Below are positions 1 through 64,000 of a DNA stretch of 64,000 nucleotides, piece by piece. The first letter of the stretch is position 1, and each line of letters opens with the position of its first letter. This DNA is from Pseudozobellia thermophila (GTDB lineage: Bacteria; Bacteroidota; Bacteroidia; Flavobacteriales; Flavobacteriaceae), in assembly GCF_900141855.1 (NCBI RefSeq), contig NZ_FQYU01000001.1, positions 1,151,402 through 1,215,401 of the forward strand. Direction: 5' to 3'. The notes below the pieces were generated by a model that had not been told where the DNA came from, made no database searches, and saw nothing but the letters and a program-made list of their open reading frames with translations. Both the position numbers and the translations under genes were made by a program.

Positions 1-121
1 ATAGTGTTTTGGAAAGCTTCATAGGGTTCCGTTGGCCTGTAACGACCTGCCGTGGTTTCGGTTTGGGGCGGTAGGCGTCCCTGGGGAAAGGCGGGCCTAA
101 TAAGGCATATGGCCCACGGGG
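1..121. other. Window edge, no supported gene
   Basis: No complete reading frame is visible here. On the minus strand an ATG at 22 opens a frame reading M-K-L-S-K-T-L and runs off the window edge. It could be the start of the gene following the ADP-ribosylglycohydrolase, but seven codons are too few to support a call. Confidence 0.2.
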
Positions 122-1432
122 TCAGCGATCCGGTAGGTCTTGCTTCGGTTGGTCAATACCCGTGAGTTCCTTGGCCAAGGCCTGAAGGTCGATGCCCATG
201 TGGTCTTTATTGGCCTTTAGCACCTGGGCACAGAGTTCCGGGGGCAGCTTCGAATATCCGTCCTTCGCGCCGAGGATCATTCCGGCCACTGCCGCGACGG
301 TATCGTTGTCGCGACCGTAGTTTACGATAAACTGAAGGGTCTTTTCAAAGTCGCCTTCCCCGAATTCGAGGGCGGTTACCAGAATTTGCCAAATCTCGCC
401 CGAGTGAAAGGCAATGGCTTTTTGGTCTTTTTCCAGGAATTGGTAGGCCATTTCCTGTTCGATCCATTCTTGCCGGGATCCCGGGAAATTTTCGGGAAGG
501 CGATAACGGGGGTCGTTGAGGGCCGATGAATCGGTGCGGACCGATTCCCTGATGGACATTATGTGCTTGACCGAGGCTTCGGCAATGGAATACGGTATTC
601 GCCCTACCAGTCGACTGTCTTGGTAGCCGATGGGGTCAATGAAGGTGGCCGTATCTATAATCGAATCGATGTTCTTGGTCTGTAGGGCCATTTGGGTCAT
701 GGCCGACACCAATGAAGAAATGTCCTTGGCATACCCTATGTCGAACAGGGCGTGCTTGTAGGCCAGGCTATAGGCTTCTTCGGGAGTCTCCGTAATAAGG
801 CCGAACATGGGAGTGTAGAGCTGGCCGGCACAAGACATTTCACCGCCGTAGAATCGGTTCAGGGCCATGAGGTATTCTTCATTGCCCTTTTTAAAGGCCA
901 TCGCAACCCTGGCCCATTCCTTGATCCAATCGATTTTCTCCATTTGCACGTCGAGAAAATCGGTTTTTGGGATGTGTTTTGTGGCGGATAGGCTGCGGGT
1001 GAGCGAACCGTAATAGTCGATGATGAAATCGGTAAATTTCTCAGCGTTCAAATCGGTTTTGTTCTGCGTTAGGTATTTGACCATGGCCATTTTCCAGCGG
1101 GTATCGTCGGTAGTGGCTCCGGGCAATAGGTTGTTTTCCCAAACACCTTCGGCGGATCGGGGGCGTACGGCGGGCGTCAGGTGTGTCAGGTAGCCGTATT
1201 TGAGCTGTATGTCCTTTCTGTCCCACATTTCGGTCGAGGCCCCCATGGCATCGCCAATGGCCGAACCGACCAAGGCTCCCAAGACTTTGTCGTAATACGC
1301 CTCTTCGCTTAGGGTTGATCTCGATGTGGGGTAGGCCTGTTTCTTGGGCGATGGGATGTCGACTCCCGATTTGGGTTCTTGGCACGACCAAAACAGAAGA
1401 AAAAGCAAAGCCGATCCGATAAACCTGGTCAT
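122..1432 (-). CDS. ADP-ribosylglycohydrolase family lipoprotein
   Basis: This is a 436-residue protein of the ADP-ribosylglycohydrolase (ARH/DraG) family, whose members cleave N- or O-glycosidic ADP-ribose bonds using a di-magnesium site. The family hallmarks are present: G-D-A-M-G-A-S-T-E around residues 60-68, T-T-D-D-T at 107-111 and G-R-D-N-D-T at 373-378, so the metal-binding acidic and threonine residues look intact. Residues 1-17 form a lipoprotein signal ending F-W-S-C (Cys17), so it is probably anchored in the envelope rather than cytoplasmic, which is unusual for an ARH acting on cytosolic modified proteins. Its ATG overlaps the stop of the upstream kinase by four bases (ATGA), implying translational coupling. 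The true substrate is unknown and may be a ribosyl compound rather than a modified protein. Confidence 0.85.
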   Translation of the reverse strand: MTRFIGSALLFLLFWSCQEPKSGVDIPSPKKQAYPTSRSTLSEEAYYDKVLGALVGSAIGDAMGASTEMWDRKDIQLKYGYLTHLTPAVRPRSAEGVWENNLLPGATTDDTRWKMAMVKYLTQNKTDLNAEKFTDFIIDYYGSLTRSLSATKHIPKTDFLDVQMEKIDWIKEWARVAMAFKKGNEEYLMALNRFYGGEMSCAGQLYTPMFGLITETPEEAYSLAYKHALFDIGYAKDISSLVSAMTQMALQTKNIDSIIDTATFIDPIGYQDSRLVGRIPYSIAEASVKHIMSIRESVRTDSSALNDPRYRLPENFPGSRQEWIEQEMAYQFLEKDQKAIAFHSGEIWQILVTALEFGEGDFEKTLQFIVNYGRDNDTVAAVAGMILGAKDGYSKLPPELCAQVLKANKDHMGIDLQALAKELTGIDQPKQDLPDR

Positions 1433-2421
1433 AAGCCCAAAATCAGTTTTTGCGCCTTTTTTAGAAGTTTGCCTTTCTCTTCCAGGCTACGGTCCATAGG
1501 GAGCTGCGCCAGGCCGAGTATACGTCGCGCAATTTCTATTCCGGCAATCTGCGACAATAGTTTTTTGTCGGCATGCCCCTGGTAAATGGAGTGGATCCTG
1601 TTCAAATAACTTTTCTTGCCCGTGGCCATAATGATATGGGCGGCCATTACGCCCAGGTCGAACTCCGGAAAACCGACAAAGCCGAATTCGGGGTCGATAA
1701 TGTAAAGGTTTTCGGCCTCGGTCATCCAACTGCCCGGATAATAATCGCCGTGTACCAAGGTCTGGCCGGGCATGAGGTATTTTTCGCCTATGGCGTTGAC
1801 TATCGATTTAATTGCCTTATTGGTCTTGAATGGAAGGGAAAGTTCTTGAAGCCCCTCGTGCATTTCGTCGAGGTCGAGCCCGTTGTCTTCGGCAAAGGGA
1901 ATCACAAAGATGTGTTTGTGGTTCAAAAAGCGCATTTGCAGGTTGTCGGGGTAATTGGCGTCAACGTCCGTCCGATGTATGAGTCCGAGTATAAAGACAA
2001 GGCGATCTAAGTGGGCGGCGGAAATCTTCCTTTCGTTGTAGATGGCCGTCATGTCTTGGCAGTGTCCGAGGTCTTCGAGAAGAAGGAGTTTTTCGGCCGC
2101 GTCGTACCCCAAAATTTTAGGGATATGGGCGCTTACGGCGTTTTTTCTAACGGCCTGGTAGAAGTTCTTTTCGGCGCTTATGCGATCCAATGGGGCCGGG
2201 ATTTGCCTGTATTTGTTGACGTAGGGCCTTGATTGTTTGGCGATAAAGGACCTTTGGTTCGTGTTGATCCTGATGACAACATTCATGTTGCCTTCGCCGG
2301 GTGCTTCGACCGATTCGATCTTTTCGCCCGAATTGAGCCAAGAGTTGACCGATAGAAAATATTCTAACTCAGGTATGGGGGTTGAAACGTCTATTGCTTT
2401 CAAAACAAGAGTTTTATGCAA
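1429..2421 (-). CDS. APH-fold kinase, 5-methylthioribose kinase-like
   Basis: About 330 residues with the aminoglycoside phosphotransferase/choline kinase fold. The sequence resembles methylthioribose kinases: an N-terminal E-G-N-M-N-V-V-I-R loop and lysine segment (F-I-A-K-Q-S-R-P-Y-V), then L-V-H-G-D-Y-Y-P-G-S carrying the catalytic Asp, then I-I-D-P-E-F-G-F-V-G for metal binding. It is shorter than typical MtnK (about 400 residues). The open frame extends back to 2502 but that runs into tRNA-Phe. I chose the TTG at 2421 because GGAGG (2426-2430 on this strand) lies four bases upstream; a second TTG at 2403 is possible. It overlaps the downstream ADP-ribosylglycohydrolase by 4 bp. It may phosphorylate a free sugar such as methylthioribose or ribose; no other methionine-salvage genes are nearby. 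Confidence 0.75.
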   Translation of the reverse strand: MHKTLVLKAIDVSTPIPELEYFLSVNSWLNSGEKIESVEAPGEGNMNVVIRINTNQRSFIAKQSRPYVNKYRQIPAPLDRISAEKNFYQAVRKNAVSAHIPKILGYDAAEKLLLLEDLGHCQDMTAIYNERKISAAHLDRLVFILGLIHRTDVDANYPDNLQMRFLNHKHIFVIPFAEDNGLDLDEMHEGLQELSLPFKTNKAIKSIVNAIGEKYLMPGQTLVHGDYYPGSWMTEAENLYIIDPEFGFVGFPEFDLGVMAAHIIMATGKKSYLNRIHSIYQGHADKKLLSQIAGIEIARRILGLAQLPMDRSLEEKGKLLKKAQKLILGL

Positions 2422-2440
2422 TATACCTCCAAAAAACAAA

Positions 2441-2467
2441 AAAATCCTTACGAATCGCAAGGATTTT
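2441..2467 (-). terminator. Rho-independent terminator after tRNA-Phe
   Basis: On the minus strand an 8-bp stem (AAATCCTT/AAGGATTT, 2442-2449 with 2459-2466) with a 9-nt loop is followed by a T-rich run. It lies directly after the tRNA and just before the kinase, separating the two transcripts. Confidence 0.75.
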
Positions 2468-2470
2468 TTG

Positions 2471-2543
2471 TGGTGCCTCCAGGAATCGAACCAGGGACAC
2501 ATGGATTTTCAGTCCATTGCTCTACCAACTGAGCTAAGGCACC
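2471..2543 (-). tRNA. tRNA-Phe (GAA)
   Basis: A 73-nt cloverleaf on the minus strand. The acceptor stem is GGTGCCT paired with AGGCACC, the D arm is AGCTCAGTTGGTAGAGC, the anticodon stem-loop is ATGGA-CTGAAAA-TCCAT with anticodon GAA, and the T arm contains GGTTCGAATCC. The discriminator base is A and CCA is not encoded. A37 beside the anticodon makes it a possible substrate of the MiaB pathway, whose enzyme is encoded at 47.4-48.9 kb. Confidence 0.97.
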
Positions 2544-2560
2544 ATCCCGATAAGGGGCTG

Positions 2561-2591
2561 CAAATATAATTTCAATTTTGCGATATCCAAA
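2561..2591 (-). promoter_or_regulatory. Promoter of tRNA-Phe
   Basis: On the minus strand TTTG (2588-2591), a 19-nt spacer, then TATATTTG (2561-2568) is a full match to the Bacteroidota housekeeping promoter (TTTG...TAnnTTTG). It ends 17 nt before the tRNA 5' end. Confidence 0.8.
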
Positions 2592-2645
2592 CATTTTATG
2601 AAAAAAAAGGTAGATCGTCTTAGCTCTTTTTTTGATCTTTGTTAT

Positions 2646-3374
2646 ATGAACTTAATAGTGGATGTGGGAAACACTTCGGTAAAACTTGCGGTTTTCGATA
2701 ATGGTACCGTTATTTTTTATCAAAAGGGAGACCGCGAAAACCTGGCCGGACAGGTGAAAAAAATATGCGAGGACTATCCGCAAATTTCGTACGGCATAGT
2801 CTCCGCGGTGGGTGAACTCGACCGTAAGGTAATTGCGGTCTTAAAGGTGTTCTGCGAAGTATATGAGCTCACGCAAAGGTCGCGGACGCCCTATAAAAAC
2901 TCCTATGCCACCCCCCATACCTTGGGGGTCGATAGAATGGCCTTGGCCACCGCCGCGTTTTATGGCAACCCCAAGGGAAACACTTTGGTGGTCGATGCGG
3001 GCACCTGTATCACCTACGATATGGTGAACGACTACGGGGAGTATTTGGGCGGGGGCATTTCCCCGGGGCTCCATATGCGCTATAAGGCCTTGGAGGCGCA
3101 GACCGCAAAGCTGCCGCTCTTAACGCCGAAGGTCCCCTTTGACCTGATAGGAAATTCGACCGAAAACAGTATTCACAGTGGGGTCGTCAATGGCATCTGT
3201 CACGAAATCGACGGTGTTATAGGGGATTACCGTGGGCGTTTTCGAGATTTAACAGTTATTTTAACAGGGGGTGACGCTTCATTTTTGTCAAAACGGTTAA
3301 AAAATACCATATTTGCGGATTCCAAATTTCTCCTAAAAGGGTTGAACTATCTGTTGGAATACAACAAGCATTAA
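2646..3374 (+). CDS. coaX: Type III pantothenate kinase
   Basis: A 242-residue ASKHA-fold kinase catalysing ATP-dependent phosphorylation of pantothenate, the first step of coenzyme A synthesis in the cytoplasm. Diagnostic segments are the N-terminal phosphate loop D-V-G-N-T-S-V-K-L, G-V-D-R-M-A-L, V-V-D-A-G-T-C-I-T-Y-D and G-G-G-I-S-P-G-L. The frame is open from an ATG at 2598, but family N-termini begin at M-N-L-I-V-D-V-G-N, so 2646 is the likely start. A weak -7-like box GATCTTTG ends four bases before this ATG, so the message may be leaderless. The gene abuts the next ATG with no gap, making it the first gene of an envelope-biogenesis operon. Confidence 0.95.
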   Translation: MNLIVDVGNTSVKLAVFDNGTVIFYQKGDRENLAGQVKKICEDYPQISYGIVSAVGELDRKVIAVLKVFCEVYELTQRSRTPYKNSYATPHTLGVDRMALATAAFYGNPKGNTLVVDAGTCITYDMVNDYGEYLGGGISPGLHMRYKALEAQTAKLPLLTPKVPFDLIGNSTENSIHSGVVNGICHEIDGVIGDYRGRFRDLTVILTGGDASFLSKRLKNTIFADSKFLLKGLNYLLEYNKH

Positions 3375-4661
3375 ATGGTCAGAAGAATAGTTTTTGTTTT
3401 AGTGTGCCTTGCCACATGGGGTTCATATGCCCAAGATGGTACCGTTTCCCCATATTCGTATTTCGGTCTGGGTGAAACCAGTGCCAATGCTACGGTAGAG
3501 AACCAAATGATGGGCGGTATTGGGGTATACGCCGATAGTATCCATGTCAACCTGAAAAACCCGGCGGCCTATAGCAAGTTGGGGGTGAGATTCGGGGAAG
3601 ATTTCGGGATCACCACCTACACTGCGGGAATTTCGCATAAGGAGACCCGTTTGGAAAGTTTTGGCGACAAACAGAGCAGTGCCGTAACCAATTTGGATTA
3701 TCTCTCCTTGGGTTTTAGCCTGAAAAAGGGCTTCGGCGTGGGCTTTGGCGTAATGCCGTATACTTCGGTCGGTTATAATTTTGTCGACGAGCGGGGTGCA
3801 GAGGGTTCGCGGATAATCAACGAGTATAGCGGGGATGGTGGCTTGAGCCGTCTGTATCTTTCCCTGGGTTACGAATTGTTCAAGGACTTCAGTATCGGGG
3901 TTTCGGCCAATTATAGCTTCGGGACCATTGAAAGCATTAGGGTGCAGAGTACGGAGGGTGTCCAGTATGGGATAAAGGACGAGCGTAGCTCAAAAATTGA
4001 CGGAATTGATTTGAACTATGCGGTTTACTACACGCCCCAAGTGGGTGAAAAGCATACCTTGTATACATCCTTGCGCATTAATACACAGGGCAACCTTTCG
4101 GCCAGGAACACAAGGCAGATCGGCTCGTTCTCGCTGTTGACGCAGGCCGATGTGGAGGCCATTGATGTAGATTTGGAATCCCAAGGCCTAAAGGAGACCG
4201 GGATCACCATTCCTACGACGACGACGTTGGGCGTAGGTTACGGCGAGAACATGAAATGGTTCCTGGGGTTGGAATACAGTTACCAGCAGTTGGCCGATTA
4301 CTCCAACGTGTTCTTGCAAATAGACAACTTGGTCTACGACGACGCAAGTAGATTGGCCCTAGGGGGGTATTTTATACCTGACCGAAGCTCTTTCGACAGT
4401 TATTTAAGTAGGGTGACCTATAGGGCGGGGGCAAGGTACGAAAAGACCGGAATGGTCATTAACGAAAAGGAGGTCAACAACTTTGGCATAACTTTTGGAC
4501 TAGGTCTTCCGCTAGGTAATAATTTATCGAACCTTAACCTGGGCTTCGAACTGGGAAGAAGGGGTACTACCTCGGCCGATTTGATAGAGGAGAGTTATTT
4601 TAAGGTAAATGTAGGCCTGTCTTTGAACGATATCTGGTTTAGAAAGCGCAAGATAAATTAA
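3375..4661 (+). CDS. Outer-membrane beta-barrel protein, function unknown
   Basis: A 428-residue exported protein with a signal peptide (hydrophobic residues about 5-17, cleavage near S-Y-A-Q) followed by alternating, glycine- and tyrosine-rich beta-strand sequence such as G-F-G-V-G-F-G-V-M-P-Y. It ends with an aromatic strand (Y-F-K-V-N-V-G-L-S-L-N-D-I-W-F). It resembles FadL/OmpP1-like outer-membrane proteins of Flavobacteriaceae, but no substrate-specific motif is visible. Its ATG follows the coaX stop codon immediately, so it is co-transcribed. The neighbours lptC and the PpiD-like chaperone also point to outer-membrane work. Confidence 0.75.
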   Translation: MVRRIVFVLVCLATWGSYAQDGTVSPYSYFGLGETSANATVENQMMGGIGVYADSIHVNLKNPAAYSKLGVRFGEDFGITTYTAGISHKETRLESFGDKQSSAVTNLDYLSLGFSLKKGFGVGFGVMPYTSVGYNFVDERGAEGSRIINEYSGDGGLSRLYLSLGYELFKDFSIGVSANYSFGTIESIRVQSTEGVQYGIKDERSSKIDGIDLNYAVYYTPQVGEKHTLYTSLRINTQGNLSARNTRQIGSFSLLTQADVEAIDVDLESQGLKETGITIPTTTTLGVGYGENMKWFLGLEYSYQQLADYSNVFLQIDNLVYDDASRLALGGYFIPDRSSFDSYLSRVTYRAGARYEKTGMVINEKEVNNFGITFGLGLPLGNNLSNLNLGFELGRRGTTSADLIEESYFKVNVGLSLNDIWFRKRKIN

Positions 4662-4909
4662 TGCATTAGTGTTGAGGTTTTGTTAAAAAATCGCCTTAAT
4701 ATTTGGCAATGTTTAAAAATAGGTTCAAAAACAACATGTTGGGGGCTATTTTATAAATTACAAATGGCTGGCTTGGCAAAAAATTAGTACATTAACCCCC
4801 TCAAAAACGGAAACCTAAACACGGGCGCCAGAACGAAGTATAGTTAAGATTGTTAGCTTTGAACGGTGGGTTGTGTTTGACTTTTTTGAAAACCAATAAA
4901 ATTGAACAA

Positions 4910-6283
4910 ATGAAAACTAAGATTTACTTCACTGCAATTATGCTTTTCGGGTTCATTGTGGCCGCCAAGGCCCAGGCCCAAAACCCAGAATGTATGACCA
5001 ACCTTTCCATATATGCGGAGCACGCAAAGGTGAAAAATTACGAGGCTGCGTACACCCCTTGGAAAATGGTCTACGATAATTGTCCCGACCTGAACAAGGC
5101 CAATTTTTCGCTGGGTGAAAAGATATTGGAGGATAAAATCGAAAAGTCTTCCGGTGCGGACAAGGATAAGTACATTAAAGATTTGATGGAGCTGTACGAC
5201 AACAGTGCAAAGTATTTTCCTAAAAGATACACTCCTGCAGTAGTGGCCATCGACAAGGCTTTGCTCATGTACGAAAACAAAATGGGTTCCGATGAGGAAA
5301 TCTATAACATGTTGCACGATGCGTTTAAGAAGGACCCCAAAAACTTTAAAAACCCTAGGGCCTTGTACCTCTACTTCTCCAGCTTGGTAGACCTGCACAA
5401 GAGCGGCAGCAAAGACCTTCAGGAAGTTTTCGATGTGTATGATGACGTAACCGATAAAATCGAGGAAGAGAACAAGCAATTGACCAATGTGATCAGCGAG
5501 TTGCTTCCAAAGGATTCCCTTGGAACCTTGACCTCAAAAGAGAAAAGGAAATTGAAGGTGGCCACCACCAACTCCAAATCTTACGGTAAGATTGCCGGTA
5601 GTGTCGATTCCAAATTAGGGGCCTTGGCCGATTGTGAAAACTTGATTCCGCTTTACGAAAAGAGCTTTGAGGAGAAAAAAGGCGACATCACTTGGGTAAA
5701 AAGAGCGGTGGGCAGAATGTTCAACAAAGAATGTACCGACGATCCCCTGTTCCAAAAACTGTTCGAGGCCCAATTGGCCTTGGAGCCTTCGGCAGATGCC
5801 TATGTATATGGGGGTACGCTTAAAATGAAGAACGGCGACTCGCAAGGGGCCTTGGCCGATTTCGACAAAGCCATGAGTTTGGAATCCGACCCGTACAAAA
5901 AATCGAACATTGCCTATAAGGTAGCCGTAATCAACAAAAGGAAGGGCAGCAAGTCTACGGCAAGGAAATATGCGCAAATGGCCATCAATGCCAACAAGGC
6001 GAACGGTAGGGCCTATCTTTTGATAGCCAACCTGTATGCTACCAGTGCCAACGATTGTGGAAGTACGCCTTTTGAAAAACGGGCCATTTACTGGAAAGCG
6101 GCCGATATGGCCAGGCAAGCGGGCCGTGTAGATCCCTCTTTGAGCTCTACCGCTAACCAAGCGGCCAAGAGTTACGCGGCAAAAGCACCTTCCAAGACCG
6201 ATATTTTCAATTCGGGCATGGCCGGTAAGACCGTTTCCTTCAGCTGTTGGGTGGGCGGCAGCGTAAAGGTGCCGAATCTATAA
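4910..6283 (+). CDS. TPR-repeat exported protein, function unknown
   Basis: A 457-residue exported protein. The open frame begins at 4850, but the signal peptide starts at the ATG at 4910 (M-K-T-K-I-Y-F-T-A, then hydrophobic residues and A-K-A-Q-A-Q). The rest is mostly helical with tetratricopeptide-type repeats, clearest near residues 290-385 (A-Y-V-Y-G-G, then Q-G-A-L-A-D-F-D-K-A and later A-R-K-Y-A-Q-M-A-I). It is probably a periplasmic scaffold protein. The 248-bp gap before it contains AT-rich sequence that may hold its own promoter, and lptC starts one base after its stop. The conserved position between an outer-membrane protein and lptC suggests envelope assembly, but I cannot name a function. 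Confidence 0.8.
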   Translation: MKTKIYFTAIMLFGFIVAAKAQAQNPECMTNLSIYAEHAKVKNYEAAYTPWKMVYDNCPDLNKANFSLGEKILEDKIEKSSGADKDKYIKDLMELYDNSAKYFPKRYTPAVVAIDKALLMYENKMGSDEEIYNMLHDAFKKDPKNFKNPRALYLYFSSLVDLHKSGSKDLQEVFDVYDDVTDKIEEENKQLTNVISELLPKDSLGTLTSKEKRKLKVATTNSKSYGKIAGSVDSKLGALADCENLIPLYEKSFEEKKGDITWVKRAVGRMFNKECTDDPLFQKLFEAQLALEPSADAYVYGGTLKMKNGDSQGALADFDKAMSLESDPYKKSNIAYKVAVINKRKGSKSTARKYAQMAINANKANGRAYLLIANLYATSANDCGSTPFEKRAIYWKAADMARQAGRVDPSLSSTANQAAKSYAAKAPSKTDIFNSGMAGKTVSFSCWVGGSVKVPNL

Positions 6284-6284
6284 G

Positions 6285-6887
6285 ATGAAACCATCGTTTA
6301 AAAATAACTGTTCACGTATTGCCATGGTATCGATCATGGCAATACTTTTTTCATGTGGTGACAACTACAAAAGATCGGGGCAAGAGAAGGTACCCTTGGT
6401 ATACCCCATGGGGATAACCGAGAACTTTACCTTGACCTATACCGAGGCCAGGGAACAGTTGGGGTCCGAAGACTCGGCTACAACACGTGTGATAGCCGTT
6501 TTGAAAAGTCCCTTGAACAACGATTACGAGAATCTTAAGTTTCCCTACCGTACCTTTCCTAAAGGCCTGCTCATCGATTTTTACAACGAGCAGGGCGACA
6601 AGAGCATCATTAAGGCCGATTACGGTATCATTTATTCGGCCACAAATGTGATCGATTTACAGGGAAATGTCGTTATCGAGAGCCATGACGGTAAGAAATT
6701 GGAGGCCCCCCAACTCTATTGGGACCAAAGTAGCGATTGGATTTTTACCCAGGAAAAGTTTAAGTATACCAACCCCGAAGACGGAACGGTCATGGATGGG
6801 GAAGGAATGGATTTTAACAAAGACCTTAGTTTTTTTAATGCCCATAAGACCTTTGGTCTTATGACGATAAAGGAAGAACCAAAATGA
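6285..6887 (+). CDS. lptC: LPS export ABC transporter periplasmic protein LptC
   Basis: 200 residues. An N-terminal lipoprotein-type signal ends I-L-F-S-C (Cys24), followed by a beta-rich domain with the LptC/OstA-like pattern (I-K-A-D-Y-G-I-I-Y, D-L-Q-G-N-V-V-I, K-L-E-A-P-Q-L-Y-W-D, I-F-T-Q-E-K-F-K-Y). LptC carries lipopolysaccharide from the LptB2FG inner-membrane transporter toward the periplasmic bridge. It follows the TPR gene by one base and its stop overlaps the next ATG (ATGA), so it is co-translated. A candidate partner, lptE, lies at 45.6 kb. Confidence 0.88.
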   Translation: MKPSFKNNCSRIAMVSIMAILFSCGDNYKRSGQEKVPLVYPMGITENFTLTYTEAREQLGSEDSATTRVIAVLKSPLNNDYENLKFPYRTFPKGLLIDFYNEQGDKSIIKADYGIIYSATNVIDLQGNVVIESHDGKKLEAPQLYWDQSSDWIFTQEKFKYTNPEDGTVMDGEGMDFNKDLSFFNAHKTFGLMTIKEEPK

Positions 6888-7087
6888 TCAATATTTTAAG
6901 ATATACCGAATACCTTTACCTAGCGGTGTGTGTGTTTTCGGTTTACCGTATTTTTACCGATTGGAATATAGATAGGCAAAGCGCCTACCTCTTTGTATTC
7001 TTCGCCGTAGTGTCTATCGGTATGTTCTTGTTCAGGAGAAACTACCGTAAAAAGTTTGAACAGCGAAAACGCGATAATCAGCAGTAG
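6884..7087 (+). CDS. Small membrane protein
   Basis: A 67-residue protein with two predicted membrane segments (about residues 10-26 and 34-50) and a basic tail rich in Arg and Lys. Its start overlaps the lptC stop by four bases and the next gene begins two bases after its stop, so it belongs to the operon. It has no recognisable domain. Its position suggests an accessory to LptC or to the CNNM-type protein that follows. Confidence 0.7.
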   Translation: MINILRYTEYLYLAVCVFSVYRIFTDWNIDRQSAYLFVFFAVVSIGMFLFRRNYRKKFEQRKRDNQQ

Positions 7088-7089
7088 TC

Positions 7090-8379
7090 TTGGAAACTGC
7101 CGTTTTTATAATCGTTCTGTCCCTACTGTTTTCGGCCTTCTTTTCCGGTATGGAAATCGCCTTTGTCTCGGCGAACAAGATCCATATCGAAATCGAGAAA
7201 AAACAGGAAGGGCTCTTGGCCAGGGTGTTGACGCGCCTGACGAAGAAGCCTTCGAAGTTTATCGCCACCATGCTCATCGGCAACAACATCGCCCTGGTGG
7301 TTTACGGGTTTTTTATGGGCGATGTGCTCATGCATTGGTTTCAGGGTATGTTGCCTACCACGAACAATTTTGTCAACCTTGTACTGACCGATTTTAACCT
7401 GGTGCTGCAAACGGTTATTTCTACCTTGATCATCTTGCTTACGGCCGAATTTCTTCCGAAAGTACTGTTTCAGATCTATAGCAATAGCCTGTTAAAGTTT
7501 TTGGCCGTCCCCGCCTATTTCTTCTATCTTTTGTTTTCGGTGGTTTCCGATTTCGTTATTTGGGTTTCCGACTTTATTTTAAAGGTGTTTTTCAAGACGG
7601 ATGGCGATGAGGTGCAACTGTCATTTAGTAAGATAGAATTGGGCGATTACATCAATGAACAAATGGAAACGGTCAACGAGGAGGATGAGGTCGATTCCGA
7701 GATCCAAATCTTTCAAAACGCTCTCGAGTTCTCAGAGGTAAAGGCGAGGGAGGTTATGGTGCCCCGTACCGAGATCATGGCCGTTGAGATCAACGAAACG
7801 CCCAAGAACCTGGCCAAGCTCTTTACCGAAACCGGATACTCCAAAATTCTCGTCTACAAGGAGACTATCGATAATATTATCGGTTACGTACATTCGTATG
7901 AGCTGTTCAAGAAGCCCAAGACCATTAAAAGCATTCTGCTGCCCGTCGAGTATGTGCCCGAAACCATGCTCATACAGGATATTTTGAACGTTTTGACCAA
8001 AAAACGCAAGAGTATTGCCGTGGTTTTGGACGAGTATGGCGGTACTTCGGGAATAATGACGGTAGAGGATATTGTCGAAGAGCTGTTCGGCGAAATTGAG
8101 GATGAGCACGACACGACCGATTTGATCGAAGAGCGATTGGAAGATGGCAGTTACAGGTTTTCGGCCCGATTGGAGGTCGACTACCTCAATGAGACCTATC
8201 GGCTCGAACTTCCCGAAAGCGATGAATATGAGACACTTGGCGGGTTTATCGTGAATAACGAGGGCGAAATTCCCGAAAAGGACTCCGAAATACAGATCAA
8301 TGGTTTTCTTTTTAAGATTCTGGAGGTCTCCAATACCAAGATAGACCTGGTTTTGCTTCAAATTGACGAAAAGGATTAG
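7090..8379 (+). CDS. CNNM/CBS-domain membrane protein (hemolysin family)
   Basis: A 429-residue protein with the order DUF21/CNNM membrane domain (about 1-185), paired CBS domains (about 205-325, containing V-P-R-T-E-I and D-E-Y-G-G-T-S-G-I-M-T-V-E-D) and a CorC/HlyC C-terminal domain (about 340-420). The family is linked to Mg2+/Co2+ homeostasis, and older annotations call it hemolysin. The start is a TTG at 7090, because the family N-terminus leading to F-F-S-G-M-E-I-A-F has no upstream ATG in frame. It resembles GldE of gliding bacteria but is not in a gldE context, so I do not use that name. Confidence 0.85.
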   Translation: METAVFIIVLSLLFSAFFSGMEIAFVSANKIHIEIEKKQEGLLARVLTRLTKKPSKFIATMLIGNNIALVVYGFFMGDVLMHWFQGMLPTTNNFVNLVLTDFNLVLQTVISTLIILLTAEFLPKVLFQIYSNSLLKFLAVPAYFFYLLFSVVSDFVIWVSDFILKVFFKTDGDEVQLSFSKIELGDYINEQMETVNEEDEVDSEIQIFQNALEFSEVKAREVMVPRTEIMAVEINETPKNLAKLFTETGYSKILVYKETIDNIIGYVHSYELFKKPKTIKSILLPVEYVPETMLIQDILNVLTKKRKSIAVVLDEYGGTSGIMTVEDIVEELFGEIEDEHDTTDLIEERLEDGSYRFSARLEVDYLNETYRLELPESDEYETLGGFIVNNEGEIPEKDSEIQINGFLFKILEVSNTKIDLVLLQIDEKD

Positions 8380-8517
8380 CCTTGTACCCCTCTCAAGGGC
8401 ATTTTATGCCCCCATTGTATGTGGGTGCCGATGAGAAAGCGTAAAGCGCGGGGCGTAAAGTCTTTAATATTCCAAAAGAAAATACTAATTTCGCACACTG
8501 ATTTTAAAACTCCTTAG

Positions 8518-10638
8518 ATGGCAATTTTAGAGAATATAAGAAAACGGACGACCGTTTTGATTCTTATCATCGGTTTGGCACTTTTCGCTTTTGTGATTTC
8601 CGGTGTCTTTACCAACAGCAATATGAGTGGCGGTAAAGTGGGTTCGAGCATCGCCGAGGTAAATGGCGATGAAATTTCGATAGACGATTTTCGTCAAAAG
8701 GTCGATTTGGCATCGAGAAGATCGGGGCCAACGGCTTCGACCATGCAGACCGTGAACCAGGTTTATGAGCAAGAGGTACGCAATCTTATTTTGGGGCAAC
8801 AGCTCGAAGATTTGGGTATCGATATAGAGCAAGACCAGATCCTGAACTATATCGCCACGATCCCGGGGTATTCGCAAAGTCCGCAGTTTCAAGATGAAAA
8901 CGGCGTCTTTGATCAAAACAAATTCAGGGAATTCATAGCCGAGTTAAAGATCAACAACCCGGCCCAATACGAGCTTTGGTTGCAAGATGAAAAGGCCATT
9001 ATCGAAAATGCCAGGCAACAGGCCTATTTCAATTTGGTCAAGGCCGGGGTAGGGGCTACGCTCAAGGAAGGCGAGTTCGATTATAAATTGGCCAACGACA
9101 AGATCGATATCAAATACGTCCGCATCCCTTTTTCATCCATTCCCGATAGCACCATATCGGTATCTAAGAGCGAGATTCAGGCCTATATCAACGAGCACAA
9201 GGATGATTTCAAGCAAGAGGCCGCCCGCGACATCCAATTTGTTTATTTTAACGAGAAGCCTTCGGCCGCCGATGAAAAGGCCGTGGAGGATGAAATTTTA
9301 AAGCTGCTCGACGATACCGTTGAATACAATGCCCAAACGGATAGGAACGATACGATCAAAGGGTTTAGGAATACCACCGATATGCTGGCCTTTTTAGACC
9401 GCTATTCGGATATCAAGTTCGATACCATATACAGGCCCAAAAGCCAGCTTCCCGTACGCTTCGCCGATACCTTGATGAGCTTGAAAGTGGGCGAGATATA
9501 CGGTCCTTACCGCGATGGCGACTACTTTAAGGTTTCCAAAATGATGGACCGCAAGGTGAACGGTTCGGTCAAGGCAAGCCATATCTTGATTTCCTATAAG
9601 GATGCCCAGGGGGCCGGTGCCGATGTAACACGAAGCAAGGAAGAAGCGGAAGCCGAAGCGAAGCGTTTGTTGCGCGAGGCCAGAAAGAAGGACGCCAAAT
9701 TCGTAGAATTGGCCAGGGACAACTCCGATGGTCCTTCTGCGCCCAATGGCGGTGACCTGGGGTATTTTCAAGAAGGTATGATGGTGCCTACGTTCAACGA
9801 CTTCGCCTTTGGCAATAGCGTGGGAACCATAGGCATGGTAGAGACCGATTTTGGTTTTCACGTGGTCAAGATAGACGATAAGCAGGATATAGTCCAAATC
9901 GCCACCTTGGCCCGCGAGATCGAGCCTTCCGAAGAGACGATCAACACCTTGTTTACCGACGCTACAAAATTTGAAATGGAGTCCATTTCATCCGACAAGG
10001 CCTTTCCTGATTTGGCCAAGGAGTCGGGTTACGTCGTACGCCCCGTCAACCAAATCAAATCTACAGACGAAAACCTTCCGGGCCTATCGGCCCAGAGGAG
10101 CATTGTGCAGTGGGCCTTCAACGAAGAAACAAGCGTCGGTGACATCAAGCGTTTCGATTTGCCCAGTGGTTATGCCGTGGTGCAATTGACCAAGGTGTAT
10201 GAAGAGGGTACCATGTCGGTCGAAGATGCTTCCCCGACCGTATTGCCGATCATCAGAAAAGAGCGCAAGGCGGCCCAGATCATTGCGAACAATAAGGGCA
10301 AATCGCTTGAGGAATTGGCCAAGGACAACAACGTAAACGTTTCGACGGCCACTGCACTGAACGTGAAGTCGCCTACCATTCCGGGCGCGGGATCCGAACC
10401 CACGGTCGTTGGTACGGCGTTTGCCTTGAACGAGGGAGATACTTCCGAGCTCATAGAGGGCAATACGGGCGTATTCAAGCTTACGGTTACCAAAAAGACC
10501 GAAGGGCCTAAATTGGACAATTACAGCACCTATGCCAATGCCTTGAGAAATACAAGACAGGCAAGGGTGAACACCCAGGTCTATCAAGCCTTGGAAGAGG
10601 CTTCCGAAATAGAGGACAACCGGGCAATGTTCTATTAG
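8518..10638 (+). CDS. PpiD/SurA-type periplasmic peptidyl-prolyl isomerase
   Basis: A 706-residue chaperone. A short cytoplasmic tail and one membrane helix (about residues 11-33) are followed by a SurA-like N-terminal chaperone region, a parvulin domain (about 350-463, from V-K-A-S-H-I-L-I through G-G-D-L-G-Y-F to F-G-F-H-V-V-K-I) and a long C-terminal substrate-binding region. It is probably anchored in the inner membrane and helps fold outer-membrane or secreted proteins. The 138-bp gap before it and a partial -7 match (TAATTTCG at 8486-8493) suggest its own promoter; a terminator follows. The lptC-side neighbours fit an envelope-biogenesis role. Confidence 0.9.
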   Translation: MAILENIRKRTTVLILIIGLALFAFVISGVFTNSNMSGGKVGSSIAEVNGDEISIDDFRQKVDLASRRSGPTASTMQTVNQVYEQEVRNLILGQQLEDLGIDIEQDQILNYIATIPGYSQSPQFQDENGVFDQNKFREFIAELKINNPAQYELWLQDEKAIIENARQQAYFNLVKAGVGATLKEGEFDYKLANDKIDIKYVRIPFSSIPDSTISVSKSEIQAYINEHKDDFKQEAARDIQFVYFNEKPSAADEKAVEDEILKLLDDTVEYNAQTDRNDTIKGFRNTTDMLAFLDRYSDIKFDTIYRPKSQLPVRFADTLMSLKVGEIYGPYRDGDYFKVSKMMDRKVNGSVKASHILISYKDAQGAGADVTRSKEEAEAEAKRLLREARKKDAKFVELARDNSDGPSAPNGGDLGYFQEGMMVPTFNDFAFGNSVGTIGMVETDFGFHVVKIDDKQDIVQIATLAREIEPSEETINTLFTDATKFEMESISSDKAFPDLAKESGYVVRPVNQIKSTDENLPGLSAQRSIVQWAFNEETSVGDIKRFDLPSGYAVVQLTKVYEEGTMSVEDASPTVLPIIRKERKAAQIIANNKGKSLEELAKDNNVNVSTATALNVKSPTIPGAGSEPTVVGTAFALNEGDTSELIEGNTGVFKLTVTKKTEGPKLDNYSTYANALRNTRQARVNTQVYQALEEASEIEDNRAMFY

Positions 10639-10658
10639 GACTTGAAGAAAATAATACT

Positions 10659-10690
10659 AAAAAAACGCCCTGTAAAACGGGCGTTTTTTT
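10659..10690. terminator. Bidirectional terminator
   Basis: A symmetric hairpin (AAAAAACGCCC with GGGCGTTTTTT, loop of about 8 nt) between two convergent genes. It has A and T tracts on both sides and so can serve the ppiD-like gene on the plus strand and the GHMP kinase on the minus strand. The kinase stop codon (10689-10691) overlaps its T tract. Confidence 0.85.
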
Positions 10691-11609
10691 ATGCAATCAT
10701 TTTTGGGTAGGGAATTACGGTTTTAAAACCCTTTCCATGAAAATAAGGGGGGGTATCTTCATTGCCCGTGGCCAGGATAAAATCGCCTCCCCAGGCCCCC
10801 AAGCTTTTTAGGGTGCCGAAATAATCGGGAAACAGGGACTCTTTTACCGTGGGCAATTGGATGGTATCGGAAATCAGCTTTTCGTGCCGTTCAAGGAGCT
10901 GCTCGAAGTCGTACAAACGCGTGCAGGCCAAAACATCGCGGGTCAATGCCGATACCTGATCGACCAGGCCCTTTTTGTCGTGGGCCAAATTCCGGTACCT
11001 CCGAATGCCTTCACGGCTGTCCTGTTTTTTTTCAAGGTGGACGAAAAAGAGCTTATTTGCAAAGGTGGGATTGAAGGCCACGGTTTCAACGGCCGGTTTT
11101 TTATCGATGACCTGATAGGCAATGGGTAAGTGGTTCCGGGCGCAGGCGATATCGTATCCGCTTCCCGAAAAGCCCTTCCACAACAGTTGAAAGGCGTCGA
11201 CCTGGGCCCATTGGGCCATATTGTTGATCAGGGTGGAGGAGGAGCCCAGGCCCCAGTTTCGTGGAAATTCCAAAAAGGTTTCCACGGCATATCCTCCGGC
11301 ATCGGCCAGAAAACGGGGGTTCAGTTTTTTGGCCGCGCCCAATAACTTGAGAAGGGTTGCGGCCACGGCATCGTCCGGATACCTTGGGCTGTTCGAAAAG
11401 AGGGAATCCCTTTCGAACGATGCCTCAAACCAAGGAGTTCCGTTATGGTCGAGGCTTCGCCACTTTAGATATGGGGCTTTTAGGGGCTCGATTTTCATGG
11501 TCTGGCCGAAACGCGTGGGGATCGCAAGGCTCAATGCGCCATCCAATACCGCATATTCCCCCGTTAATAAGAGTTTGCCGTGGCTGTAAAAGTTGTGGCC
11601 GTCATTCAT
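10689..11609 (-). CDS. GYDIA-type GHMP kinase (mevalonate pathway candidate)
   Basis: A 306-residue GHMP-superfamily kinase. The glycine/serine-rich ATP loop is P-R-N-W-G-L-G-S-S-S-T, preceded by G-K-L-L-L-T-G-E-Y-A-V-L-D-G typical of mevalonate-type kinases, and it has the eponymous G-Y-D-I-A motif. The start overlaps the stop of HMG-CoA reductase by eight bases, so the two are translated together. Flavobacteria use the mevalonate route to isoprenoids, and this coupling points to mevalonate or phosphomevalonate kinase activity. The exact step is inferred, not seen. Confidence 0.85.
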   Translation of the reverse strand: MNDGHNFYSHGKLLLTGEYAVLDGALSLAIPTRFGQTMKIEPLKAPYLKWRSLDHNGTPWFEASFERDSLFSNSPRYPDDAVAATLLKLLGAAKKLNPRFLADAGGYAVETFLEFPRNWGLGSSSTLINNMAQWAQVDAFQLLWKGFSGSGYDIACARNHLPIAYQVIDKKPAVETVAFNPTFANKLFFVHLEKKQDSREGIRRYRNLAHDKKGLVDQVSALTRDVLACTRLYDFEQLLERHEKLISDTIQLPTVKESLFPDYFGTLKSLGAWGGDFILATGNEDTPPYFHGKGFKTVIPYPKMIA

Positions 11610-12921
11610 TGCGTAATTTATTGAACGCCTTTACCACTTCGTTATGGGTGGCCGTATGTTTTTTAAAGTGGTTTGTCAAGCGGGTTTTTTCGGTGTCGGT
11701 AGCGCCCAATTGGTTGAGGATGTTCAAGAGGTGCATTTTCATATGCCCTTCTTGTATTCCGGTAGTTACCAAAGAGCGGACGGCAGCAAAGTTCTGGGCC
11801 AAGCCGGCTACGGCAACAATTTGCATCAGCTCGGTGGCCGATGGTTTTCCCAAGATTTCCAAGGCCAGTTTTACCAAGGGGTGTAGGTTTGTCAATCCGC
11901 CAACGGTGCCCAGGGCCAAGGGTAGTTCGATCCAAAATTTAAAGATGCCCTTGTCTATTTGGGCATGGGTGAGGCTGGTGTAACTGCCGTTTCTGGCCGC
12001 ATAGGCGTGCACTGCGGCCTCTACGGCCCTAAAGTCGTTGCCGGTGGCCAACACCACTGCGTCGATGCCGTTCATGATGCCCTTGTTGTGCGTAACGGCC
12101 CTGTAGGGCTCCACCTTGGCTATTTCGACGGCTTGAACCATCTTTTCGGCAAACTGCCTTGGCGGCATGTTGTGGCCGATTTTGAAATCGTCGATAGGGC
12201 AGCTTACCTCTGCGCGAACGACGCAGTTGGGCACGTAGTTCGACAGTATGCTCATTACTACTTCCATGCCTTTTTCTTCCTTGGTAAAGGGGGCATAGGC
12301 CCGGGCTTCCCTTTTCAGGGTTTGGGCGAAACTTTCGAGGCAGGAATTGATAAAATTCGCGCCCATGGCATCCAAGGTCTCAAAGGTACAGTGCAGTTGG
12401 TAGTAGCCGTCGAGCTTGCTGGTTTTGTCCCTTAGCTCGATGGCTGAGAGCCCCCCGCCCCTTTTCGTCATGTTCTTGGTAATCGGCAAGGCCTCCTCGA
12501 TAAGCTTGGGTTTTATCGACTCAAAGAAACTCCACAATTTGCCGGGGTCGCCGCGATGGATAAAATGGACCTGTCCTATTTTTTCCGTACCCAAGACCTC
12601 GGTCTTGAAACCTCCCCTTTTCAACCAGAACTTGGCGGCTTTGCTGGCCGCCGCGACCACAGAGCTCTCTTCGATGGCCATGGGTATGGCATATAGCCTG
12701 TCGTTGATCATGAAGTTGGGGGCGATGCCAAAGGGCAGATAGAAATTGCTAATGGTGTTCTCTATAAACTCGTCGTGCAGCTGTTGCACCTTTTTATCCT
12801 CGTTCCAATAACGTTTAAGCAGTAATTTGGCTTCTTGGGCGTTTTCCGTATAATTGGCGGTCAGCCATTCTATTTTTTGGTCCTTGGTCAGTTTTGAGAA
12901 CCCCTCTACCGGCTTGATCAT
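11602..12921 (-). CDS. Hydroxymethylglutaryl-CoA reductase (class II type)
   Basis: A 439-residue protein of the class II (degradative-type) HMG-CoA reductases, which interconvert HMG-CoA and mevalonate using NAD(P)H. Supporting segments are E-G-F-S-K-L at the N-terminus, L-D-A-M-G-A-N-F-I-N-S, H-N-K-G-I-M-N-G-I-D-A-V, and G-T-V-G-G-L-T-N-L-H-P. It has no membrane segment. Despite the family name, in flavobacteria it is expected to serve mevalonate synthesis, supported here by the overlapping downstream GYDIA kinase. A -7 box TATCTTTG lies about 20 bases upstream on the minus strand. Confidence 0.93.
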   Translation of the reverse strand: MIKPVEGFSKLTKDQKIEWLTANYTENAQEAKLLLKRYWNEDKKVQQLHDEFIENTISNFYLPFGIAPNFMINDRLYAIPMAIEESSVVAAASKAAKFWLKRGGFKTEVLGTEKIGQVHFIHRGDPGKLWSFFESIKPKLIEEALPITKNMTKRGGGLSAIELRDKTSKLDGYYQLHCTFETLDAMGANFINSCLESFAQTLKREARAYAPFTKEEKGMEVVMSILSNYVPNCVVRAEVSCPIDDFKIGHNMPPRQFAEKMVQAVEIAKVEPYRAVTHNKGIMNGIDAVVLATGNDFRAVEAAVHAYAARNGSYTSLTHAQIDKGIFKFWIELPLALGTVGGLTNLHPLVKLALEILGKPSATELMQIVAVAGLAQNFAAVRSLVTTGIQEGHMKMHLLNILNQLGATDTEKTRLTNHFKKHTATHNEVVKAFNKLRNE

Positions 12922-12940
12922 AAAGTAAAGTTTCGAAGGC

Positions 12941-12948
12941 CAAAGATA
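12941..12948 (-). promoter_or_regulatory. -7 box before HMG-CoA reductase
   Basis: On the minus strand TATCTTTG matches TAnnTTTG exactly, 19 bases before the ATG at 12921. I find no TTTG at the usual -33 distance, so this rests on one half of the promoter. Confidence 0.5.
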
Positions 12949-13075
12949 ATGATTAGGTGCGATACACCCATGAATCTTAAATTAGTGCCAATAGGGTTTC
13001 TTTTTACAATTGAAAGTTTAATTTTTGTAAAATTATCACTAAACTTGGGTTTTCTATTGACTTTTATAACTGATT

Positions 13076-15241
13076 ATGCGAAAGTACTTTTTTATACTGT
13101 TCCCCCTACTTGCATTTTGTAATGTTTTATCGGCACAAGAAAAACAGATAACCGTTGAAGAGGTCTATAGGAATGGGTTCGGGACCGAAGGCTTGGATGC
13201 CCTGCGCTCGATGAAAAACGGCAAGCAGTATACGGTTTTGAACATAGACCGTTCGAACGGGGCGACCACCGTCGACAAATACGATTACGCTACCTTGGAA
13301 AAGGTCGAGACCATCGTCGGTTCGAACGATTTGCAGGGTGTCCCCGGTTTCAGGGATTATACCTTCAGTGCAGACGAGTCAAAACTGCTTTTGGCTACCG
13401 AAGTGGAGCCTATATACAGGCGTTCGACCTTGGGAGTATACTATGTGTACGACATCGAAACCAAGGAGGTGACCAAGGTGGCCGATAGAAAAATCCAGGA
13501 GCCCGCCTTATCGCCCGATGGTAAAAAAGTGGCCTACGTGGCCGAAAACAACCTTTTTCTTTTTGATATAAAATCGAAGGAGACCCGACAGCTCACCACC
13601 GACGGGGCCAAGAATAAGATAATCAACGGGATCACCGATTGGGTCTACGAGGAGGAATTCGCTTTTGTCAGGGCGTTTGCCTGGAACGCGAACGGAAGCA
13701 AAATCGCCTTTCTTCGTTTTGACGAGACACATGTACCCGAGTTTTCCATGGATATATTCGGTACCGGACTTTACCCGCAGCAGCAGGTCTTTAAATACCC
13801 AAAGGCCGGGGAAGATAACGCCGTGGTTACCCTGCATATGCTGGATGTCGAATCGGGTGATATCTCACAGGTCGATTTGGGCCAAGCCTATTACATCCCC
13901 CGGATCAAATGGATGAACCATCCCGATTACCTCAGTGTCCAGACACTGAACAGGCATCAGAATCGTCTCAAGCTCTACAGTGTCAATGCAAAGGACAAGA
14001 CCACTTCCGTGCTGTTGGAGGAAACGGACGACGCCTATGTCGATATCAACGACGACCTGACCTTTTTGGCCGATGACAGTTTTATATGGCTTAGTGAAAG
14101 GGATGGGTACAACCACCTTTACCTATATAGTCAAGAAGGCAATTTGATGAATCAAATAACCCAGGGCCCCTGGGAGGTAACGAAGTATTACGGTTACGAT
14201 CAGAACGAAGACAAGGTTTACTATCAATCTACCGAGAACGGCTCGATAAACCGAGGGGTTTACAGCATAGGGAGCAGCGGTATGGACAAAAAGGCCCTCG
14301 CAGCCGGGGAAGGGTTCAATTCGGCCGATTTCAGTGCCGATTTCACTTATTTTATCCATACCTTTTCCGATGCGGCCACTCCACCCGTATACACCTTGTA
14401 CAAGGCCAAAAAAGGTAAAAAGATCAAGGAAATCAAGAACAACGACAAGTTGCTCGATAAATTGAAGGGCTATCAGATCAGCCCCAAGGAGTTTTCGACC
14501 ATCGAGATCAATGGCAATGAGCTGAACATGTATATGATCAAGCCCAAGGATTTCGACCCCGCCAAAAAATACCCCTTATTGATGTATCAATACAGCGGGC
14601 CCGGATCTCAAAGTGTGGCCAACCAATGGATGGGCTACAGGGATTACTGGCATCAGCAATTGGCCTCCGAGGGCTACATTATTGCCTGTGTAGATGGCAG
14701 GGGTACGGGTTTTAAAGGTAGGGATTTTAAGAAATCGACTTACTTGAATTTGGTAAAGTACGAAACCGAAGACCAAATTGCCGCGGCAAAAAAACTTAGC
14801 GAACTTCCCTATATCGACGAAAACAGGACCGGTATCTGGGGCTGGAGCTTTGGCGGTCATATGGCGACCAACAGTTTGCTAAAGGGCAATGAGGTCTTTG
14901 AAATGGCCATTGCCGTTGCCCCGGTGACCACATGGCGCTTTTACGATACCATTTACACCGAACGGTTTTTGCGAACCCCACAGGAGAATCCCAAGGGTTA
15001 CGACGAAAACTCCCCATTAAACTACCCCGAGCTTTTGAAGGGCGATTTCCTCCTCATACACGGTTCGGGCGATGACAACGTCCACGTTCAAAACTCAATG
15101 CGAATGGCAGAGGCCCTTATTCAGGCCAACAAGCAGTTCGAATGGGCCATTTATCCCGATAAAAACCACGGTATTTACGGGGGTAACACGCGAATACACC
15201 TATTCAATAAGATGACCGATTTTGTAAAGGAAAATTTATAG
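13076..15241 (+). CDS. Dipeptidyl peptidase IV family serine peptidase (S9B)
   Basis: A 721-residue exported peptidase. A signal peptide (about 1-20, ending L-S-A-Q) is followed by a DPP-IV N-terminal beta-propeller region (about 90-440) and an alpha/beta-hydrolase domain. The catalytic triad is visible: G-W-S-F-G-G with Ser591, G-D-D-N-V-H with Asp666 and D-K-N-H-G with His698. A W-V-Y-E-E-E-F segment (about residues 190-195) supplies the double-Glu that binds the peptide N-terminus, supporting true dipeptidyl peptidase activity on X-Pro or X-Ala peptides in the periplasm. The POT peptide transporter follows 77 bp downstream and could import the products. Confidence 0.93.
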   Translation: MRKYFFILFPLLAFCNVLSAQEKQITVEEVYRNGFGTEGLDALRSMKNGKQYTVLNIDRSNGATTVDKYDYATLEKVETIVGSNDLQGVPGFRDYTFSADESKLLLATEVEPIYRRSTLGVYYVYDIETKEVTKVADRKIQEPALSPDGKKVAYVAENNLFLFDIKSKETRQLTTDGAKNKIINGITDWVYEEEFAFVRAFAWNANGSKIAFLRFDETHVPEFSMDIFGTGLYPQQQVFKYPKAGEDNAVVTLHMLDVESGDISQVDLGQAYYIPRIKWMNHPDYLSVQTLNRHQNRLKLYSVNAKDKTTSVLLEETDDAYVDINDDLTFLADDSFIWLSERDGYNHLYLYSQEGNLMNQITQGPWEVTKYYGYDQNEDKVYYQSTENGSINRGVYSIGSSGMDKKALAAGEGFNSADFSADFTYFIHTFSDAATPPVYTLYKAKKGKKIKEIKNNDKLLDKLKGYQISPKEFSTIEINGNELNMYMIKPKDFDPAKKYPLLMYQYSGPGSQSVANQWMGYRDYWHQQLASEGYIIACVDGRGTGFKGRDFKKSTYLNLVKYETEDQIAAAKKLSELPYIDENRTGIWGWSFGGHMATNSLLKGNEVFEMAIAVAPVTTWRFYDTIYTERFLRTPQENPKGYDENSPLNYPELLKGDFLLIHGSGDDNVHVQNSMRMAEALIQANKQFEWAIYPDKNHGIYGGNTRIHLFNKMTDFVKENL

Positions 15242-15261
15242 GCCGTAGAAGTTGTCGGCCG

Positions 15262-15284
15262 TGGCCCCAAAGATAACGGGGCCA
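15262..15284 (+). terminator. Possible weak terminator/attenuator hairpin
   Basis: A 7-bp GC-rich stem (TGGCCCC/GGGGCCA) with a 9-nt loop lies between the peptidase and transporter genes and is followed by a short T-rich run (TTTCATTT). It may partly terminate the peptidase transcript. Confidence 0.45.
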
Positions 15285-15318
15285 TTTCATTTGTAATACT
15301 AAACAAACTAATCAAATT

Positions 15319-16674
15319 ATGCAGGAAGCATTAAAACCAATGCGCGAAAAGGAACTTTTTGGCCATCCGGTAGGCTTGTACGTCCTCTTTTTTACCGAAA
15401 TGTGGGAACGTTTTTCTTACTACGGCATGCGTGCCATACTGGTATTGTACCTGATAGCCCAAACCACCGATACCAATCCCGGCCTGGGTTGGACGAACGC
15501 CGAGGCCCTGGCACTGTACGGTTGGTATACCATGTTGGTGTACGTGGCGTCCATACCGGGGGGGATCATCGCCGACCGCTTTTTGGGCCAAAAGAAGTCC
15601 GTCATCGTCGGTGCGGTACTCTTGGTCATCGGGCACGGTATTTTGGCCGTGGAGGCCATGTGGGCCTTCTATACGGGCTTGGGCTTTATTATCTCGGGAG
15701 TGGGGATGCTTAAGCCCAATATTTCGACCATGGTGGGCGGATTGTATAAAAAAGGCGACATTCGAAGGGATAAGGGCTTTACCATCTTTTACATCGGAAT
15801 AAACGTAGGGGCCTTCCTGTCGAGCCTTATTGTGGGTTATGTGGGCGAGGTGTACGGATGGCATTACGGTTTCGGCCTGGCCGGAATTTGTATGTTGTTC
15901 GGACTTCTGCAATTCGTCCTAGGACAAAAATATTTGGTCGGGGTCGGCGACTTTTTGGGAAAATCGGAAGATCAGGAAGAGCGCGAATCCCTCAACAGGC
16001 CTTTGACCAAAATAGAAAAGGACAGGGTCATCGTACTTATTCTTTCCTTTTTGATGGTAATCGTCTTTTTTGGGGCCTTTGAACAAGCGGGCGGACTCAT
16101 GAACATTTATGCGATGGACTATACCGACCGTTCCCTTTTGGGCTGGGAAGTGCCGGCTTCGTGGTTCCAGTCGCTCAATGCCTTCTTTATCATTACCTTG
16201 GGTACGGCCGTTGCCGGCTTTTGGGCCAGAAGGAAACTGAAGGGAAAAGAGGCCTCGTCCTTGTTTAAAATGATCATGGGGCTCGTCATCATGGGTACCG
16301 GCTTCTTGTTTATGAGCGCCGCGGCCACCGAATTCCAGAATGCGGGTTCCTCGGCCATGTATTGGCTGGTTTTGGCGTATTTGTTCCATACGGTGGGCGA
16401 ATTGAGCCTGTCGCCCGTTTCCCTGTCCTTTGTGACCAAATTGGCCCCGGCAAAGTACGCATCGCTGATGATGGGCCTTTATTTTGCCACCACCGGCCTG
16501 GGCAATAAAGTAGCGGGACTATTGGGAGAATCGGCCTCCAAGTTCGGGGAGTTTACGGTTTTTACCGGAATCGCCGTATTCTGTATCCTTTTCGGATTGT
16601 TGATCCTTGTGTTTCTAAAGAAACTAAAAGCGCTGACCCACGGTGCGGAAGACAACGAAAGAAGTTTTGGCTAA
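15319..16674 (+). CDS. Proton-dependent peptide transporter (POT/PTR2 family)
   Basis: A 451-residue MFS transporter with about 12 membrane segments. The N-terminal family signature F-F-T-E-M-W-E-R-F-S-Y-Y-G-M-R carries the E-x-x-E-R-type proton-coupling motif, and F-Y-I-G-I-N-V-G-A-F matches the second PTR2 signature. It should import di- and tripeptides with protons across the inner membrane. The dipeptidyl peptidase directly upstream could supply its substrates, which is the best contextual clue to its physiological role. Confidence 0.93.
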   Translation: MQEALKPMREKELFGHPVGLYVLFFTEMWERFSYYGMRAILVLYLIAQTTDTNPGLGWTNAEALALYGWYTMLVYVASIPGGIIADRFLGQKKSVIVGAVLLVIGHGILAVEAMWAFYTGLGFIISGVGMLKPNISTMVGGLYKKGDIRRDKGFTIFYIGINVGAFLSSLIVGYVGEVYGWHYGFGLAGICMLFGLLQFVLGQKYLVGVGDFLGKSEDQEERESLNRPLTKIEKDRVIVLILSFLMVIVFFGAFEQAGGLMNIYAMDYTDRSLLGWEVPASWFQSLNAFFIITLGTAVAGFWARRKLKGKEASSLFKMIMGLVIMGTGFLFMSAAATEFQNAGSSAMYWLVLAYLFHTVGELSLSPVSLSFVTKLAPAKYASLMMGLYFATTGLGNKVAGLLGESASKFGEFTVFTGIAVFCILFGLLILVFLKKLKALTHGAEDNERSFG

Positions 16675-16715
16675 AGGGGGCACGGTCATTGGAAAAAGAT
16701 GATCGCCTACAAAAA

Positions 16716-18731
16716 TTACGGATCGAAATAATAGGCTCCCTTTTCGCCGGTGTAGTGGAAAGGGAGCTTTTTCATGGAACAGGTCGACGACCAACGGTCG
16801 ACATAGCTTCGATAGTTGCTGCCATCGGCAAGGACCACCTCGGGCCGGAGCGAATCGATCAAACGCCCTAAATTGATTTTGGGGGATTGGGTCAAGATGA
16901 GAAAATCCACCCCTTCTTCCGCGACGGGATACGCGGCCAGGCTGTCGATTATCAACACCTTTCTCTTGTGCCAATGGTAACTATTCTGAAGGGGACGATA
17001 CGCGATTTGCTTGATCCGTTCGCCGACCCGGTAGCCTGAAACCAACCGGTCAAGGGCCGTACTATCCCTTGAAAACACCCTTGCCTTCTTTCCGTATCGA
17101 TAAAGTAGAACCGAGTTTTTGCTTTGGTGGGCCAGGATAAGGGTTTCCTTTTGAGACGTTCTATAGGCCGTAAAGAGCGCCCACATTTGAAAACCGATGA
17201 TGGCGAGCCCCAAGGTCGCTAGCCGCTTAAAATTTGGCGCACCGAGAAAGGCAATAAGGCTTAAAAGGATAATGTAGCCCAAAAGCAATTGTGCCGAATC
17301 AAAGGAAATATGCTTAAAGATAAAGGCCTCGTGCTGTGCCACCCAGGCGATGATCTGGTTCATCCATCGAATTACGGCATCGTAGGCCTCGACCAGAAAA
17401 TCGGGTAAAATATGGAAGCTGGCCAGAAGAACCACAAGTAGCCCCATCCCGAGTATCAGGCCCAAAACGGGAACAATTATGAGGTTGGAAACAAAAAACA
17501 GACCCGGGAATTGATGAAAATAGAACAGGCTTAGGGGGAGTACGCCGCATTGTGCGGCGATACTTACCGAGAGCAATTGCCAAAAATAGCGGACTATTTT
17601 GTTTTTCGGATGCCAGAACTTTAATAGCACTGGATAGATCGATACAATGCTAAGTACCGCGGCATAGCTCATTTGAAAGCCCACCTGGAACAATAGGTTC
17701 GGGTCGATGACCAAAAGGATAAAGAACATCGATAGGGCCAGGATGTTGAAGGTATTGCTCGGTCGGTTCAGGAAAAGGGCATAGGCTACGAACGAGAACA
17801 TGGTCACCGCCCTGACAATGGAGGCCGAAAACCCGGCCAGCAGGGCAAAGCCCCAAAGCAGGGCCACAACCAAGGCAAGCTTGAGTACCTTGCCCTTGGG
17901 CAGAAGTTCCAGAGGCCGTAGCAGAAACTGAAGGATCAGTAAAAGAATACCGATATGCAAGCCCGATAGGGCCAGGATATGTACGGCCCCGGCGTTTTTG
18001 TAATTGGTATAGGTCGTTTCTGAAATATCGCTTCGTTGGCCTAAGAGGAGGGCCTGTATGATACTGAGTTCTTCCTCGCCGAAATTATGGGCCTCCAGTT
18101 TTTTGATGATCTTGTCCCTGGTTTCCCAGGCGCGGCCGTACCAGGTCTTTGAGGGGTCGGGTCTTACCCAAAAGGCATCGGGGCGAACCTCAAGTTGATG
18201 GATTACCCCAAGATTTGCCATGTATTTGCGATAGTCGAATTGATGGGGGTTAAGGGGAGGACGGATTTCTTGTAACCTACCGTATACAATAATTTCATCA
18301 TCGATTTTAAAAGGGGTTTGGGTCGGGTCCGGGCGGGTGTTGAGCAAAATTTTGCCCGAAACCTTTTGGTCTCCAAGCGCCTGGGTTACGGCAATATAGC
18401 GGTTCGAAAAATCGGTGGGTTTAAGAACTTCCCTTATTTTCAATTGCCAGATCTGACTACCGTCAAGACCCCTTTTTGAATAGTGGTCGGGCCGATTGCC
18501 GGGTTGGGCGATGGAAATGGCCAAAATGCCAATGCCAATGGTCAATAGGGAAGTGTTTATACCGAACAGTAAGGGATAGTCGGCCTTTTGGTAGCCCAAG
18601 GCCAGGAATAGAAGAAGCACTGCGTTGAGTAGGGTAGGGCCAAGGAGCCCCAATTGGAGGTGCTTGCCCAAGACAATGCCCACGACCAACAGAAAGGTCA
18701 GTTTAATGGGAATAAAACGCAAGGGCTTCAT
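16716..18731 (-). CDS. ComEC/Rec2-family membrane protein
   Basis: A 671-residue polytopic protein. An N-terminal DUF4131 region (two or three helices, then the OB-like stretch about 95-190) is followed by the competence domain (about 225-490, with L-A-L-S-G-L-H-I-G, V-G-F-Q-M-S-Y-A-A-V-L-S and many helices). It corresponds to the inner-membrane DNA channel of natural transformation. The C-terminal part (about 500-671) has no H-x-H-x-D-H metallo-beta-lactamase motif, so the nuclease-like domain of long ComEC proteins is absent or degenerate. It follows the NlpC/P60 gene by six bases. Competence itself cannot be inferred from this gene alone. Confidence 0.88.
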   Translation of the reverse strand: MKPLRFIPIKLTFLLVVGIVLGKHLQLGLLGPTLLNAVLLLFLALGYQKADYPLLFGINTSLLTIGIGILAISIAQPGNRPDHYSKRGLDGSQIWQLKIREVLKPTDFSNRYIAVTQALGDQKVSGKILLNTRPDPTQTPFKIDDEIIVYGRLQEIRPPLNPHQFDYRKYMANLGVIHQLEVRPDAFWVRPDPSKTWYGRAWETRDKIIKKLEAHNFGEEELSIIQALLLGQRSDISETTYTNYKNAGAVHILALSGLHIGILLLILQFLLRPLELLPKGKVLKLALVVALLWGFALLAGFSASIVRAVTMFSFVAYALFLNRPSNTFNILALSMFFILLVIDPNLLFQVGFQMSYAAVLSIVSIYPVLLKFWHPKNKIVRYFWQLLSVSIAAQCGVLPLSLFYFHQFPGLFFVSNLIIVPVLGLILGMGLLVVLLASFHILPDFLVEAYDAVIRWMNQIIAWVAQHEAFIFKHISFDSAQLLLGYIILLSLIAFLGAPNFKRLATLGLAIIGFQMWALFTAYRTSQKETLILAHQSKNSVLLYRYGKKARVFSRDSTALDRLVSGYRVGERIKQIAYRPLQNSYHWHKRKVLIIDSLAAYPVAEEGVDFLILTQSPKINLGRLIDSLRPEVVLADGSNYRSYVDRWSSTCSMKKLPFHYTGEKGAYYFDP
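16735..16772 (+). terminator. Candidate terminator of the POT gene inside comEC
   Basis: On the plus strand a 9-bp stem (GCTCCCTTT/AAAGGGAGC) with a 15-nt loop is followed by five T residues, 60 bases after the transporter stop. It lies in the 3' end of the convergent comEC coding sequence. Confidence 0.5.
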
Positions 18732-18737
18732 TTTGGG

Positions 18738-19289
18738 TCAAAGAACTCGGGTCGCCTTTACAAAAGCACTGTTCCAATATCCTTCACGCAAGGAAGAGAC
18801 TATTACGCCCCTCGAAGTTGAGGCGTGTACAAACTTAATTTCGTCGTTTTCAACGGCCACGACCATGCCGACATGGTTGATTCGTTTGGCACGTTTACTG
18901 GTCCTAAAGAATAATAGATCGCCCTTTTCCACTTCGTTCAGCCGAATGCGCTTGCCTTCCTCGGCCATATGGTAAGATGTCCTGGGCAGGTCGATGTCGT
19001 TTTCGCCAAAGGCCACGTACAGGAGTCCCGAGCAATCCATCCCTTTTTTGGTGGTGCCCCCGTATTTGTACCGGACCCCGGAGTATTTCAAGGCGGTTTT
19101 GATAATGTGGTCTGCCTTGTTGTCTTTTGGGGATGAACCCTTTTTGGGTGGCGGGGCTACTTTTTCGGGTGCTTCGGGTTTGGATGCGGCAACACTTACC
19201 TTTCTCGTCTTGCTATAGGTGGTTTTCTTTTTGGAAACGCCGCAGCTGGCCACGGATAGTATAAGGAGAATGTAGAGGATTTTGCGCAT
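18738..19289 (-). CDS. NlpC/P60 (C40) lipoprotein peptidase
   Basis: A 183-residue envelope protein. The lipoprotein signal ends V-A-S-C (Cys16), a lysine/proline-rich linker runs to about residue 55, and a C40 papain-like domain follows. The catalytic residues are visible: M-D-C-S-G with Cys86, N-H-V-G with His139 and F-V-H-A with His155 as the third residue. These enzymes cut peptidoglycan stem peptides. It sits between lpxB and comEC in one transcript, 36 bp after lpxB and 6 bp before comEC. Confidence 0.9.
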   Translation of the reverse strand: MRKILYILLILSVASCGVSKKKTTYSKTRKVSVAASKPEAPEKVAPPPKKGSSPKDNKADHIIKTALKYSGVRYKYGGTTKKGMDCSGLLYVAFGENDIDLPRTSYHMAEEGKRIRLNEVEKGDLLFFRTSKRAKRINHVGMVVAVENDEIKFVHASTSRGVIVSSLREGYWNSAFVKATRVL

Positions 19290-19325
19290 GGGACCAAGGG
19301 ATAAGACTTCTCTTGGATATCAAAT

Positions 19326-20438
19326 TTAAGCATTTTCTACAATACGGGCGGCGGCATTTTCGCTGGCACCTTTTCCGCCAAGTACTTTTTCGAGCTCAAA
19401 ATAGGCTTCGAATTGGGCGGTACGGGCCGGGCCGTCCAAAATTTTGGCCAGTTCAAGCTTGAGCTTTTCCGTGTTCAGATCGCCTTGGATCAGCTCTTTC
19501 ACCACTTCCTTTTTCATGATGAGATTGACCAACGAAATGTATTCGAGGGTAATGATCCTTTTTGCGATGTGGTACGACAACCAATTGGCCTTGTAGCACA
19601 CCACTTGCGGCACTTTGAAAATGGCGGTCTCCAAGGTGGCCGTACCGCTGGTGACCAAGGCGGCGTACGATACGCCCAATAAGTCGTAGGTTTTGTTGAT
19701 GACAAAGCCCACGTTCGAATTTTTTAGGAACGGGGTATAAAAATCTTGGTCAAGACTGGGGGCCCCGGCGATTACGAATTGGTAACCGGCAAAGGAGTCG
19801 ACCACCGACAGCATTACCGTCAACATTTTATGTACCTCTTGTTTTCGGCTTCCCGGCAATAGGGCGATAATGGGTTTGTCGGGGTCGAGGCCGTTTTGGG
19901 CTCGAAACTCCTTGGGGTCGGCGACCCTGTGTTGACCGATGGCATCGATAAGCGGATGTCCCACAAAATGCACGGGAAAACCGTGTTTTTTCTCGTAAAA
20001 CTCTTTTTCAAAAGGAAGTATCACGTACATGGCATCGATATCGCGCTTGATATCCTTTATGCGTCCTTCACGCGATGCCCATATTTGGGGCGAAATGTAA
20101 TAATTGGTCTTAAAGCCTTGTCTTTTGGCCCATTTGGCAATTCTTAGGTTAAAGCCCGAGTAATCGATGAACACGATAATATCGGGATCGAACTCGGCGA
20201 TATCGGTCTTGCAGTAGGCAATGGCCTTCGTTATTTTTCTCAGGTTCAACAGTACCTCCAAGAAGCCCATAAAGGCCATTTCCTTGTAATGTTTGGCCAA
20301 TACCCCGCCGGCCGCTTGCATGAGGTCGCCGCCCCAACATCGAATCTTGGCCTTGTCGTCCTTCCGTTTTAGGGCCTTGATAAGATTGGAACCGTGAAGG
20401 TCTCCCGACGCCTCTCCTGCGATTATGTAATACTTCAT
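19326..20438 (-). CDS. lpxB: Lipid-A-disaccharide synthase
   Basis: A 370-residue GT19 glycosyltransferase that joins UDP-2,3-diacylglucosamine and lipid X to make the lipid A disaccharide at the inner membrane. The start (I-I-A-G-E-A-S-G-D-L-H-G) is the family hallmark, and L-L-P-G-S-R-K-Q-E-V and T-S-G-T-A-T-L-E-T-A form the donor-binding part. It lies in an operon with surE and a small membrane protein upstream, an arrangement I know from Bacteroidota. It is full length. Confidence 0.96.
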   Translation of the reverse strand: MKYYIIAGEASGDLHGSNLIKALKRKDDKAKIRCWGGDLMQAAGGVLAKHYKEMAFMGFLEVLLNLRKITKAIAYCKTDIAEFDPDIIVFIDYSGFNLRIAKWAKRQGFKTNYYISPQIWASREGRIKDIKRDIDAMYVILPFEKEFYEKKHGFPVHFVGHPLIDAIGQHRVADPKEFRAQNGLDPDKPIIALLPGSRKQEVHKMLTVMLSVVDSFAGYQFVIAGAPSLDQDFYTPFLKNSNVGFVINKTYDLLGVSYAALVTSGTATLETAIFKVPQVVCYKANWLSYHIAKRIITLEYISLVNLIMKKEVVKELIQGDLNTEKLKLELAKILDGPARTAQFEAYFELEKVLGGKGASENAAARIVENA

Positions 20439-20459
20439 CTGTTGGGTTCTGAAAAAGTT

Positions 20460-20750
20460 CTAAAACACTTTGTAGTACAAAATGACCATGGCGGTCAAAA
20501 TGGTGGCGATAAGTACCCCTTTTGCCCTTTGGTCGCGGCGTATCCTAAGAAAGGCAAAAAAGGCCAAGAGGTTCAAAATGGCGCCGAGGGCCAAAAGGCT
20601 GCCTACATGGCCCTGCTCCACGGCGGCCTCGAAAGTTTCGACGATGCCCAGGTCGGAGAACAGCACGATATAGAGCAAGGTGCCGATGGTGTTGGCGATC
20701 AGGCCTACCAGAAAACCGATGATGAGTTCTTTTTTATTGTTTGTTTTCAT
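20460..20750 (-). CDS. Small membrane protein, function unknown
   Basis: A 96-residue protein with three predicted membrane helices (about 9-33, 48-68, 76-94) and a basic N-terminus (M-K-T-N-N-K-K-E). It lies between surE and lpxB with short gaps (33 and 21 bp) and is co-transcribed. I recognise no family; the location suggests an envelope role. Confidence 0.75.
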   Translation of the reverse strand: MKTNNKKELIIGFLVGLIANTIGTLLYIVLFSDLGIVETFEAAVEQGHVGSLLALGAILNLLAFFAFLRIRRDQRAKGVLIATILTAMVILYYKVF

Positions 20751-20783
20751 TCAAGATGGGTTTCAATGTTAATAGCGGTCTTT

Positions 20784-21557
20784 TTAAAGTTCCCAACTGT
20801 TCAATCCCTGTATGGCATGGTGGGCCGTAAGGTCGAATTGGGTCGGAACTACGGAGATATAGTTGTGGGCCAAGGCCCATTCGTCGGTGTCCTCCCCCTT
20901 GTCGAGCAACTCGAATTCCCCGGTCAGCCAGTAGTAATCGCGTCCGGAAGGGCTGGTACGCTTGTCGAATTTTTCTTTCCAGTTGGCCCGTGCCTGCCGG
21001 CAGATCTTTATGCCCTTAATGTCTTCCTTGCTTGCCTTCGGGATGTTTACGTTCAATACCACGTCTTCGGGGATTCCGTATTTCAAGGCCTTTTTTACGA
21101 TGGTCTTGATCGCTTCCTCGGCAGCCGAGAAATCGGCTTCCCACGCATAATCGCACAACGAGAAGCCAATGGCGGGAATACCTTCGATACCGGCTTCGAT
21201 GGCAGCGCTCATCGTGCCCGAATAGATTACGTTGATCGAGGCGTTGGACCCGTGGTTGATACCGCTGACACAGATATCGGGACGTCGGTCGAGGAGCTCT
21301 TGAAGCGCCAGTTTTACGCAGTCGGCGGGAGTGCCGCTGCAGCTGTACTCCAAGGGAGCGCCTTTTTCCTTGTCAACAACCAGTTTGGCAGAAAATAAAG
21401 TCTCGTCGACGGTTATGGCATGACCCTTTCCCGATTGGGGACTGTCGGGGGCAACGACCACTACATCGCCTATCTCTTTCATATAGCGGATCAAAGAGCG
21501 AAGTCCCGGTGCCGTAATTCCGTCATCATTGGTGACTAAGATCAAAGGTTTTTTCAT
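20784..21557 (-). CDS. surE: 5'/3'-nucleotidase SurE
   Basis: A 257-residue metal-dependent phosphatase acting on nucleoside monophosphates. The N-terminal L-V-T-N-D-D-G-I-T-A-P-G holds the two metal-binding Asp residues, and S-G-I-N-H-G-S-N completes the site; Y-S-G-T-M-S-A-A-I-E is also conserved. It is full length and heads the surE, small membrane protein, lpxB, C40, comEC run. A near-match -7 box (TATTTTTA) lies upstream. Confidence 0.95.
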   Translation of the reverse strand: MKKPLILVTNDDGITAPGLRSLIRYMKEIGDVVVVAPDSPQSGKGHAITVDETLFSAKLVVDKEKGAPLEYSCSGTPADCVKLALQELLDRRPDICVSGINHGSNASINVIYSGTMSAAIEAGIEGIPAIGFSLCDYAWEADFSAAEEAIKTIVKKALKYGIPEDVVLNVNIPKASKEDIKGIKICRQARANWKEKFDKRTSPSGRDYYWLTGEFELLDKGEDTDEWALAHNYISVVPTQFDLTAHHAIQGLNSWEL

Positions 21558-21746
21558 AAGAGATACTTTCTGGCATAAAAATACGTTTTAGAAAACATAT
21601 CGACCTACGTTCGTTTAACAAAATATTAATGCCCCCTCTTCAAAGGTGGCATGGTTTTTTCAGTATCTTAGGGAATTCATTACCTTTAAGTAAGAATTTG
21701 GTTCGCTGTACACGAACGGTAATTAAAAAATCGAAATTTAATTTAT

Positions 21747-23879
21747 ATGAAACGAAATCTAGCCTACGTACTCGGGGTAATGCTTATTTCCGTGGCCTCA
21801 TGTGGATTCACAAATAAGTCTTTCGAAAATGATGATAAGGATAAATTATTGCTCGATCTTATAACCTACGTTCTACAAAAAGGCCACTACGAACCCAAAG
21901 ATATCAATGACGATTTTTCGGTCAATGTGTTCAACGATTTTCTTGATGTGGTCGATCCCACCAAGCGCTATTTTCTCGATGAGGATATCAAGGAATTCGA
22001 ACAGTACAAATTTCAGTTGGACGATCAGATCAAAAGCACCGATATTTCCTTCTTCAATTTGGTCTACGAGCGTTTGATGAAGCGTATGCAAGAGGCCAAG
22101 GAAATTTACCAAGAAGTATTGGCCACTCCCTTTGATTACTCAAAAAACGAAAAGATCAACATAGACTACGAAAAAATTCCCTTTGCTGCCGACCGAAAAG
22201 AACTGAAGGAACGTTGGAGGTTGCAGTTGAAGTACGCTACCTTGGGAACCTACGACTCTAAAATGAGAAGCCTCGGGAAAGCAGGGGAAGAAGAAAACGA
22301 GATCGACGACAAGCCCATGACGCCCCAAGAGGCCGAGGAATCTTCAAGGGCATCGACCAAAAAGACCTTGGACGAGTTCTTCGATTTTGTAGACGACCTT
22401 GAACGTAAGGATTGGTTCGTGCAATACATCAACACCATTGTCGATGAGTTCGACCCCCATACCTATTATTTCGCTCCCGAAGACAAGGAAAAGTTCGACG
22501 TAAGCATGTCGGGCAAATTCGAGGGCATAGGGGCGCGTTTGCAGAAAAAGCCCGAAGGGGCCAAGATCGTTGACATTATTTCGGGAGGTCCCGTTTGGCG
22601 TGATGGCCAACTGGAAGTGGGCGATCAAATCCTTATGGTGGGGCAAGAAGGTGAAGAGCCCATCAATATCGTAGGGATGCGGTTGGACGATGCGATTAAA
22701 TTGATCAAGGGGCCAAAGGGAACCAAGGTAAACCTTACCGTTAGAAAAATTGACGGGTCTTTGCAGACGGTGGCCCTGACCCGTGATGTGGTGGAACTTG
22801 AGGAGTCGTTCGCCAAATCGGCCAGCATAATCAAGGACGATAAGAAATACGGCCTGATAGACCTACCTAAATTTTATGTCGATTTTGACGATTATACCGA
22901 GCGTAACGCTGCGACCGACGTGGCCAAAGAGGTAGAGCGCCTTAAGGAAGAAGGGGTCGAAGGACTGATTCTCGATCTTCGCGACAACGGGGGCGGGTCT
23001 CTAAAGACCGTGGTCGAAATGGCAGGACTTTTTATCAAGGACGGACCCATTGTACAGGTACGTTCCTCAGGCAAGGGCAAGGATGTTTATGACGATAAGG
23101 ACGAGCGCATACAATGGGACGGACCCTTAGTGATTTTGGTCAACGAACTGTCGGCCTCTGCCTCCGAGATATTGGCGGCGGCGATGCAAGATTACAAGAG
23201 GGCCATTGTCATAGGAAGCAAACAGACCTTTGGAAAGGGAACCGTTCAAAACGTCATTCCCTTGGACAATATCGTTCGCAGCAACGAACACGGGGAACTG
23301 GGCGCTATCAAACTGACTACCCAGAAGTTTTATAGGATCAATGGCGGGTCTACCCAGTTGGAAGGCGTTAAGAGCGATGTGGTGGTCCCCGACAAATATA
23401 GCTATATCGACCTAGGGGAACGAGATCAGGCCAACCCCTTGAAGTGGGATAAGATATCCCCTGCGGATTATAAGCCGTGGGACGGCTATATCGATTACGA
23501 ACAGACCATTGCCAATAGTACGAAGCGAATGGCGAACAACCCCCAGATCAAACTGATCGAGGAAAATGCCAAATGGTTGAAGTCGAAACAGGACGAAATG
23601 GAAATTTCCCTTAATTACGATACCTATCGCAAGGAGGAAGAAAAGGATAGGGAAAAATCGGACTACTTCAAATCGATTTCGGAATACGATTCCCAATTGT
23701 CCTTCCAATCCTTAAAGTATGAGGAGGAATTGTTCGTCCAAGACTCTGTCTTGCGGGAGAAACGCGATAGATGGCACAAGAACTTGGCCAAGGATGTCTA
23801 TATAGAGGAGGCCGTAAATGTGCTTCAAGACCTTAAAATGAACAATATAAAACACGGTAAGCTGGCCGTGAAGGGATAG
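21747..23879 (+). CDS. Carboxy-terminal processing protease (S41, Prc/Tsp-like)
   Basis: A 710-residue periplasmic protease. A lipoprotein-like signal ends V-A-S-C (about residue 19). A helical N-terminal region precedes a PDZ domain (about 250-350, with G-D-Q-I-L-M-V-G) and the S41 catalytic domain. The nucleophile lies in S-A-S-A-S-E (469-474) and the general-base Lys in the following S-K-Q-T-F-G-K-G-T-V segment. A DUF3340-like helical C-terminus follows. It resembles E. coli Prc in length and layout. It is a single-gene unit ended by a strong terminator. Confidence 0.93.
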   Translation: MKRNLAYVLGVMLISVASCGFTNKSFENDDKDKLLLDLITYVLQKGHYEPKDINDDFSVNVFNDFLDVVDPTKRYFLDEDIKEFEQYKFQLDDQIKSTDISFFNLVYERLMKRMQEAKEIYQEVLATPFDYSKNEKINIDYEKIPFAADRKELKERWRLQLKYATLGTYDSKMRSLGKAGEEENEIDDKPMTPQEAEESSRASTKKTLDEFFDFVDDLERKDWFVQYINTIVDEFDPHTYYFAPEDKEKFDVSMSGKFEGIGARLQKKPEGAKIVDIISGGPVWRDGQLEVGDQILMVGQEGEEPINIVGMRLDDAIKLIKGPKGTKVNLTVRKIDGSLQTVALTRDVVELEESFAKSASIIKDDKKYGLIDLPKFYVDFDDYTERNAATDVAKEVERLKEEGVEGLILDLRDNGGGSLKTVVEMAGLFIKDGPIVQVRSSGKGKDVYDDKDERIQWDGPLVILVNELSASASEILAAAMQDYKRAIVIGSKQTFGKGTVQNVIPLDNIVRSNEHGELGAIKLTTQKFYRINGGSTQLEGVKSDVVVPDKYSYIDLGERDQANPLKWDKISPADYKPWDGYIDYEQTIANSTKRMANNPQIKLIEENAKWLKSKQDEMEISLNYDTYRKEEEKDREKSDYFKSISEYDSQLSFQSLKYEEELFVQDSVLREKRDRWHKNLAKDVYIEEAVNVLQDLKMNNIKHGKLAVKG

Positions 23880-23900
23880 ATAGACGACAAACGGATGGAA

Positions 23901-23930
23901 AAAGCCCCGGTAACCCGGGGCTTTTTTGTT
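23901..23930 (+). terminator. Rho-independent terminator of the S41 protease gene
   Basis: A 10-bp stem (AAAGCCCCGG/CCGGGGCTTT) with a 4-nt loop followed by a T tract, about 20 bases after the stop codon. Confidence 0.88.
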
Positions 23931-23980
23931 TTTTATGAATATGGGCCTTGAAAATGGAAGGAGTGCCCCTGCCATTTTGG

Positions 23981-24535
23981 CTAGGAGGCGGCCACGTTTT
24001 TTAACTTGTCGGCATGCATCTTGCGCAACTTGGCCAATTTTGGGGTAATGACCGCACTGCAATAGCCTTGGCTTGTGTTGTTGCGATAGTAATCTTGATG
24101 GTAATCCTCGGCCTCATAAAATGGGGTGGCCTCGCTTATTTCCGTTACTATGGGGTCGTCGTAATAGGAAGCCATTTCCTTCAGTACCGTTTCGGCAATT
24201 TCCCTTTGTGTATCGTTATGGTAGAAAATAACCGACCGGTATTGGGTCCCGATATCCCCCCCTTGACGGTTCAGGGTGGTGGGGTCGTGACTGGTCATAA
24301 ACACGGTCAAAAGGTCTTTGTACGAAATTTTTTTGGGGTCGAAACTTACCTGTACGACCTCGGCATGGCCCGTAAGGCCCGAACAGACTTCCTTATATGT
24401 GGGATGCCCAGGGGCATTGCCGCCACTGTATCCCGATACGATTCCCTCAACGCCCCGAATCTGCTGTAGTAGGGCTTCTACGCACCAAAAGCATCCACCG
24501 CCAAGTGTGGCTATTTCCAATTTTGTATCACTCAT
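23981..24535 (-). CDS. msrA: Peptide methionine (S)-S-oxide reductase
   Basis: A 184-residue enzyme repairing methionine-S-sulfoxide in proteins with thioredoxin-type reductant. The catalytic segment G-G-G-C-F-W-C contains Cys15 (nucleophile) and Cys18; G-Y-S-G-G and Y-R-S-V-I-F are also present. It has no signal peptide, so it is cytoplasmic. Its start overlaps the msrB stop by eight bases, giving a coupled MsrB-MsrA pair that covers both sulfoxide stereoisomers. Confidence 0.96.
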   Translation of the reverse strand: MSDTKLEIATLGGGCFWCVEALLQQIRGVEGIVSGYSGGNAPGHPTYKEVCSGLTGHAEVVQVSFDPKKISYKDLLTVFMTSHDPTTLNRQGGDIGTQYRSVIFYHNDTQREIAETVLKEMASYYDDPIVTEISEATPFYEAEDYHQDYYRNNTSQGYCSAVITPKLAKLRKMHADKLKNVAAS

Positions 24536-24989
24536 GGGTTAATTTTTCTTTTTGAAGTTGCAACGATTCCGAATTTATACAATAACGCAGTCCACTTGGC
24601 TCCGGGCCATCAGGAAAAACATGGCCCAAGTGGGCGTCGCAGGTATTGCACATTACCTCTACCCGAACCATGCCAAAGGAGGTGTCCCTTTCGTATTTTA
24701 CGGCATTTTCCTTGATCGGTTGGGTAAAGCTCGGCCATCCCGTACCCGATTCGAATTTGATCGTGGAGTCGAACAAGGGGCTGTCGCAGCATATGCAATG
24801 GTACCTACCGGCTTCATGGGCACTGCAAAGGGCTCCCGAATGCGCGGGCTCCGTACCTTTCTTGCGGGTTACGTAAAATTGCTCCGGACTTAAAATCGCA
24901 CGCCATTCGGCCTCGGTCTTTTCGACCCTTTTGTCAGGCCTTGGGTTTCCCTTTAGGCTGAAATTGATAACATCTTTCCAAGTCAGCAT
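24528..24989 (-). CDS. msrB: Peptide methionine (R)-S-oxide reductase
   Basis: About 153 residues if begun at M-L-T-W-K-D (24989); the frame is open to an ATG at 25022, which would add eleven residues. It repairs methionine-R-sulfoxide. It has the four zinc-binding cysteines (C-I-C-C-D-S and C-N-T-C-D) and the catalytic Cys in L-R-Y-C-I-N-S near the C-terminus, plus H-L-G-H-V-F. It has no signal peptide. It is translated ahead of msrA with an eight-base overlap. Confidence 0.93.
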   Translation of the reverse strand: MLTWKDVINFSLKGNPRPDKRVEKTEAEWRAILSPEQFYVTRKKGTEPAHSGALCSAHEAGRYHCICCDSPLFDSTIKFESGTGWPSFTQPIKENAVKYERDTSFGMVRVEVMCNTCDAHLGHVFPDGPEPSGLRYCINSESLQLQKEKLTHE

Positions 24990-25186
24990 ATCTTGACGAT
25001 TTAGTTTAGAAATAATGGACAATATAGAAAAGGTTCTGGCAATAAGCTAAAGCCCGATCCAAAATAATGGTCCCTGTTTTGCTATAGGGGCTTTGTCGTA
25101 AAAAAAGAAGGAAACTTACCCTGCACCGTTCTTTGTTCCTGGCGTTGGCCCTGCCACTTGTGGCGGGCAAGGTAAGGGCAAAAGAA

Positions 25187-25217
25187 TTCGCATTGGTTTT
25201 AAATTGTTCTATTTTTG
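25187..25217 (+). promoter_or_regulatory. Promoter of the endonuclease gene
   Basis: TTCG (25187-25190, one mismatch to TTTG), a 19-nt spacer and an exact TATTTTTG (25210-25217). The -7 box ends only six bases before the ATG, implying a leaderless or nearly leaderless mRNA. Confidence 0.6.
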
Positions 25218-25223
25218 GGCCCT

Positions 25224-26024
25224 ATGAAAAGAAAGACGGTTTATACGGTTCTGTTGCTTTGTTGTGTGGTCGGTTTTTGGGTCTTCGATAATTTTTATAC
25301 CCCCGATACCTATTCCGACCCTTCAAATGCCGGACTTCAGACTGCCATTCCCGGCGATTTCATGCCCAGCTCGACCACAGGGGATATTGTTTACCACAGC
25401 CATTTTGCTTTATCGTACAACGAGTCTTACGAACAGGCCGAATGGGTGGCCTATAGCCTAAAAAGGGAACATTTGACCGAGGATCGCCGCAAGAGGCCTT
25501 ACTTTGTCGAAGACCCTAAGGTAAGGACCAAATCGGCAGATTGGAGAAACTACAAGGGGTCGGGGTACGATAGGGGCCACCTATGCCCGGCCGGGGACAG
25601 AAAATTCTCCGAACAGGCCTATAACGAAACCTTTTATACGAGTAATATCAGTCCGCAAGACCGGGCGTTTAACGCGGGGATATGGAATCGCCTCGAAATA
25701 CAGGTAAGGTCGTGGGCCCGTCGTTACGGGGAGGTTTTTGTGGTTGCCGGAGGGGTGCTGGAAGAGGGACTGGAAGAAATAGGGGAAGAAGATGTGGATG
25801 TGCCGCGCTACTATTACAAAATTTTGGCCCGGCGTGAATCGGGTTCACCCAAGATTCTGGCTTTTTTATTGCCGGGCGAGGAGAGTAAACGGCCACTTGC
25901 CGCCTTTGCTGTTTCCGTTGATGAGATTGAGAAAAGAACGGGTATAGACTTTTTCGGGCAACTGCCCGATGGGCAAGAGGAAGAACTGGAGTCAAGGGCC
26001 GATACGGCCGGATGGAAGTTTTAG
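25224..26024 (+). CDS. DNA/RNA non-specific endonuclease, exported
   Basis: A 266-residue beta-beta-alpha metal nuclease of the NucA/NUC1 family. The signature D-R-G-H-L-C-P-A-G-D holds the catalytic His, and the Mg-binding Asn lies in the later N-I-S-P-Q-D...N-A-G-I-W-N segment. Residues about 5-22 form a signal or membrane anchor, so it acts outside the cytoplasm, perhaps scavenging nucleic acids. The ATG at 25224 is preferred over a TTG at 25215 because the -7 box overlaps the latter. Its stop lies two bases from the convergent rodA stop. Confidence 0.92.
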   Translation: MKRKTVYTVLLLCCVVGFWVFDNFYTPDTYSDPSNAGLQTAIPGDFMPSSTTGDIVYHSHFALSYNESYEQAEWVAYSLKREHLTEDRRKRPYFVEDPKVRTKSADWRNYKGSGYDRGHLCPAGDRKFSEQAYNETFYTSNISPQDRAFNAGIWNRLEIQVRSWARRYGEVFVVAGGVLEEGLEEIGEEDVDVPRYYYKILARRESGSPKILAFLLPGEESKRPLAAFAVSVDEIEKRTGIDFFGQLPDGQEEELESRADTAGWKF

Positions 26025-26026
26025 CC

Positions 26027-27310
26027 TTAAATACCCTCTTTTAACCTATTGGCGTCAAGTTTCAGAAAGATAAACAGCAAGGCGGTAAAGAACATGAGTC
26101 CTGAACCTCCATAGCTAAAAAAGGGCAGGGGAATACCGATGGTGGGCAAAACGCCTATAACCATGCCTATGTTGATAAAGTAGTGGATCAGTAATATCGA
26201 AACCACGCCATAGCCGTACATACGACTGAAATCGGTTTTTTGCCGCTCTGCCAGATAGACCAGGCGCAGGAGCAAAAGGGTAAAGAGAATTACAACGGTC
26301 GAGGTGCCCAAAAACCCCCACTCTTCGCCTACTGTGGTAAAGATATAATCGGTATGTTGCTCAGGCACGAAATCGCCCTTGGTACGGGTTCCCTCCAAAA
26401 AGCCTTTCCCGAACAAGCCACCCGATTCAATGGCTTTTTCAGATTGATAGGTGTTGTAGCCTATCGTTTTTCGTATTTGGTCCAGTTTTTTGGGGTCTTT
26501 TTCGAGACGGAGCCATAGGCTGAAGCGATCCCTATGTCGTTGCTCGAATACGTTGTTGAAAACAAAATCGACCGAAAGGGAAAACAGTATGGTAAGAATT
26601 ATGGCCGCCGTTAAGGGCAGCATCGGTACCTTGAATTTTTTCTTTTTCAACAAAAAGAACAGTATCAATAAGAGGGCGATAAAGATGATAACCCAAATGG
26701 TGCCGAACATCAGTGTGGTTATAAATACAACGATAGCCAAGAGGGCTATGCCAAGATAGTATAGGGGAAGGCCCTCCCTGAATATAACAAAGGCCAGGGA
26801 GAAAAACACCAAGGCACTGCCGGGATCGGGTTGGGGAATGATCAGCAGGGCGGGTATCAATATGATACTAAAGGCATATAACTGGTCTTTTCTGCGTTTT
26901 ATATCGGTTTGTATATCGCTTAGGTATTTGGCCAAGGCCAGGGCCGTGGCTACTTTGGCCAATTCGGATGGTTGCAGGTTAAAAAAGCCCAGGTCGTACC
27001 ATGACGTCGCTCCGGCTATGGTTTTTCCAAATACGAACAAGCCCAGTAACAATACCATGCTTATAATGTAAAGAAGGCTTGAAAAGCGTTCGTAAAAATT
27101 GGCTTCGAGGGCCAATAGTATAACGATCGAGGCGAAACTGGCCCCGATAAAGAACAATTGCTTACCGTGCAGGGTACCAAAGTCGAAGATAGAAGAATCG
27201 CTTTCCGAAAAGGTGCTTGAATAAATATTTAGCCAACCGATGCCGATCAGTAGGAGATAAAAAAGAACGGAAAGCCAATCGACCCTCTTTAAGACACTTT
27301 TACCAGACAT
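26027..27310 (-). CDS. rodA: Rod shape-determining peptidoglycan polymerase RodA
   Basis: A 427-residue SEDS-family glycosyltransferase with about ten membrane helices. Conserved segments include L-Q-P-S-E-L-A-K, P-D-P-G-S-A-L-V and the C-terminal P-F-F-S-Y-G-G-S-G. It polymerises lipid II glycan strands during cell elongation and works with PBP2 (MrdA), encoded just upstream with an 11-base overlap. It is the last gene of the mre cluster. Confidence 0.95.
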   Translation of the reverse strand: MSGKSVLKRVDWLSVLFYLLLIGIGWLNIYSSTFSESDSSIFDFGTLHGKQLFFIGASFASIVILLALEANFYERFSSLLYIISMVLLLGLFVFGKTIAGATSWYDLGFFNLQPSELAKVATALALAKYLSDIQTDIKRRKDQLYAFSIILIPALLIIPQPDPGSALVFFSLAFVIFREGLPLYYLGIALLAIVVFITTLMFGTIWVIIFIALLLILFFLLKKKKFKVPMLPLTAAIILTILFSLSVDFVFNNVFEQRHRDRFSLWLRLEKDPKKLDQIRKTIGYNTYQSEKAIESGGLFGKGFLEGTRTKGDFVPEQHTDYIFTTVGEEWGFLGTSTVVILFTLLLLRLVYLAERQKTDFSRMYGYGVVSILLIHYFINIGMVIGVLPTIGIPLPFFSYGGSGLMFFTALLFIFLKLDANRLKEGI

Positions 27311-29168
27311 ATTCGTTGATCTTGAATTCCTTTCCGGAATAGGGTTTGGCGTATTCGTGCTCCAAGGTTTTTTCGAGCATTCGCTTTTCGAGGTCTTTTC
27401 GGGTGATATTTCCCTTAATGTATTTTTCGATCAACAACGAGGCGATGTGGCCGGCATACCTAGAGCCGTAGTACCCGTTTTCAATGTAGACCGCCAAGGC
27501 GATCTGGGGTTTTTCAACAGGGGCGAAGGCCACGAATACCGAGTGGTCGGTAAGTTGAACGCGCACACTGTCGATTTTGGTAAAGTTCTCTACGGTACCC
27601 GTTTTGCCGGCTATTTTAATATCGGGTATCTGCAACCATCTTGCCGTTCCTTTTTCGTATACGTCTGCCATTCCTTGAATGACAGGTTCAAAATGTTTTT
27701 TGTCGATGGTGGTGTGTTTGGGCTCTACAAAATCGGGGATGTTAATATCCTTTCCGTCCACTTTTTTCAGAATGTGGGGGGTGAAGTAATGCCCCCTATT
27801 GGCTATGGCCGCTGTCATATTGGCTAGTTGGATGGGGGTTACCGCCACTTCACCTTGGCCGATCGAGTTGGATATGATGTAGGAGGGGGCCCACCTATTG
27901 TCCCCGTACCACTTATCGTAATATTCCTTGCTGGGTATCCTTCCCTTTCTTCCGGTGGGGAGGTCGTATCCGAGGTATTGCCCTAGGCCGAAACTTTTCA
28001 TGTGCTTTTCCCATACATCCATTCCTTCGTCGGTAGTCTCGAATTTCTCGTATATCTTTCTAAAGGTCGCCGCAAAGTAGGCGTTGCACGATTTGTAGAT
28101 TCCGTCGTTTAACTTCCGTAGGCCACCGCCACAGTGGCACCCCCTTTTTTTACGCCCTACGTAGAACCCGTTATAGCACTGTACCGTAGTATTTGGGGTG
28201 ATGACGCCCTCTTGTAGGGCTACCAGGGCATTAAGGGTCTTAAAGGGCGAACCCGGGGAACCTTCCGCCAATATCGACCGGTCGAACAAGGGTTTGGCTA
28301 TCGAGTCGTAATGGAGTTTACTGTAGTTTTTAGATCGTTCCCTGCCGACCAGGAGGGCGGGGTCGTAGGTGGGGCCCGATATCATGGCGAGTATTTCCCC
28401 TGTGGCCGGCTCAAGGGCGACGATGCCCCCGCGTTTGCCGTGCATTAGCTTTTCGCCATATTCCTGTAGTTCCTTGTCCAAGGTTATATTGATTTCGAGC
28501 CCCTGTTCGGGCAGGGTGTCCAATAGACCGTCCTTGTACTTGCCTATGTCCCTGTTGAATCGGTCTTTTTGAATGTACTGGACGCCCTTGCGACCGCGTA
28601 GGATATCCTCGTATTGTTTTTCAACGCCCGTGCGGCCTGTAAGCTCGCCCTGAACGTAATAGGGGTTTTTCGCCAAATCCCTTTCGTTTACTTCACTGAT
28701 GTAGCCGAGTACATTGGCGGCACTGTTGGTGGCATAATACCTAAGCGACCTTTTTTGTATGTAGAAACCCTTATAGTGCCGCATTTTTTCCTGCAGCTTG
28801 GCGTAGTCTTCCTTCGAGAGCTGGGGAACAAAGACCGAAGGCAACCTAGGGGAGTACGTACGGGCCTTTCTAAGTTCTTTCTTGAACTTTTCCTTGTCTA
28901 TGCCCAACAGGCCGCAAAATTCCAAGGTGTCCAGTTCCCTTACTTCCCGAGGTATGACCATCACATCATAGGCCGGGTCGTTTCCTACCAATAATTTTCC
29001 GTTTCTGTCGTATATATAACCTCGCTCGGGATAGTCGTAGACGCGTTTTATCGCTGGGTCTTCCAATACCTGATCGGGGGAGAAACTGAAAATTTGTAAA
29101 TACGACAGTCTTCCCAAGAAGGTGATTCCTATGATGATGATTATGGAAGATAACAATAGTTTCTTCAT
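27300..29168 (-). CDS. mrdA: Penicillin-binding protein 2
   Basis: A 622-residue transpeptidase that crosslinks peptidoglycan during elongation. It has one N-terminal membrane anchor (about 4-22), a dimerisation domain and a transpeptidase domain. The active-site motifs are S-P-F-K (Ser307), S-N-S-I-G-Q as the S-x-N region and K-T-G-T near residue 530. A large cysteine-containing insert (R-G-C-H-C-G-G-G, about 350) sits in the transpeptidase domain. It overlaps rodA by 11 bases and follows mreD by 43 bases, giving the usual RodA-PBP2 pairing. Confidence 0.95.
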   Translation of the reverse strand: MKKLLLSSIIIIIGITFLGRLSYLQIFSFSPDQVLEDPAIKRVYDYPERGYIYDRNGKLLVGNDPAYDVMVIPREVRELDTLEFCGLLGIDKEKFKKELRKARTYSPRLPSVFVPQLSKEDYAKLQEKMRHYKGFYIQKRSLRYYATNSAANVLGYISEVNERDLAKNPYYVQGELTGRTGVEKQYEDILRGRKGVQYIQKDRFNRDIGKYKDGLLDTLPEQGLEINITLDKELQEYGEKLMHGKRGGIVALEPATGEILAMISGPTYDPALLVGRERSKNYSKLHYDSIAKPLFDRSILAEGSPGSPFKTLNALVALQEGVITPNTTVQCYNGFYVGRKKRGCHCGGGLRKLNDGIYKSCNAYFAATFRKIYEKFETTDEGMDVWEKHMKSFGLGQYLGYDLPTGRKGRIPSKEYYDKWYGDNRWAPSYIISNSIGQGEVAVTPIQLANMTAAIANRGHYFTPHILKKVDGKDINIPDFVEPKHTTIDKKHFEPVIQGMADVYEKGTARWLQIPDIKIAGKTGTVENFTKIDSVRVQLTDHSVFVAFAPVEKPQIALAVYIENGYYGSRYAGHIASLLIEKYIKGNITRKDLEKRMLEKTLEHEYAKPYSGKEFKINEYVW

Positions 29169-29211
29169 CTACGATAAATTTTTAATGGCTATCCGTTGGA
29201 TACCCGTTTTC

Positions 29212-29721
29212 TTAATCCTTCCGTACACTGAAAAGAGATCCGAACAGCAAACAGAGTATCAAGGTAGCGGTGCCCGTGGCCAAAACCTTTTTCAAAACTA
29301 AGAGGAAATTGGCCAAACTGAAAATTTCCAGCGTAAAGAAAACAAGATGGTGTACCAATATCAATAACGTCAAAAACGTAATTTGTTGTACTTGGGTGGA
29401 GTTGCTGAGCTTAAAACTCTGAAATTCGAAATTGACACCGAAAACAAAGCGCATTATGGCCGGCCTGATATAGGCTATGGTAACGGTCGAAGCGGCGTGG
29501 AGTGCCATGGTGTCGGAAAAAAAATCGATGGCGAAGCCCAAAAGAAAGCTCAGGCCGATAAAGGCTGCCCGATTTTCCTTTATGGGGTACCAATAAAGAA
29601 ATAAAATGTAGACCATCGGATTGATAAACCCAAAAAAGTTGAGCCTATTGAAAATAAGCACCTGTACCAGTACGAGTAGCACAAACCTGATTACATTCAA
29701 GAAATAGTAATTACTTATCAT
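29212..29721 (-). CDS. mreD: Rod shape-determining protein MreD
   Basis: A 169-residue inner-membrane protein with about five helices and little conserved sequence. The call rests on its hydrophobic profile, length and position between mreC and mrdA, where MreD is expected. Its start overlaps the mreC stop by 11 bases. It belongs to the elongasome with MreB and MreC. Confidence 0.88.
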   Translation of the reverse strand: MISNYYFLNVIRFVLLVLVQVLIFNRLNFFGFINPMVYILFLYWYPIKENRAAFIGLSFLLGFAIDFFSDTMALHAASTVTIAYIRPAIMRFVFGVNFEFQSFKLSNSTQVQQITFLTLLILVHHLVFFTLEIFSLANFLLVLKKVLATGTATLILCLLFGSLFSVRKD

Positions 29722-30532
29722 CGGCCAAGGTCTGGTTTTCTAGTTCCAATATTTCTTCGCGGTAGTTGTTGTTGACGATATATACATTTTTGATATTGGT
29801 CATATCGTTGAAAAGACTAACGTCTATGCTGTAGAAGCTTTTTGAGGTGTTAAGGTCGAATTTGCGAATGGTGCCGATGGGGATCCCCTCGGGGAAAATG
29901 CTGCTCATACCCCCGGTAACGATGGTGTCCCCGATGGTTAGGGGAACCAGTCTGGGGATGTCGACCAACTGTACTACGTCGAAGCGCTTCATGTCCCAAA
30001 TCAGGGAACCGAAATGATCGGTATTTTTAATTTTGGCGTTGATGTTCGATTTTTCGTTAAGAATACTTTGTACGGTGGCGAAATTATTGGAGGTATTTTC
30101 GACGATCCCCAAAATGCCCTTACTGGTTATAACGCCCATATCGGGCTTTATACCGTCGCGGGCACCCTTGTCTATGGTAATGTAGTTTCTCGGATGCGCA
30201 AAACTGTTTTTTATCACCTTGCCCGTAGCCACCGTATAGGTTTGTTGTACCGAGTCTAGGGTGATGGTATCGCCCCGATCGTTGTTGAACAAAAGCGTAC
30301 GGAGCCTTTGGTTCTCTTCCATGAGTTTCTGGTTCTCCCGGTCGAGTCCGAAATAGGTGGTCACGCCGTTCGAGGTCTCCAGAATATTTCCGGTTATCCA
30401 ATTCGAGGAATTGAAAAAACGGGATTGGTGGTACGAATGGGATTGGATGGTGAAACCCAAGGAGACGATCATCAAAAAGAGATATAGGAGAAAGTTCTTA
30501 TATCGTATGATAAAATTGATGATCTGCTGCAT
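29711..30532 (-). CDS. mreC: Rod shape-determining protein MreC
   Basis: A 273-residue bitopic protein. One membrane helix (about 12-30), a coiled-coil segment (about 58-85, N-Q-K-L-M-E-E-N-Q-R-L) and a beta-rich periplasmic domain with D-K-G-A-R-D-G-I-K-P-D-M-G-V and G-D-T-I-V-T-G-G are all typical. It scaffolds the elongasome between MreB and PBP2. An 87-bp gap separates it from mreB. Confidence 0.94.
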   Translation of the reverse strand: MQQIINFIIRYKNFLLYLFLMIVSLGFTIQSHSYHQSRFFNSSNWITGNILETSNGVTTYFGLDRENQKLMEENQRLRTLLFNNDRGDTITLDSVQQTYTVATGKVIKNSFAHPRNYITIDKGARDGIKPDMGVITSKGILGIVENTSNNFATVQSILNEKSNINAKIKNTDHFGSLIWDMKRFDVVQLVDIPRLVPLTIGDTIVTGGMSSIFPEGIPIGTIRKFDLNTSKSFYSIDVSLFNDMTNIKNVYIVNNNYREEILELENQTLADDK

Positions 30533-30619
30533 TCGCTCAGTTTTTTATGAAACCTGCAAAGCAATTTCGAATGGAAAATACCCTCGTAAACCTCGAAATC
30601 GCCCCGAAATCGTTAAGGT

Positions 30620-31648
30620 CTATTTGATAAGGATGCTTTTGTAGCGCTCTAGGTTCTTAAGTGCTATACCGGTTCCCCTAACTACGGCCCGTAGTGGATC
30701 TTCTGCGATGTATACGGGTAAATCGGTCTTTTGCGACAGCCTCCTGTCAAGTCCCCGTAGCATAGAACCTCCCCCGGCCAGGTATATGCCCGTGTTGTAT
30801 ATGTCGGCCGCCAATTCGGGCGGTGTTTGGGACAAGGTTTCCATTACCGCATCTTCGACACGTAAGATGGATTTGTCCAAGGCTTTCGCTATTTCCCGGT
30901 ATGAGATCTGTACCTGCTTTGGTTTTCCGGTCAAAAGGTCGCGCCCTTGTACCGATTTTTCATCGGGCGGCGTTTGCAGGTCTTCGGTGGCCGAACCGAT
31001 TTCTATTTTTATGTTTTCTGCGGTAGCCTCGCCCACATACAGGTTGTGTTGGGTACGCATGTAGTAGATAATGTCGTTGGTAAACACATCGCCCGCAATC
31101 TTAACCGATTTGTCGCAAACAATACCACCTAAGGCAATTACGGCAATCTCGGTAGTGCCGCCCCCTATATCGACGATCATGTTTCCCTTGGGCTGCATAA
31201 TATCAAGACCGATACCGATGGCTGCTGCCATGGGTTCGTGGATCAAATAGACTTCCTTGCCGTTCACACGTTCGGCCGATTCCTTTACCGCACGCATTTC
31301 CACTTCGGTAATGCCCGACGGAATACAGATCACCATGCGCAGCGCAGGTGGAAACCACTTTTTCTTTAAAGCGGGAATATTCTTGATGAACATGTTGATC
31401 ATCTTTTCCGATGCGTCGAAATCGGCGATAACCCCATCCTTAAGTGGCCTAATGGTCTTTATGTTTTCGTGGGTCTTTCCCTGCATCATGTTGGCCTCTT
31501 TGCCAACGGCGATAATTTTTCCCGAAATACGGTCCCGGGCAACAATAGACGGACTGTCGACAACGACCTTGTCCATATGGATGATGAGGGTGTTCGCAGT
31601 ACCTAGGTCGATAGCGATTTCCTCAGTCAAGAAATCAAAAAATCCCAT
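30620..31648 (-). CDS. mreB: Rod shape-determining protein MreB
   Basis: A 342-residue bacterial actin that forms membrane-bound filaments directing lateral wall synthesis. The phosphate loops are I-D-L-G-T-A-N-T and D-I-G-G-G-T-T-E, and the adenosine motif is L-A-G-G-G-S-M-L. It is full length. It heads the mre genes, 68 bases after purH, with its own -7 box in that gap. Confidence 0.97.
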   Translation of the reverse strand: MGFFDFLTEEIAIDLGTANTLIIHMDKVVVDSPSIVARDRISGKIIAVGKEANMMQGKTHENIKTIRPLKDGVIADFDASEKMINMFIKNIPALKKKWFPPALRMVICIPSGITEVEMRAVKESAERVNGKEVYLIHEPMAAAIGIGLDIMQPKGNMIVDIGGGTTEIAVIALGGIVCDKSVKIAGDVFTNDIIYYMRTQHNLYVGEATAENIKIEIGSATEDLQTPPDEKSVQGRDLLTGKPKQVQISYREIAKALDKSILRVEDAVMETLSQTPPELAADIYNTGIYLAGGGSMLRGLDRRLSQKTDLPVYIAEDPLRAVVRGTGIALKNLERYKSILIK

Positions 31649-31702
31649 TTGTAATTTTCTTTGGTTACGTTACTAGCTCGATTGGGGTGTGCTGTTCATC
31701 GA

Positions 31703-31710
31703 CAAATGTA
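31703..31710 (-). promoter_or_regulatory. -7 box before mreB
   Basis: On the minus strand TACATTTG matches TAnnTTTG and lies in the purH-mreB gap, suggesting mreB can be transcribed independently of purH. No clear -33 TTTG was found. Confidence 0.45.
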
Positions 31711-31716
31711 GTAAAA

Positions 31717-33243
31717 TTAGTGCTTGAAATGACGGATTCCCGTCATCACCATTGACACATTGTTCTCATTACAATAATCGATGCTTAATTGGTCTTTAAT
31801 AGACCCGCCCGGCTGTATAACGCTCGAAATACCATTTTTATGCGAAATTTCTACACAATCTGGAAAAGGGAAGAATGCATCGCTGGCCATAACGGCTCCG
31901 TTCAGGTCGAAATTAAAGTGTTTTGCCTTGTGAATCGCCTGATTTAGAGCGTCTACGCGAGACGTTTGTCCGGTGCCACTAGCGCATAATTGTTTGTTTT
32001 TGGCCAGGACGATTGTATTCGATTTGGTGTGTTTGCAAAGTTTGGAAGCGAAAATAAGGTCATCGAGTTCTTCTTGTGAAGGCCGTTTTTCGGTAACGTA
32101 ACGCAGGTCTTCGATGGTGTCCGTTTTGTAGTCCTTGTCCTGTACCAGATAGCCGTTAAGGCAGGTTCTTACTTGGGTGCCGGGCAGTTCAATATCGTTT
32201 TGCACCAAAATGATCCTGTTCTTCTTGCCCTTTAGCACCTCTAGGGCCTCGGGTGCATAGCTGGGGGCTATGACCACCTCGCAGAACAATTGGTGGATCT
32301 CATCGGCGGTAGGCTTGTCTATTTCCACGTTGCTTATCAAAATACCGCCAAAGGCCGATACCGGGTCGCCGGCCAAGGCGTCTACATAGGCCTGGTGAAT
32401 GGTTTCGCGCTGGGCAAGGCCACAGGCATTGTTGTGCTTGAGTATCGCAAAGGTCGGGGCATCGCCCTTAAACTCGTTCATTAGGTTTACGGCCGCGTCG
32501 ACGTCCAGAAGGTTGTTGTACGATAATTCCTTGCCGTGCAGCTTGTCGAACATCGCGTCGAAATCGCCGTAAAAATATCCTTTTTGATGCGGGTTCTCTC
32601 CGTAGCGAAGCACTTTTCCGTTGGTTTCGCTTATTTTCAATGCCGGGGTATTCCCTTGGTTGAAGTAGTTGAAAATAGCCGTGTCGTAATGGGAGGATAC
32701 GTTAAAGGCCTTGGTGGCAAAGCGTTTGCGGTCTTCCAAGGTGGTGCTTCCGTCGCCTTCGGAAATCACCTGGAGAAAATCGTCATAATCTTCCATTGAC
32801 GATACGCAAAGCACATCTTTATAATTCTTGGCGGCGGCCCTGATCAAAGAGATTCCGCCAATATCGATTTTTTCAATGATGTCTTGCTCCGATGCGCCAC
32901 TGGCCACGGTTTTCTCAAAGGGGTATAGGTCTACGATCACAATATCGATCTGTGGTATCCCGAACTCCGCCAACTGGGCAACATCCGTCTCGTTGTCCTG
33001 ACGGTTGAGTATTCCGCCAAAGACTTTGGGATGCAATGTCTTTACCCGGCCGCCTAAAATGGATGGGTAGCTGGTAACGTCTTCGACGGGAACTACCTCT
33101 ATACCCAGTTCCTTGATAAATTTCTCGGTGCCACCGGTAGAGTAAATGGTAATACCGAGTTCGTCGAATTTTTTTACAATGGGCTCAAGGCCATCTTTGT
33201 GAAATACGGAAATTAGGGCAGAAGTAGCTTTTTTAGTGCTCAT
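31717..33243 (-). CDS. purH: AICAR transformylase/IMP cyclohydrolase
   Basis: A 508-residue bifunctional enzyme catalysing the last two steps of de novo IMP synthesis. The N-terminal MGS-like cyclohydrolase domain (about 1-140, with Y-S-T-G-G-T and G-G-R-V-K-T-L-H-P-K) is followed by the transformylase domain (about 150-508, with G-K-E-L-S-Y-N-N-L-L-D and the K-H-N-N-A-C-G segment). It is full length and heads a transcript that may continue into mreB. Confidence 0.97.
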   Translation of the reverse strand: MSTKKATSALISVFHKDGLEPIVKKFDELGITIYSTGGTEKFIKELGIEVVPVEDVTSYPSILGGRVKTLHPKVFGGILNRQDNETDVAQLAEFGIPQIDIVIVDLYPFEKTVASGASEQDIIEKIDIGGISLIRAAAKNYKDVLCVSSMEDYDDFLQVISEGDGSTTLEDRKRFATKAFNVSSHYDTAIFNYFNQGNTPALKISETNGKVLRYGENPHQKGYFYGDFDAMFDKLHGKELSYNNLLDVDAAVNLMNEFKGDAPTFAILKHNNACGLAQRETIHQAYVDALAGDPVSAFGGILISNVEIDKPTADEIHQLFCEVVIAPSYAPEALEVLKGKKNRIILVQNDIELPGTQVRTCLNGYLVQDKDYKTDTIEDLRYVTEKRPSQEELDDLIFASKLCKHTKSNTIVLAKNKQLCASGTGQTSRVDALNQAIHKAKHFNFDLNGAVMASDAFFPFPDCVEISHKNGISSVIQPGGSIKDQLSIDYCNENNVSMVMTGIRHFKH

Positions 33244-33276
33244 GTTGTTTGCGTGGTTAACAGATTAAATGACACG

Positions 33277-33284
33277 CAAAAGTA
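33277..33284 (-). promoter_or_regulatory. -7 box before purH
   Basis: On the minus strand TACTTTTG matches TAnnTTTG, 33 bases before the purH ATG. No convincing -33 element was seen. Confidence 0.45.
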
Positions 33285-33442
33285 ATTTTTTAAAGCTTAA
33301 AAACCGCTGAGGTTATCAACAAATACGCAGAAGTTTTGAACGCCTCGGGCCCGTCAATTCGGGTCGGACGAAAAAATGGGCTGCAGAAGGCCCCAGATTC
33401 TTGGTAGAGGGGTATACGGGGCCATGGCCGATGGAAGGTTCG

Positions 33443-33916
33443 CTACAGGGCCTTTTCCTTGTCTTTCAACAACTTCGACACTTCCGCATTGACAAACTCC
33501 AAAAAACGCTCGTCTTCTTGGGTAAAGGGGTCGGGGGTGTTCGAGTCGATGTCTATTTGCCCGATGTTCTCGCCGTTGACGAACAAGGGAACTACAATCT
33601 CGGCCTTTACCGTAATACTACAGGCGATATAATTGTCCTGGGCCTTGACGTCGGGCACCACGAAATTCTGGTTCGATACCGCTACTTGGCCACAGATGCC
33701 CTTGCCAAACGGAATAATGGTGTGGTCCGTTGGTGCGCCGGCGTAGGGTCCTAGCTTAAGCTCTTCCTTGTCGCCGTTCTTAAAATAGAAACCCACCCAA
33801 TCGTAGTGGGGCACGGTTTCCCGCAAAAGGGTACAGACCTTTTGCAGCCGTTCGTCGACTGATAGTTCATTGGCCGATAGTAGGCTTAGCGTCTTATGCC
33901 GTAACGATTCGAACAT
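33443..33916 (-). CDS. GAF-domain protein, free methionine-(R)-sulfoxide reductase-like
   Basis: 157 residues from the ATG at 33916; the frame extends only to a TTG at 33934. It is a single GAF domain. G-K-G-I-C-G-Q (Cys75) and Y-I-A-C-S-I-T-V-K-A-E-I-V-V-P (Cys99) align with two of the cysteines of fRMsr enzymes, which reduce free methionine-R-sulfoxide in the cytoplasm. The third E. coli cysteine is not matched. A -7 box lies 15 bases upstream and the gene stands alone. A GAF sensor role is the alternative, but the spacing of the two cysteines favours the reductase. Confidence 0.8.
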   Translation of the reverse strand: MFESLRHKTLSLLSANELSVDERLQKVCTLLRETVPHYDWVGFYFKNGDKEELKLGPYAGAPTDHTIIPFGKGICGQVAVSNQNFVVPDVKAQDNYIACSITVKAEIVVPLFVNGENIGQIDIDSNTPDPFTQEDERFLEFVNAEVSKLLKDKEKAL

Positions 33917-33931
33917 AATTTTCGTTTTGGG

Positions 33932-33939
33932 CAAAAATA
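33932..33939 (-). promoter_or_regulatory. -7 box before the fRMsr-like gene
   Basis: On the minus strand TATTTTTG matches TAnnTTTG exactly, 15 bases before the ATG at 33916. No -33 element is evident. Confidence 0.45.
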
Positions 33940-34004
33940 GGTCTTTGGGGGCAATTAAAATAGCGGCCCCGGGTTTTCATTTTCCGATACCTGCAAAATA
34001 GGAA

Positions 34005-34024
34005 AGGGTGCCCAACGGCACCCT
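34005..34024 (-). terminator. Hairpin after the acidic lipoprotein gene
   Basis: An 8-bp stem (AGGGTGCC/GGCACCCT) with a 4-nt loop lies about 30 bases after the stop on the minus strand, followed by a weak T-rich stretch. It is a probable terminator. Confidence 0.6.
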
Positions 34025-34053
34025 CTCGTATGTATATGTTATGTTGCGCCCGG

Positions 34054-35133
34054 TTAAGGCTGGATCTTTACATCAAAGACGATGTAGTCGTCGTTGTCGT
34101 AGCCGGGGTTGATCTCCTTTATCTTGATGAGGCCCTTTTTGCCATAGTTGTCAACGAACTCAATGACATCGCCTACGACCAATTTGCCCGTTGTTTGGTA
34201 ATCTGATTTTACAATAAAATCAAGTTCACTGGACAAGGTAATGTTGTCAAATCCGGAACTAGTGAGGGTCGAAAGTTCAAAATAGGTTTCGTTCAACGTT
34301 TCGGTATCGGCGTTCTCCTCATCCTCCCCGGGTTTCAAACCTTCTACGGGATAACCAAAAGAATCGTCGTATGTAGCTGTCGAAGCAAAATAAGCATCGG
34401 TGGTGTAATAATAACCAAAATCCCAAAAAGCCCTGAATTCGGGGCCTTCATCGATTCGGTAGACCTCTTCGTTAAGGAAGGAGAAGAACGATTCTGTATT
34501 GCCGTCCTGGGCGGGGGCATATAGCTTGACGTCGCTAAAGCTCCTTACCTCTGCGGTAGGGTTGGTGCCGTTGCCCACGGTTACGGTAATCGTACCTACA
34601 CCCAAGGCCAATCTTTTGGTAGGGTCCCTAAAGTCGCCCTTTCCGGTGGTCGTCCAAAAGCTGTATACTATTTCGCCATTGTCGATGTCGGGTACGGGAA
34701 GGCTAAAGGTAAAATCTATTTCCTTTTTGGTGGCACCGTCGAGGTCGATCGACCCGTCGGCCTTAGTTGCCTTTTTTAAGTCGTCGCTGTCAAGGTCGAA
34801 ATTGTTGAAGGGCATGTCGCCGGTACCCCCTACATTTTGGGTAATGTACATTCTTCTTTGCGTGGTGTTCGTCGATGTAAAAATAACGCGTCCTTCGACC
34901 TCGCCACCGGCTTCGCCACTGGCTTCGGCCACAACAATGTCGTTTGAGGGGTCGCCCTCGTTAAAGACAAGGGTCGCCACATCTTCTAACGTGTCGTCGT
35001 CCGGGTTTTCTTGGTCGGTGTCGTCGGGGGTGTCAAAAACATTGCCGTCGTCGTTACTGCAACTTGTTATGAACAGCGCGAGTGTCATAATGATCACTCC
35101 CGATGAAATTTTCGATAGTAGCTCTTTTTTCAT
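34054..35133 (-). CDS. Acidic lipoprotein of unknown function
   Basis: A 359-residue protein. The signal ends I-T-S-C-S-N-D-D (Cys25), followed by a highly acidic linker (many Asp/Glu, about 26-52), a beta-rich domain (about 53-190) and a second beta-rich region up to the C-terminus. The Ser-Asn-Asp-Asp after the lipobox is common in surface-exposed lipoproteins of Bacteroidota. I recognise no catalytic motif. It is a single-gene unit with a hairpin downstream. It could be a substrate-binding or adhesion protein; no partner gene is adjacent. Confidence 0.7.
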   Translation of the reverse strand: MKKELLSKISSGVIIMTLALFITSCSNDDGNVFDTPDDTDQENPDDDTLEDVATLVFNEGDPSNDIVVAEASGEAGGEVEGRVIFTSTNTTQRRMYITQNVGGTGDMPFNNFDLDSDDLKKATKADGSIDLDGATKKEIDFTFSLPVPDIDNGEIVYSFWTTTGKGDFRDPTKRLALGVGTITVTVGNGTNPTAEVRSFSDVKLYAPAQDGNTESFFSFLNEEVYRIDEGPEFRAFWDFGYYYTTDAYFASTATYDDSFGYPVEGLKPGEDEENADTETLNETYFELSTLTSSGFDNITLSSELDFIVKSDYQTTGKLVVGDVIEFVDNYGKKGLIKIKEINPGYDNDDYIVFDVKIQP

Positions 35134-35310
35134 AATCGATATTAAATTTTAAGTTAATGGTGTACAAGAATTGTCCTACGGTAGTTCCGTAGGTATATAT
35201 AACTCAAAACTCGGTGTAAAATTATACAGGGTTCTTAAAAACTACTTTGTTTTTGGTCCTAAGGAAAAGGATGTAGAAAGGGAAGGCATGGGCTAAAGGT
35301 GGGGATAAAC

Positions 35311-35341
35311 TTCGTAAACATTTGATTATTTGCTATTTTTG
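35311..35341 (+). promoter_or_regulatory. Promoter of the copper locus (HYC_CC_PP gene)
   Basis: TTCG (35311-35314, one mismatch to TTTG), a 19-nt spacer and an exact TATTTTTG (35334-35341). The ATG begins six bases after the final G, so the transcript is likely leaderless. The arrangement mirrors the endonuclease promoter at 25.2 kb. Confidence 0.6.
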
Positions 35342-35346
35342 TACTG

Positions 35347-35763
35347 ATGAAAGAAAAGCTACATCGCGTATTTTCATGTGTTATGGCCCTGTTTTTACTG
35401 GCCTCGACCACTTCGTGGAAGGTCGAAAAACACTATTGCATGGGGCGTTTGATGGATGTTTCTCTTTTTGTTGATGTCGAGGATTGTGGTATGGATATGA
35501 CCTTTATGTCCGACTCAAGGGAGACGGTCGAAAAAAAATCGTGCTGCGACGATAAGGTTATCGTATGGGAAGGTCAGGACGATGCCACAACTTCGCCCGG
35601 TTATATGGTCGATTTGGGGCAAGGCTACTTTTTGATGGCTTGCGCTTCTTCGTGGTTCGCTCCCCTTGAACCCCTAAGCTTGCATCCGGTTCCGCACGAA
35701 CGGTACATTCCTCCCAAAATTGTCAAAGACATTCACTTGCTCGACGACGTCTTCTTGATTTGA
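35347..35763 (+). CDS. HYC_CC_PP-type small exported protein
   Basis: A 138-residue protein with an N-terminal hydrophobic segment (about 8-22) suggesting export. It contains the three motifs that name this Bacteroidota family: H-Y-C (29-31), C-C (66-67) and P-P (122-123). Three conserved cysteines and a histidine suggest metal or thiol chemistry, but no function is established that I know of. It is the first gene of a locus that continues with a copper-type regulator, P-type ATPase, TonB-dependent receptor and HMA protein, so periplasmic copper binding is the natural inference. Confidence 0.8.
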   Translation: MKEKLHRVFSCVMALFLLASTTSWKVEKHYCMGRLMDVSLFVDVEDCGMDMTFMSDSRETVEKKSCCDDKVIVWEGQDDATTSPGYMVDLGQGYFLMACASSWFAPLEPLSLHPVPHERYIPPKIVKDIHLLDDVFLI

Positions 35764-35869
35764 TTCCATTTTAGTTTTTTTCCTATCCGTATTTATAAAG
35801 TAAGGTCGATGGTATATCGATGTTCTTTGATTCGTTTCAGATTCTTATAATCTTGTAAAAACACTAAAA

Positions 35870-36436
35870 ATGGAGATCGTCATTCATGTTAAAAATATGG
35901 TGTGCGACCGATGCAAAATGGTCGTTTCCCAATCCGTCAAGGACTTGGGCCTTACCTTGGTCAAGGTTGAGCTCGGTGCGGTGACCCTTGGGGCGGATCC
36001 CGCTCCCGATTACCGATTGCTGGGACAGGCACTCGAGGCGAAGGGCTTTGAGCTTATCCTCGACAAGAACCAAGTTCTTGTCGAGGAGATGAAATCGACG
36101 CTTATCGATTTTGTCGACCCGAACGGGAGGAGGCAAGAGGAAAACCTTTCGTCTTTTCTATCCAAAAAATTGAACAAAGACTACTCGGTTTTAAGCAAGC
36201 TTTTCAGTAAAACAGAAGGTATTTCGGTCGAAAAATACGTTATCAACCTGAAAATAGAACGGGCCAAGGAGCTGATCCAAATGAACGATTTGAGCTTTTC
36301 GCAGATAGCCTACACCTTGGGGTACAAGAGCAGTAGTCATTTGGCCCGGCAATTTAAGGCGGTTACCGGCCTGTCGATGTCGGCCTATAAGGAATCGGAA
36401 GATTGGCAACGCAAACCCTTGGACCGAATTGTATAA
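35870..36436 (+). CDS. AraC-family regulator with HMA-like metal-binding N-terminus
   Basis: A 188-residue protein. Residues 1-75 resemble a heavy-metal-associated fold: V-I-H-V-K-N-M-V-C-D-R-C-K with Cys12 and Cys15 in the same positions as the CxxC of the ATPase encoded downstream. Residues about 85-185 are an AraC-type double helix-turn-helix (Y-V-I-N-L-K-I-E-R-A-K-E-L-I, then F-S-Q-I-A-Y-T-L-G-Y-K-S-S-S-H-L-A-R-Q-F-K). It lacks the usual AraC sugar-binding domain. It is probably a one-component sensor that binds Cu+ through the CxxC and activates the downstream genes; the metal is inferred from context. It is not a MerR/CueR-type regulator. Confidence 0.82.
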   Translation: MEIVIHVKNMVCDRCKMVVSQSVKDLGLTLVKVELGAVTLGADPAPDYRLLGQALEAKGFELILDKNQVLVEEMKSTLIDFVDPNGRRQEENLSSFLSKKLNKDYSVLSKLFSKTEGISVEKYVINLKIERAKELIQMNDLSFSQIAYTLGYKSSSHLARQFKAVTGLSMSAYKESEDWQRKPLDRIV

Positions 36437-36478
36437 ATCTTAACCATAATACGTCAAACTTTTGCAGACGGGCGACCG

Positions 36479-36486
36479 TACTTTTG
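36479..36486 (+). promoter_or_regulatory. -7 box before the copper ATPase gene
   Basis: TACTTTTG matches TAnnTTTG, 22 bases before the ATG at 36509. A TTTG at 36461-36464 lies upstream but the 14-nt spacing is shorter than usual, which would fit a promoter that needs an activator. Confidence 0.45.
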
Positions 36487-36508
36487 TGGCGTGTTAAAAG
36501 AAGGTAGA

Positions 36509-39004
36509 ATGAAACAGACCTATCGTATTCACGGAATGAGCTGTAACGGCTGTAGGGCCCACGTTGAGGAGACCTTGTCGAACATCGAGGGGGTGGCCAA
36601 GGTGTCGGTCGATTTGGAAAAGGCCGAAGCGGTTGTGGAAATGGACGATCAATTGTCCTTGGCCGATTTGCAAGAGGCCATGCAGAAAGATGGTGGGCAC
36701 TATTCCATTCACGAGCTAGGGGCGCATCATCATGAAGTTGAAAAACCAAGGAAGGTAGAAAATGGCAATGGGGTCTTTTATTGCCCCATGCACTGTGAAG
36801 GCGATAAAACCTACACCGAACCCGGTGATTGTCCGGTTTGCGGAATGGATTTGGTGGAAGAGGTAAGTGCGGTGCCAAGCAGTGCCCAAGAATACACCTG
36901 CCCCATGCATCCTGAAGTTGTACGTGATGCCCCGGGCGATTGCCCGATTTGTGGTATGGACTTGGTGCCTAAACAGGCCGATATTTCCGCGGAGGAAAAG
37001 ACCTATACTAAATTGTTGCACAAGTTTAAGGTCGCCGTGGCCTTTACCTTGCCCATTTTTATCATTGCCATGTCCGATATGATACCGGGCAATCCGTTAC
37101 AAGATGTATTGGGACGGAAATATTGGAATTGGATCCAGTTCGGCCTTTCGATTCCAGTGGTTTTTTATGCTACATGGATGTTTTTTGAAAGGGCCTACCG
37201 ATCGGTAAAAACATGGAACCTCAATATGTTCACCTTGATCGGTATCGGTGCAGGGGTAGCATGGTTGTTCAGTGTCTTTGCCATTTTGGTGCCCGATTTT
37301 TTTCCGCCCCAGTTCAAAACGGATCAGGGTACGGTACATGTGTACTTTGAGGCCGCCACGGTTATCTTGACCCTGGTACTTTTCGGTCAGCTTTTAGAGG
37401 CCCGTGCCCATAGCAAAACCAACAGTGCGGTAAAAGAGTTGCTCAAATTGGCGCCCAATAAAGCCGTTCGTATTGTTGAGGGTAAAGAAGAGACCATCGC
37501 CATCGACCAGATCGTAAAGGGCGATTTGCTTCGTGTAAAGCCGGGGGATAAAATTCCTGTGGACGGAATTATTACCGAAGGTGAAAGTGTGGTGGACGAA
37601 TCCATGATTACGGGTGAGCCGGTACCTGTTCAAAAAGAGGAGGGCGCTACGGTGCATTCGGGAACCATAAACGGCAAGGGGTCTTTTGTGATGAAGGCCG
37701 AAAAAGTGGGGGCGGAGACCTTGCTTTCACAGATTATCGATATGGTCAACAAGGCCAGTCGTAGTCAGGCACCCATTCAGAAACTGGCCGATAAGATCTC
37801 GGGTTATTTTGTGCCGACGGTAGTCTTTGTTTCGGTGGCCACCTTTATAGTTTGGGTCATTTTTGGTCCCGAACCCGTCTATGTTTATGCCTTGGTAAAT
37901 GCCATTGCCGTATTGATCATTGCCTGCCCCTGTGCTTTGGGTCTGGCTACGCCGATGTCGGTAATGGTAGGTGTTGGCAAAGGGGCGCAATCGGGCGTCT
38001 TGATAAAAAATGCCGAGGCCCTCGAGCGTATGGCCAAGATAGATACCCTGGTCATAGATAAGACAGGGACCATTACCGAGGGAAGGCCTTCGGTGGAAGG
38101 GCTGTATGCAGTTGCCGGTTTTGACAGCAACAAGGTATTGCAATATATCGTTTCCTTGAACCAATACAGTGGGCACCCGCTGGCCGATGCTACCGTGCAA
38201 TACGGTAAGGCCCAGGGCGTAGCTGTCTTAAAGGTGCTTGATTTTGATTCCGTTACCGGAAAAGGGGTACGGGGGAAAATTGGTGGTGAATCCGTGGTTT
38301 TGGGCAATGGGCAAATGATGGTCGGGTCCGGAGTCCTTATTTCCGAGGCCTTAAAATCCGAGGTCGAGGTATATCAAAAACAAGGTAAGACGGTGTCGTA
38401 TCTGGCAGTAAACGATAAGGCGGCAGGATATGTGGTGATTGGCGACAAGATCAAGGAAACCAGTAAAAAGGCCATTCAAAAATTGCAGGATTCCGGTATC
38501 GCCGTGGTTATGTTGACAGGTGATGACAGGAATACGGCAAAGGCGGTTGCCGACGCATTGAACCTGGCCGATTTTAAGGCGGGTATGCTTCCGCAAGACA
38601 AACTTGCCGAGGTAGGGCGTCTGCAGGCCCAAGGAAAAAAAGTGGCCGTGGCCGGAGATGGTATCAATGATGCGCCGGCATTGGCCCAGGGCGATGTGGG
38701 CATCGCCATGGGCACGGGTACCGATGTGGCTATCGAAAGTGCGGCGATTACCTTGGTAAAGGGCGATTTACACGGTATTGTAAAAGCTTATGGGTTGAGT
38801 CGTGTGGTTATGGAAAATATCAAGCAGAATCTCTTTTTCGCCTTGATCTACAATACGGTGGGCATACCGATAGCCGCTGGGGTATTGTACCCGGTATTTG
38901 GCTTGTTGTTGTCGCCCATGATTGCGGCCTTGGCCATGAGCTTTAGCTCGGTTTCGGTCATAGCGAACGCCTTGCGTTTGCGGACCAAAAAAATAGATGA
39001 ATAG
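36509..39004 (+). CDS. Cu+-translocating P1B-type ATPase
   Basis: An 831-residue heavy-metal P-type ATPase. Domains in order: HMA (1-70, C12-x-x-C15), a His-rich linker, two short heavy-metal-binding modules (91-115 and 130-153, each C-P-M-H...C-P-x-C-G-M-D-L), then the ATPase core. The core has T-G-E-P, the membrane C-P-C motif (473-475), the phosphorylated D-K-T-G-T (Asp517) and G-D-G-I-N-D-A-P. Late-helix residues (Y-N...G-I-P and M-S-F-S-S) are those of Cu+ exporters. The frame extends back to a GTG at 36491, but the ATG at 36509 gives the proper HMA start. It exports Cu+ from cytoplasm to periplasm. Confidence 0.94.
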   Translation: MKQTYRIHGMSCNGCRAHVEETLSNIEGVAKVSVDLEKAEAVVEMDDQLSLADLQEAMQKDGGHYSIHELGAHHHEVEKPRKVENGNGVFYCPMHCEGDKTYTEPGDCPVCGMDLVEEVSAVPSSAQEYTCPMHPEVVRDAPGDCPICGMDLVPKQADISAEEKTYTKLLHKFKVAVAFTLPIFIIAMSDMIPGNPLQDVLGRKYWNWIQFGLSIPVVFYATWMFFERAYRSVKTWNLNMFTLIGIGAGVAWLFSVFAILVPDFFPPQFKTDQGTVHVYFEAATVILTLVLFGQLLEARAHSKTNSAVKELLKLAPNKAVRIVEGKEETIAIDQIVKGDLLRVKPGDKIPVDGIITEGESVVDESMITGEPVPVQKEEGATVHSGTINGKGSFVMKAEKVGAETLLSQIIDMVNKASRSQAPIQKLADKISGYFVPTVVFVSVATFIVWVIFGPEPVYVYALVNAIAVLIIACPCALGLATPMSVMVGVGKGAQSGVLIKNAEALERMAKIDTLVIDKTGTITEGRPSVEGLYAVAGFDSNKVLQYIVSLNQYSGHPLADATVQYGKAQGVAVLKVLDFDSVTGKGVRGKIGGESVVLGNGQMMVGSGVLISEALKSEVEVYQKQGKTVSYLAVNDKAAGYVVIGDKIKETSKKAIQKLQDSGIAVVMLTGDDRNTAKAVADALNLADFKAGMLPQDKLAEVGRLQAQGKKVAVAGDGINDAPALAQGDVGIAMGTGTDVAIESAAITLVKGDLHGIVKAYGLSRVVMENIKQNLFFALIYNTVGIPIAAGVLYPVFGLLLSPMIAALAMSFSSVSVIANALRLRTKKIDE

Positions 39005-39021
39005 TATTGAATAAAATATAA

Positions 39022-41259
39022 ATGAATAAATATATAGTTGTATGGGTGGCGACCCTGTTGCCGTGGTTGGCTTTTTCACAGGAAAAGGTCGAAGGAATGG
39101 TTGTCGATTCGGGGGCGTCAAATGAACCGGGGCTTCCGGGTGCCAACGTGTATTGGATGGATTCCCAGATCGGGGTGGTAACCGATATTGACGGAAAATT
39201 TTCCATTCCCTATAAAAAAGAGTACAATAAATTGATCGTGAGTTATGTCGGATATGAGTCCGATACCTTAACGGTCAACGCCCCCAAGACACTTCGGTTG
39301 CGGTTAAAGGCTTCCAATACCTTGGATGAGGTGGTAGTGCAGCAACAACGGGACGATATTCAGAAAGCCTATTTTAGTCCGCAGAACGTGGTTACGGTAA
39401 ACAGTGCCGAACTGCTAAAGGCAGCTTGTTGTAATTTGGCGGAGAGTTTTGAGACCAACCCTGCCATAGATGTGAACCTGTCCGACGGTTTAACGGGCAC
39501 CAAGCAAATCCAGATGTTGGGATTGACCAGTCCGTATTTATTGATTACCCAAGAAAACATTCCTATGGTCCGTGGGGCTTCGCAGGCATACGGCCTCACC
39601 TTTACGCCCGGAACCTGGATCGAAAGTATCCAGATTACCAAGGGGGCCGGAAGTGTAGTGAACGGATATGAGAGTATTTCGGGCCAGATCAATACCGAGT
39701 TGGTAAAACCCCTTACCGACAATGCCCTTTTTGTGAATGGGTATGGGAATGAAAACGGACGCTATGAGCTGAATACGCATTTCAATAAAAAGCTTAATGA
39801 AAAGTGGAGTACTGGACTGTATATTCACGGAAACAAAAGAACCCAAAAGGAAGATGATAACGGAGACGGCTTTCTCGATGCTCCCCTGGCCGACCAGATC
39901 AATGTAATGAACCGATGGCAGTATCAAGATCCCGAAAAGGGATGGGTGAGCTTTTTTAACGTGCGGTTCTTGAATGATGGGAAGCAGGTCGGGCAGGTAG
40001 ATTTTAATCCTGGCACCAATAAGTTTACGACCCATGCATGGGGTAGTGAAATCAACACCCGAAGGTTCGATACTTCCTTGAAACTGGGCTACGTTTTTCC
40101 TGAATTGCCTTTTCAGAGTTTCGGCTTTCAAACGGCCTATAGCCTCCATAAGCAGGATTCGTACTTTGGATTTAGGACCTATGATATCAACCATGAGAGC
40201 ATATACACCAATTTGCTCTTTAATTCGATTATCGGCGATACCCGAAATAAGTTTAAGACAGGACTTTCCTTTGCCTATGACGGCTACGATGAGCTGGTGA
40301 ATACGGCGGATTACTCACGCGAAGACAGGTCCGTTGGTGCTTTTATGGAGTACAGTTACGAGAATCTGGAAAAGGTAAGCTTGACGGCGGGCCTTCGTGT
40401 AGACAACCATAATAGGTTGGGCACTTTTGTAACCCCGAGGTTCCATATACGTTATACGCCATGGGGGCAGGGGAGCCTAAGGGGGTCTTTCGGGCGGGGC
40501 AAGCGTGCGGCCAACATCTTTGCCGAAAACCAGCAATTGTTCGCATCGTCGCGGCAAATCAATATCTTGAACGAAGGAGGGGAGGTTTACGGTCTGGAGC
40601 CCGAAGATGCCTGGAACTACGGAGTGAGTTTCTTGCAAGGGTTCAATTTTCTGAACAGAAAGGGCGACATCGCCCTCGATTATTATATAACCGACTTTAA
40701 GAACCAGGTGGTCGTCGATTGGGAAAACCCACAAGAGGTGTCCTTCTACAATTTGGATGGCGATAGCAAGGCGAAAAGTTTTCAGGTTGAGGTAAATTAC
40801 GAACTCTTGACAGGACTTGATTTTCGTACGGCTTATAAGTATTACGATGTGTCGACGGATTACAAGAGCGGTAGATTGCAAAAGCCCTTGCAGGCCCAGC
40901 ATCGACTTTTTGCCAATTTAGGGTATAAGACCAAGATGAAGGAAAACGGTTCGCAGTGGAAATTTGACTATACCCTGCACAGTATGGGGGAAAAGAGATT
41001 GCCCAACACCGCCTCAAACCCTGTGGCCTATCAACTGGCCGCATATTCGTCGCCGTACAACCATATGAACGCCCAGATAACAAAAGTGTTCTCAAATGCG
41101 TTTGAAGTATATGTAGGGGCTGAAAACCTGTCGAACGTACAGCAAGACAATCCGGTATTGGGGGCCGATGATCCCTTTGGCCCTAATTTTGATACCACTA
41201 TCATATACGCGCCTATAATGGGCCGAATGTTCTATGGCGGATTCAGGGTTAAGATTTAA
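39022..41259 (+). CDS. TonB-dependent receptor of the copper locus
   Basis: A 745-residue outer-membrane receptor. A signal peptide (about 1-19, ending A-F-S-Q) precedes a carboxypeptidase-like beta-sandwich (about 22-97), a plug domain (about 115-230) and a 22-strand-type barrel ending G-G-F-R-V-K-I. The plug contains an unusual A-A-C-C-N sequence (Cys136, Cys137) in place of the usual plug opening, followed by Q-I-Q-M-L-G-L. It starts 17 bases after the ATPase stop and is clearly co-transcribed. Paired cysteines and context suggest transport of copper or a copper chelate across the outer membrane; direction and ligand are inferred. Confidence 0.88.
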   Translation: MNKYIVVWVATLLPWLAFSQEKVEGMVVDSGASNEPGLPGANVYWMDSQIGVVTDIDGKFSIPYKKEYNKLIVSYVGYESDTLTVNAPKTLRLRLKASNTLDEVVVQQQRDDIQKAYFSPQNVVTVNSAELLKAACCNLAESFETNPAIDVNLSDGLTGTKQIQMLGLTSPYLLITQENIPMVRGASQAYGLTFTPGTWIESIQITKGAGSVVNGYESISGQINTELVKPLTDNALFVNGYGNENGRYELNTHFNKKLNEKWSTGLYIHGNKRTQKEDDNGDGFLDAPLADQINVMNRWQYQDPEKGWVSFFNVRFLNDGKQVGQVDFNPGTNKFTTHAWGSEINTRRFDTSLKLGYVFPELPFQSFGFQTAYSLHKQDSYFGFRTYDINHESIYTNLLFNSIIGDTRNKFKTGLSFAYDGYDELVNTADYSREDRSVGAFMEYSYENLEKVSLTAGLRVDNHNRLGTFVTPRFHIRYTPWGQGSLRGSFGRGKRAANIFAENQQLFASSRQINILNEGGEVYGLEPEDAWNYGVSFLQGFNFLNRKGDIALDYYITDFKNQVVVDWENPQEVSFYNLDGDSKAKSFQVEVNYELLTGLDFRTAYKYYDVSTDYKSGRLQKPLQAQHRLFANLGYKTKMKENGSQWKFDYTLHSMGEKRLPNTASNPVAYQLAAYSSPYNHMNAQITKVFSNAFEVYVGAENLSNVQQDNPVLGADDPFGPNFDTTIIYAPIMGRMFYGGFRVKI

Positions 41260-41283
41260 GGACTATAAACAAACACAAATAAT

Positions 41284-41640
41284 ATGAAGACAACGATCGT
41301 AACAATGGTAATGACCCTTATGGTCATGGTGACATTTGCACAGGACAAGAACAAGAAAATGACCTTTGATGTCAACGGTAAATGTGCCATGTGCAAGGCG
41401 CGTATAGAAAAGGCGGCCCTTAATGTAAAAGGGGTCAAGTACGCTTCATGGGATATAGCTTCACATCAATTGTCCCTTATCATGGATGAACGAAAAACGG
41501 ACCCCATGAAAATTAAATCGGCCATCGTGGCCGTCGGACACGATACCAAGGAGCTCAAGGCTACCGAAGAGGCCTATGAGAGTGTGCACCCTTGTTGTCG
41601 ATATAGGGAAGACAATACCGATGATAGCGGGCATCACTAA
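41284..41640 (+). CDS. Periplasmic HMA-domain protein
   Basis: A 118-residue protein with a signal peptide (1-19, ending T-F-A-Q) and an HMA-type ferredoxin-like fold with N-G-K-C-A-M-C (Cys34, Cys37). The C-terminus adds H-P-C-C-R-Y and ends in a pair of His residues, giving further metal ligands. It begins 24 bases after the TonB receptor stop. It probably accepts or delivers copper in the periplasm. Confidence 0.88.
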   Translation: MKTTIVTMVMTLMVMVTFAQDKNKKMTFDVNGKCAMCKARIEKAALNVKGVKYASWDIASHQLSLIMDERKTDPMKIKSAIVAVGHDTKELKATEEAYESVHPCCRYREDNTDDSGHH

Positions 41641-41759
41641 AATTATGGTGCTGTAAATTAGTTTCTTATGTCGGGTTTCGGGCAAGGTTGGCCTATGCGA
41701 ATTATTTTTGGTTAATTTTTTCCCAAAGCGGATATCACGTGACAAAATGTAGCCTACCT

Positions 41760-41767
41760 TAGATTTG
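41760..41767 (+). promoter_or_regulatory. -7 box before the small basic protein
   Basis: TAGATTTG matches TAnnTTTG exactly and ends 21 bases before the ATG at 41789. No -33 TTTG is seen at the usual distance. Confidence 0.45.
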
Positions 41768-41788
41768 CTTTATTTAATTATAGAAACT

Positions 41789-41887
41789 ATGGCACAAGCA
41801 AAGAATGCAGGTAAACCATCTGCCAAGCCTTCACCGGCAAAGTCCGGTAAAAAGGCTGCTCCGAAAGCTGCTCCTAGAAAGAAGTAG
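41789..41887 (+). CDS. Small lysine/alanine/proline-rich protein (32 aa)
   Basis: A 32-residue reading frame reading M-A-Q-A-K-N-A-G-K-P and onward, ending A-A-P-R-K-K. Composition is almost entirely Lys, Ala, Pro, Gly and Ser, with nine Lys, one Arg and no acidic residue, and it contains the KKAAPKAAPRKK tail. It lies between an exact -7 box and a strong terminator, so it is an isolated transcription unit of the right size for a real gene. The composition recalls histone H1 tails and the lysine-rich tail of TopA at 53.7 kb. Nucleic-acid binding is the obvious inference; no function is known to me. It is too short for length-based gene finders. Confidence 0.6.
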   Translation: MAQAKNAGKPSAKPSPAKSGKKAAPKAAPRKK

Positions 41888-41923
41888 TCGGTCGACCCGG
41901 TAGGGTCTGGACGTCGGACAGGA

Positions 41924-41954
41924 AAACCATCCCTTAAAAAAGGATGGTTTTTTT
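41924..41954 (+). terminator. Terminator of the small basic protein gene
   Basis: A 9-bp stem (AAACCATCC/GGATGGTTT) followed by a T tract, about 37 bases after the stop codon. Confidence 0.8.
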
Positions 41955-41971
41955 GTTTGGTGTAGGGACAT

Positions 41972-42006
41972 AAAAAAAACCGCTCTTGTACGTTCAAGAG
42001 CGGTTT
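41972..42006 (-). terminator. Terminator of groESL
   Basis: A 12-bp stem (AAACCGCTCTTG/CAAGAGCGGTTT, loop 6 nt) followed on the minus strand by a run of T, 55 bases after the groEL stop. Confidence 0.88.
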
Positions 42007-42061
42007 AATATTATAATATTGAAGCACAAACCGATTTATAATCGGCTGTGGTGCCTCGCTA

Positions 42062-43711
<1,650 letters not shown>

Positions 43712-43797
43712 TTATTAAAAACTCCAAATAACGAGTACTACCGGGTTAGGTTGTTTATTTGGAATTCGGGTTGTGTTTTTATAGAAATGGTGCTAGC

Positions 43798-44076
43798 TTA
43801 AATTATTGCCAAAACATCACTTTCGCGCATCATAAGGTAATCTACGCCCTCAAGCTTGAGTTCGGTACCTGCATACTTGCCATAGAGAACGGTGTCGCCG
43901 ACTTTAACGGTAACTTTTTCATCTTTGGTGCCAGGTCCCACAGCTACCACCTTGCCTTGTTGTGGCTTCTCTTTTGCTGTGTCGGGAATGTAGATGCCGG
44001 ACGCAGTTTTTGTCTCGGCGGCCATAGGCTCGATAAGTACTCGATCGGCCAATGGTTTAATGTTCACTTTTGCCAT
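43798..44076 (-). CDS. groES: Co-chaperonin GroES
   Basis: A 92-residue co-chaperonin that caps the GroEL ring. [12 protein letters not shown] at the start, the mobile loop [12 protein letters not shown] and G-T-K-D-E-K are typical. It is the first gene of groESL, behind a candidate sigma-54-type promoter and no CIRCE element. Confidence 0.98.
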
Positions 44077-44122
44077 ATTTATAGTTTTTAGTTTGAAATA
44101 ATATTAATCTCCTCTGCTACTT

Positions 44123-44138
44123 GGCAGAAATTATGCCA
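44123..44138 (-). promoter_or_regulatory. Candidate sigma-54-type (-24/-12) promoter of groESL
   Basis: Read on the minus strand, TGGCAT-AATTT-CTGCC places GG and GC in the -24/-12 spacing of sigma-54 promoters (consensus TGGCAC-N5-TTGC), with -12 about 50 bases before the groES ATG. The region is also an imperfect palindrome (TGGCA...TGCCA), so a repressor site is the alternative. A sigma-54 activator gene lies 2 kb away. Confidence 0.45.
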
Positions 44139-44167
44139 CGTGATAAAAACTGACACATTGTTAAAAC

Positions 44168-44201
44168 AAAAATGCCAGCTTGTCATTAAGCTGGCATTTT
44201 T
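44168..44201 (-). terminator. Terminator of the secG operon
   Basis: A 14-bp stem (AAAAATGCCAGCTT/AAGCTGGCATTTTT) with a 6-nt loop, 20 bases after the secG stop on the minus strand. Confidence 0.9.
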
Positions 44202-44220
44202 GTTATGCTTTGTACCGTAA

Positions 44221-44583
44221 TTATAGGCTGTCGGACGGATTGGCCGCTGGTGCCGGTGCCTCTTCGGGCACGGTTTCCGGTACTGTTTCCGGAACGACCG
44301 TCTCGATGTCCCCGCCGTTGAGCAGCTTGGAGTCGCTCGTGCCAAAATTGCCTTTAAGGGCCACGTTGGAAGCCAAAATCAGAACGACCAACAGGATGGC
44401 CAAGGTCCATGTGCTTTTATCGAGAAAATCGCCGGTCTTTTTTACACCGCCGACTACTTGACTGCCCCCACCTCCAAAAGAAGAGGATAGCCCGCCACCT
44501 TTAGGGTTCTGTACCATAATGACCAGGACCAATAAAAAACAGACAATTATAATAAGGATCAAAAAAATGGTAAACGTGCTCAT
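44221..44583 (-). CDS. secG: Preprotein translocase subunit SecG
   Basis: 120 residues from the ATG at 44583; the open frame continues upstream to 44649 but those residues are not family-like. It has two membrane helices (about 2-22 and 55-73) with the conserved loop V-Q-N-P-K-G-G-G-L-S-S and F-G-G-G-G between them. It assists SecYE protein translocation. A Pro/Glu-rich C-terminal tail (about 95-120) is longer than in E. coli. It is the last gene of the miaB-to-secG run. Confidence 0.93.
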   Translation of the reverse strand: MSTFTIFLILIIIVCFLLVLVIMVQNPKGGGLSSSFGGGGSQVVGGVKKTGDFLDKSTWTLAILLVVLILASNVALKGNFGTSDSKLLNGGDIETVVPETVPETVPEEAPAPAANPSDSL

Positions 44584-44590
44584 AACTTCC

Positions 44591-45523
44591 TTACTTGTTA
44601 TCGAGTTGAATTCTTTCAACCGCTTTGATTCGGTCTGCAAAGAAACCACTTTTTTCCGGATATTTCAAACTTAAAATTTTGTAGGCCTGAATGGCTTTTT
44701 TGTACTTTTTTTGTTCCAAATATACCTTGGCCAATGTCTCGGTCATCAATTCTTTCTTGTCGATCTTGACCGAATCGGCGATAGCTACCTTAGGGGCTTC
44801 CTTGTTGGGGCTGATTTTTGGGTTTTCGGCGATGAACTTGTCTATCAATTCGAATTTTTTCTTCTTTAAGACGTCTTCCTCCAAGGGGAAATTTGTGGTC
44901 CCTTTGGTCTTTGTCGGCTCGGGGGCGGTATGTTCGGGCTTTTCTTCATCGCGCTTGACCGATTTGAACGCCGTTAACTGGAGCCATTCGCCAAAGGAGT
45001 ATTTTTCCTTTTTCGTGAAGGGCAGGGGATGGCCCATTTCCAGCTCTTTTTGGGCCCTTGCCTTCGAGGCTTTGATCTCTTCGTCTATCTTAGGGTCTTT
45101 CGAGGTAAAGAGCTTGGGGTCTAGAATGGTTTCGGCCTCTTCTTTTGAAAGGGGGATGGGGGTGTCTTTGACTTGCTCCTTTTTCGGGTGTTTTTCTGTC
45201 GCCTTGACCTCCTCCGATACGATGTCGGTTTCCGCCAAAGTGTCCTTCTTGCCCGAGATGGTATCGGCTATGGTGTTTTGCAGGAATTCTTGCGAGGTTA
45301 TAAAATCGAACAGTACGTCGCGGTCGGCGGTATAGGCGGCGGTCAATTTAAGGGCATTGTTGTACTTGAAGCTGTTCAGGTTTTTAAGGCCTTTGAGGTG
45401 CAGTGCCCGGGCCGCTTGAAAATACGGATACTCTTCGAGTACCTCCTCCAGCTGCTTGGTCTGGATGGGCGTAACCACCTTATCGGGGTTCTGGAGCAAA
45501 TATGTAAAATCTTTTACATTCAT
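44591..45523 (-). CDS. TPR-like cytoplasmic protein, function unknown
   Basis: About 310 residues from the ATG at 45523 (M-N-V-K-D-F-T-Y-L-L). The frame is open to 45562, which would overlap lptE. The N-terminus (P-Y-F-Q-A-A-R-A-L-H-L-K-G-L) and C-terminus (L-A-K-V-Y-L-E-Q-K-K-Y-K-K-A-I-Q-A-Y) look like tetratricopeptide repeats, with a long charged, probably disordered middle. No signal peptide is visible. It lies between lptE and secG with short gaps, so it may link these membrane-export functions, but no function can be assigned. Confidence 0.78.
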   Translation of the reverse strand: MNVKDFTYLLQNPDKVVTPIQTKQLEEVLEEYPYFQAARALHLKGLKNLNSFKYNNALKLTAAYTADRDVLFDFITSQEFLQNTIADTISGKKDTLAETDIVSEEVKATEKHPKKEQVKDTPIPLSKEEAETILDPKLFTSKDPKIDEEIKASKARAQKELEMGHPLPFTKKEKYSFGEWLQLTAFKSVKRDEEKPEHTAPEPTKTKGTTNFPLEEDVLKKKKFELIDKFIAENPKISPNKEAPKVAIADSVKIDKKELMTETLAKVYLEQKKYKKAIQAYKILSLKYPEKSGFFADRIKAVERIQLDNK

Positions 45524-45555
45524 GTTCGGTGCTGCACTACAGGCTTCGGTCTTTG

Positions 45556-46074
45556 CTACCAATCGGCCAAAGAGGCGTTAAAGATATCCTGGGTTATACG
45601 TTCGAAGATAACCTCGAGGGCTTCGTCCTTTACCGATGATAATTGAACGCTGTCGTCGTAATCGTAGAAAAACGAAAAGCGCTGCTCGAAATCGGCATCT
45701 TCCTTGGTCTTGTTGTAAAAACGCACATTTACGGCCATCGACAGCCTGTTCTGGGCCGCGGTTTGGTTGGCTGTGGCGCTCATGGGCGAAATGCGATATT
45801 CCACAATTTCCCCTTCATATAAAAGGTCTCCGTTCGAGCTGACCAGGTCGAGGCTGGTCTGGTTAAGGATCCGGTCTTGCAGGGCCAGGGTAAAATCGCG
45901 TTCGAGGCCGGGTTCAAAGGTAGACCCCGGATTTTGGGTCGCGTAATTCTGAAATGTAGGTATCGTAAAGGTGGTGGCCGTACCCACATTGCCCCCTGTA
46001 AAATTGTATACGCCGCAACCTTGTAGGCAAATGGCGGTAAGTGATAATACCAGGTATGTTTTTAATCGTTTCAA
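45556..46074 (-). CDS. lptE: LPS-assembly lipoprotein LptE family
   Basis: A 172-residue lipoprotein. The signal ends L-Q-G-C (Cys20) followed by G-V-Y-N-F-T-G-G, a start typical of Bacteroidota LptE. The rest is an alpha/beta domain with Y-E-G-E-I-V-E-Y-R-I-S-P. LptE plugs the LptD barrel for LPS insertion in the outer membrane. It lies 18 bases after the sigma-54 activator gene. LptC is encoded at 6.3 kb. Confidence 0.87.
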   Translation of the reverse strand: MKRLKTYLVLSLTAICLQGCGVYNFTGGNVGTATTFTIPTFQNYATQNPGSTFEPGLERDFTLALQDRILNQTSLDLVSSNGDLLYEGEIVEYRISPMSATANQTAAQNRLSMAVNVRFYNKTKEDADFEQRFSFFYDYDDSVQLSSVKDEALEVIFERITQDIFNASLADW

Positions 46075-46092
46075 TGCTCGCTGTGTTAAGGG

Positions 46093-47361
46093 TTAAAGGT
46101 CGTACTGTTTGATCTTTCTGTAAAGGGTGCGCTCCGATATACCGAGTTCTGCGGCTGCCGCCTTGCGTTTTCCCTTGTTGCGCTCCAACGACTTTCTGAT
46201 CAATTCTACCTCCTTTTCCTGTAAAGATAGGGTTTCTTCTTCCTCTATTTCCTCGGCAAAATGGTATTTGTCCTCTACCGGGGGACGGCTCGACGTGTGC
46301 TCGGCCTGGGGCTCGGGCAAGTGAAGGACTTCGAGGGCCGAGCGCCCATCGTCTTGTAGATCCTCACCATTTTCCCCGTAAATCTTGCGAATTAGGCCCT
46401 GGTTTTCTTCCTGCACCTTTTCGCCGTCGTTGTTTTTCATGAGTTCGAGCGTCAACTTCTTAAGGTCGTTCAGGTCGCTCTTCATGTCGAAAAGCACCTT
46501 GTACAAGATTTCCCTCTCGTTGCTGAAATCGCTTTCGGACTTCTTCTGGCCTACCACGGCCGGCAGGTTGGTACCGTTCGAACTGGGCAAGTAGCTGTTA
46601 AGGGTTTCCCACGAAACCGAACGGCTGGCTTCAAGTACGGAAATCTGTTCGGCGATATTGCGCAATTGCCTAATGTTGCCGGGCCAACGGTATTTGACCA
46701 ACAGGTCGATGGCATCGTCTTCCAGCCGAATGGTGGGCATTTTGTACTTCTGCCCGAAGTCGGAGGCGAATTTTCGAAACAGCAGATGGATGTCGCCCTG
46801 CCGCTCGCGCAAGGGCGGAATATTGATTTCAACGGTGCTGAGCCTGTAGTAAAGGTCTTCGCGGAATTTCTCGCGCTTGATCGCCTCGAACATGTTGACG
46901 TTGGTGGCGGCCACGATCCTGACGTTGGTTTTTTGCACCTGTGAGGAGCCTACCTTCAAGAATTCGCCGTTTTCAAGAACACGCAATAGGCGCACTTGGG
47001 TGGTTAGGGGCAATTCGCCGACCTCGTCGAGAAAGATGGTGCCGCCATCGGCCACTTCAAAATATCCGCTGCGGGTTTGCGTGGCACCTGTAAAGGCCCC
47101 TTTTTCATGGCCGAAAAGCTCACTGTCTATGGTTCCTTCGGGTATGGCACCGCAGTTTACCGCAATGTATTTCGCGTGCTTGCGGTGCGATAGGGAGTGG
47201 ATTATTTTCGGTATGGCCTCTTTGCCCACCCCGCTCTCCCCGGTAACCAATACCGAGATATCGGTAGGGGCTACCTGTACCGCCTTCTCGATGGCCCGAT
47301 TGAGCTTCGGGTCGTTTCCGATGATCTCAAAGCGTTGCTTTATGGCTTGTATGTTTTCCAT
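46093..47361 (-). CDS. Sigma-54-dependent activator without sensory domain
   Basis: A 422-residue enhancer-binding protein. The AAA+ domain starts almost at the N-terminus: Walker A G-E-S-G-V-G-K-E (41-48), the sigma-54-contacting G-A-F-T-G-A (88-93) and an intact Walker B. There is no receiver, PAS or GAF domain. A linker of about 130 residues (residues 255-380) leads to a Fis-type helix-turn-helix (K-R-K-A-A-A-A-E-L-G-I-S-E-R-T-L-Y-R-K). It activates RNA polymerase-sigma-54 promoters. Its activity must be set by amount or by a partner protein. It sits between miaB and lptE in one transcript. Confidence 0.92.
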   Translation of the reverse strand: MENIQAIKQRFEIIGNDPKLNRAIEKAVQVAPTDISVLVTGESGVGKEAIPKIIHSLSHRKHAKYIAVNCGAIPEGTIDSELFGHEKGAFTGATQTRSGYFEVADGGTIFLDEVGELPLTTQVRLLRVLENGEFLKVGSSQVQKTNVRIVAATNVNMFEAIKREKFREDLYYRLSTVEINIPPLRERQGDIHLLFRKFASDFGQKYKMPTIRLEDDAIDLLVKYRWPGNIRQLRNIAEQISVLEASRSVSWETLNSYLPSSNGTNLPAVVGQKKSESDFSNEREILYKVLFDMKSDLNDLKKLTLELMKNNDGEKVQEENQGLIRKIYGENGEDLQDDGRSALEVLHLPEPQAEHTSSRPPVEDKYHFAEEIEEEETLSLQEKEVELIRKSLERNKGKRKAAAAELGISERTLYRKIKQYDL

Positions 47362-47439
47362 AGTACTAGAAAACCCACATATCGTGGGACTGTTTTTTTT
47401 GATTAACGCGCTTCCTTCAAAACGAAGGGACGAATCACA

Positions 47440-48888
47440 TTAAACGTTGTTGTCAGAATAACCGACGGCCTTTCCGATGAGGGTGGCCGATGTGCAATCG
47501 TCCATCCGGACCATTACAAAATCGCCAACCTTGTAATTTTCCTTGGGAAATACGGCGACCGTATTCTGGGAGTTTCTTCCCATCCAATGTTCCTCCGATT
47601 TTTTTGAGGTTCCCTCGATCAAAACCTCTTGGACTTTTCCTAGGTGTTGCTCGGTGCGTTCCTGGCAGTGGCGACGTTGTAGTTCGATTATCTCAGCCAA
47701 CCTTCTCTTCTTGACCTCGGCGGGTACGTCATCGGTCAATTTTCTTTCGGCAAGGGTTCCCGGTCTTTCGGAATAGGCGAACATAAAACCGTAATCGTAC
47801 TTCACGTACTCCATCAGCGACAAGGTGTCTTGATGGTCTTGTTCGGTTTCCGTTGGAAATCCGGTGATCATGTCTTGCGATATGGCACAATCGGGTATTA
47901 TGGCCTTTATGTTGTCGATGAGTTCAAAATACTCCTCCCGCGTATGCAGGCGGTTCATCGCCTTTAAGATACGGTTGCTCCCGCTCTGAACGGGCAGGTG
48001 TATGTAATTGCAGATGTTCTCGTACTTGGCCATGGTACGGATCACGTCCAAGGTCATGTCCTGGGGGTTGGAGGTCGAGAAACGAATGCGCATGCGGGGC
48101 TGTGCCAAAGCTACCTTTTCCAGTAGTTGTGCAAAATCGACCGCCGTGGCCTTCTGCATTTCGGAGGCCTTGGCAAAGTCCTTTTTTAGGCCGCCGCCAT
48201 ACCACAGGTAGCTGTCGACGTTCTGTCCCAGCAGGGTAACCTCCCTATAGCCCTTTTCCCACAGGTCGTTTACCTCGTCGACGATCGATTGCGGGTCCCG
48301 ACTGCGTTCGCGGCCCCGGGTAAAGGGTACGACGCAGAAGGTGCACATGTTGTCGCATCCCCGGGTAATGGATACAAATGCCGTAACGCCGTTGGAGTTC
48401 AGCCTGACAGGGGCTACATCGCCATAGGTCTCGTCTTTTGAAAGTATGACGTTTACCGCGTTCCTTCCCTCGTCTATCTCTTGAATGAGGTTGGGCAGGT
48501 CTTTGTAGGCATCCGGACCTACCACCATATCAACTATTTTCTCCTCTTCGAGAAATTTGTGTTTTAAACGCTCGGCCATACAGCCCAAGACCCCCACTTT
48601 CATGTGGGGCCTGTCCTTTTTGATGGCATTGAATTTCTCAAGGCGCTTTCTGACGGTCAGTTCGGCCTTTTCCCGAATGGAGCAGGTGTTCACCAATACA
48701 AGGTCTGCTTCCTTCAGCTCCTGTGTCGTATTGAAGCCTTCGTTGGAAAGAATGGACGCTACTATCTCACTGTCGGAAAAATTCATCTGACAGCCATAGC
48801 TTTCAATGTAAAGTTTCCGACTGTTGGTGTTTTTTTTCTCCAACGATAGGGCGGAGCCCTGAACCGATTCGTCAATTGTTTTTTCCAT
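47440..48888 (-). CDS. miaB: tRNA-2-methylthio-N6-isopentenyladenosine synthase
   Basis: A 482-residue radical-SAM methylthiotransferase that adds the methylthio group to i6A37 in tRNAs reading UNN codons. It has three N-terminal cluster cysteines ([19 protein letters not shown]), the radical-SAM motif C-D-N-M-C-T-F-C and a C-terminal TRAM domain. It heads the operon that continues with the sigma-54 activator, lptE, the TPR-like gene and secG, and has a full Bacteroidota promoter upstream. Confidence 0.97.
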
Positions 48889-48920
48889 ACGCTGTTTTTC
48901 CCTATCAAAAATACGGGCAG

Positions 48921-48953
48921 CAAATATAGGGCTTTAAACAGTTTTATGACAAA
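48921..48953 (-). promoter_or_regulatory. Promoter of the miaB operon
   Basis: On the minus strand TTTG (48950-48953), a 21-nt spacer and TATATTTG (48921-48928) form a full housekeeping promoter. A second -7-like TATTTTTG lies closer to the ATG. Confidence 0.75.
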
Positions 48954-49053
48954 TTGACAGTGAATTTTAATACTATTTTATAACAAGGGCAAGAAGTACG
49001 TATTTGGAGCCTGATTTAAATAATTCTTAGTAATTTGGGAAAAACCTTGACGT

Positions 49054-49782
49054 ATGGATTTTGAACAGACGATTGCCCGTATAGCCCATAGCGAACCCCT
49101 TGATTTTGGGAGTATTTTTAGCCGCTCCATCGAGCTCTTTAAAAAAGTGTGGCTGCAGGGTTTCTTGGTCCTTCTCCTCACCTTCGTGCTGATACTTCCT
49201 TTTTATATCCTGTTGTACGGCCCTATGCTGATGGCAGGGATTACGGATCCCGAAATGTTGGGGCGCGATGAAATGGATCCGGCCCTTATGCGGGCCATGA
49301 TCGTGCTGGTCCCGGTGGTTGTACTTGGTGTCATGACGGTTTCTACCGCCCTCAACGCAGCGTTTTTGAGAATCTGCATGTTGAAGGATACGACGGGCGA
49401 TGGGCCCGACGATTACTTTTATTACTTCAGGGAGGGAAGATGGAAGAAAGGCTTTTTTCTTGGGCTTGTCATATTGGGGCTTTCCCTATTGGGCGCAGCG
49501 CTCTGTGGTATTGGGATTTTGTACTTTATCGTGCCCATTTCGTTGATGCCGGCCTTTTACGCGTTCAACGAATCATTGACTCCCATTGAAATCGCCAAGG
49601 CCAGCTTTCGATTGGGGAACAAAAATTGGCTGACCATCTTCGGCCTGATTATCGTAATGGGGCTCTTGGCCGAACTGGGGGTGTTTTTGTGTTTGGTCGG
49701 TGTGTTCTTTACCGCCATGCTCGCCAAAATACCCACATACTTTATATATAAGGATGCCGTGCAAACGGAACGGGAAGGTTGA
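49054..49782 (+). CDS. Polytopic membrane protein, function unknown
   Basis: A 242-residue protein with about five membrane helices (about 35-58, 85-112, 135-160, 180-205, 210-235). The amphipathic N-terminus (D-F-G-S-I-F-S-R-S-I-E-L-F-K-K-V-W) resembles the lead-in of many Bacteroidota membrane proteins sometimes misannotated as beta-carotene monooxygenase. No catalytic motif is visible. It is divergent from miaB and 86 bp before the LVIVD lipoprotein. Confidence 0.72.
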   Translation: MDFEQTIARIAHSEPLDFGSIFSRSIELFKKVWLQGFLVLLLTFVLILPFYILLYGPMLMAGITDPEMLGRDEMDPALMRAMIVLVPVVVLGVMTVSTALNAAFLRICMLKDTTGDGPDDYFYYFREGRWKKGFFLGLVILGLSLLGAALCGIGILYFIVPISLMPAFYAFNESLTPIEIAKASFRLGNKNWLTIFGLIIVMGLLAELGVFLCLVGVFFTAMLAKIPTYFIYKDAVQTEREG

Positions 49783-49868
49783 TCAATTTGGCTTCGTGGG
49801 GCTTCCGTAAACGCAACTATTGGTAAAAAAATACATCTAGTACAAAAGAAGAACCAATACCGAGTGTT

Positions 49869-51158
49869 ATGAAAAAGAGTTTTTACCTATTGCTTGTGGT
49901 GCTGACTACGGTCTTTGTTTCCTGTTCCGATGACGAAGGCGATGGCCTTAAAAAAGAATATTTGATCGCTACCCCCATTACCTCCGACCTGAGACAATTC
50001 AAGGAAGAGGCCGTGGCGGTAAGCGAACCTGTGCCGATTCAACAATCGGGCAAAATATATGCCTATAAGGAATATGTTTTTGTAAACGACGTCAACCGGG
50101 GCTTCCACATATTGGACAATAGTAATCCTGAGGCACCGGAGAACGTTGCCTTTATCAAGCTTGAGGGCAATAACGACATCTCGGTCAAGAACGATCGTTT
50201 GTATGCCGATAGTTATGGCGATTTGGTCATTTTTGATATTGCCGATATTGATAATATTCCCGAGGCCAAGCGAATAGAGAATGCGATTTACCAGCAATAT
50301 TGGTGCACCGTAGGCTTTGATGTCGACTGGCCAGAGGCGGATTATTACGACTACGGTGACTTTGATGCGGGTTCGGAGGCCATAATTGGTTGGGAGGTAA
50401 AGACCGAAAGCTTGTCGGAAGAGGAATTTGGAAACCGGTTTGGGTATCCCGACATAGACTTGGCCTGGGAGTCGTTCAATGCCGATTCGTCCGCAGGGGA
50501 GCCAACGGTCGGTCAAGGCGGGTCACTGGCGCGGTTCAAGATCGTGGGCGACTACCTGTACGCGGTGGACTGGTCGAGCATCAGTATTTTTGATATTTCC
50601 GATTTGGACGACCCAAAGGTACTTGACGATGTGTATACCGAAGCTGCCATAGAGACGATCTACAACCAGGGCGACGTTCTTTTTTTGGGAGGCCCCCAAG
50701 GTATGTACATATACGATATCAGTGTGCCCAGTAAGCCGGCCTTCGTCGGGGAGTTCGTGCACGGAACGGCCTGCGACCCCGTGGTGGTGGATGGCGATAT
50801 CGCCTTTGTGACCCTAAGGGGCGAAAACTCGTGCGGGGGAACCGAAAGCGGGCTGTATATTGTCGACCTGACCCATTTGGCCAGTCCCGAGCTCAGAAAA
50901 TTTTATCCTTTGGAAGGGCCGTACGGACTTGGCTTTAAAGACGACAAATTGTTCATATGCGACGGGGCGGCAGGTCTGAAGGTCTACGATAAGAGCGATG
51001 TCGACGACCTCAAGTTGCTAAATCAATTTGAAGATATCGTTACCTACGATGTAATACCTATGGAAAATTCACTCTTGATGATCGGCGATAAGATGTTGTA
51101 CCAATACGAATACCTCGAAGGGGATATTCGCTTGATAAGCACCTTTGACCTGAATTGA
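49869..51158 (+). CDS. LVIVD-repeat beta-propeller lipoprotein
   Basis: A 429-residue lipoprotein. The signal ends F-V-S-C-S-D-D-E (Cys19); the acidic residues after the lipobox fit surface export in Bacteroidota. The body is a beta-propeller of LVIVD-type repeats, visible as G-D-L-V-I-F-D-I-A-D-I, S-I-S-I-F-D-I-S-D-L, G-M-Y-I-Y-D-I-S and G-L-Y-I-V-D-L-T. Such propellers bind partners or ligands and usually lack enzymatic activity. A terminator separates it from topA. Confidence 0.85.
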   Translation: MKKSFYLLLVVLTTVFVSCSDDEGDGLKKEYLIATPITSDLRQFKEEAVAVSEPVPIQQSGKIYAYKEYVFVNDVNRGFHILDNSNPEAPENVAFIKLEGNNDISVKNDRLYADSYGDLVIFDIADIDNIPEAKRIENAIYQQYWCTVGFDVDWPEADYYDYGDFDAGSEAIIGWEVKTESLSEEEFGNRFGYPDIDLAWESFNADSSAGEPTVGQGGSLARFKIVGDYLYAVDWSSISIFDISDLDDPKVLDDVYTEAAIETIYNQGDVLFLGGPQGMYIYDISVPSKPAFVGEFVHGTACDPVVVDGDIAFVTLRGENSCGGTESGLYIVDLTHLASPELRKFYPLEGPYGLGFKDDKLFICDGAAGLKVYDKSDVDDLKLLNQFEDIVTYDVIPMENSLLMIGDKMLYQYEYLEGDIRLISTFDLN

Positions 51159-51181
51159 CAAGGCATAATAAATCCGCTCAG

Positions 51182-51207
51182 CGCCCCGTTATATCGGGGC
51201 GTTTTTT
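51182..51207 (+). terminator. Terminator after the LVIVD lipoprotein gene
   Basis: A 7-bp GC-rich stem (CGCCCCG/CGGGGCG) with a 6-nt loop and a run of T, 23 bases after the stop codon. Confidence 0.88.
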
Positions 51208-51250
51208 GTCCCTATACTATATGGTATAGGGGCGAATTAAAAATTTCAAT

Positions 51251-51258
51251 TACTTTTG
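51251..51258 (+). promoter_or_regulatory. -7 box before topA
   Basis: TACTTTTG matches TAnnTTTG, 19 bases before the topA ATG. No -33 TTTG is visible at the usual spacing. Confidence 0.45.
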
Positions 51259-51277
51259 TTGCATCAAAAAACCGTGA

Positions 51278-53770
51278 ATGGCCAAGAATTTAGTAATAGT
51301 AGAGTCCCCAGCAAAGGCGAAGACCATAGAGAAATTTTTAGGAAAGGATTATAAGGTGGAGTCCAGTTTCGGGCACATTGCCGATTTGCCTTCCAAAGAA
51401 CTAGGGGTAGATGTCGACAACGATTTTCAGCCCAAGTATATCGTTGATAGCGACAAAAAAGCCCTTGTGAAGAAACTACGGGACTTGGCCAACAAAGCGG
51501 AGACCATTTGGTTGGCGAGTGATGAAGACCGCGAGGGGGAAGCCATTTCCTGGCACTTGGCCGAGACCTTGAAACTCGATAAAAGCAAGACCAAGCGAAT
51601 AGTCTTTAACTCCATTACCAAAAATGCGATTCAAAAGGCTATTGAAAACCCAAGGGAAATAGATTATAACCTTGTCAATGCCCAACAGGCACGGCGGGTA
51701 CTTGACCGTTTGGTGGGATACGAACTTTCGCCCGTACTATGGAAGAAGATCAAGCCGGGCCTGTCGGCCGGTAGGGTGCAATCGGTAGCGGTAAGGCTGA
51801 TCGTGGAGCGCGAAAGGGAGATAGAGGCGTTTACCCCCGAGGCTTCCTTCAGGGTGTCCGCCGAATTCAAGACCTTGGATGGCAACGTTTTTTCCGCCAA
51901 ACTGAACAAAACCTTTTCCTCGAAACAAGAGGCCGAGGCATTTTTGAGAAGTAACATAGGAGCTGAGTTTTCGGTAGGCAGCTTGGATAAAAAGCCCGCC
52001 AAGAAATCCCCGGCGGCACCGTTTACGACCTCTACCTTGCAACAGGAGGCTTCCCGAAAACTTTACTTTTCGGTGGCACGGACCATGCAGGTGGCCCAGC
52101 GCTTGTACGAGGCGGGACTTATAACGTATATGAGGACCGATAGCGTCAACCTTTCAGGGGAGGCCATCAATGCGGCCAAGGAGGCCATCATAAACAATTA
52201 CGGGGAAAGATATAGCACCGTTCGTAACTTTAAGGGCAAGTCAAAGGGGGCCCAAGAGGCACACGAAGCTATTCGTCCGACCGATATAACCAACCAGTCC
52301 CCATCATTGGAGCGCGATCAAATGAAGCTGTACGAGCTTATTTGGAAACGCACCATCGCCTCACAGATGAGCGATGCCGAGTTGGAGCGGACCAATGTCA
52401 AGGTTGCCGCGAGTACCCATTCGGAACAGTTTACGGCCAACGGCGAGGTAATCAAGTTCGACGGTTTTCTCAAAGTGTATATGGAAGGGGTCGACGAAGA
52501 AGACCTTGCAGAGGAGCAAGAAGGAATGCTCCCGGCCATGAAAGTGGGCGAGGCATTGAAAAATAACTATATAACGGCCACTGAACGCTTTTCAAGGCCG
52601 CCGTACCGTTTTACGGAGGCCTCCTTGGTCAAGAAACTGGAAGAGTTGGGCATTGGCCGGCCTTCTACCTACGCTCCCACGATTTCTACGATCCAAAACA
52701 GGGGATACGTGGAAAAGGGTACCGTAGAGGGTACGCAACGCAATTATGTACAATTGCTTTTGGAAGCCGGGGAGGTGCAAGAGAAAAAACTTTCCGAAAT
52801 GGTCGGTTCCGATAAGGGAAAACTGGTGCCCACCGATATCGGTATGATCGTAAACGACTTCTTGGTAAGCCATTTTGCCAATATTTTGGACTACAACTTT
52901 ACGGCCAAGGTCGAGGAAGATTTTGATGAGATAGCCGAAGGAGATGAGGATTGGCAGAAGGTGATGAAGGACTTTTACAAGGATTTTCACCCCATGGTGC
53001 TCGATGTTCAGGAAAATGCCGACCGGGCCAGTGGCGAACGTATCTTGGGCGAAGACCCGGCGACGGGACGCCAAGTGTCCGTGCGCTTAGGGCGGTTCGG
53101 GCCGATGGTACAGATAGGTACGGTAGATGATGAGGAAAAACCCCGGTTCGCCAGCCTTTTGCCCAGCCAGTCCTTGAACACCATTACCTACGAAGAGGCC
53201 ATGGAACTCTTTAAACTTCCGAGAAAACTAGGGGTTTACGAAGGCGAGGAGGTTGAGGCGAACGTGGGAAGGTTCGGCCCCTATGTGCGTTTTGGCAAAA
53301 AATTCGTGTCCCTCGAAAAAGGGGAAAGTGCCTTCGAGGTCGATTTTGAACGTGCGGTCGAACTTATCAAGGAAAAACAAAAGGCCGATGCGCCCATCTA
53401 TGTTTATGAAGGCAAGGAGGTGACCAAGGGCACCGGTCGTTTCGGGCCCTTTATCAAATGGGACGGTATGTTCATCAACGTCAATAAAAAGTACGATTTT
53501 GACAACCTTTCGGAAGCCGATATCATCGAGCTCATCGAGGCGAAAAAGCAAAAGGAAATCGACAAGGTCGTGCAGAACTGGGAAGATGAAGGCATACGTA
53601 TCGAAAAGGCACGTTGGGGGCGGCACAATATCATCAAGGGCAAGACAAAGGTAGAATTGGCCAAAACCGTAGATGCGGCCAAGATGTCGTTGGAAGAGGC
53701 CAAGGCCTTAATTGAAAAAAAGGCACCAAAGAAAAAGGCCAAGGCCAAACCCAAGGCCAAGAAAAAATAG
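51278..53770 (+). CDS. topA: DNA topoisomerase I
   Basis: An 830-residue type IA topoisomerase that relaxes negative supercoils. It has the Toprim domain (L-V-I-V-E-S-P-A-K-A-K-T-I; later D-E-D-R-E-G-E), the catalytic Tyr284 in I-T-Y-M-R-T-D-S and the core region to about residue 590. The C-terminus has Toprim_C-type repeats (G-R-F-G-P-x-V/I at about 605, 670 and 725) instead of four-Cys zinc fingers, then a lysine/alanine/proline tail (K-K-A-P-K-K-K-A-K-A-K). It has its own promoter and terminator. Confidence 0.97.
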   Translation: MAKNLVIVESPAKAKTIEKFLGKDYKVESSFGHIADLPSKELGVDVDNDFQPKYIVDSDKKALVKKLRDLANKAETIWLASDEDREGEAISWHLAETLKLDKSKTKRIVFNSITKNAIQKAIENPREIDYNLVNAQQARRVLDRLVGYELSPVLWKKIKPGLSAGRVQSVAVRLIVEREREIEAFTPEASFRVSAEFKTLDGNVFSAKLNKTFSSKQEAEAFLRSNIGAEFSVGSLDKKPAKKSPAAPFTTSTLQQEASRKLYFSVARTMQVAQRLYEAGLITYMRTDSVNLSGEAINAAKEAIINNYGERYSTVRNFKGKSKGAQEAHEAIRPTDITNQSPSLERDQMKLYELIWKRTIASQMSDAELERTNVKVAASTHSEQFTANGEVIKFDGFLKVYMEGVDEEDLAEEQEGMLPAMKVGEALKNNYITATERFSRPPYRFTEASLVKKLEELGIGRPSTYAPTISTIQNRGYVEKGTVEGTQRNYVQLLLEAGEVQEKKLSEMVGSDKGKLVPTDIGMIVNDFLVSHFANILDYNFTAKVEEDFDEIAEGDEDWQKVMKDFYKDFHPMVLDVQENADRASGERILGEDPATGRQVSVRLGRFGPMVQIGTVDDEEKPRFASLLPSQSLNTITYEEAMELFKLPRKLGVYEGEEVEANVGRFGPYVRFGKKFVSLEKGESAFEVDFERAVELIKEKQKADAPIYVYEGKEVTKGTGRFGPFIKWDGMFINVNKKYDFDNLSEADIIELIEAKKQKEIDKVVQNWEDEGIRIEKARWGRHNIIKGKTKVELAKTVDAAKMSLEEAKALIEKKAPKKKAKAKPKAKKK

Positions 53771-53808
53771 ACCGCGACCATTGAAAGTGGGTCTGCAATA
53801 CTATCGGA

Positions 53809-53848
53809 AAAGACACCTTGGCCTGAAACACGGGCCAAGGTGTCTTTG
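53809..53848 (+). terminator. Terminator of topA
   Basis: A 13-bp stem (AGACACCTTGGCC/GGCCAAGGTGTCT) with a 9-nt loop, about 40 bases after the stop codon, followed by a T-rich stretch. Confidence 0.85.
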
Positions 53849-54010
53849 TGTTTTGGCCCTTGTGGATCGTGGTTCTTGGGGGACTTTGGTCCAAAAAAGG
53901 AAATTTATTCCCTTAATAAAGGACGATTGGCGCGCGTTACTTCATTGTCGGTTATTATCTTTGGCAAATCGAAGACCCTGGGTCTTTAGCGAAGTAATTT
54001 TTAGTATTGG

Positions 54011-55168
54011 ATGGAATTAGATTTTTTGGTGCCCGTCGAAGATAAGGTATTGGCACACTGTGAGCTATTGCCGCAACAAGCCTTGGGCAAGCATTTGAGG
54101 ATTCATACCCAGCGGGACGGCCTGCCCGACCTGAAGGGGGTTGACATAGCCATTATAGGGGTGAACGAGTCGAGAAACGCCTTTGAGAAGAAACCCGAGA
54201 AACTGGATATATCGGGCATACGCATCCAGCTCTACAAACTGTTGATGGGCAACTGGAATTCAACCTTGGCCGATATTGGCGATATTGAGGAAGGGGCTAC
54301 GGTCGAAGACACCTATTTTGTGGTCAAGAATACCTTGGCCGCCCTGATCAAGGAAGGTATCGTGCCGGTGATAATCGGGGCCACACAAGACATTACCTAT
54401 CCGGCCTATCGCGCTTTCGACGGGATCAAGGACCTGGTCAACCTGGTGGCCGTAGACAGTCGTTTTGATTTTGGTATGGATGACGAATTGATTTCATCGC
54501 ACTCGTACATGAGCAAGATCATTACCGAAAAACCCAATAACCTTTATAACTTTTCCAATATCGGCTATCAGAGCTATTTTAATGCACAGGAGGAAATGGA
54601 CCTGATGGAGCGCTTGTTCTTCGATGCCTATCGGTTGGGGGATCTGGGTGCCGACATATCCTTGGCCGAGCCCGTTCTGCGAAATGCGCACATGGTAAGT
54701 ATGGATGCCCGGGCCGTAAGGGCCAGTGAAATAGGACTGCTCGATAACTTTTCGCCCAATGGCTTCACGGGAAGGGAGATCTGTGCCATTTCGAGATATG
54801 CCGGTTTCAGTGATAAGGTGATGGTCTTTGGGATCTATGAAATGGAGAATGCCATGCAATCGTCCCAGCTTGTTGCCCAGATAATTTGGTATTTCATCGA
54901 AGGATATAATTTTCGGATTACCGAATCGCCGCTGGAGGAAGCGGAGAACTTTACCAAGTACAATGTGCCCTGCGATACCGAACAACTGGTGTTTTACAAG
55001 AGCAACCTGACCGATAGGTGGTGGGTTGAGGTACCTTCTATTTTGTCTTCGCACACTAAAACGAATGCCGTTGCGTTATTACCATGCACAAAAACGGACT
55101 ATTTGCAAGCTTGCGACCAAAATATCCCAGAAAGATGGCTGAAGGCTTACAAAAAAGGGTTCAATTAA
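54011..55168 (+). CDS. Arginase-fold protein with lost metal ligands
   Basis: A 385-residue protein of the ureohydrolase (arginase/formimidoylglutamase) superfamily, normally metal-dependent hydrolases. All three family signatures are recognisable by shape, but the metal ligands have changed. Signature 1 reads I-G-A-T-Q-D with Gln126 where His is expected, signature 2 reads V-D-S-R-F-D with Arg151 for His, and signature 3 reads S-M-D-A-R-A with Arg234 for Asp. Only Asp149, Asp153 and Asp232 of the six expected ligands remain. It is therefore unlikely to be a working formimidoylglutamase, the usual automatic name. No hut genes are nearby; gldK starts 189 bp downstream. A structural or regulatory role in gliding or type IX secretion is an inference from position. 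Confidence 0.85.
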   Translation: MELDFLVPVEDKVLAHCELLPQQALGKHLRIHTQRDGLPDLKGVDIAIIGVNESRNAFEKKPEKLDISGIRIQLYKLLMGNWNSTLADIGDIEEGATVEDTYFVVKNTLAALIKEGIVPVIIGATQDITYPAYRAFDGIKDLVNLVAVDSRFDFGMDDELISSHSYMSKIITEKPNNLYNFSNIGYQSYFNAQEEMDLMERLFFDAYRLGDLGADISLAEPVLRNAHMVSMDARAVRASEIGLLDNFSPNGFTGREICAISRYAGFSDKVMVFGIYEMENAMQSSQLVAQIIWYFIEGYNFRITESPLEEAENFTKYNVPCDTEQLVFYKSNLTDRWWVEVPSILSSHTKTNAVALLPCTKTDYLQACDQNIPERWLKAYKKGFN

Positions 55169-55356
55169 AGAGGCTATGGTTTAAAAGGCTTTTGTACAAG
55201 GGCTTCAGCTACCATGGCGGGATGTAATAACAGTGTCAAAAAAAATAAAGTATAATTGCCGTTGATACAATAATTTAAATAAATCACAGTTTTAGAGTGT
55301 AGAATTAAATCATAGTATTTGCAGTTAATAACCAGAATCGAAATTTAACCTAAAGT

Positions 55357-56712
55357 ATGAAAAAGCTATTGTTATCATCTATAGCGTTTGTTTTTTTGCT
55401 CAGTAGTTGTGGGTCAAGAACAAAAGGAGAGCTAGTCGGGGCCCAAGGCAAAAAATGGTATCCGGAGAAACCCTATGGGATGGTGCTCATTCCAAGAGGT
55501 TCCTTTATAATGGGTAAGACCGAGGAGGACCAGGCTAAGATCATGAACGCACCCACAAAGACCGTTACGGTCAGATCGTTCTATATGGATGATACCGAAA
55601 TTACGAATAGCGAGTATCGCCAGTTCGTAGAATGGGTAAAAGACTCCATTACCAGGACCAGGTTGGCCATTTTGGCCGATGAGCTTGGCTTGGGCCCGGA
55701 AGATGGGGGTATTGGTGAATACGCCTTCAAGGATGCCGATACGACCAAACTTTCGGCCTATGACAAGTATATGCTGGATAATTATGCCGGTATGGGCGAG
55801 ACTGGTTATGAGGGAAGGGCGTTGAACAAAGACCAAGACCTGGTTTGGGATATTTCGGAGTATCCCGATGAGTATTATACCGAGGTGATGGATTCTTTGT
55901 ACATCCCGGAAGAGGAGTCGTACAATGGTCAGCGTACCATCGACGTCACCAAGTTGAAGTACAAATACAGTTGGATGGATATTGAAGCCGCGGCCCGCTC
56001 AAGGACGGGTAGCAGAAAGGATTTTATCCGTCACGAAGAATTGGAGATTTATCCCGACACCACGGTTTGGATCCGCGATTTCGAATATTCCTATAACGAG
56101 CCGATGCACAACGATTACTTTTGGCACGATGCCTATAGCGACTATCCTGTTGTAGGGGTGTCATGGGACCAGGCGAGGGCCTTCTGTAATTGGAGGACCA
56201 AGTTGAAGAACGACGACCAAAAGAGCCGGGGCAAACAGTTTGTCAACCAGTTCAGGTTGCCTACCGAGGCCGAATGGGAGTATGCCGCCAGAGGTGGTAT
56301 CGAAGGAGGGACCTATCCTTGGGGCGGTCCGTACGTAATAAGCGATACCGGTTGCTTTATGGCCAACTTTAAGCCCCAGAGGGGCGATTATGCCGCAGAT
56401 GCCGCCCTGTATACCGTAGAGGCGAAATCTTATGAGCCAAACGACTATAACCTGTACAATATGGCGGGTAACGTTTCTGAGTGGACCAACTCGAGCTATG
56501 ATCCGAACTCCTACGAATTCGTTTCGACCATGAACCCCAACGGTGGTGATGCCGCCAATGCCAGAAAGGTTATTCGCGGTGGTTCTTGGAAAGACGTTGC
56601 TTACTTCCTACAGGTAAGTACCCGCGATTACGAATACGCCGATTCGGCCCGTAGCTATATAGGGTTCAGGACCGTTCAGGATTATATGGGGGAAGAAGAT
56701 TCGACCCAATAA
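55357..56712 (+). CDS. gldK: Gliding/T9SS lipoprotein GldK
   Basis: A 451-residue lipoprotein of the type IX secretion and gliding machinery. The signal ends L-S-S-C (Cys18); the rest is a formylglycine-generating-enzyme/sulfatase-modifying fold (M-V-L-I-P-R-G-S-F-I-M-G, F-R-L-P-T-E-A-E-W-E-Y-A-A-R-G-G, G-N-V-S-E-W, R-G-G-S-W). GldK forms a periplasmic ring with GldN attached to the outer membrane. It starts the gldKLMN genes; 170 bp separate it from gldL. Confidence 0.96.
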   Translation: MKKLLLSSIAFVFLLSSCGSRTKGELVGAQGKKWYPEKPYGMVLIPRGSFIMGKTEEDQAKIMNAPTKTVTVRSFYMDDTEITNSEYRQFVEWVKDSITRTRLAILADELGLGPEDGGIGEYAFKDADTTKLSAYDKYMLDNYAGMGETGYEGRALNKDQDLVWDISEYPDEYYTEVMDSLYIPEEESYNGQRTIDVTKLKYKYSWMDIEAAARSRTGSRKDFIRHEELEIYPDTTVWIRDFEYSYNEPMHNDYFWHDAYSDYPVVGVSWDQARAFCNWRTKLKNDDQKSRGKQFVNQFRLPTEAEWEYAARGGIEGGTYPWGGPYVISDTGCFMANFKPQRGDYAADAALYTVEAKSYEPNDYNLYNMAGNVSEWTNSSYDPNSYEFVSTMNPNGGDAANARKVIRGGSWKDVAYFLQVSTRDYEYADSARSYIGFRTVQDYMGEEDSTQ

Positions 56713-56881
56713 AATAATAAAATAGGGAACCAAGCCCCAAGGGGAAAGGGTCCCGGCAAATAGTTAAAGTTCAAATACACCGTTCCGGATCGCAATTGAG
56801 AAATGCGATTGGGGACAATAGTTCCAAACATTAAACCAAATCTTTATTTTTAACATTAAATTTCAAATTAAATCTTAAATT

Positions 56882-57535
56882 ATGGCACAGTCAAAATCAA
56901 CAAAAAAACTGTTTAACATGGCCTACGGCCTTGGAGCATCGGTAGTAATCATTGGTGCATTGTTTAAAATCCTTCACTGGGAGCTTGGCCCCTTAAACGG
57001 TGGTGTCCTACTTGCCATCGGTCTTATTACCGAAGCGCTTATTTTTGCTATTAGTGCCTTTGAACCGGTAGACGACGAATACGATTGGTCTTTGGTATAC
57101 CCAGAGTTGGCCGGAGGTGAATCGCAACAAAGAAAGAGCAGTGAAGCTGCCGAGATCAAGGAAGCAGAGGCCTCATTGTCGGCTAAACTGGACAACTTGC
57201 TGAAAGAAGCCGGTGTCGATGCCAACTTGATGGAGAGCCTAGGTACCAGCATTAGGAATTTCGAAGGTGCCGCCAAAGGTATCGCCCCGACCGTCGATGC
57301 AATGGAATCTACAAGAAAATATTCCGAGGAAATGTTGCAGGCCGCCGCTCAAATGGAGTCTTTGAACAGCCTGTACAAAGTTCAATTGGAGAGTGCGAGC
57401 AAACAAGCCTCGGTCAACGAAGAAGTGGTGCAGAACGCCGCGGCACTTAAAGACCAAATGGAATCCTTGGCAACCAACCTTTCTTCCTTGAACGGAGTAT
57501 ACGGTGGTATGTTGAGCGCAATGACCAGAAACTAA
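56882..57535 (+). CDS. gldL: Gliding/T9SS motor protein GldL
   Basis: A 217-residue inner-membrane protein with two helices near the N-terminus (about 15-36 and 42-60), including a conserved G-A-L-F-K-I-L-H-W and a Glu in the second helix that fits proton-channel function. A cytoplasmic helical tail follows (residues 80-217). With GldM it forms the proton-motive-force-driven motor. It starts 170 bp after gldK; gldM follows 51 bp downstream. Confidence 0.96.
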   Translation: MAQSKSTKKLFNMAYGLGASVVIIGALFKILHWELGPLNGGVLLAIGLITEALIFAISAFEPVDDEYDWSLVYPELAGGESQQRKSSEAAEIKEAEASLSAKLDNLLKEAGVDANLMESLGTSIRNFEGAAKGIAPTVDAMESTRKYSEEMLQAAAQMESLNSLYKVQLESASKQASVNEEVVQNAAALKDQMESLATNLSSLNGVYGGMLSAMTRN

Positions 57536-57586
57536 TTAGATATTAGTATCCCCAAATCATTAATTAATCAAATCTAATTAGAAAAC

Positions 57587-59146
57587 ATGGCAGGAGGAAA
57601 ACAAACACCACGTCAGAAGATGATCAACCTAATGTATCTGGTGTTCATCGCAATGTTGGCGTTAAACATGAGTAAGGAAGTACTTTCGGCTTTCGGTATT
57701 ATGAACGAAAGACTAGAGGCTTCCAACGCCAAAACAATAGAAAGTAACGAAGCCTACTTGGCTAATTTGGAAACCAAGGCATCGGAAGATGCCGCCAAGT
57801 ATAAGAAGTTATACGAAGACGCCCAGAAGATCAAGGCTATGTCCAAAGAGTTTTACGATTATTTGGACGGTCTTAAGACCGAGATGATGGAAGGCGTCGA
57901 AGATCCCAAGGATTATATGGTAATGGACAAGTCCGATTACCTAGACCAAAAGTTCTTCCAAGGAGATGGCCTTTCAGAAGGTGGAAAAGAGTTCTTGAAG
58001 CGCATCCACGATTACCGCGACCAGGTTTCGGCCATGGTGCCCAAAGGAATCAAGTCTTCGGTAGAAGCTAGGTTCGAAACCGGTGACGAGAACGGAAAAG
58101 TGGAAACGCGCGACGGTTCCAAGGTCGATTGGATCAAATATCACTACGAAGGATTCCCTCAAGTGGCTTCTTTGGCTAAATTGACTGCGCTGCAAGCCGA
58201 TATAAAGGCTACCGAAGAGTCTGCCTTGAAGGCTATGCTCGAAGGTGAGTTGAGCGATCAGGTTTCCTTGAAGAACTTCCAGACCTCTTTGTTCGGTAGT
58301 AAGTCCGCTTACTACAGTGGAGAAAAATACGATGGTAAGATCATTATCAGCAAAACGGACAACAGCTCCAAGCCTGTAAGGGCCGAGTTGACCTTGGACG
58401 GACGTAAACTTACCGAAGGAACCGATTATAGGTTGGAAGAAGGTGGGGTCAAAATGTTGATCAGCGCCGGTTCTCCAGGAGACCATGTTGTAAAGGGAAA
58501 ACTTTTCTTCCAACAAGATGGGGAAGAGATCGAAGTGCCTGTGAACAATACCTTTGCTACCATCAGCAAGCCTAATGCCGCCTTGATCGCCGCCGACAAG
58601 ATGAACGTTGTCTATAGGGGCGTTGCCAACCCGATGTCCATCTCTATTCCGGGTATACCCAACAACAAGGTAAAAGCTTCGGCTCCAGGTCTTAAGTCCG
58701 TTGGAGGCAGTAAGTACGTAATGAACCCAGGTAAGGGTAGAACGGTTACCATTACCGCTTCAGGTACATTGCCTGATGGCCAAACGGTTTCGTCTAAGTC
58801 CGAATTCAGGATCAAGGATATTCCAAGGCCTGCAGGTACCGTAAGCAAGCAAGATGGTACGGTTAAGTTGCCAAGGGCCAACATGGAGATAGCTACTATC
58901 GGAGCTATGTTGGAAGACTTTGACTTTGATCTGAACCTCGCGGTTAGCGGATTTAAGTTCAAGGTGCCCGGCCAGCCTACCGTAAGTGTAAAAGGCAACA
59001 AGTTGAACGGTATGGCCAAAACAGCCTTGAAAAGGGCTAAAAGGGGAGATGTGGTTCAGATATTCGATATCGAGGCCTACATCACCAATAACAAGAGTTA
59101 CAAGTTGAAAAAAGTATCTCCTGTAGTCGTGGAGATCACAAACTAA
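57587..59146 (+). CDS. gldM: Gliding/T9SS motor protein GldM
   Basis: A 519-residue protein. One N-terminal membrane helix (about 15-34, M-I-N-L-M-Y-L-V-F-I-A-M-L-A-L-N-M) sits inside GldL; a helical part (about 40-220) and a series of beta-sandwich domains extend across the periplasm to the GldKN ring. It transmits motor torque. A hairpin lies between its stop and gldN. Confidence 0.97.
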   Translation: MAGGKQTPRQKMINLMYLVFIAMLALNMSKEVLSAFGIMNERLEASNAKTIESNEAYLANLETKASEDAAKYKKLYEDAQKIKAMSKEFYDYLDGLKTEMMEGVEDPKDYMVMDKSDYLDQKFFQGDGLSEGGKEFLKRIHDYRDQVSAMVPKGIKSSVEARFETGDENGKVETRDGSKVDWIKYHYEGFPQVASLAKLTALQADIKATEESALKAMLEGELSDQVSLKNFQTSLFGSKSAYYSGEKYDGKIIISKTDNSSKPVRAELTLDGRKLTEGTDYRLEEGGVKMLISAGSPGDHVVKGKLFFQQDGEEIEVPVNNTFATISKPNAALIAADKMNVVYRGVANPMSISIPGIPNNKVKASAPGLKSVGGSKYVMNPGKGRTVTITASGTLPDGQTVSSKSEFRIKDIPRPAGTVSKQDGTVKLPRANMEIATIGAMLEDFDFDLNLAVSGFKFKVPGQPTVSVKGNKLNGMAKTALKRAKRGDVVQIFDIEAYITNNKSYKLKKVSPVVVEITN

Positions 59147-59160
59147 TATTAAGTGAAAAA

Positions 59161-59183
59161 CCGGGCAGCCATTGGTTGCCCGG
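59161..59183 (+). promoter_or_regulatory. Hairpin between gldM and gldN
   Basis: A 10-bp GC-rich stem (CCGGGCAGCC with GGTTGCCCGG, one G-T pair, loop of 3) directly precedes gldN, followed by TAATTTT. The T tract is weak, so it is more likely an attenuator, RNA-processing site or mRNA stabiliser than a full terminator. Confidence 0.55.
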
Positions 59184-59203
59184 TAATTTTAAAATTGACA
59201 AAC

Positions 59204-60106
59204 ATGAATTGGAAGAATGTTTTAGTAATCGGAGCAGTAACTTTGTTACCTGTTTCCATGATGGCCCAGGCGAACATCCTAAACGCCAAAAAGCCGGAGG
59301 AAATCGGAATAAAGACCGAGGCCCAGAAGGCTTTGGACAACGATGCACCCTTGGAATACGGTTATGTCGACGATCGTGACATACTTTGGTCCAAGACGGT
59401 TTGGGAGGTCATCGACCTTGATGAAAGGGTGAATTTCCCTTTGTATTATCCGACCGACACCGTTGATATAGGTAGCGACAGAAGATCCCTGTACGATGTG
59501 TTGTTAAGGAGCATTAAAAATGGTGAGCTCGAAGACGTCTATGCCGATTCGTACTTTACCGATAAGCGAAAGTTTTCCGACCTTGAGGCTACTTTGCAAA
59601 GGGTCGATACCACCGATTATGGATACGAACAGATCAATGCCGGTGAAGAACTTTCTCCCGAGTACGTCATGAAAAGAAGCATTACGGCCGCCGATATCGA
59701 AGAATACCGTATCAAAGGCATGTGGTACTTCGACAAGCGCCAAGGAGAATTGAAGTACCGTCTTTTGGGTATAGCGCCCGTGGCTCCGGATGTCAACTTT
59801 ATAGACGATGAGTCCATGGATCCCGCAGATGCCAAGGTGGAGCTGTTCTGGGTATGGTACCCGGATGCCAGAAAGATCTTGCACGAGGCCAAGGTGTTCA
59901 ACCAAAGAAACTCGGCCCAGCCCATTTCCTTTGATATGTTGTTGAACGCAAGAAGGTTCAATGGGGTCATCTATAGGGAAGACAACGTACACGGCGACCG
60001 CAAGGTCAACGACTATATTCCCAACAATGCGTTGTTCCAATTGTTGGAGGCCAAAAGGATCCAAGAGACCATCCGCGACCGCGAACAAGACATGTGGGCT
60101 TATTAG
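59204..60106 (+). CDS. gldN: Gliding/T9SS protein GldN
   Basis: A 300-residue exported protein with a signal peptide (about 1-20, ending M-M-A-Q). The open frame extends back to 59153, but the ATG at 59204 gives a normal signal. Residues about 50-290 carry the GldN/PorN fold (L-W-S-K-T-V-W-E-V-I-D-L-D-E-R, R-I-K-G-M-W-Y-F-D). It joins GldK in the periplasmic ring. It is the last gene of the cluster and is followed by a strong terminator. Confidence 0.96.
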   Translation: MNWKNVLVIGAVTLLPVSMMAQANILNAKKPEEIGIKTEAQKALDNDAPLEYGYVDDRDILWSKTVWEVIDLDERVNFPLYYPTDTVDIGSDRRSLYDVLLRSIKNGELEDVYADSYFTDKRKFSDLEATLQRVDTTDYGYEQINAGEELSPEYVMKRSITAADIEEYRIKGMWYFDKRQGELKYRLLGIAPVAPDVNFIDDESMDPADAKVELFWVWYPDARKILHEAKVFNQRNSAQPISFDMLLNARRFNGVIYREDNVHGDRKVNDYIPNNALFQLLEAKRIQETIRDREQDMWAY

Positions 60107-60135
60107 GCCTAAAAAATATTCCAATTCAATAATAC

Positions 60136-60173
60136 AGGGCGCCCCGACCATTTGGTCGGGGCGCCCTTTTTCG
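60136..60173 (+). terminator. Strong terminator of gldKLMN
   Basis: A stem of about 14 bp (GGGCGCCCCGACCA and its complement) with a tiny loop followed by five T, 30 bases after gldN. Its strength fits the end of a highly expressed operon. Confidence 0.92.
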
Positions 60174-60208
60174 TTTCCATCCCGGTACCAAAAGAGGTTT
60201 ACATTGGT

Positions 60209-60216
60209 TACCTTTG
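60209..60216 (+). promoter_or_regulatory. -7 box before the FAD oxidoreductase
   Basis: TACCTTTG matches TAnnTTTG and ends five bases before the ATG at 60222, suggesting a leaderless message. No -33 TTTG was found. Confidence 0.5.
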
Positions 60217-60221
60217 CCCCC

Positions 60222-61259
60222 ATGTTGGATTATTTGATCGTAGGGCTTGGGCTGGCCGGCATTTCCTTTGCCGAGCGGCTCGATGGCGCCGATAAGACGT
60301 TTAAGGTGGTTAGCGACCGCTCACAAACCTCTTCAAGGGTTGCGGGCGGCTTGTACAATCCGGTAATTTTAAAACGCTTTACCTTGGCCTGGAAGGCCGA
60401 TGTGCAGTTGCAAGGGGCCAAGCCCTTCTATGCGGCCTTGGAGGCAAAGCTGGGGAGCTTGGACCACCCCTTTCCGGTCTATCGTCGCCTTAGTTCCATC
60501 GAAGAGCAGAACATGTGGTTCGAGGCATCCGATAAAATGGGACTGGGCAAGTTTCTATCGCCTACAATTCATCCGAATACCCATTCGAATATAGATGCCC
60601 CATTGGGCTTCGGGGAAGTGCTCCATACCGGACGCATCGATACCAATAAACTGGTCGATGGCTATACCGATCGGCTTGCTGAAAACGATAGGCTCCTCGC
60701 CGAAACCTTTGATTATGCCAAATTGCATATTAACGAGAGGTTTGTGGAGTACAAGGGTATCAGGGCAGGTAAAATTGTTTTTGCCGAAGGCTTCGGTATG
60801 AAGGGGAATCCCTTTTTTAACTACCTACCGCTCAATGGAAGCAAGGGCGAATACCTAGTGGTCAAGGCCGTGGACCTGAAAATCGATTTCGCCCTCAAAT
60901 CATCGGTCTTCGTTATCCCTTTGGGAAACGACCTCTATCAGGTCGGAGCCAACTACGAATGGAGGGATAAGACGAACGAGCCTACGCAAAGGACAAAGGA
61001 AGCCTTAGAGCAAAAGCTGGGCGCCTTGATATCGTGCGATTATGAGGTGGTGGGACAGCTGGCGGGGGTCAGGCCTACGGTAAGCGATAGAAGGCCCTTG
61101 GTAGGCAGGCATCCCGAACATAAAAACCTTTATGTACTCAACGGCTTCGGTTCGCGAGGGGTGCTGATCGCCCCTTATGCTTCAAGGCAGCTCCTTGATT
61201 TTATTGAGGAGGGTATCGCCCTCGATGCCGAAATGGACATTCGCCGTTTTGACAACTAG
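60222..61259 (+). CDS. FAD-dependent oxidoreductase (DAO family)
   Basis: 345 residues from the ATG at 60222; the open frame begins inside gldN at 59961, but only from 60222 does it read as a flavoprotein (Y-L-I-V-G-L-G-L-A-G-I-S-F-A). The FAD-binding Rossmann fold is at the start and a D-amino-acid-oxidase-type domain follows, with R-P-T-V-S-D-R-R-P-L-V-G and G-F-G-S-R-G near the C-terminus. The substrate is probably an amine or amino acid; none can be named. It runs to four bases from the convergent DUF983 gene. Confidence 0.88.
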   Translation: MLDYLIVGLGLAGISFAERLDGADKTFKVVSDRSQTSSRVAGGLYNPVILKRFTLAWKADVQLQGAKPFYAALEAKLGSLDHPFPVYRRLSSIEEQNMWFEASDKMGLGKFLSPTIHPNTHSNIDAPLGFGEVLHTGRIDTNKLVDGYTDRLAENDRLLAETFDYAKLHINERFVEYKGIRAGKIVFAEGFGMKGNPFFNYLPLNGSKGEYLVVKAVDLKIDFALKSSVFVIPLGNDLYQVGANYEWRDKTNEPTQRTKEALEQKLGALISCDYEVVGQLAGVRPTVSDRRPLVGRHPEHKNLYVLNGFGSRGVLIAPYASRQLLDFIEEGIALDAEMDIRRFDN

Positions 61260-61262
61260 GGC

Positions 61263-61652
61263 TTAGGAGTGTACCTTGCCGGCCTTTTTGTCGTACTTGA
61301 TAAAGAAATTGATCCAAATGTTCCTCGAAAGCCTGATAATGACCGGCATGAAGACGACCAAGGTTCCGATGATGGCGAAAAAGGTGTTCAACAACGAGGC
61401 TCCGAAAAAAACAAAGGCGATAATAAAGGCGGCTACGGCAAAGGCGACACCTACGGCATAGCTTACATACATCGCCCCATAAAAAAAAGAGGGCTCCATT
61501 TTGTATTTTAGGCCACAATGCGAGCAACGTTCGTGCATCTCAAAAAGGTGGCCCATTTTATAGGGGTTGGATTCAAGGTACATACTTTCGTTATGGCACC
61601 TGGGACAAGTTCCTGTTAAAATGCTGTATAGTTTGTTTCCTTTTTTTAACAT
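61263..61652 (-). CDS. DUF983 membrane protein
   Basis: 129 residues from the ATG at 61652; a TTG-started extension to 61670 overlaps the -7 box and is not needed. The N-terminal zinc-ribbon-like part has C-P-R-C and C-S-H-C pairs (about 15-47); two membrane helices follow (about 58-105). The biochemical function of DUF983 is not established, though some members sit near cytochrome oxidase genes; none is visible here. Confidence 0.85.
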   Translation of the reverse strand: MLKKGNKLYSILTGTCPRCHNESMYLESNPYKMGHLFEMHERCSHCGLKYKMEPSFFYGAMYVSYAVGVAFAVAAFIIAFVFFGASLLNTFFAIIGTLVVFMPVIIRLSRNIWINFFIKYDKKAGKVHS

Positions 61653-61667
61653 TTGCAAGAATTTTGA

Positions 61668-61675
61668 CAAAAGTA
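61668..61675 (-). promoter_or_regulatory. -7 box before the DUF983 gene
   Basis: On the minus strand TACTTTTG matches TAnnTTTG, 15 bases before the ATG at 61652. Confidence 0.45.
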
Positions 61676-61788
61676 AGTAATACGCCTATCTTTATCGGTA
61701 ATATTTGTTACAATTCAAACGTTTTTATCTCCGTGGTTTTCGAATGGCGAACTAGAAAGCGGAATATAATATCTCGAAACCAATTTCA

Positions 61789-63702
61789 ATGTTGAACATC
61801 CATAATCTTTCGGTATCCTTTGGTGGTGAATACCTTTTTGAAGAAATTTCCTTTCGGCTCAACGGGGGCGACCGCGTAGGGCTAATAGGTAAGAACGGGG
61901 CGGGAAAATCGACCCTGCTCAAGTTGCTGGCCCAAGATTTTGAACCGGATATGGGAACCATTGCCAAGGAAAAAAATATCAAGATCGGGTTTCTTAGGCA
62001 GGATATCGATTTCGAGGAAGGACGTACCGTCTTGGAGGAAGCCTACCAGGCATTTTCCGAAATAAAGGCCATGGAGCTGCAGCTCGATCAGGTCAACCAC
62101 CAACTGGCCGAACGAACCGATTACGAAAGTGAGAGCTATAACCAATTGATCGTAGACCTGAGCGACCTCACCCACAGGTATGAGATCTTAGGGGGCTACA
62201 ATTATCAGGGCGATACGGAGAAAATTCTATTGGGCCTGGGTTTTAAGCGCGAAGATTTTGACAAGAAGACCGAAACCTTTTCCGGGGGGTGGCGAATGCG
62301 GATCGAGCTGGCGAAGTTGCTATTGCAGAGCAACGACGTGCTCCTGCTCGATGAGCCGACCAACCATCTCGATATCGAATCGATCATTTGGCTGGAACAG
62401 TTCTTGAACAATTATACCGGTGCCGTGGTAATCGTATCGCACGATAAAATGTTCTTGGACAATGTAACCAACCGGACCATCGAAATATCGTTGGGGCGCA
62501 TTTACGACTACAACAAACCCTATACGCAGTTCTTAAAGCTGAGGGGAGAGATCAAAGAGCAACAATTGAACGCCCAAAAGAACCAGGAAAGGGAGATCCA
62601 GCAGGCCGAAAGACTGATCGAGAAGTTCAGGGCCAAAAGTAGCAAGGCTTCCATGGCGCAATCCTTGATCAAAAAACTCGATAAGATGGAGCGGATCGAG
62701 GTGGACCAAGACGACAATGCCGTCATGAACCTTCGTTTTCCCGTTTCCGTCACCCCGGGCAAGGTCGTGGCCGAAATCGAAAACCTTTCCAAAAGTTATG
62801 GGGATAAAGAGGTTCTAAAGGATATCAACCTGTTGCTGGAGCGCGATAGCAAGACCGCCTTTGTCGGACAAAACGGCCAAGGCAAGTCCACATTGGCGAA
62901 AATCATGGTGGGCGAGCTCGATTACGAGGGCAAGATGAAACTGGGGCACAATGTGCAAATCGGATATTTTGCCCAGAACCAGGCCGAGTATCTCGACGGG
63001 AACAAGACCATACTCGATACCATGATCGATGCGGCCAACGAAAAGAACAGAAGTAAGGTAAGGGATATCTTGGGTTCCTTTTTGTTCCGGGGCGATGAGG
63101 TCGATAAATATGTCAAAGTGCTATCGGGGGGCGAAAGAAACCGATTGGCCTTGGCCAAAATGCTGCTTCAGCCCTTCAACGTTTTGGTAATGGACGAACC
63201 GACCAACCACCTCGATATCCAGTCGAAGAATGTATTGAAACAGGCCTTGACCAATTTCGAGGGTACCTTGGTGGTCGTTTCCCACGATAGGGACTTTCTG
63301 CAGGGCCTGACCAATAAGGTATACGAGTTCAAGGACAAAAAGATCAAAGAGTATTTAGGGGATATCGATTTTTATCTCGAACAGCGCAAGGCCGAAGACT
63401 TTAGGGTAATCGAAAAGAAATCGGAAAAGGAAAAAAAGACTTCGGACAAACCCAAAAACAATAGTTTTAAAGACCAGAAAAAGCTCAAATCGCTCAAAAA
63501 CAAATTGAGCTCGGTTGAAAATAAGATCGCCCAACTCGAAAAACAGATTGCCGATATCGACCATGAATTGCTGATGGATTACGACGCCACTATCGCCAAA
63601 CCCAACTTTTTCGATACCTACCAAAACAAGAAAAAGGAGCTCGAGGACTTAATGGAGCGATGGGGAGAAATAACCCTTCAGCTTGAGAATATGGGCGAAT
63701 GA
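61789..63702 (+). CDS. ABC-F family ATPase (Uup-like)
   Basis: A 637-residue soluble protein with two ABC domains and no membrane part. Walker A motifs are G-K-N-G-A-G-K-S-T and G-Q-N-G-Q-G-K-S-T, signatures are F-S-G-G-W-R-M-R and L-S-G-G-E-R-N-R, and both Walker B motifs read D-E-P-T-N-H-L-D. A linker of about 75 residues rich in Gln/Glu/Lys joins them. A C-terminal coiled coil (about 545-637) is Uup-like. ABC-F proteins act on ribosomes during stalled or difficult translation; this is not a transporter. Confidence 0.94.
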   Translation: MLNIHNLSVSFGGEYLFEEISFRLNGGDRVGLIGKNGAGKSTLLKLLAQDFEPDMGTIAKEKNIKIGFLRQDIDFEEGRTVLEEAYQAFSEIKAMELQLDQVNHQLAERTDYESESYNQLIVDLSDLTHRYEILGGYNYQGDTEKILLGLGFKREDFDKKTETFSGGWRMRIELAKLLLQSNDVLLLDEPTNHLDIESIIWLEQFLNNYTGAVVIVSHDKMFLDNVTNRTIEISLGRIYDYNKPYTQFLKLRGEIKEQQLNAQKNQEREIQQAERLIEKFRAKSSKASMAQSLIKKLDKMERIEVDQDDNAVMNLRFPVSVTPGKVVAEIENLSKSYGDKEVLKDINLLLERDSKTAFVGQNGQGKSTLAKIMVGELDYEGKMKLGHNVQIGYFAQNQAEYLDGNKTILDTMIDAANEKNRSKVRDILGSFLFRGDEVDKYVKVLSGGERNRLALAKMLLQPFNVLVMDEPTNHLDIQSKNVLKQALTNFEGTLVVVSHDRDFLQGLTNKVYEFKDKKIKEYLGDIDFYLEQRKAEDFRVIEKKSEKEKKTSDKPKNNSFKDQKKLKSLKNKLSSVENKIAQLEKQIADIDHELLMDYDATIAKPNFFDTYQNKKKELEDLMERWGEITLQLENMGE

Positions 63703-63871
63703 AGGTGTTAAACTTCCTCTAAAAAAAGTAAAACACAACAAAATCCGGGGCTTTCACAACAATATAGGGCAGTTGGCCGATATTTTTTTGGTTTTCGTCT
63801 ATCGAAATCCGTATTTTGTAGGGTATTTCTTAGTTGACCGATGTTGTCGCTAGCGTAAAACCTAACCCGAT

Positions 63872-64000
63872 ATGAAAAATATTTTAATCTATCTCGTCCT
63901 TTTGTCGTTCTCGGCCAGTTCTCTTAAGGCAGAGGTTCCCGTAACGGAAAAAGAGGCTTTAATCGAATTTTATAAGTCTACCAATGGCAATCAATGGACC
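63872..64000 (+). CDS. Secreted leucine-rich-repeat-type protein (5' end only)
   Basis: Forty-three codons are visible before the window ends. Residues 1-20 form a signal peptide (ending L-K-A), and E-A-L-I-E-F-Y-K-S-T-N-G-N-Q-W is the N-terminal cap typical of secreted LRR proteins in Bacteroidota. The repeats themselves and any T9SS sorting domain lie beyond the edge. Confidence 0.7.
   Translation, partial: MKNILIYLVLLSFSASSLKAEVPVTEKEALIEFYKSTNGNQWT

Follow-up and report, generated by a model that had tools for sequence, protein, structure and literature searches.

The window, by which we mean the whole 64,000-nucleotide stretch of DNA analysed here, carries on its forward strand an ORF at 54011..55168 encoding a protein of 385 aa, a predicted pseudo-ureohydrolase (hereafter PS) recognised from its reading frame, a Pfam match and its predicted structure. 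Upstream, on the same strand, lies the ORF at 51278..53770, which we take from its sequence to be topA, encoding DNA topoisomerase I; this gene is also the immediate upstream neighbour in most relatives. Family models, run at the locus on PS and on gldK to gldN, identified gldK (55357..56712), gldL (56882..57535), gldM (57587..59146) and gldN (59153..60106), all on the forward strand, confirming that PS directly precedes gldKLMN, from which it is separated by 188 bp. The gap between topA and PS measures 240 bp, far more than in most relatives (109 and 111 bp in two Zobellia relatives), and contains a terminator-like hairpin on the forward strand with a 17-bp stem and a T-rich tail (53809..53847, MFE z of -5.7). 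PS may have its own promoter in this genome; a consensus search of the window for Bacteroidota-type promoters gave 3 matches, where 2.1 would be expected, and none of them lies near PS. Among the ORFs at 47–62 kb, no histidine-catabolism neighbours were recognised by eye, as the original prediction had stated. The protein is acidic (pI 4.8), shows no signal peptide on inspection by eye and is probably cytosolic.

PS matches the Pfam Arginase family PF00491 with an E value of 5.1e-7 and 29.9 bits, above the gathering cut-off of 22. In the alignment, its first signature reads GATQDIT, with Gln126 (codon at 54386..54388) at the place of the canonical His of site A. The second reads DSRFD, in which Arg151 (54461..54463) replaces the canonical His of site B, while the bridging ligand Asp149 (54455..54457) and Asp153 of site A (54467..54469) are retained. 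The third reads SMDAR, with Arg234 (54710..54712) replacing the canonical Asp of site B next to the retained bridging Asp232 (54704..54706); all six codons lie on the forward strand. The assignment to sites A and B follows arginase nomenclature, and we take positions 151 and 234 to be the ligands belonging to metal B alone. The window's protein, therefore, retains three of the six two-metal ligands that mark the PF00491 superfamily, and the replacements fall at exactly the residues originally named. Chance can be excluded because all 13 aligned canonical relatives retain His151 and Asp234. That these residue numbers lie near those of the Escherichia coli agmatinase ligands (H126, D149, H151, D153, D230 and D232, according to PMC8049259) is a coincidence. 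An AlphaFold2 model, computed from an input alignment of 52 sequences including the window's own (pLDDT 80.8, pTM 0.85), has the ureohydrolase alpha/beta fold, so that the predicted preservation of the fold holds. VIA-align placed formiminoglutamases at the top (Z 29.6 over 267 residues at 2.7 A, with 19% identity to 4myn), whereas Foldseek and phmmer gave the agmatine ureohydrolase 3pzl as the best match. The window's genome encodes a second arginase-family member, one agmatinase with all six ligands.

A PS match was found in 35 out of 40 related genomes, and the 30 relatives fetched, the window's own included, are 39–100% identical and mostly about 385 aa long. The family-wide survey comprised 222 rows of at least 150 bits from named and unnamed relatives; it leaves out the low scorers L178, L179, L181 and L232, the 13 canonical rows and the repeat loci L002, L119 and L120, many of its rows are close relatives, and some loci occur twice (for example, L199–L202 are L028, L030, L032 and L031). 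None of the 222 rows has all six ligands: His151 is present in 5 and Asp234 in 6, never both together, while Asp149, Asp153 and Asp232 are present in 211, 198 and 210, respectively; 179 rows have Gln and 26 have His at position 126. The 105 representatives under 70% identity gave a similar picture, with His151 in 3, Asp234 in 2, Asp149 in 99, Asp153 in 88, Asp232 in 97, and Gln (70) or His (22) at position 126; position 151 is Arg or Lys in 68 of them. The His151 rows L180 and L231 and the Asp234 rows L172–L176 and L228 may be misaligned. Three loci (L131, L142 and L146) have His at 151, each without Asp234. Both site-B ligands are present in all 13 canonical controls, eight of which have all six ligands; in the remaining ones, Asn replaces the first His (four) or stands at 153 (one). 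Ten weak phylum-wide matches outside the class-level groups (L183–L192) are likewise canonical and retain the site-B ligands. Local decay in the window's genome was considered and ruled out, as the replacement is found in the whole PS family. As originally predicted, no homologue beside gldK has all six ligands (0/177); the same is true away from gldK (0/42) and where too little sequence is available (0/3). Ligand loss is thus equal with and without gldK, and the suggested tie between the two falls away.

We built a quick tree of the 105 representatives and the 13 canonical proteins with the ligand columns blanked; it is unrooted and has several long branches. PS and canonical proteins lie on opposite sides of one branch (SH-aLRT 100). 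Changes counted on this tree numbered 4 and 3 for the two site-B ligands, at least 9 for the Asp triad (149, 153 and 232) and at least 17 for His versus other residues at position 126. On the simplest reading, site B would have disappeared a single time, early in the PS family, apart from occasional apparent reversions of one residue, and the site-A carboxylates would mostly have stayed. The first ligand is His in 16 out of 20 loci of groups f18, f22 and f23, and Gln126 may, therefore, be a later change. Loss of one triad residue tends to go with loss of another (Fisher P of 3e-6, 5e-7 and 0.005, accepting Asn at position 153 and treating rows as independent). Among the low scorers, L178, L179 and L181 are highly divergent members that align mainly in their C-terminal half; their neighbours are murF and the genes for an OmpA-domain protein and for a GldK-like protein.

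The original prediction also held PS to be under selection, and the substitution rates bear this out. In the 37 out of 48 pairs with finite dS, dN/dS had a median of 0.035 and reached at most 0.078, values that are rough because dS exceeds 1 in many pairs but that indicate strong purifying selection. A set of ten nearly invariant residues (R208, E220, R224, C258, W293, F328, W337, W338, C359 and Y364), each present in 101–105 of the 105 representatives, is specific to PS, being rare or missing in canonical rows (E220 occurs in 3/13). We compared this set with the Asp triad in 14 triad-eroded rows, which were hand-picked, include five from one group and do not cover L234 and L235, where the change is confined to 149 or to 149 and 153. 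Only 7 out of 42 Asp residues remain in these rows, yet the family-specific set is kept at 126 out of 140 positions, compared with 943 out of 950 in the other 95 representatives. Judging from these alignments, selection on PS seems to act not mainly at the old metal site. Five of the ten residues (F328, W337, W338, C359 and Y364) fall in a C-terminal extension, residues 304–385 (54920..55165, forward strand), which has no alignment to canonical ureohydrolases and lies outside the structural matches. Modelled alone (pLDDT 72.6), the extension gave no match at E≤0.001 in a Foldseek search of the PDB; a new fold was considered and is not established, the model being of middling quality and Foldseek the only search.

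The automatic name formimidoylglutamase, as the original prediction gave it, is indeed misleading. PS scores 32.9 bits against the NCBI HutG model TIGR01227 and misses its cut-off of 229.15, as three other members also do (35.5–90.6 bits). In our neighbourhood map, canonical relatives lie beside a hutI-cluster gene (cluster c13, one member of which is named) in 8 loci, compared with none of the PS loci, and in the window PS is flanked by topA and gldK, not by the histidine-catabolism genes that go with HutG. PS has the same core fold as the formiminoglutamases (4mxr and 4myn from Trypanosoma cruzi, 3m1r from Bacillus subtilis), the GGxxD, DSxxD and S-x-D motifs align, and Gln187 of PS is common to 9 of the 13 canonical rows; it differs in lacking both site-B ligands, in its C-terminal extension of about 80 residues and in its neighbours. 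The T. cruzi enzyme has Asn at PS position 126 in the alignment, and the title of 4mxr states two Mn.

PS has the features of an arginase-fold pseudoenzyme, namely loss of two-metal ligands in a fold that is under selection, and other proteins of this kind offer comparisons. TbARG, the arginase-like protein of Trypanosoma brucei, is reported to have an arginase fold without the two-metal cluster, and it shares with PS an Arg at its residue 151, since the mutant 4rhm includes R151H in its title; it differs in being eukaryotic and, according to the same title, in lacking Asp at 149, 153 and 226, which PS mostly keeps. MetCb of metformin hydrolase is also an arginase-family protein with changed ligands: according to PMC11271267, it has lost five of the six, is metal-free, has a binding role and is required for activity, and the MetCa and MetCb genes are paired. 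PS, in contrast, keeps the site-A Asp residues and has no active partner gene alongside that we could see. Among arginase-fold proteins without a two-metal site, the PS family stands out by its breadth, its age and the loss of site B only. Histone deacetylases have the same fold and keep a single-metal site B (Asp, His, Asp), whereas PS has lost the very site that they keep; a family without site B that retains the site-A carboxylates thus forms a natural contrast to them. We found no publication on the PS family in the literature searched, whose scope excludes most subscription journals.

Among 80 named relatives, topA lies upstream and gldK downstream of PS in 76, and three of the four exceptions (L066, L082 and L099) are on or near contig ends. 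In 40 further, hand-chosen loci of the class, topA is directly upstream in 36, and the order topA, PS, porP, gldK is found in 29, the gene between PS and gldK being porP/sprF in these 29. An order-level sample of 89 genomes contained 68 PS matches, of which 63 were used after leaving out five weaker ones (G775, among the 63, is doubtful): in 36 of these, gldK follows PS on the same strand at a distance of 1.7–3.2 kb, which leaves room for one gene; 26 have it on a different contig and one has it at another position. Of 395 class genomes, 73 have both genes among the matches listed; gldK is adjacent in 60 of these, including 48 with the same distance and room for one gene and 11 in which it is directly next to PS. 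Different contigs (26/63 and 9/73) were scored as non-adjacent. The adjacency of PS and gldK is real and spans many family codes. Here, we take Fjoh_1853 to be gldK and Fjoh_1852 its neighbour.

Spacing separates the two sides of PS. We scored topA within 600 nt and gldK or porP within 900 nt over loci L033–L242, which contain some species twice. The gap between topA and PS is at most 30 nt in 117 out of 153 cases and above 100 in 10, whereas that between PS and gldK or porP is never 30 nt or less (0/148) and exceeds 100 in 140. Since the spacing is one-sided, topA and PS probably form one unit, with a separate unit beginning after PS. In this respect PS differs from the gldKLMN and porP/sprF operon, with which it shares order and strand over many family codes, in being spaced apart from it and in a presence that does not strictly follow SprA. 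The arrangement is broken in a number of rows, of which 6 have topA without gldK and 36 have neither; gldK without topA was scored in 9, a count that is inflated, as topA is upstream in L207, L208 and L228. In none of the 27 loci from groups f17, f18, f22 and f23 does topA or gldK lie within about 6 kb of PS, so the link between PS and topA is not universal. In L236, topA shows up as a pair of reading frames (252 and 603 aa) immediately before PS, through either a sequencing error or a split gene.

The distribution of PS was compared with that of type IX secretion system (T9SS) genes in 395 genomes of the sampled class, presumably Bacteroidia. A PS match (E value of 0.001 or better) was obtained in 368 and GldK over cut-off in 367; of the 28 genomes without GldK over cut-off, 27 are identified in our table. 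Among the 339 near-complete genomes (≥90% complete, ≤5% contaminated), PS was found in 320, four of them only at 1e-10 to 1e-20 (G485, G514, G516 and G714). The 19 near-complete genomes without PS comprise 12 with strong GldK (E below 1e-101), all of which have GldL and SprA over cut-offs, and 7 in which GldK does not reach its cut-off; among these 7, SprA is present in G431 and G543, and GldL in G431. Conversely, at least six PS-bearing near-complete genomes have no GldK over cut-off: G564, G649, G695 and G766 have SprA, and assembly gaps are, therefore, likely in these four, while G396 and G483 have neither GldL nor SprA. Counted by eye and with genomes treated as independent, GldK is below cut-off in 7 out of 19 genomes without PS compared with at least 6 out of 320 with it, and the presence of PS and that of GldK are associated across the class. 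In a phylum-wide sample, GldK was over cut-off in 93 out of 395 genomes, at least four of which have no PS match (G227, G286, G384 and G408).

In the genus of G396 (g56, group f17), PS is full-length in 30 out of 30 genomes, with open frames of 396–447 aa without stops, while SprA was matched in 9 of the 30 (9 of the 29 good genomes), leaving 21 without it. PS thus survives where the translocon gene was not found, and in the 12 PS-less genomes either T9SS genes persist without PS or PS is too divergent for the model. PS shares a gene cluster with T9SS genes, then, and its presence does not strictly follow theirs; adjacency to gldKLMN is best read as old gene order and gives no sign of a secretion function. 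Two genomes are unusual in their motor-ring genes: G041, of the same genus g56, has GldK (380 bits) and GldL (195 bits) with SprA not found, and in G431 a GldK-like stretch (C1:2263430-2263999, 284 bits) forms part of a 2,885-aa open frame that may be a fusion. GldL length was tried as a trace of a lost PS partner and rejected, as the ranges overlap (211–360 aa with PS, 199–364 aa without).

Our preferred reading, to which we give a probability of about 0.66, is that PS is ancient, is part of a topA-linked unit and probably carries out no hydrolysis, being conserved for its family-specific residues and C-terminal extension. The family would descend, most likely once, from a formiminoglutamase-like ureohydrolase, a parentage made uncertain by the first rank of 3pzl in Foldseek and phmmer. 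Without site-B ligands, hydrolysis by the two-metal route of arginase and HutG is not to be expected. It would have been given up when both ligands exclusive to site B disappeared close to the base of the family, with Arg or Lys often taking position 151, and PS is probably not catalytic. In many lineages, PS would be made from the topA-linked unit. Its conserved working part would be the family-specific set and the extension, less so the old metal site. The remodelled core and the extension would most likely give PS a binding or scaffolding role in some housekeeping process, with topoisomerase I as the first candidate partner. The sequence evidence supports calling it a pseudo-ureohydrolase rather than a formimidoylglutamase. 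The latter name is unfit because half of the metal ligands are lost, and PS is kept where a key secretion gene was not found, despite its gld neighbours.

The main rival reading, which we nonetheless hold to be rather unlikely, takes PS as a one-metal enzyme or metal sensor in which site A (Gln/His126, Asp149, Asp153 and Asp232) binds a single ion for a different chemistry. A one-metal site may be in use, since the triad is complete in 87 of the 105 representatives, a degree of retention that an inactive site would not require; 96 have Gln, His or Asn at position 126, Asn also occurring there in the two-Mn T. cruzi enzyme, and the joint disappearance of triad residues points the same way. Against this, the triad was lost repeatedly on the tree while the family-specific residues mostly stayed, and Arg or Lys at 151 could offset the charge of the triad carboxylates in place of a metal. 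The original prediction, in contrast, saw in PS a pseudoenzyme component or regulator of gliding and T9SS, which would act from the cytosol on the GldKLMN motor-ring complex. The first half of that proposal stands, given that no row has six ligands and that selection is strongly purifying, but the T9SS-specific half, although favoured by gldK lying downstream in 36/63 and 48/73 genomes, by the lower frequency of GldK in genomes without PS and by the phylum sample, where at least four of the 93 genomes with GldK have no PS match, is improbable in our view. The tight neighbour of PS is topA, not gldK or porP; PS is kept in 21 genomes of one genus without a SprA match, two genomes with PS (G396 and G483) also have neither GldK nor GldL over cut-off, 12 near-complete genomes have strong GldK, GldL and SprA and no PS, and G431 and G543 have SprA without it.

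Less probable still is that PS joins an active ureohydrolase in a mixed oligomer without being catalytic itself, as MetCb does with MetCa. MetCb, metal-free and needed for activity according to PMC11271267, is a precedent, and the agmatinase of the window's genome could be such a partner. MetCa and MetCb are paired, yet the mapped loci, in which many neighbours are unnamed, showed no recognisable ureohydrolase gene next to PS, and PS is the sole match in 5 out of 30 genomes of one genus, although the model is weak on canonical members. We give almost no credence to the idea that PS is a working formimidoylglutamase with unusual ligands: formiminoglutamases are its nearest structures in VIA-align and it has the Gln187 of most canonical rows, but it falls far short of the TIGR01227 cut-off, the site-B ligands are missing nearly throughout the family and hutI-cluster neighbours occur only at canonical relatives.

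As to what the non-hydrolytic protein of our preferred reading might do beside topA, PS could be a class-wide, near-core dedicated partner or regulator of DNA topoisomerase I, a suggestion we regard as doubtful. In at least two orders PS lies tightly against topA, and the window's TopA ends in a lysine-rich tail, PS itself being acidic. The pocket of PS, one-metal or metal-free, may in that case sense a small ligand and link DNA supercoiling to metabolism. Our confidence in co-production with TopA as a lead to the partner is low because groups f17, f18, f22 and f23 carry PS away from topA. The match in 320 out of 339 near-complete genomes points to a near-core function in the class. Treating PS as a single old family outside the canonical enzymes would prevent erroneous metabolic inference, and the locus illustrates how a conserved adjacency to gldK can mislead when spacing and retention without SprA point elsewhere.

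A second terminator-like element is found just past gldN, where a 14-bp perfect inverted repeat is followed by a T-rich tail on the forward strand (60136-60167). It falls within the beginning of a long open frame (59961-61259) that in reality probably starts at a later position.
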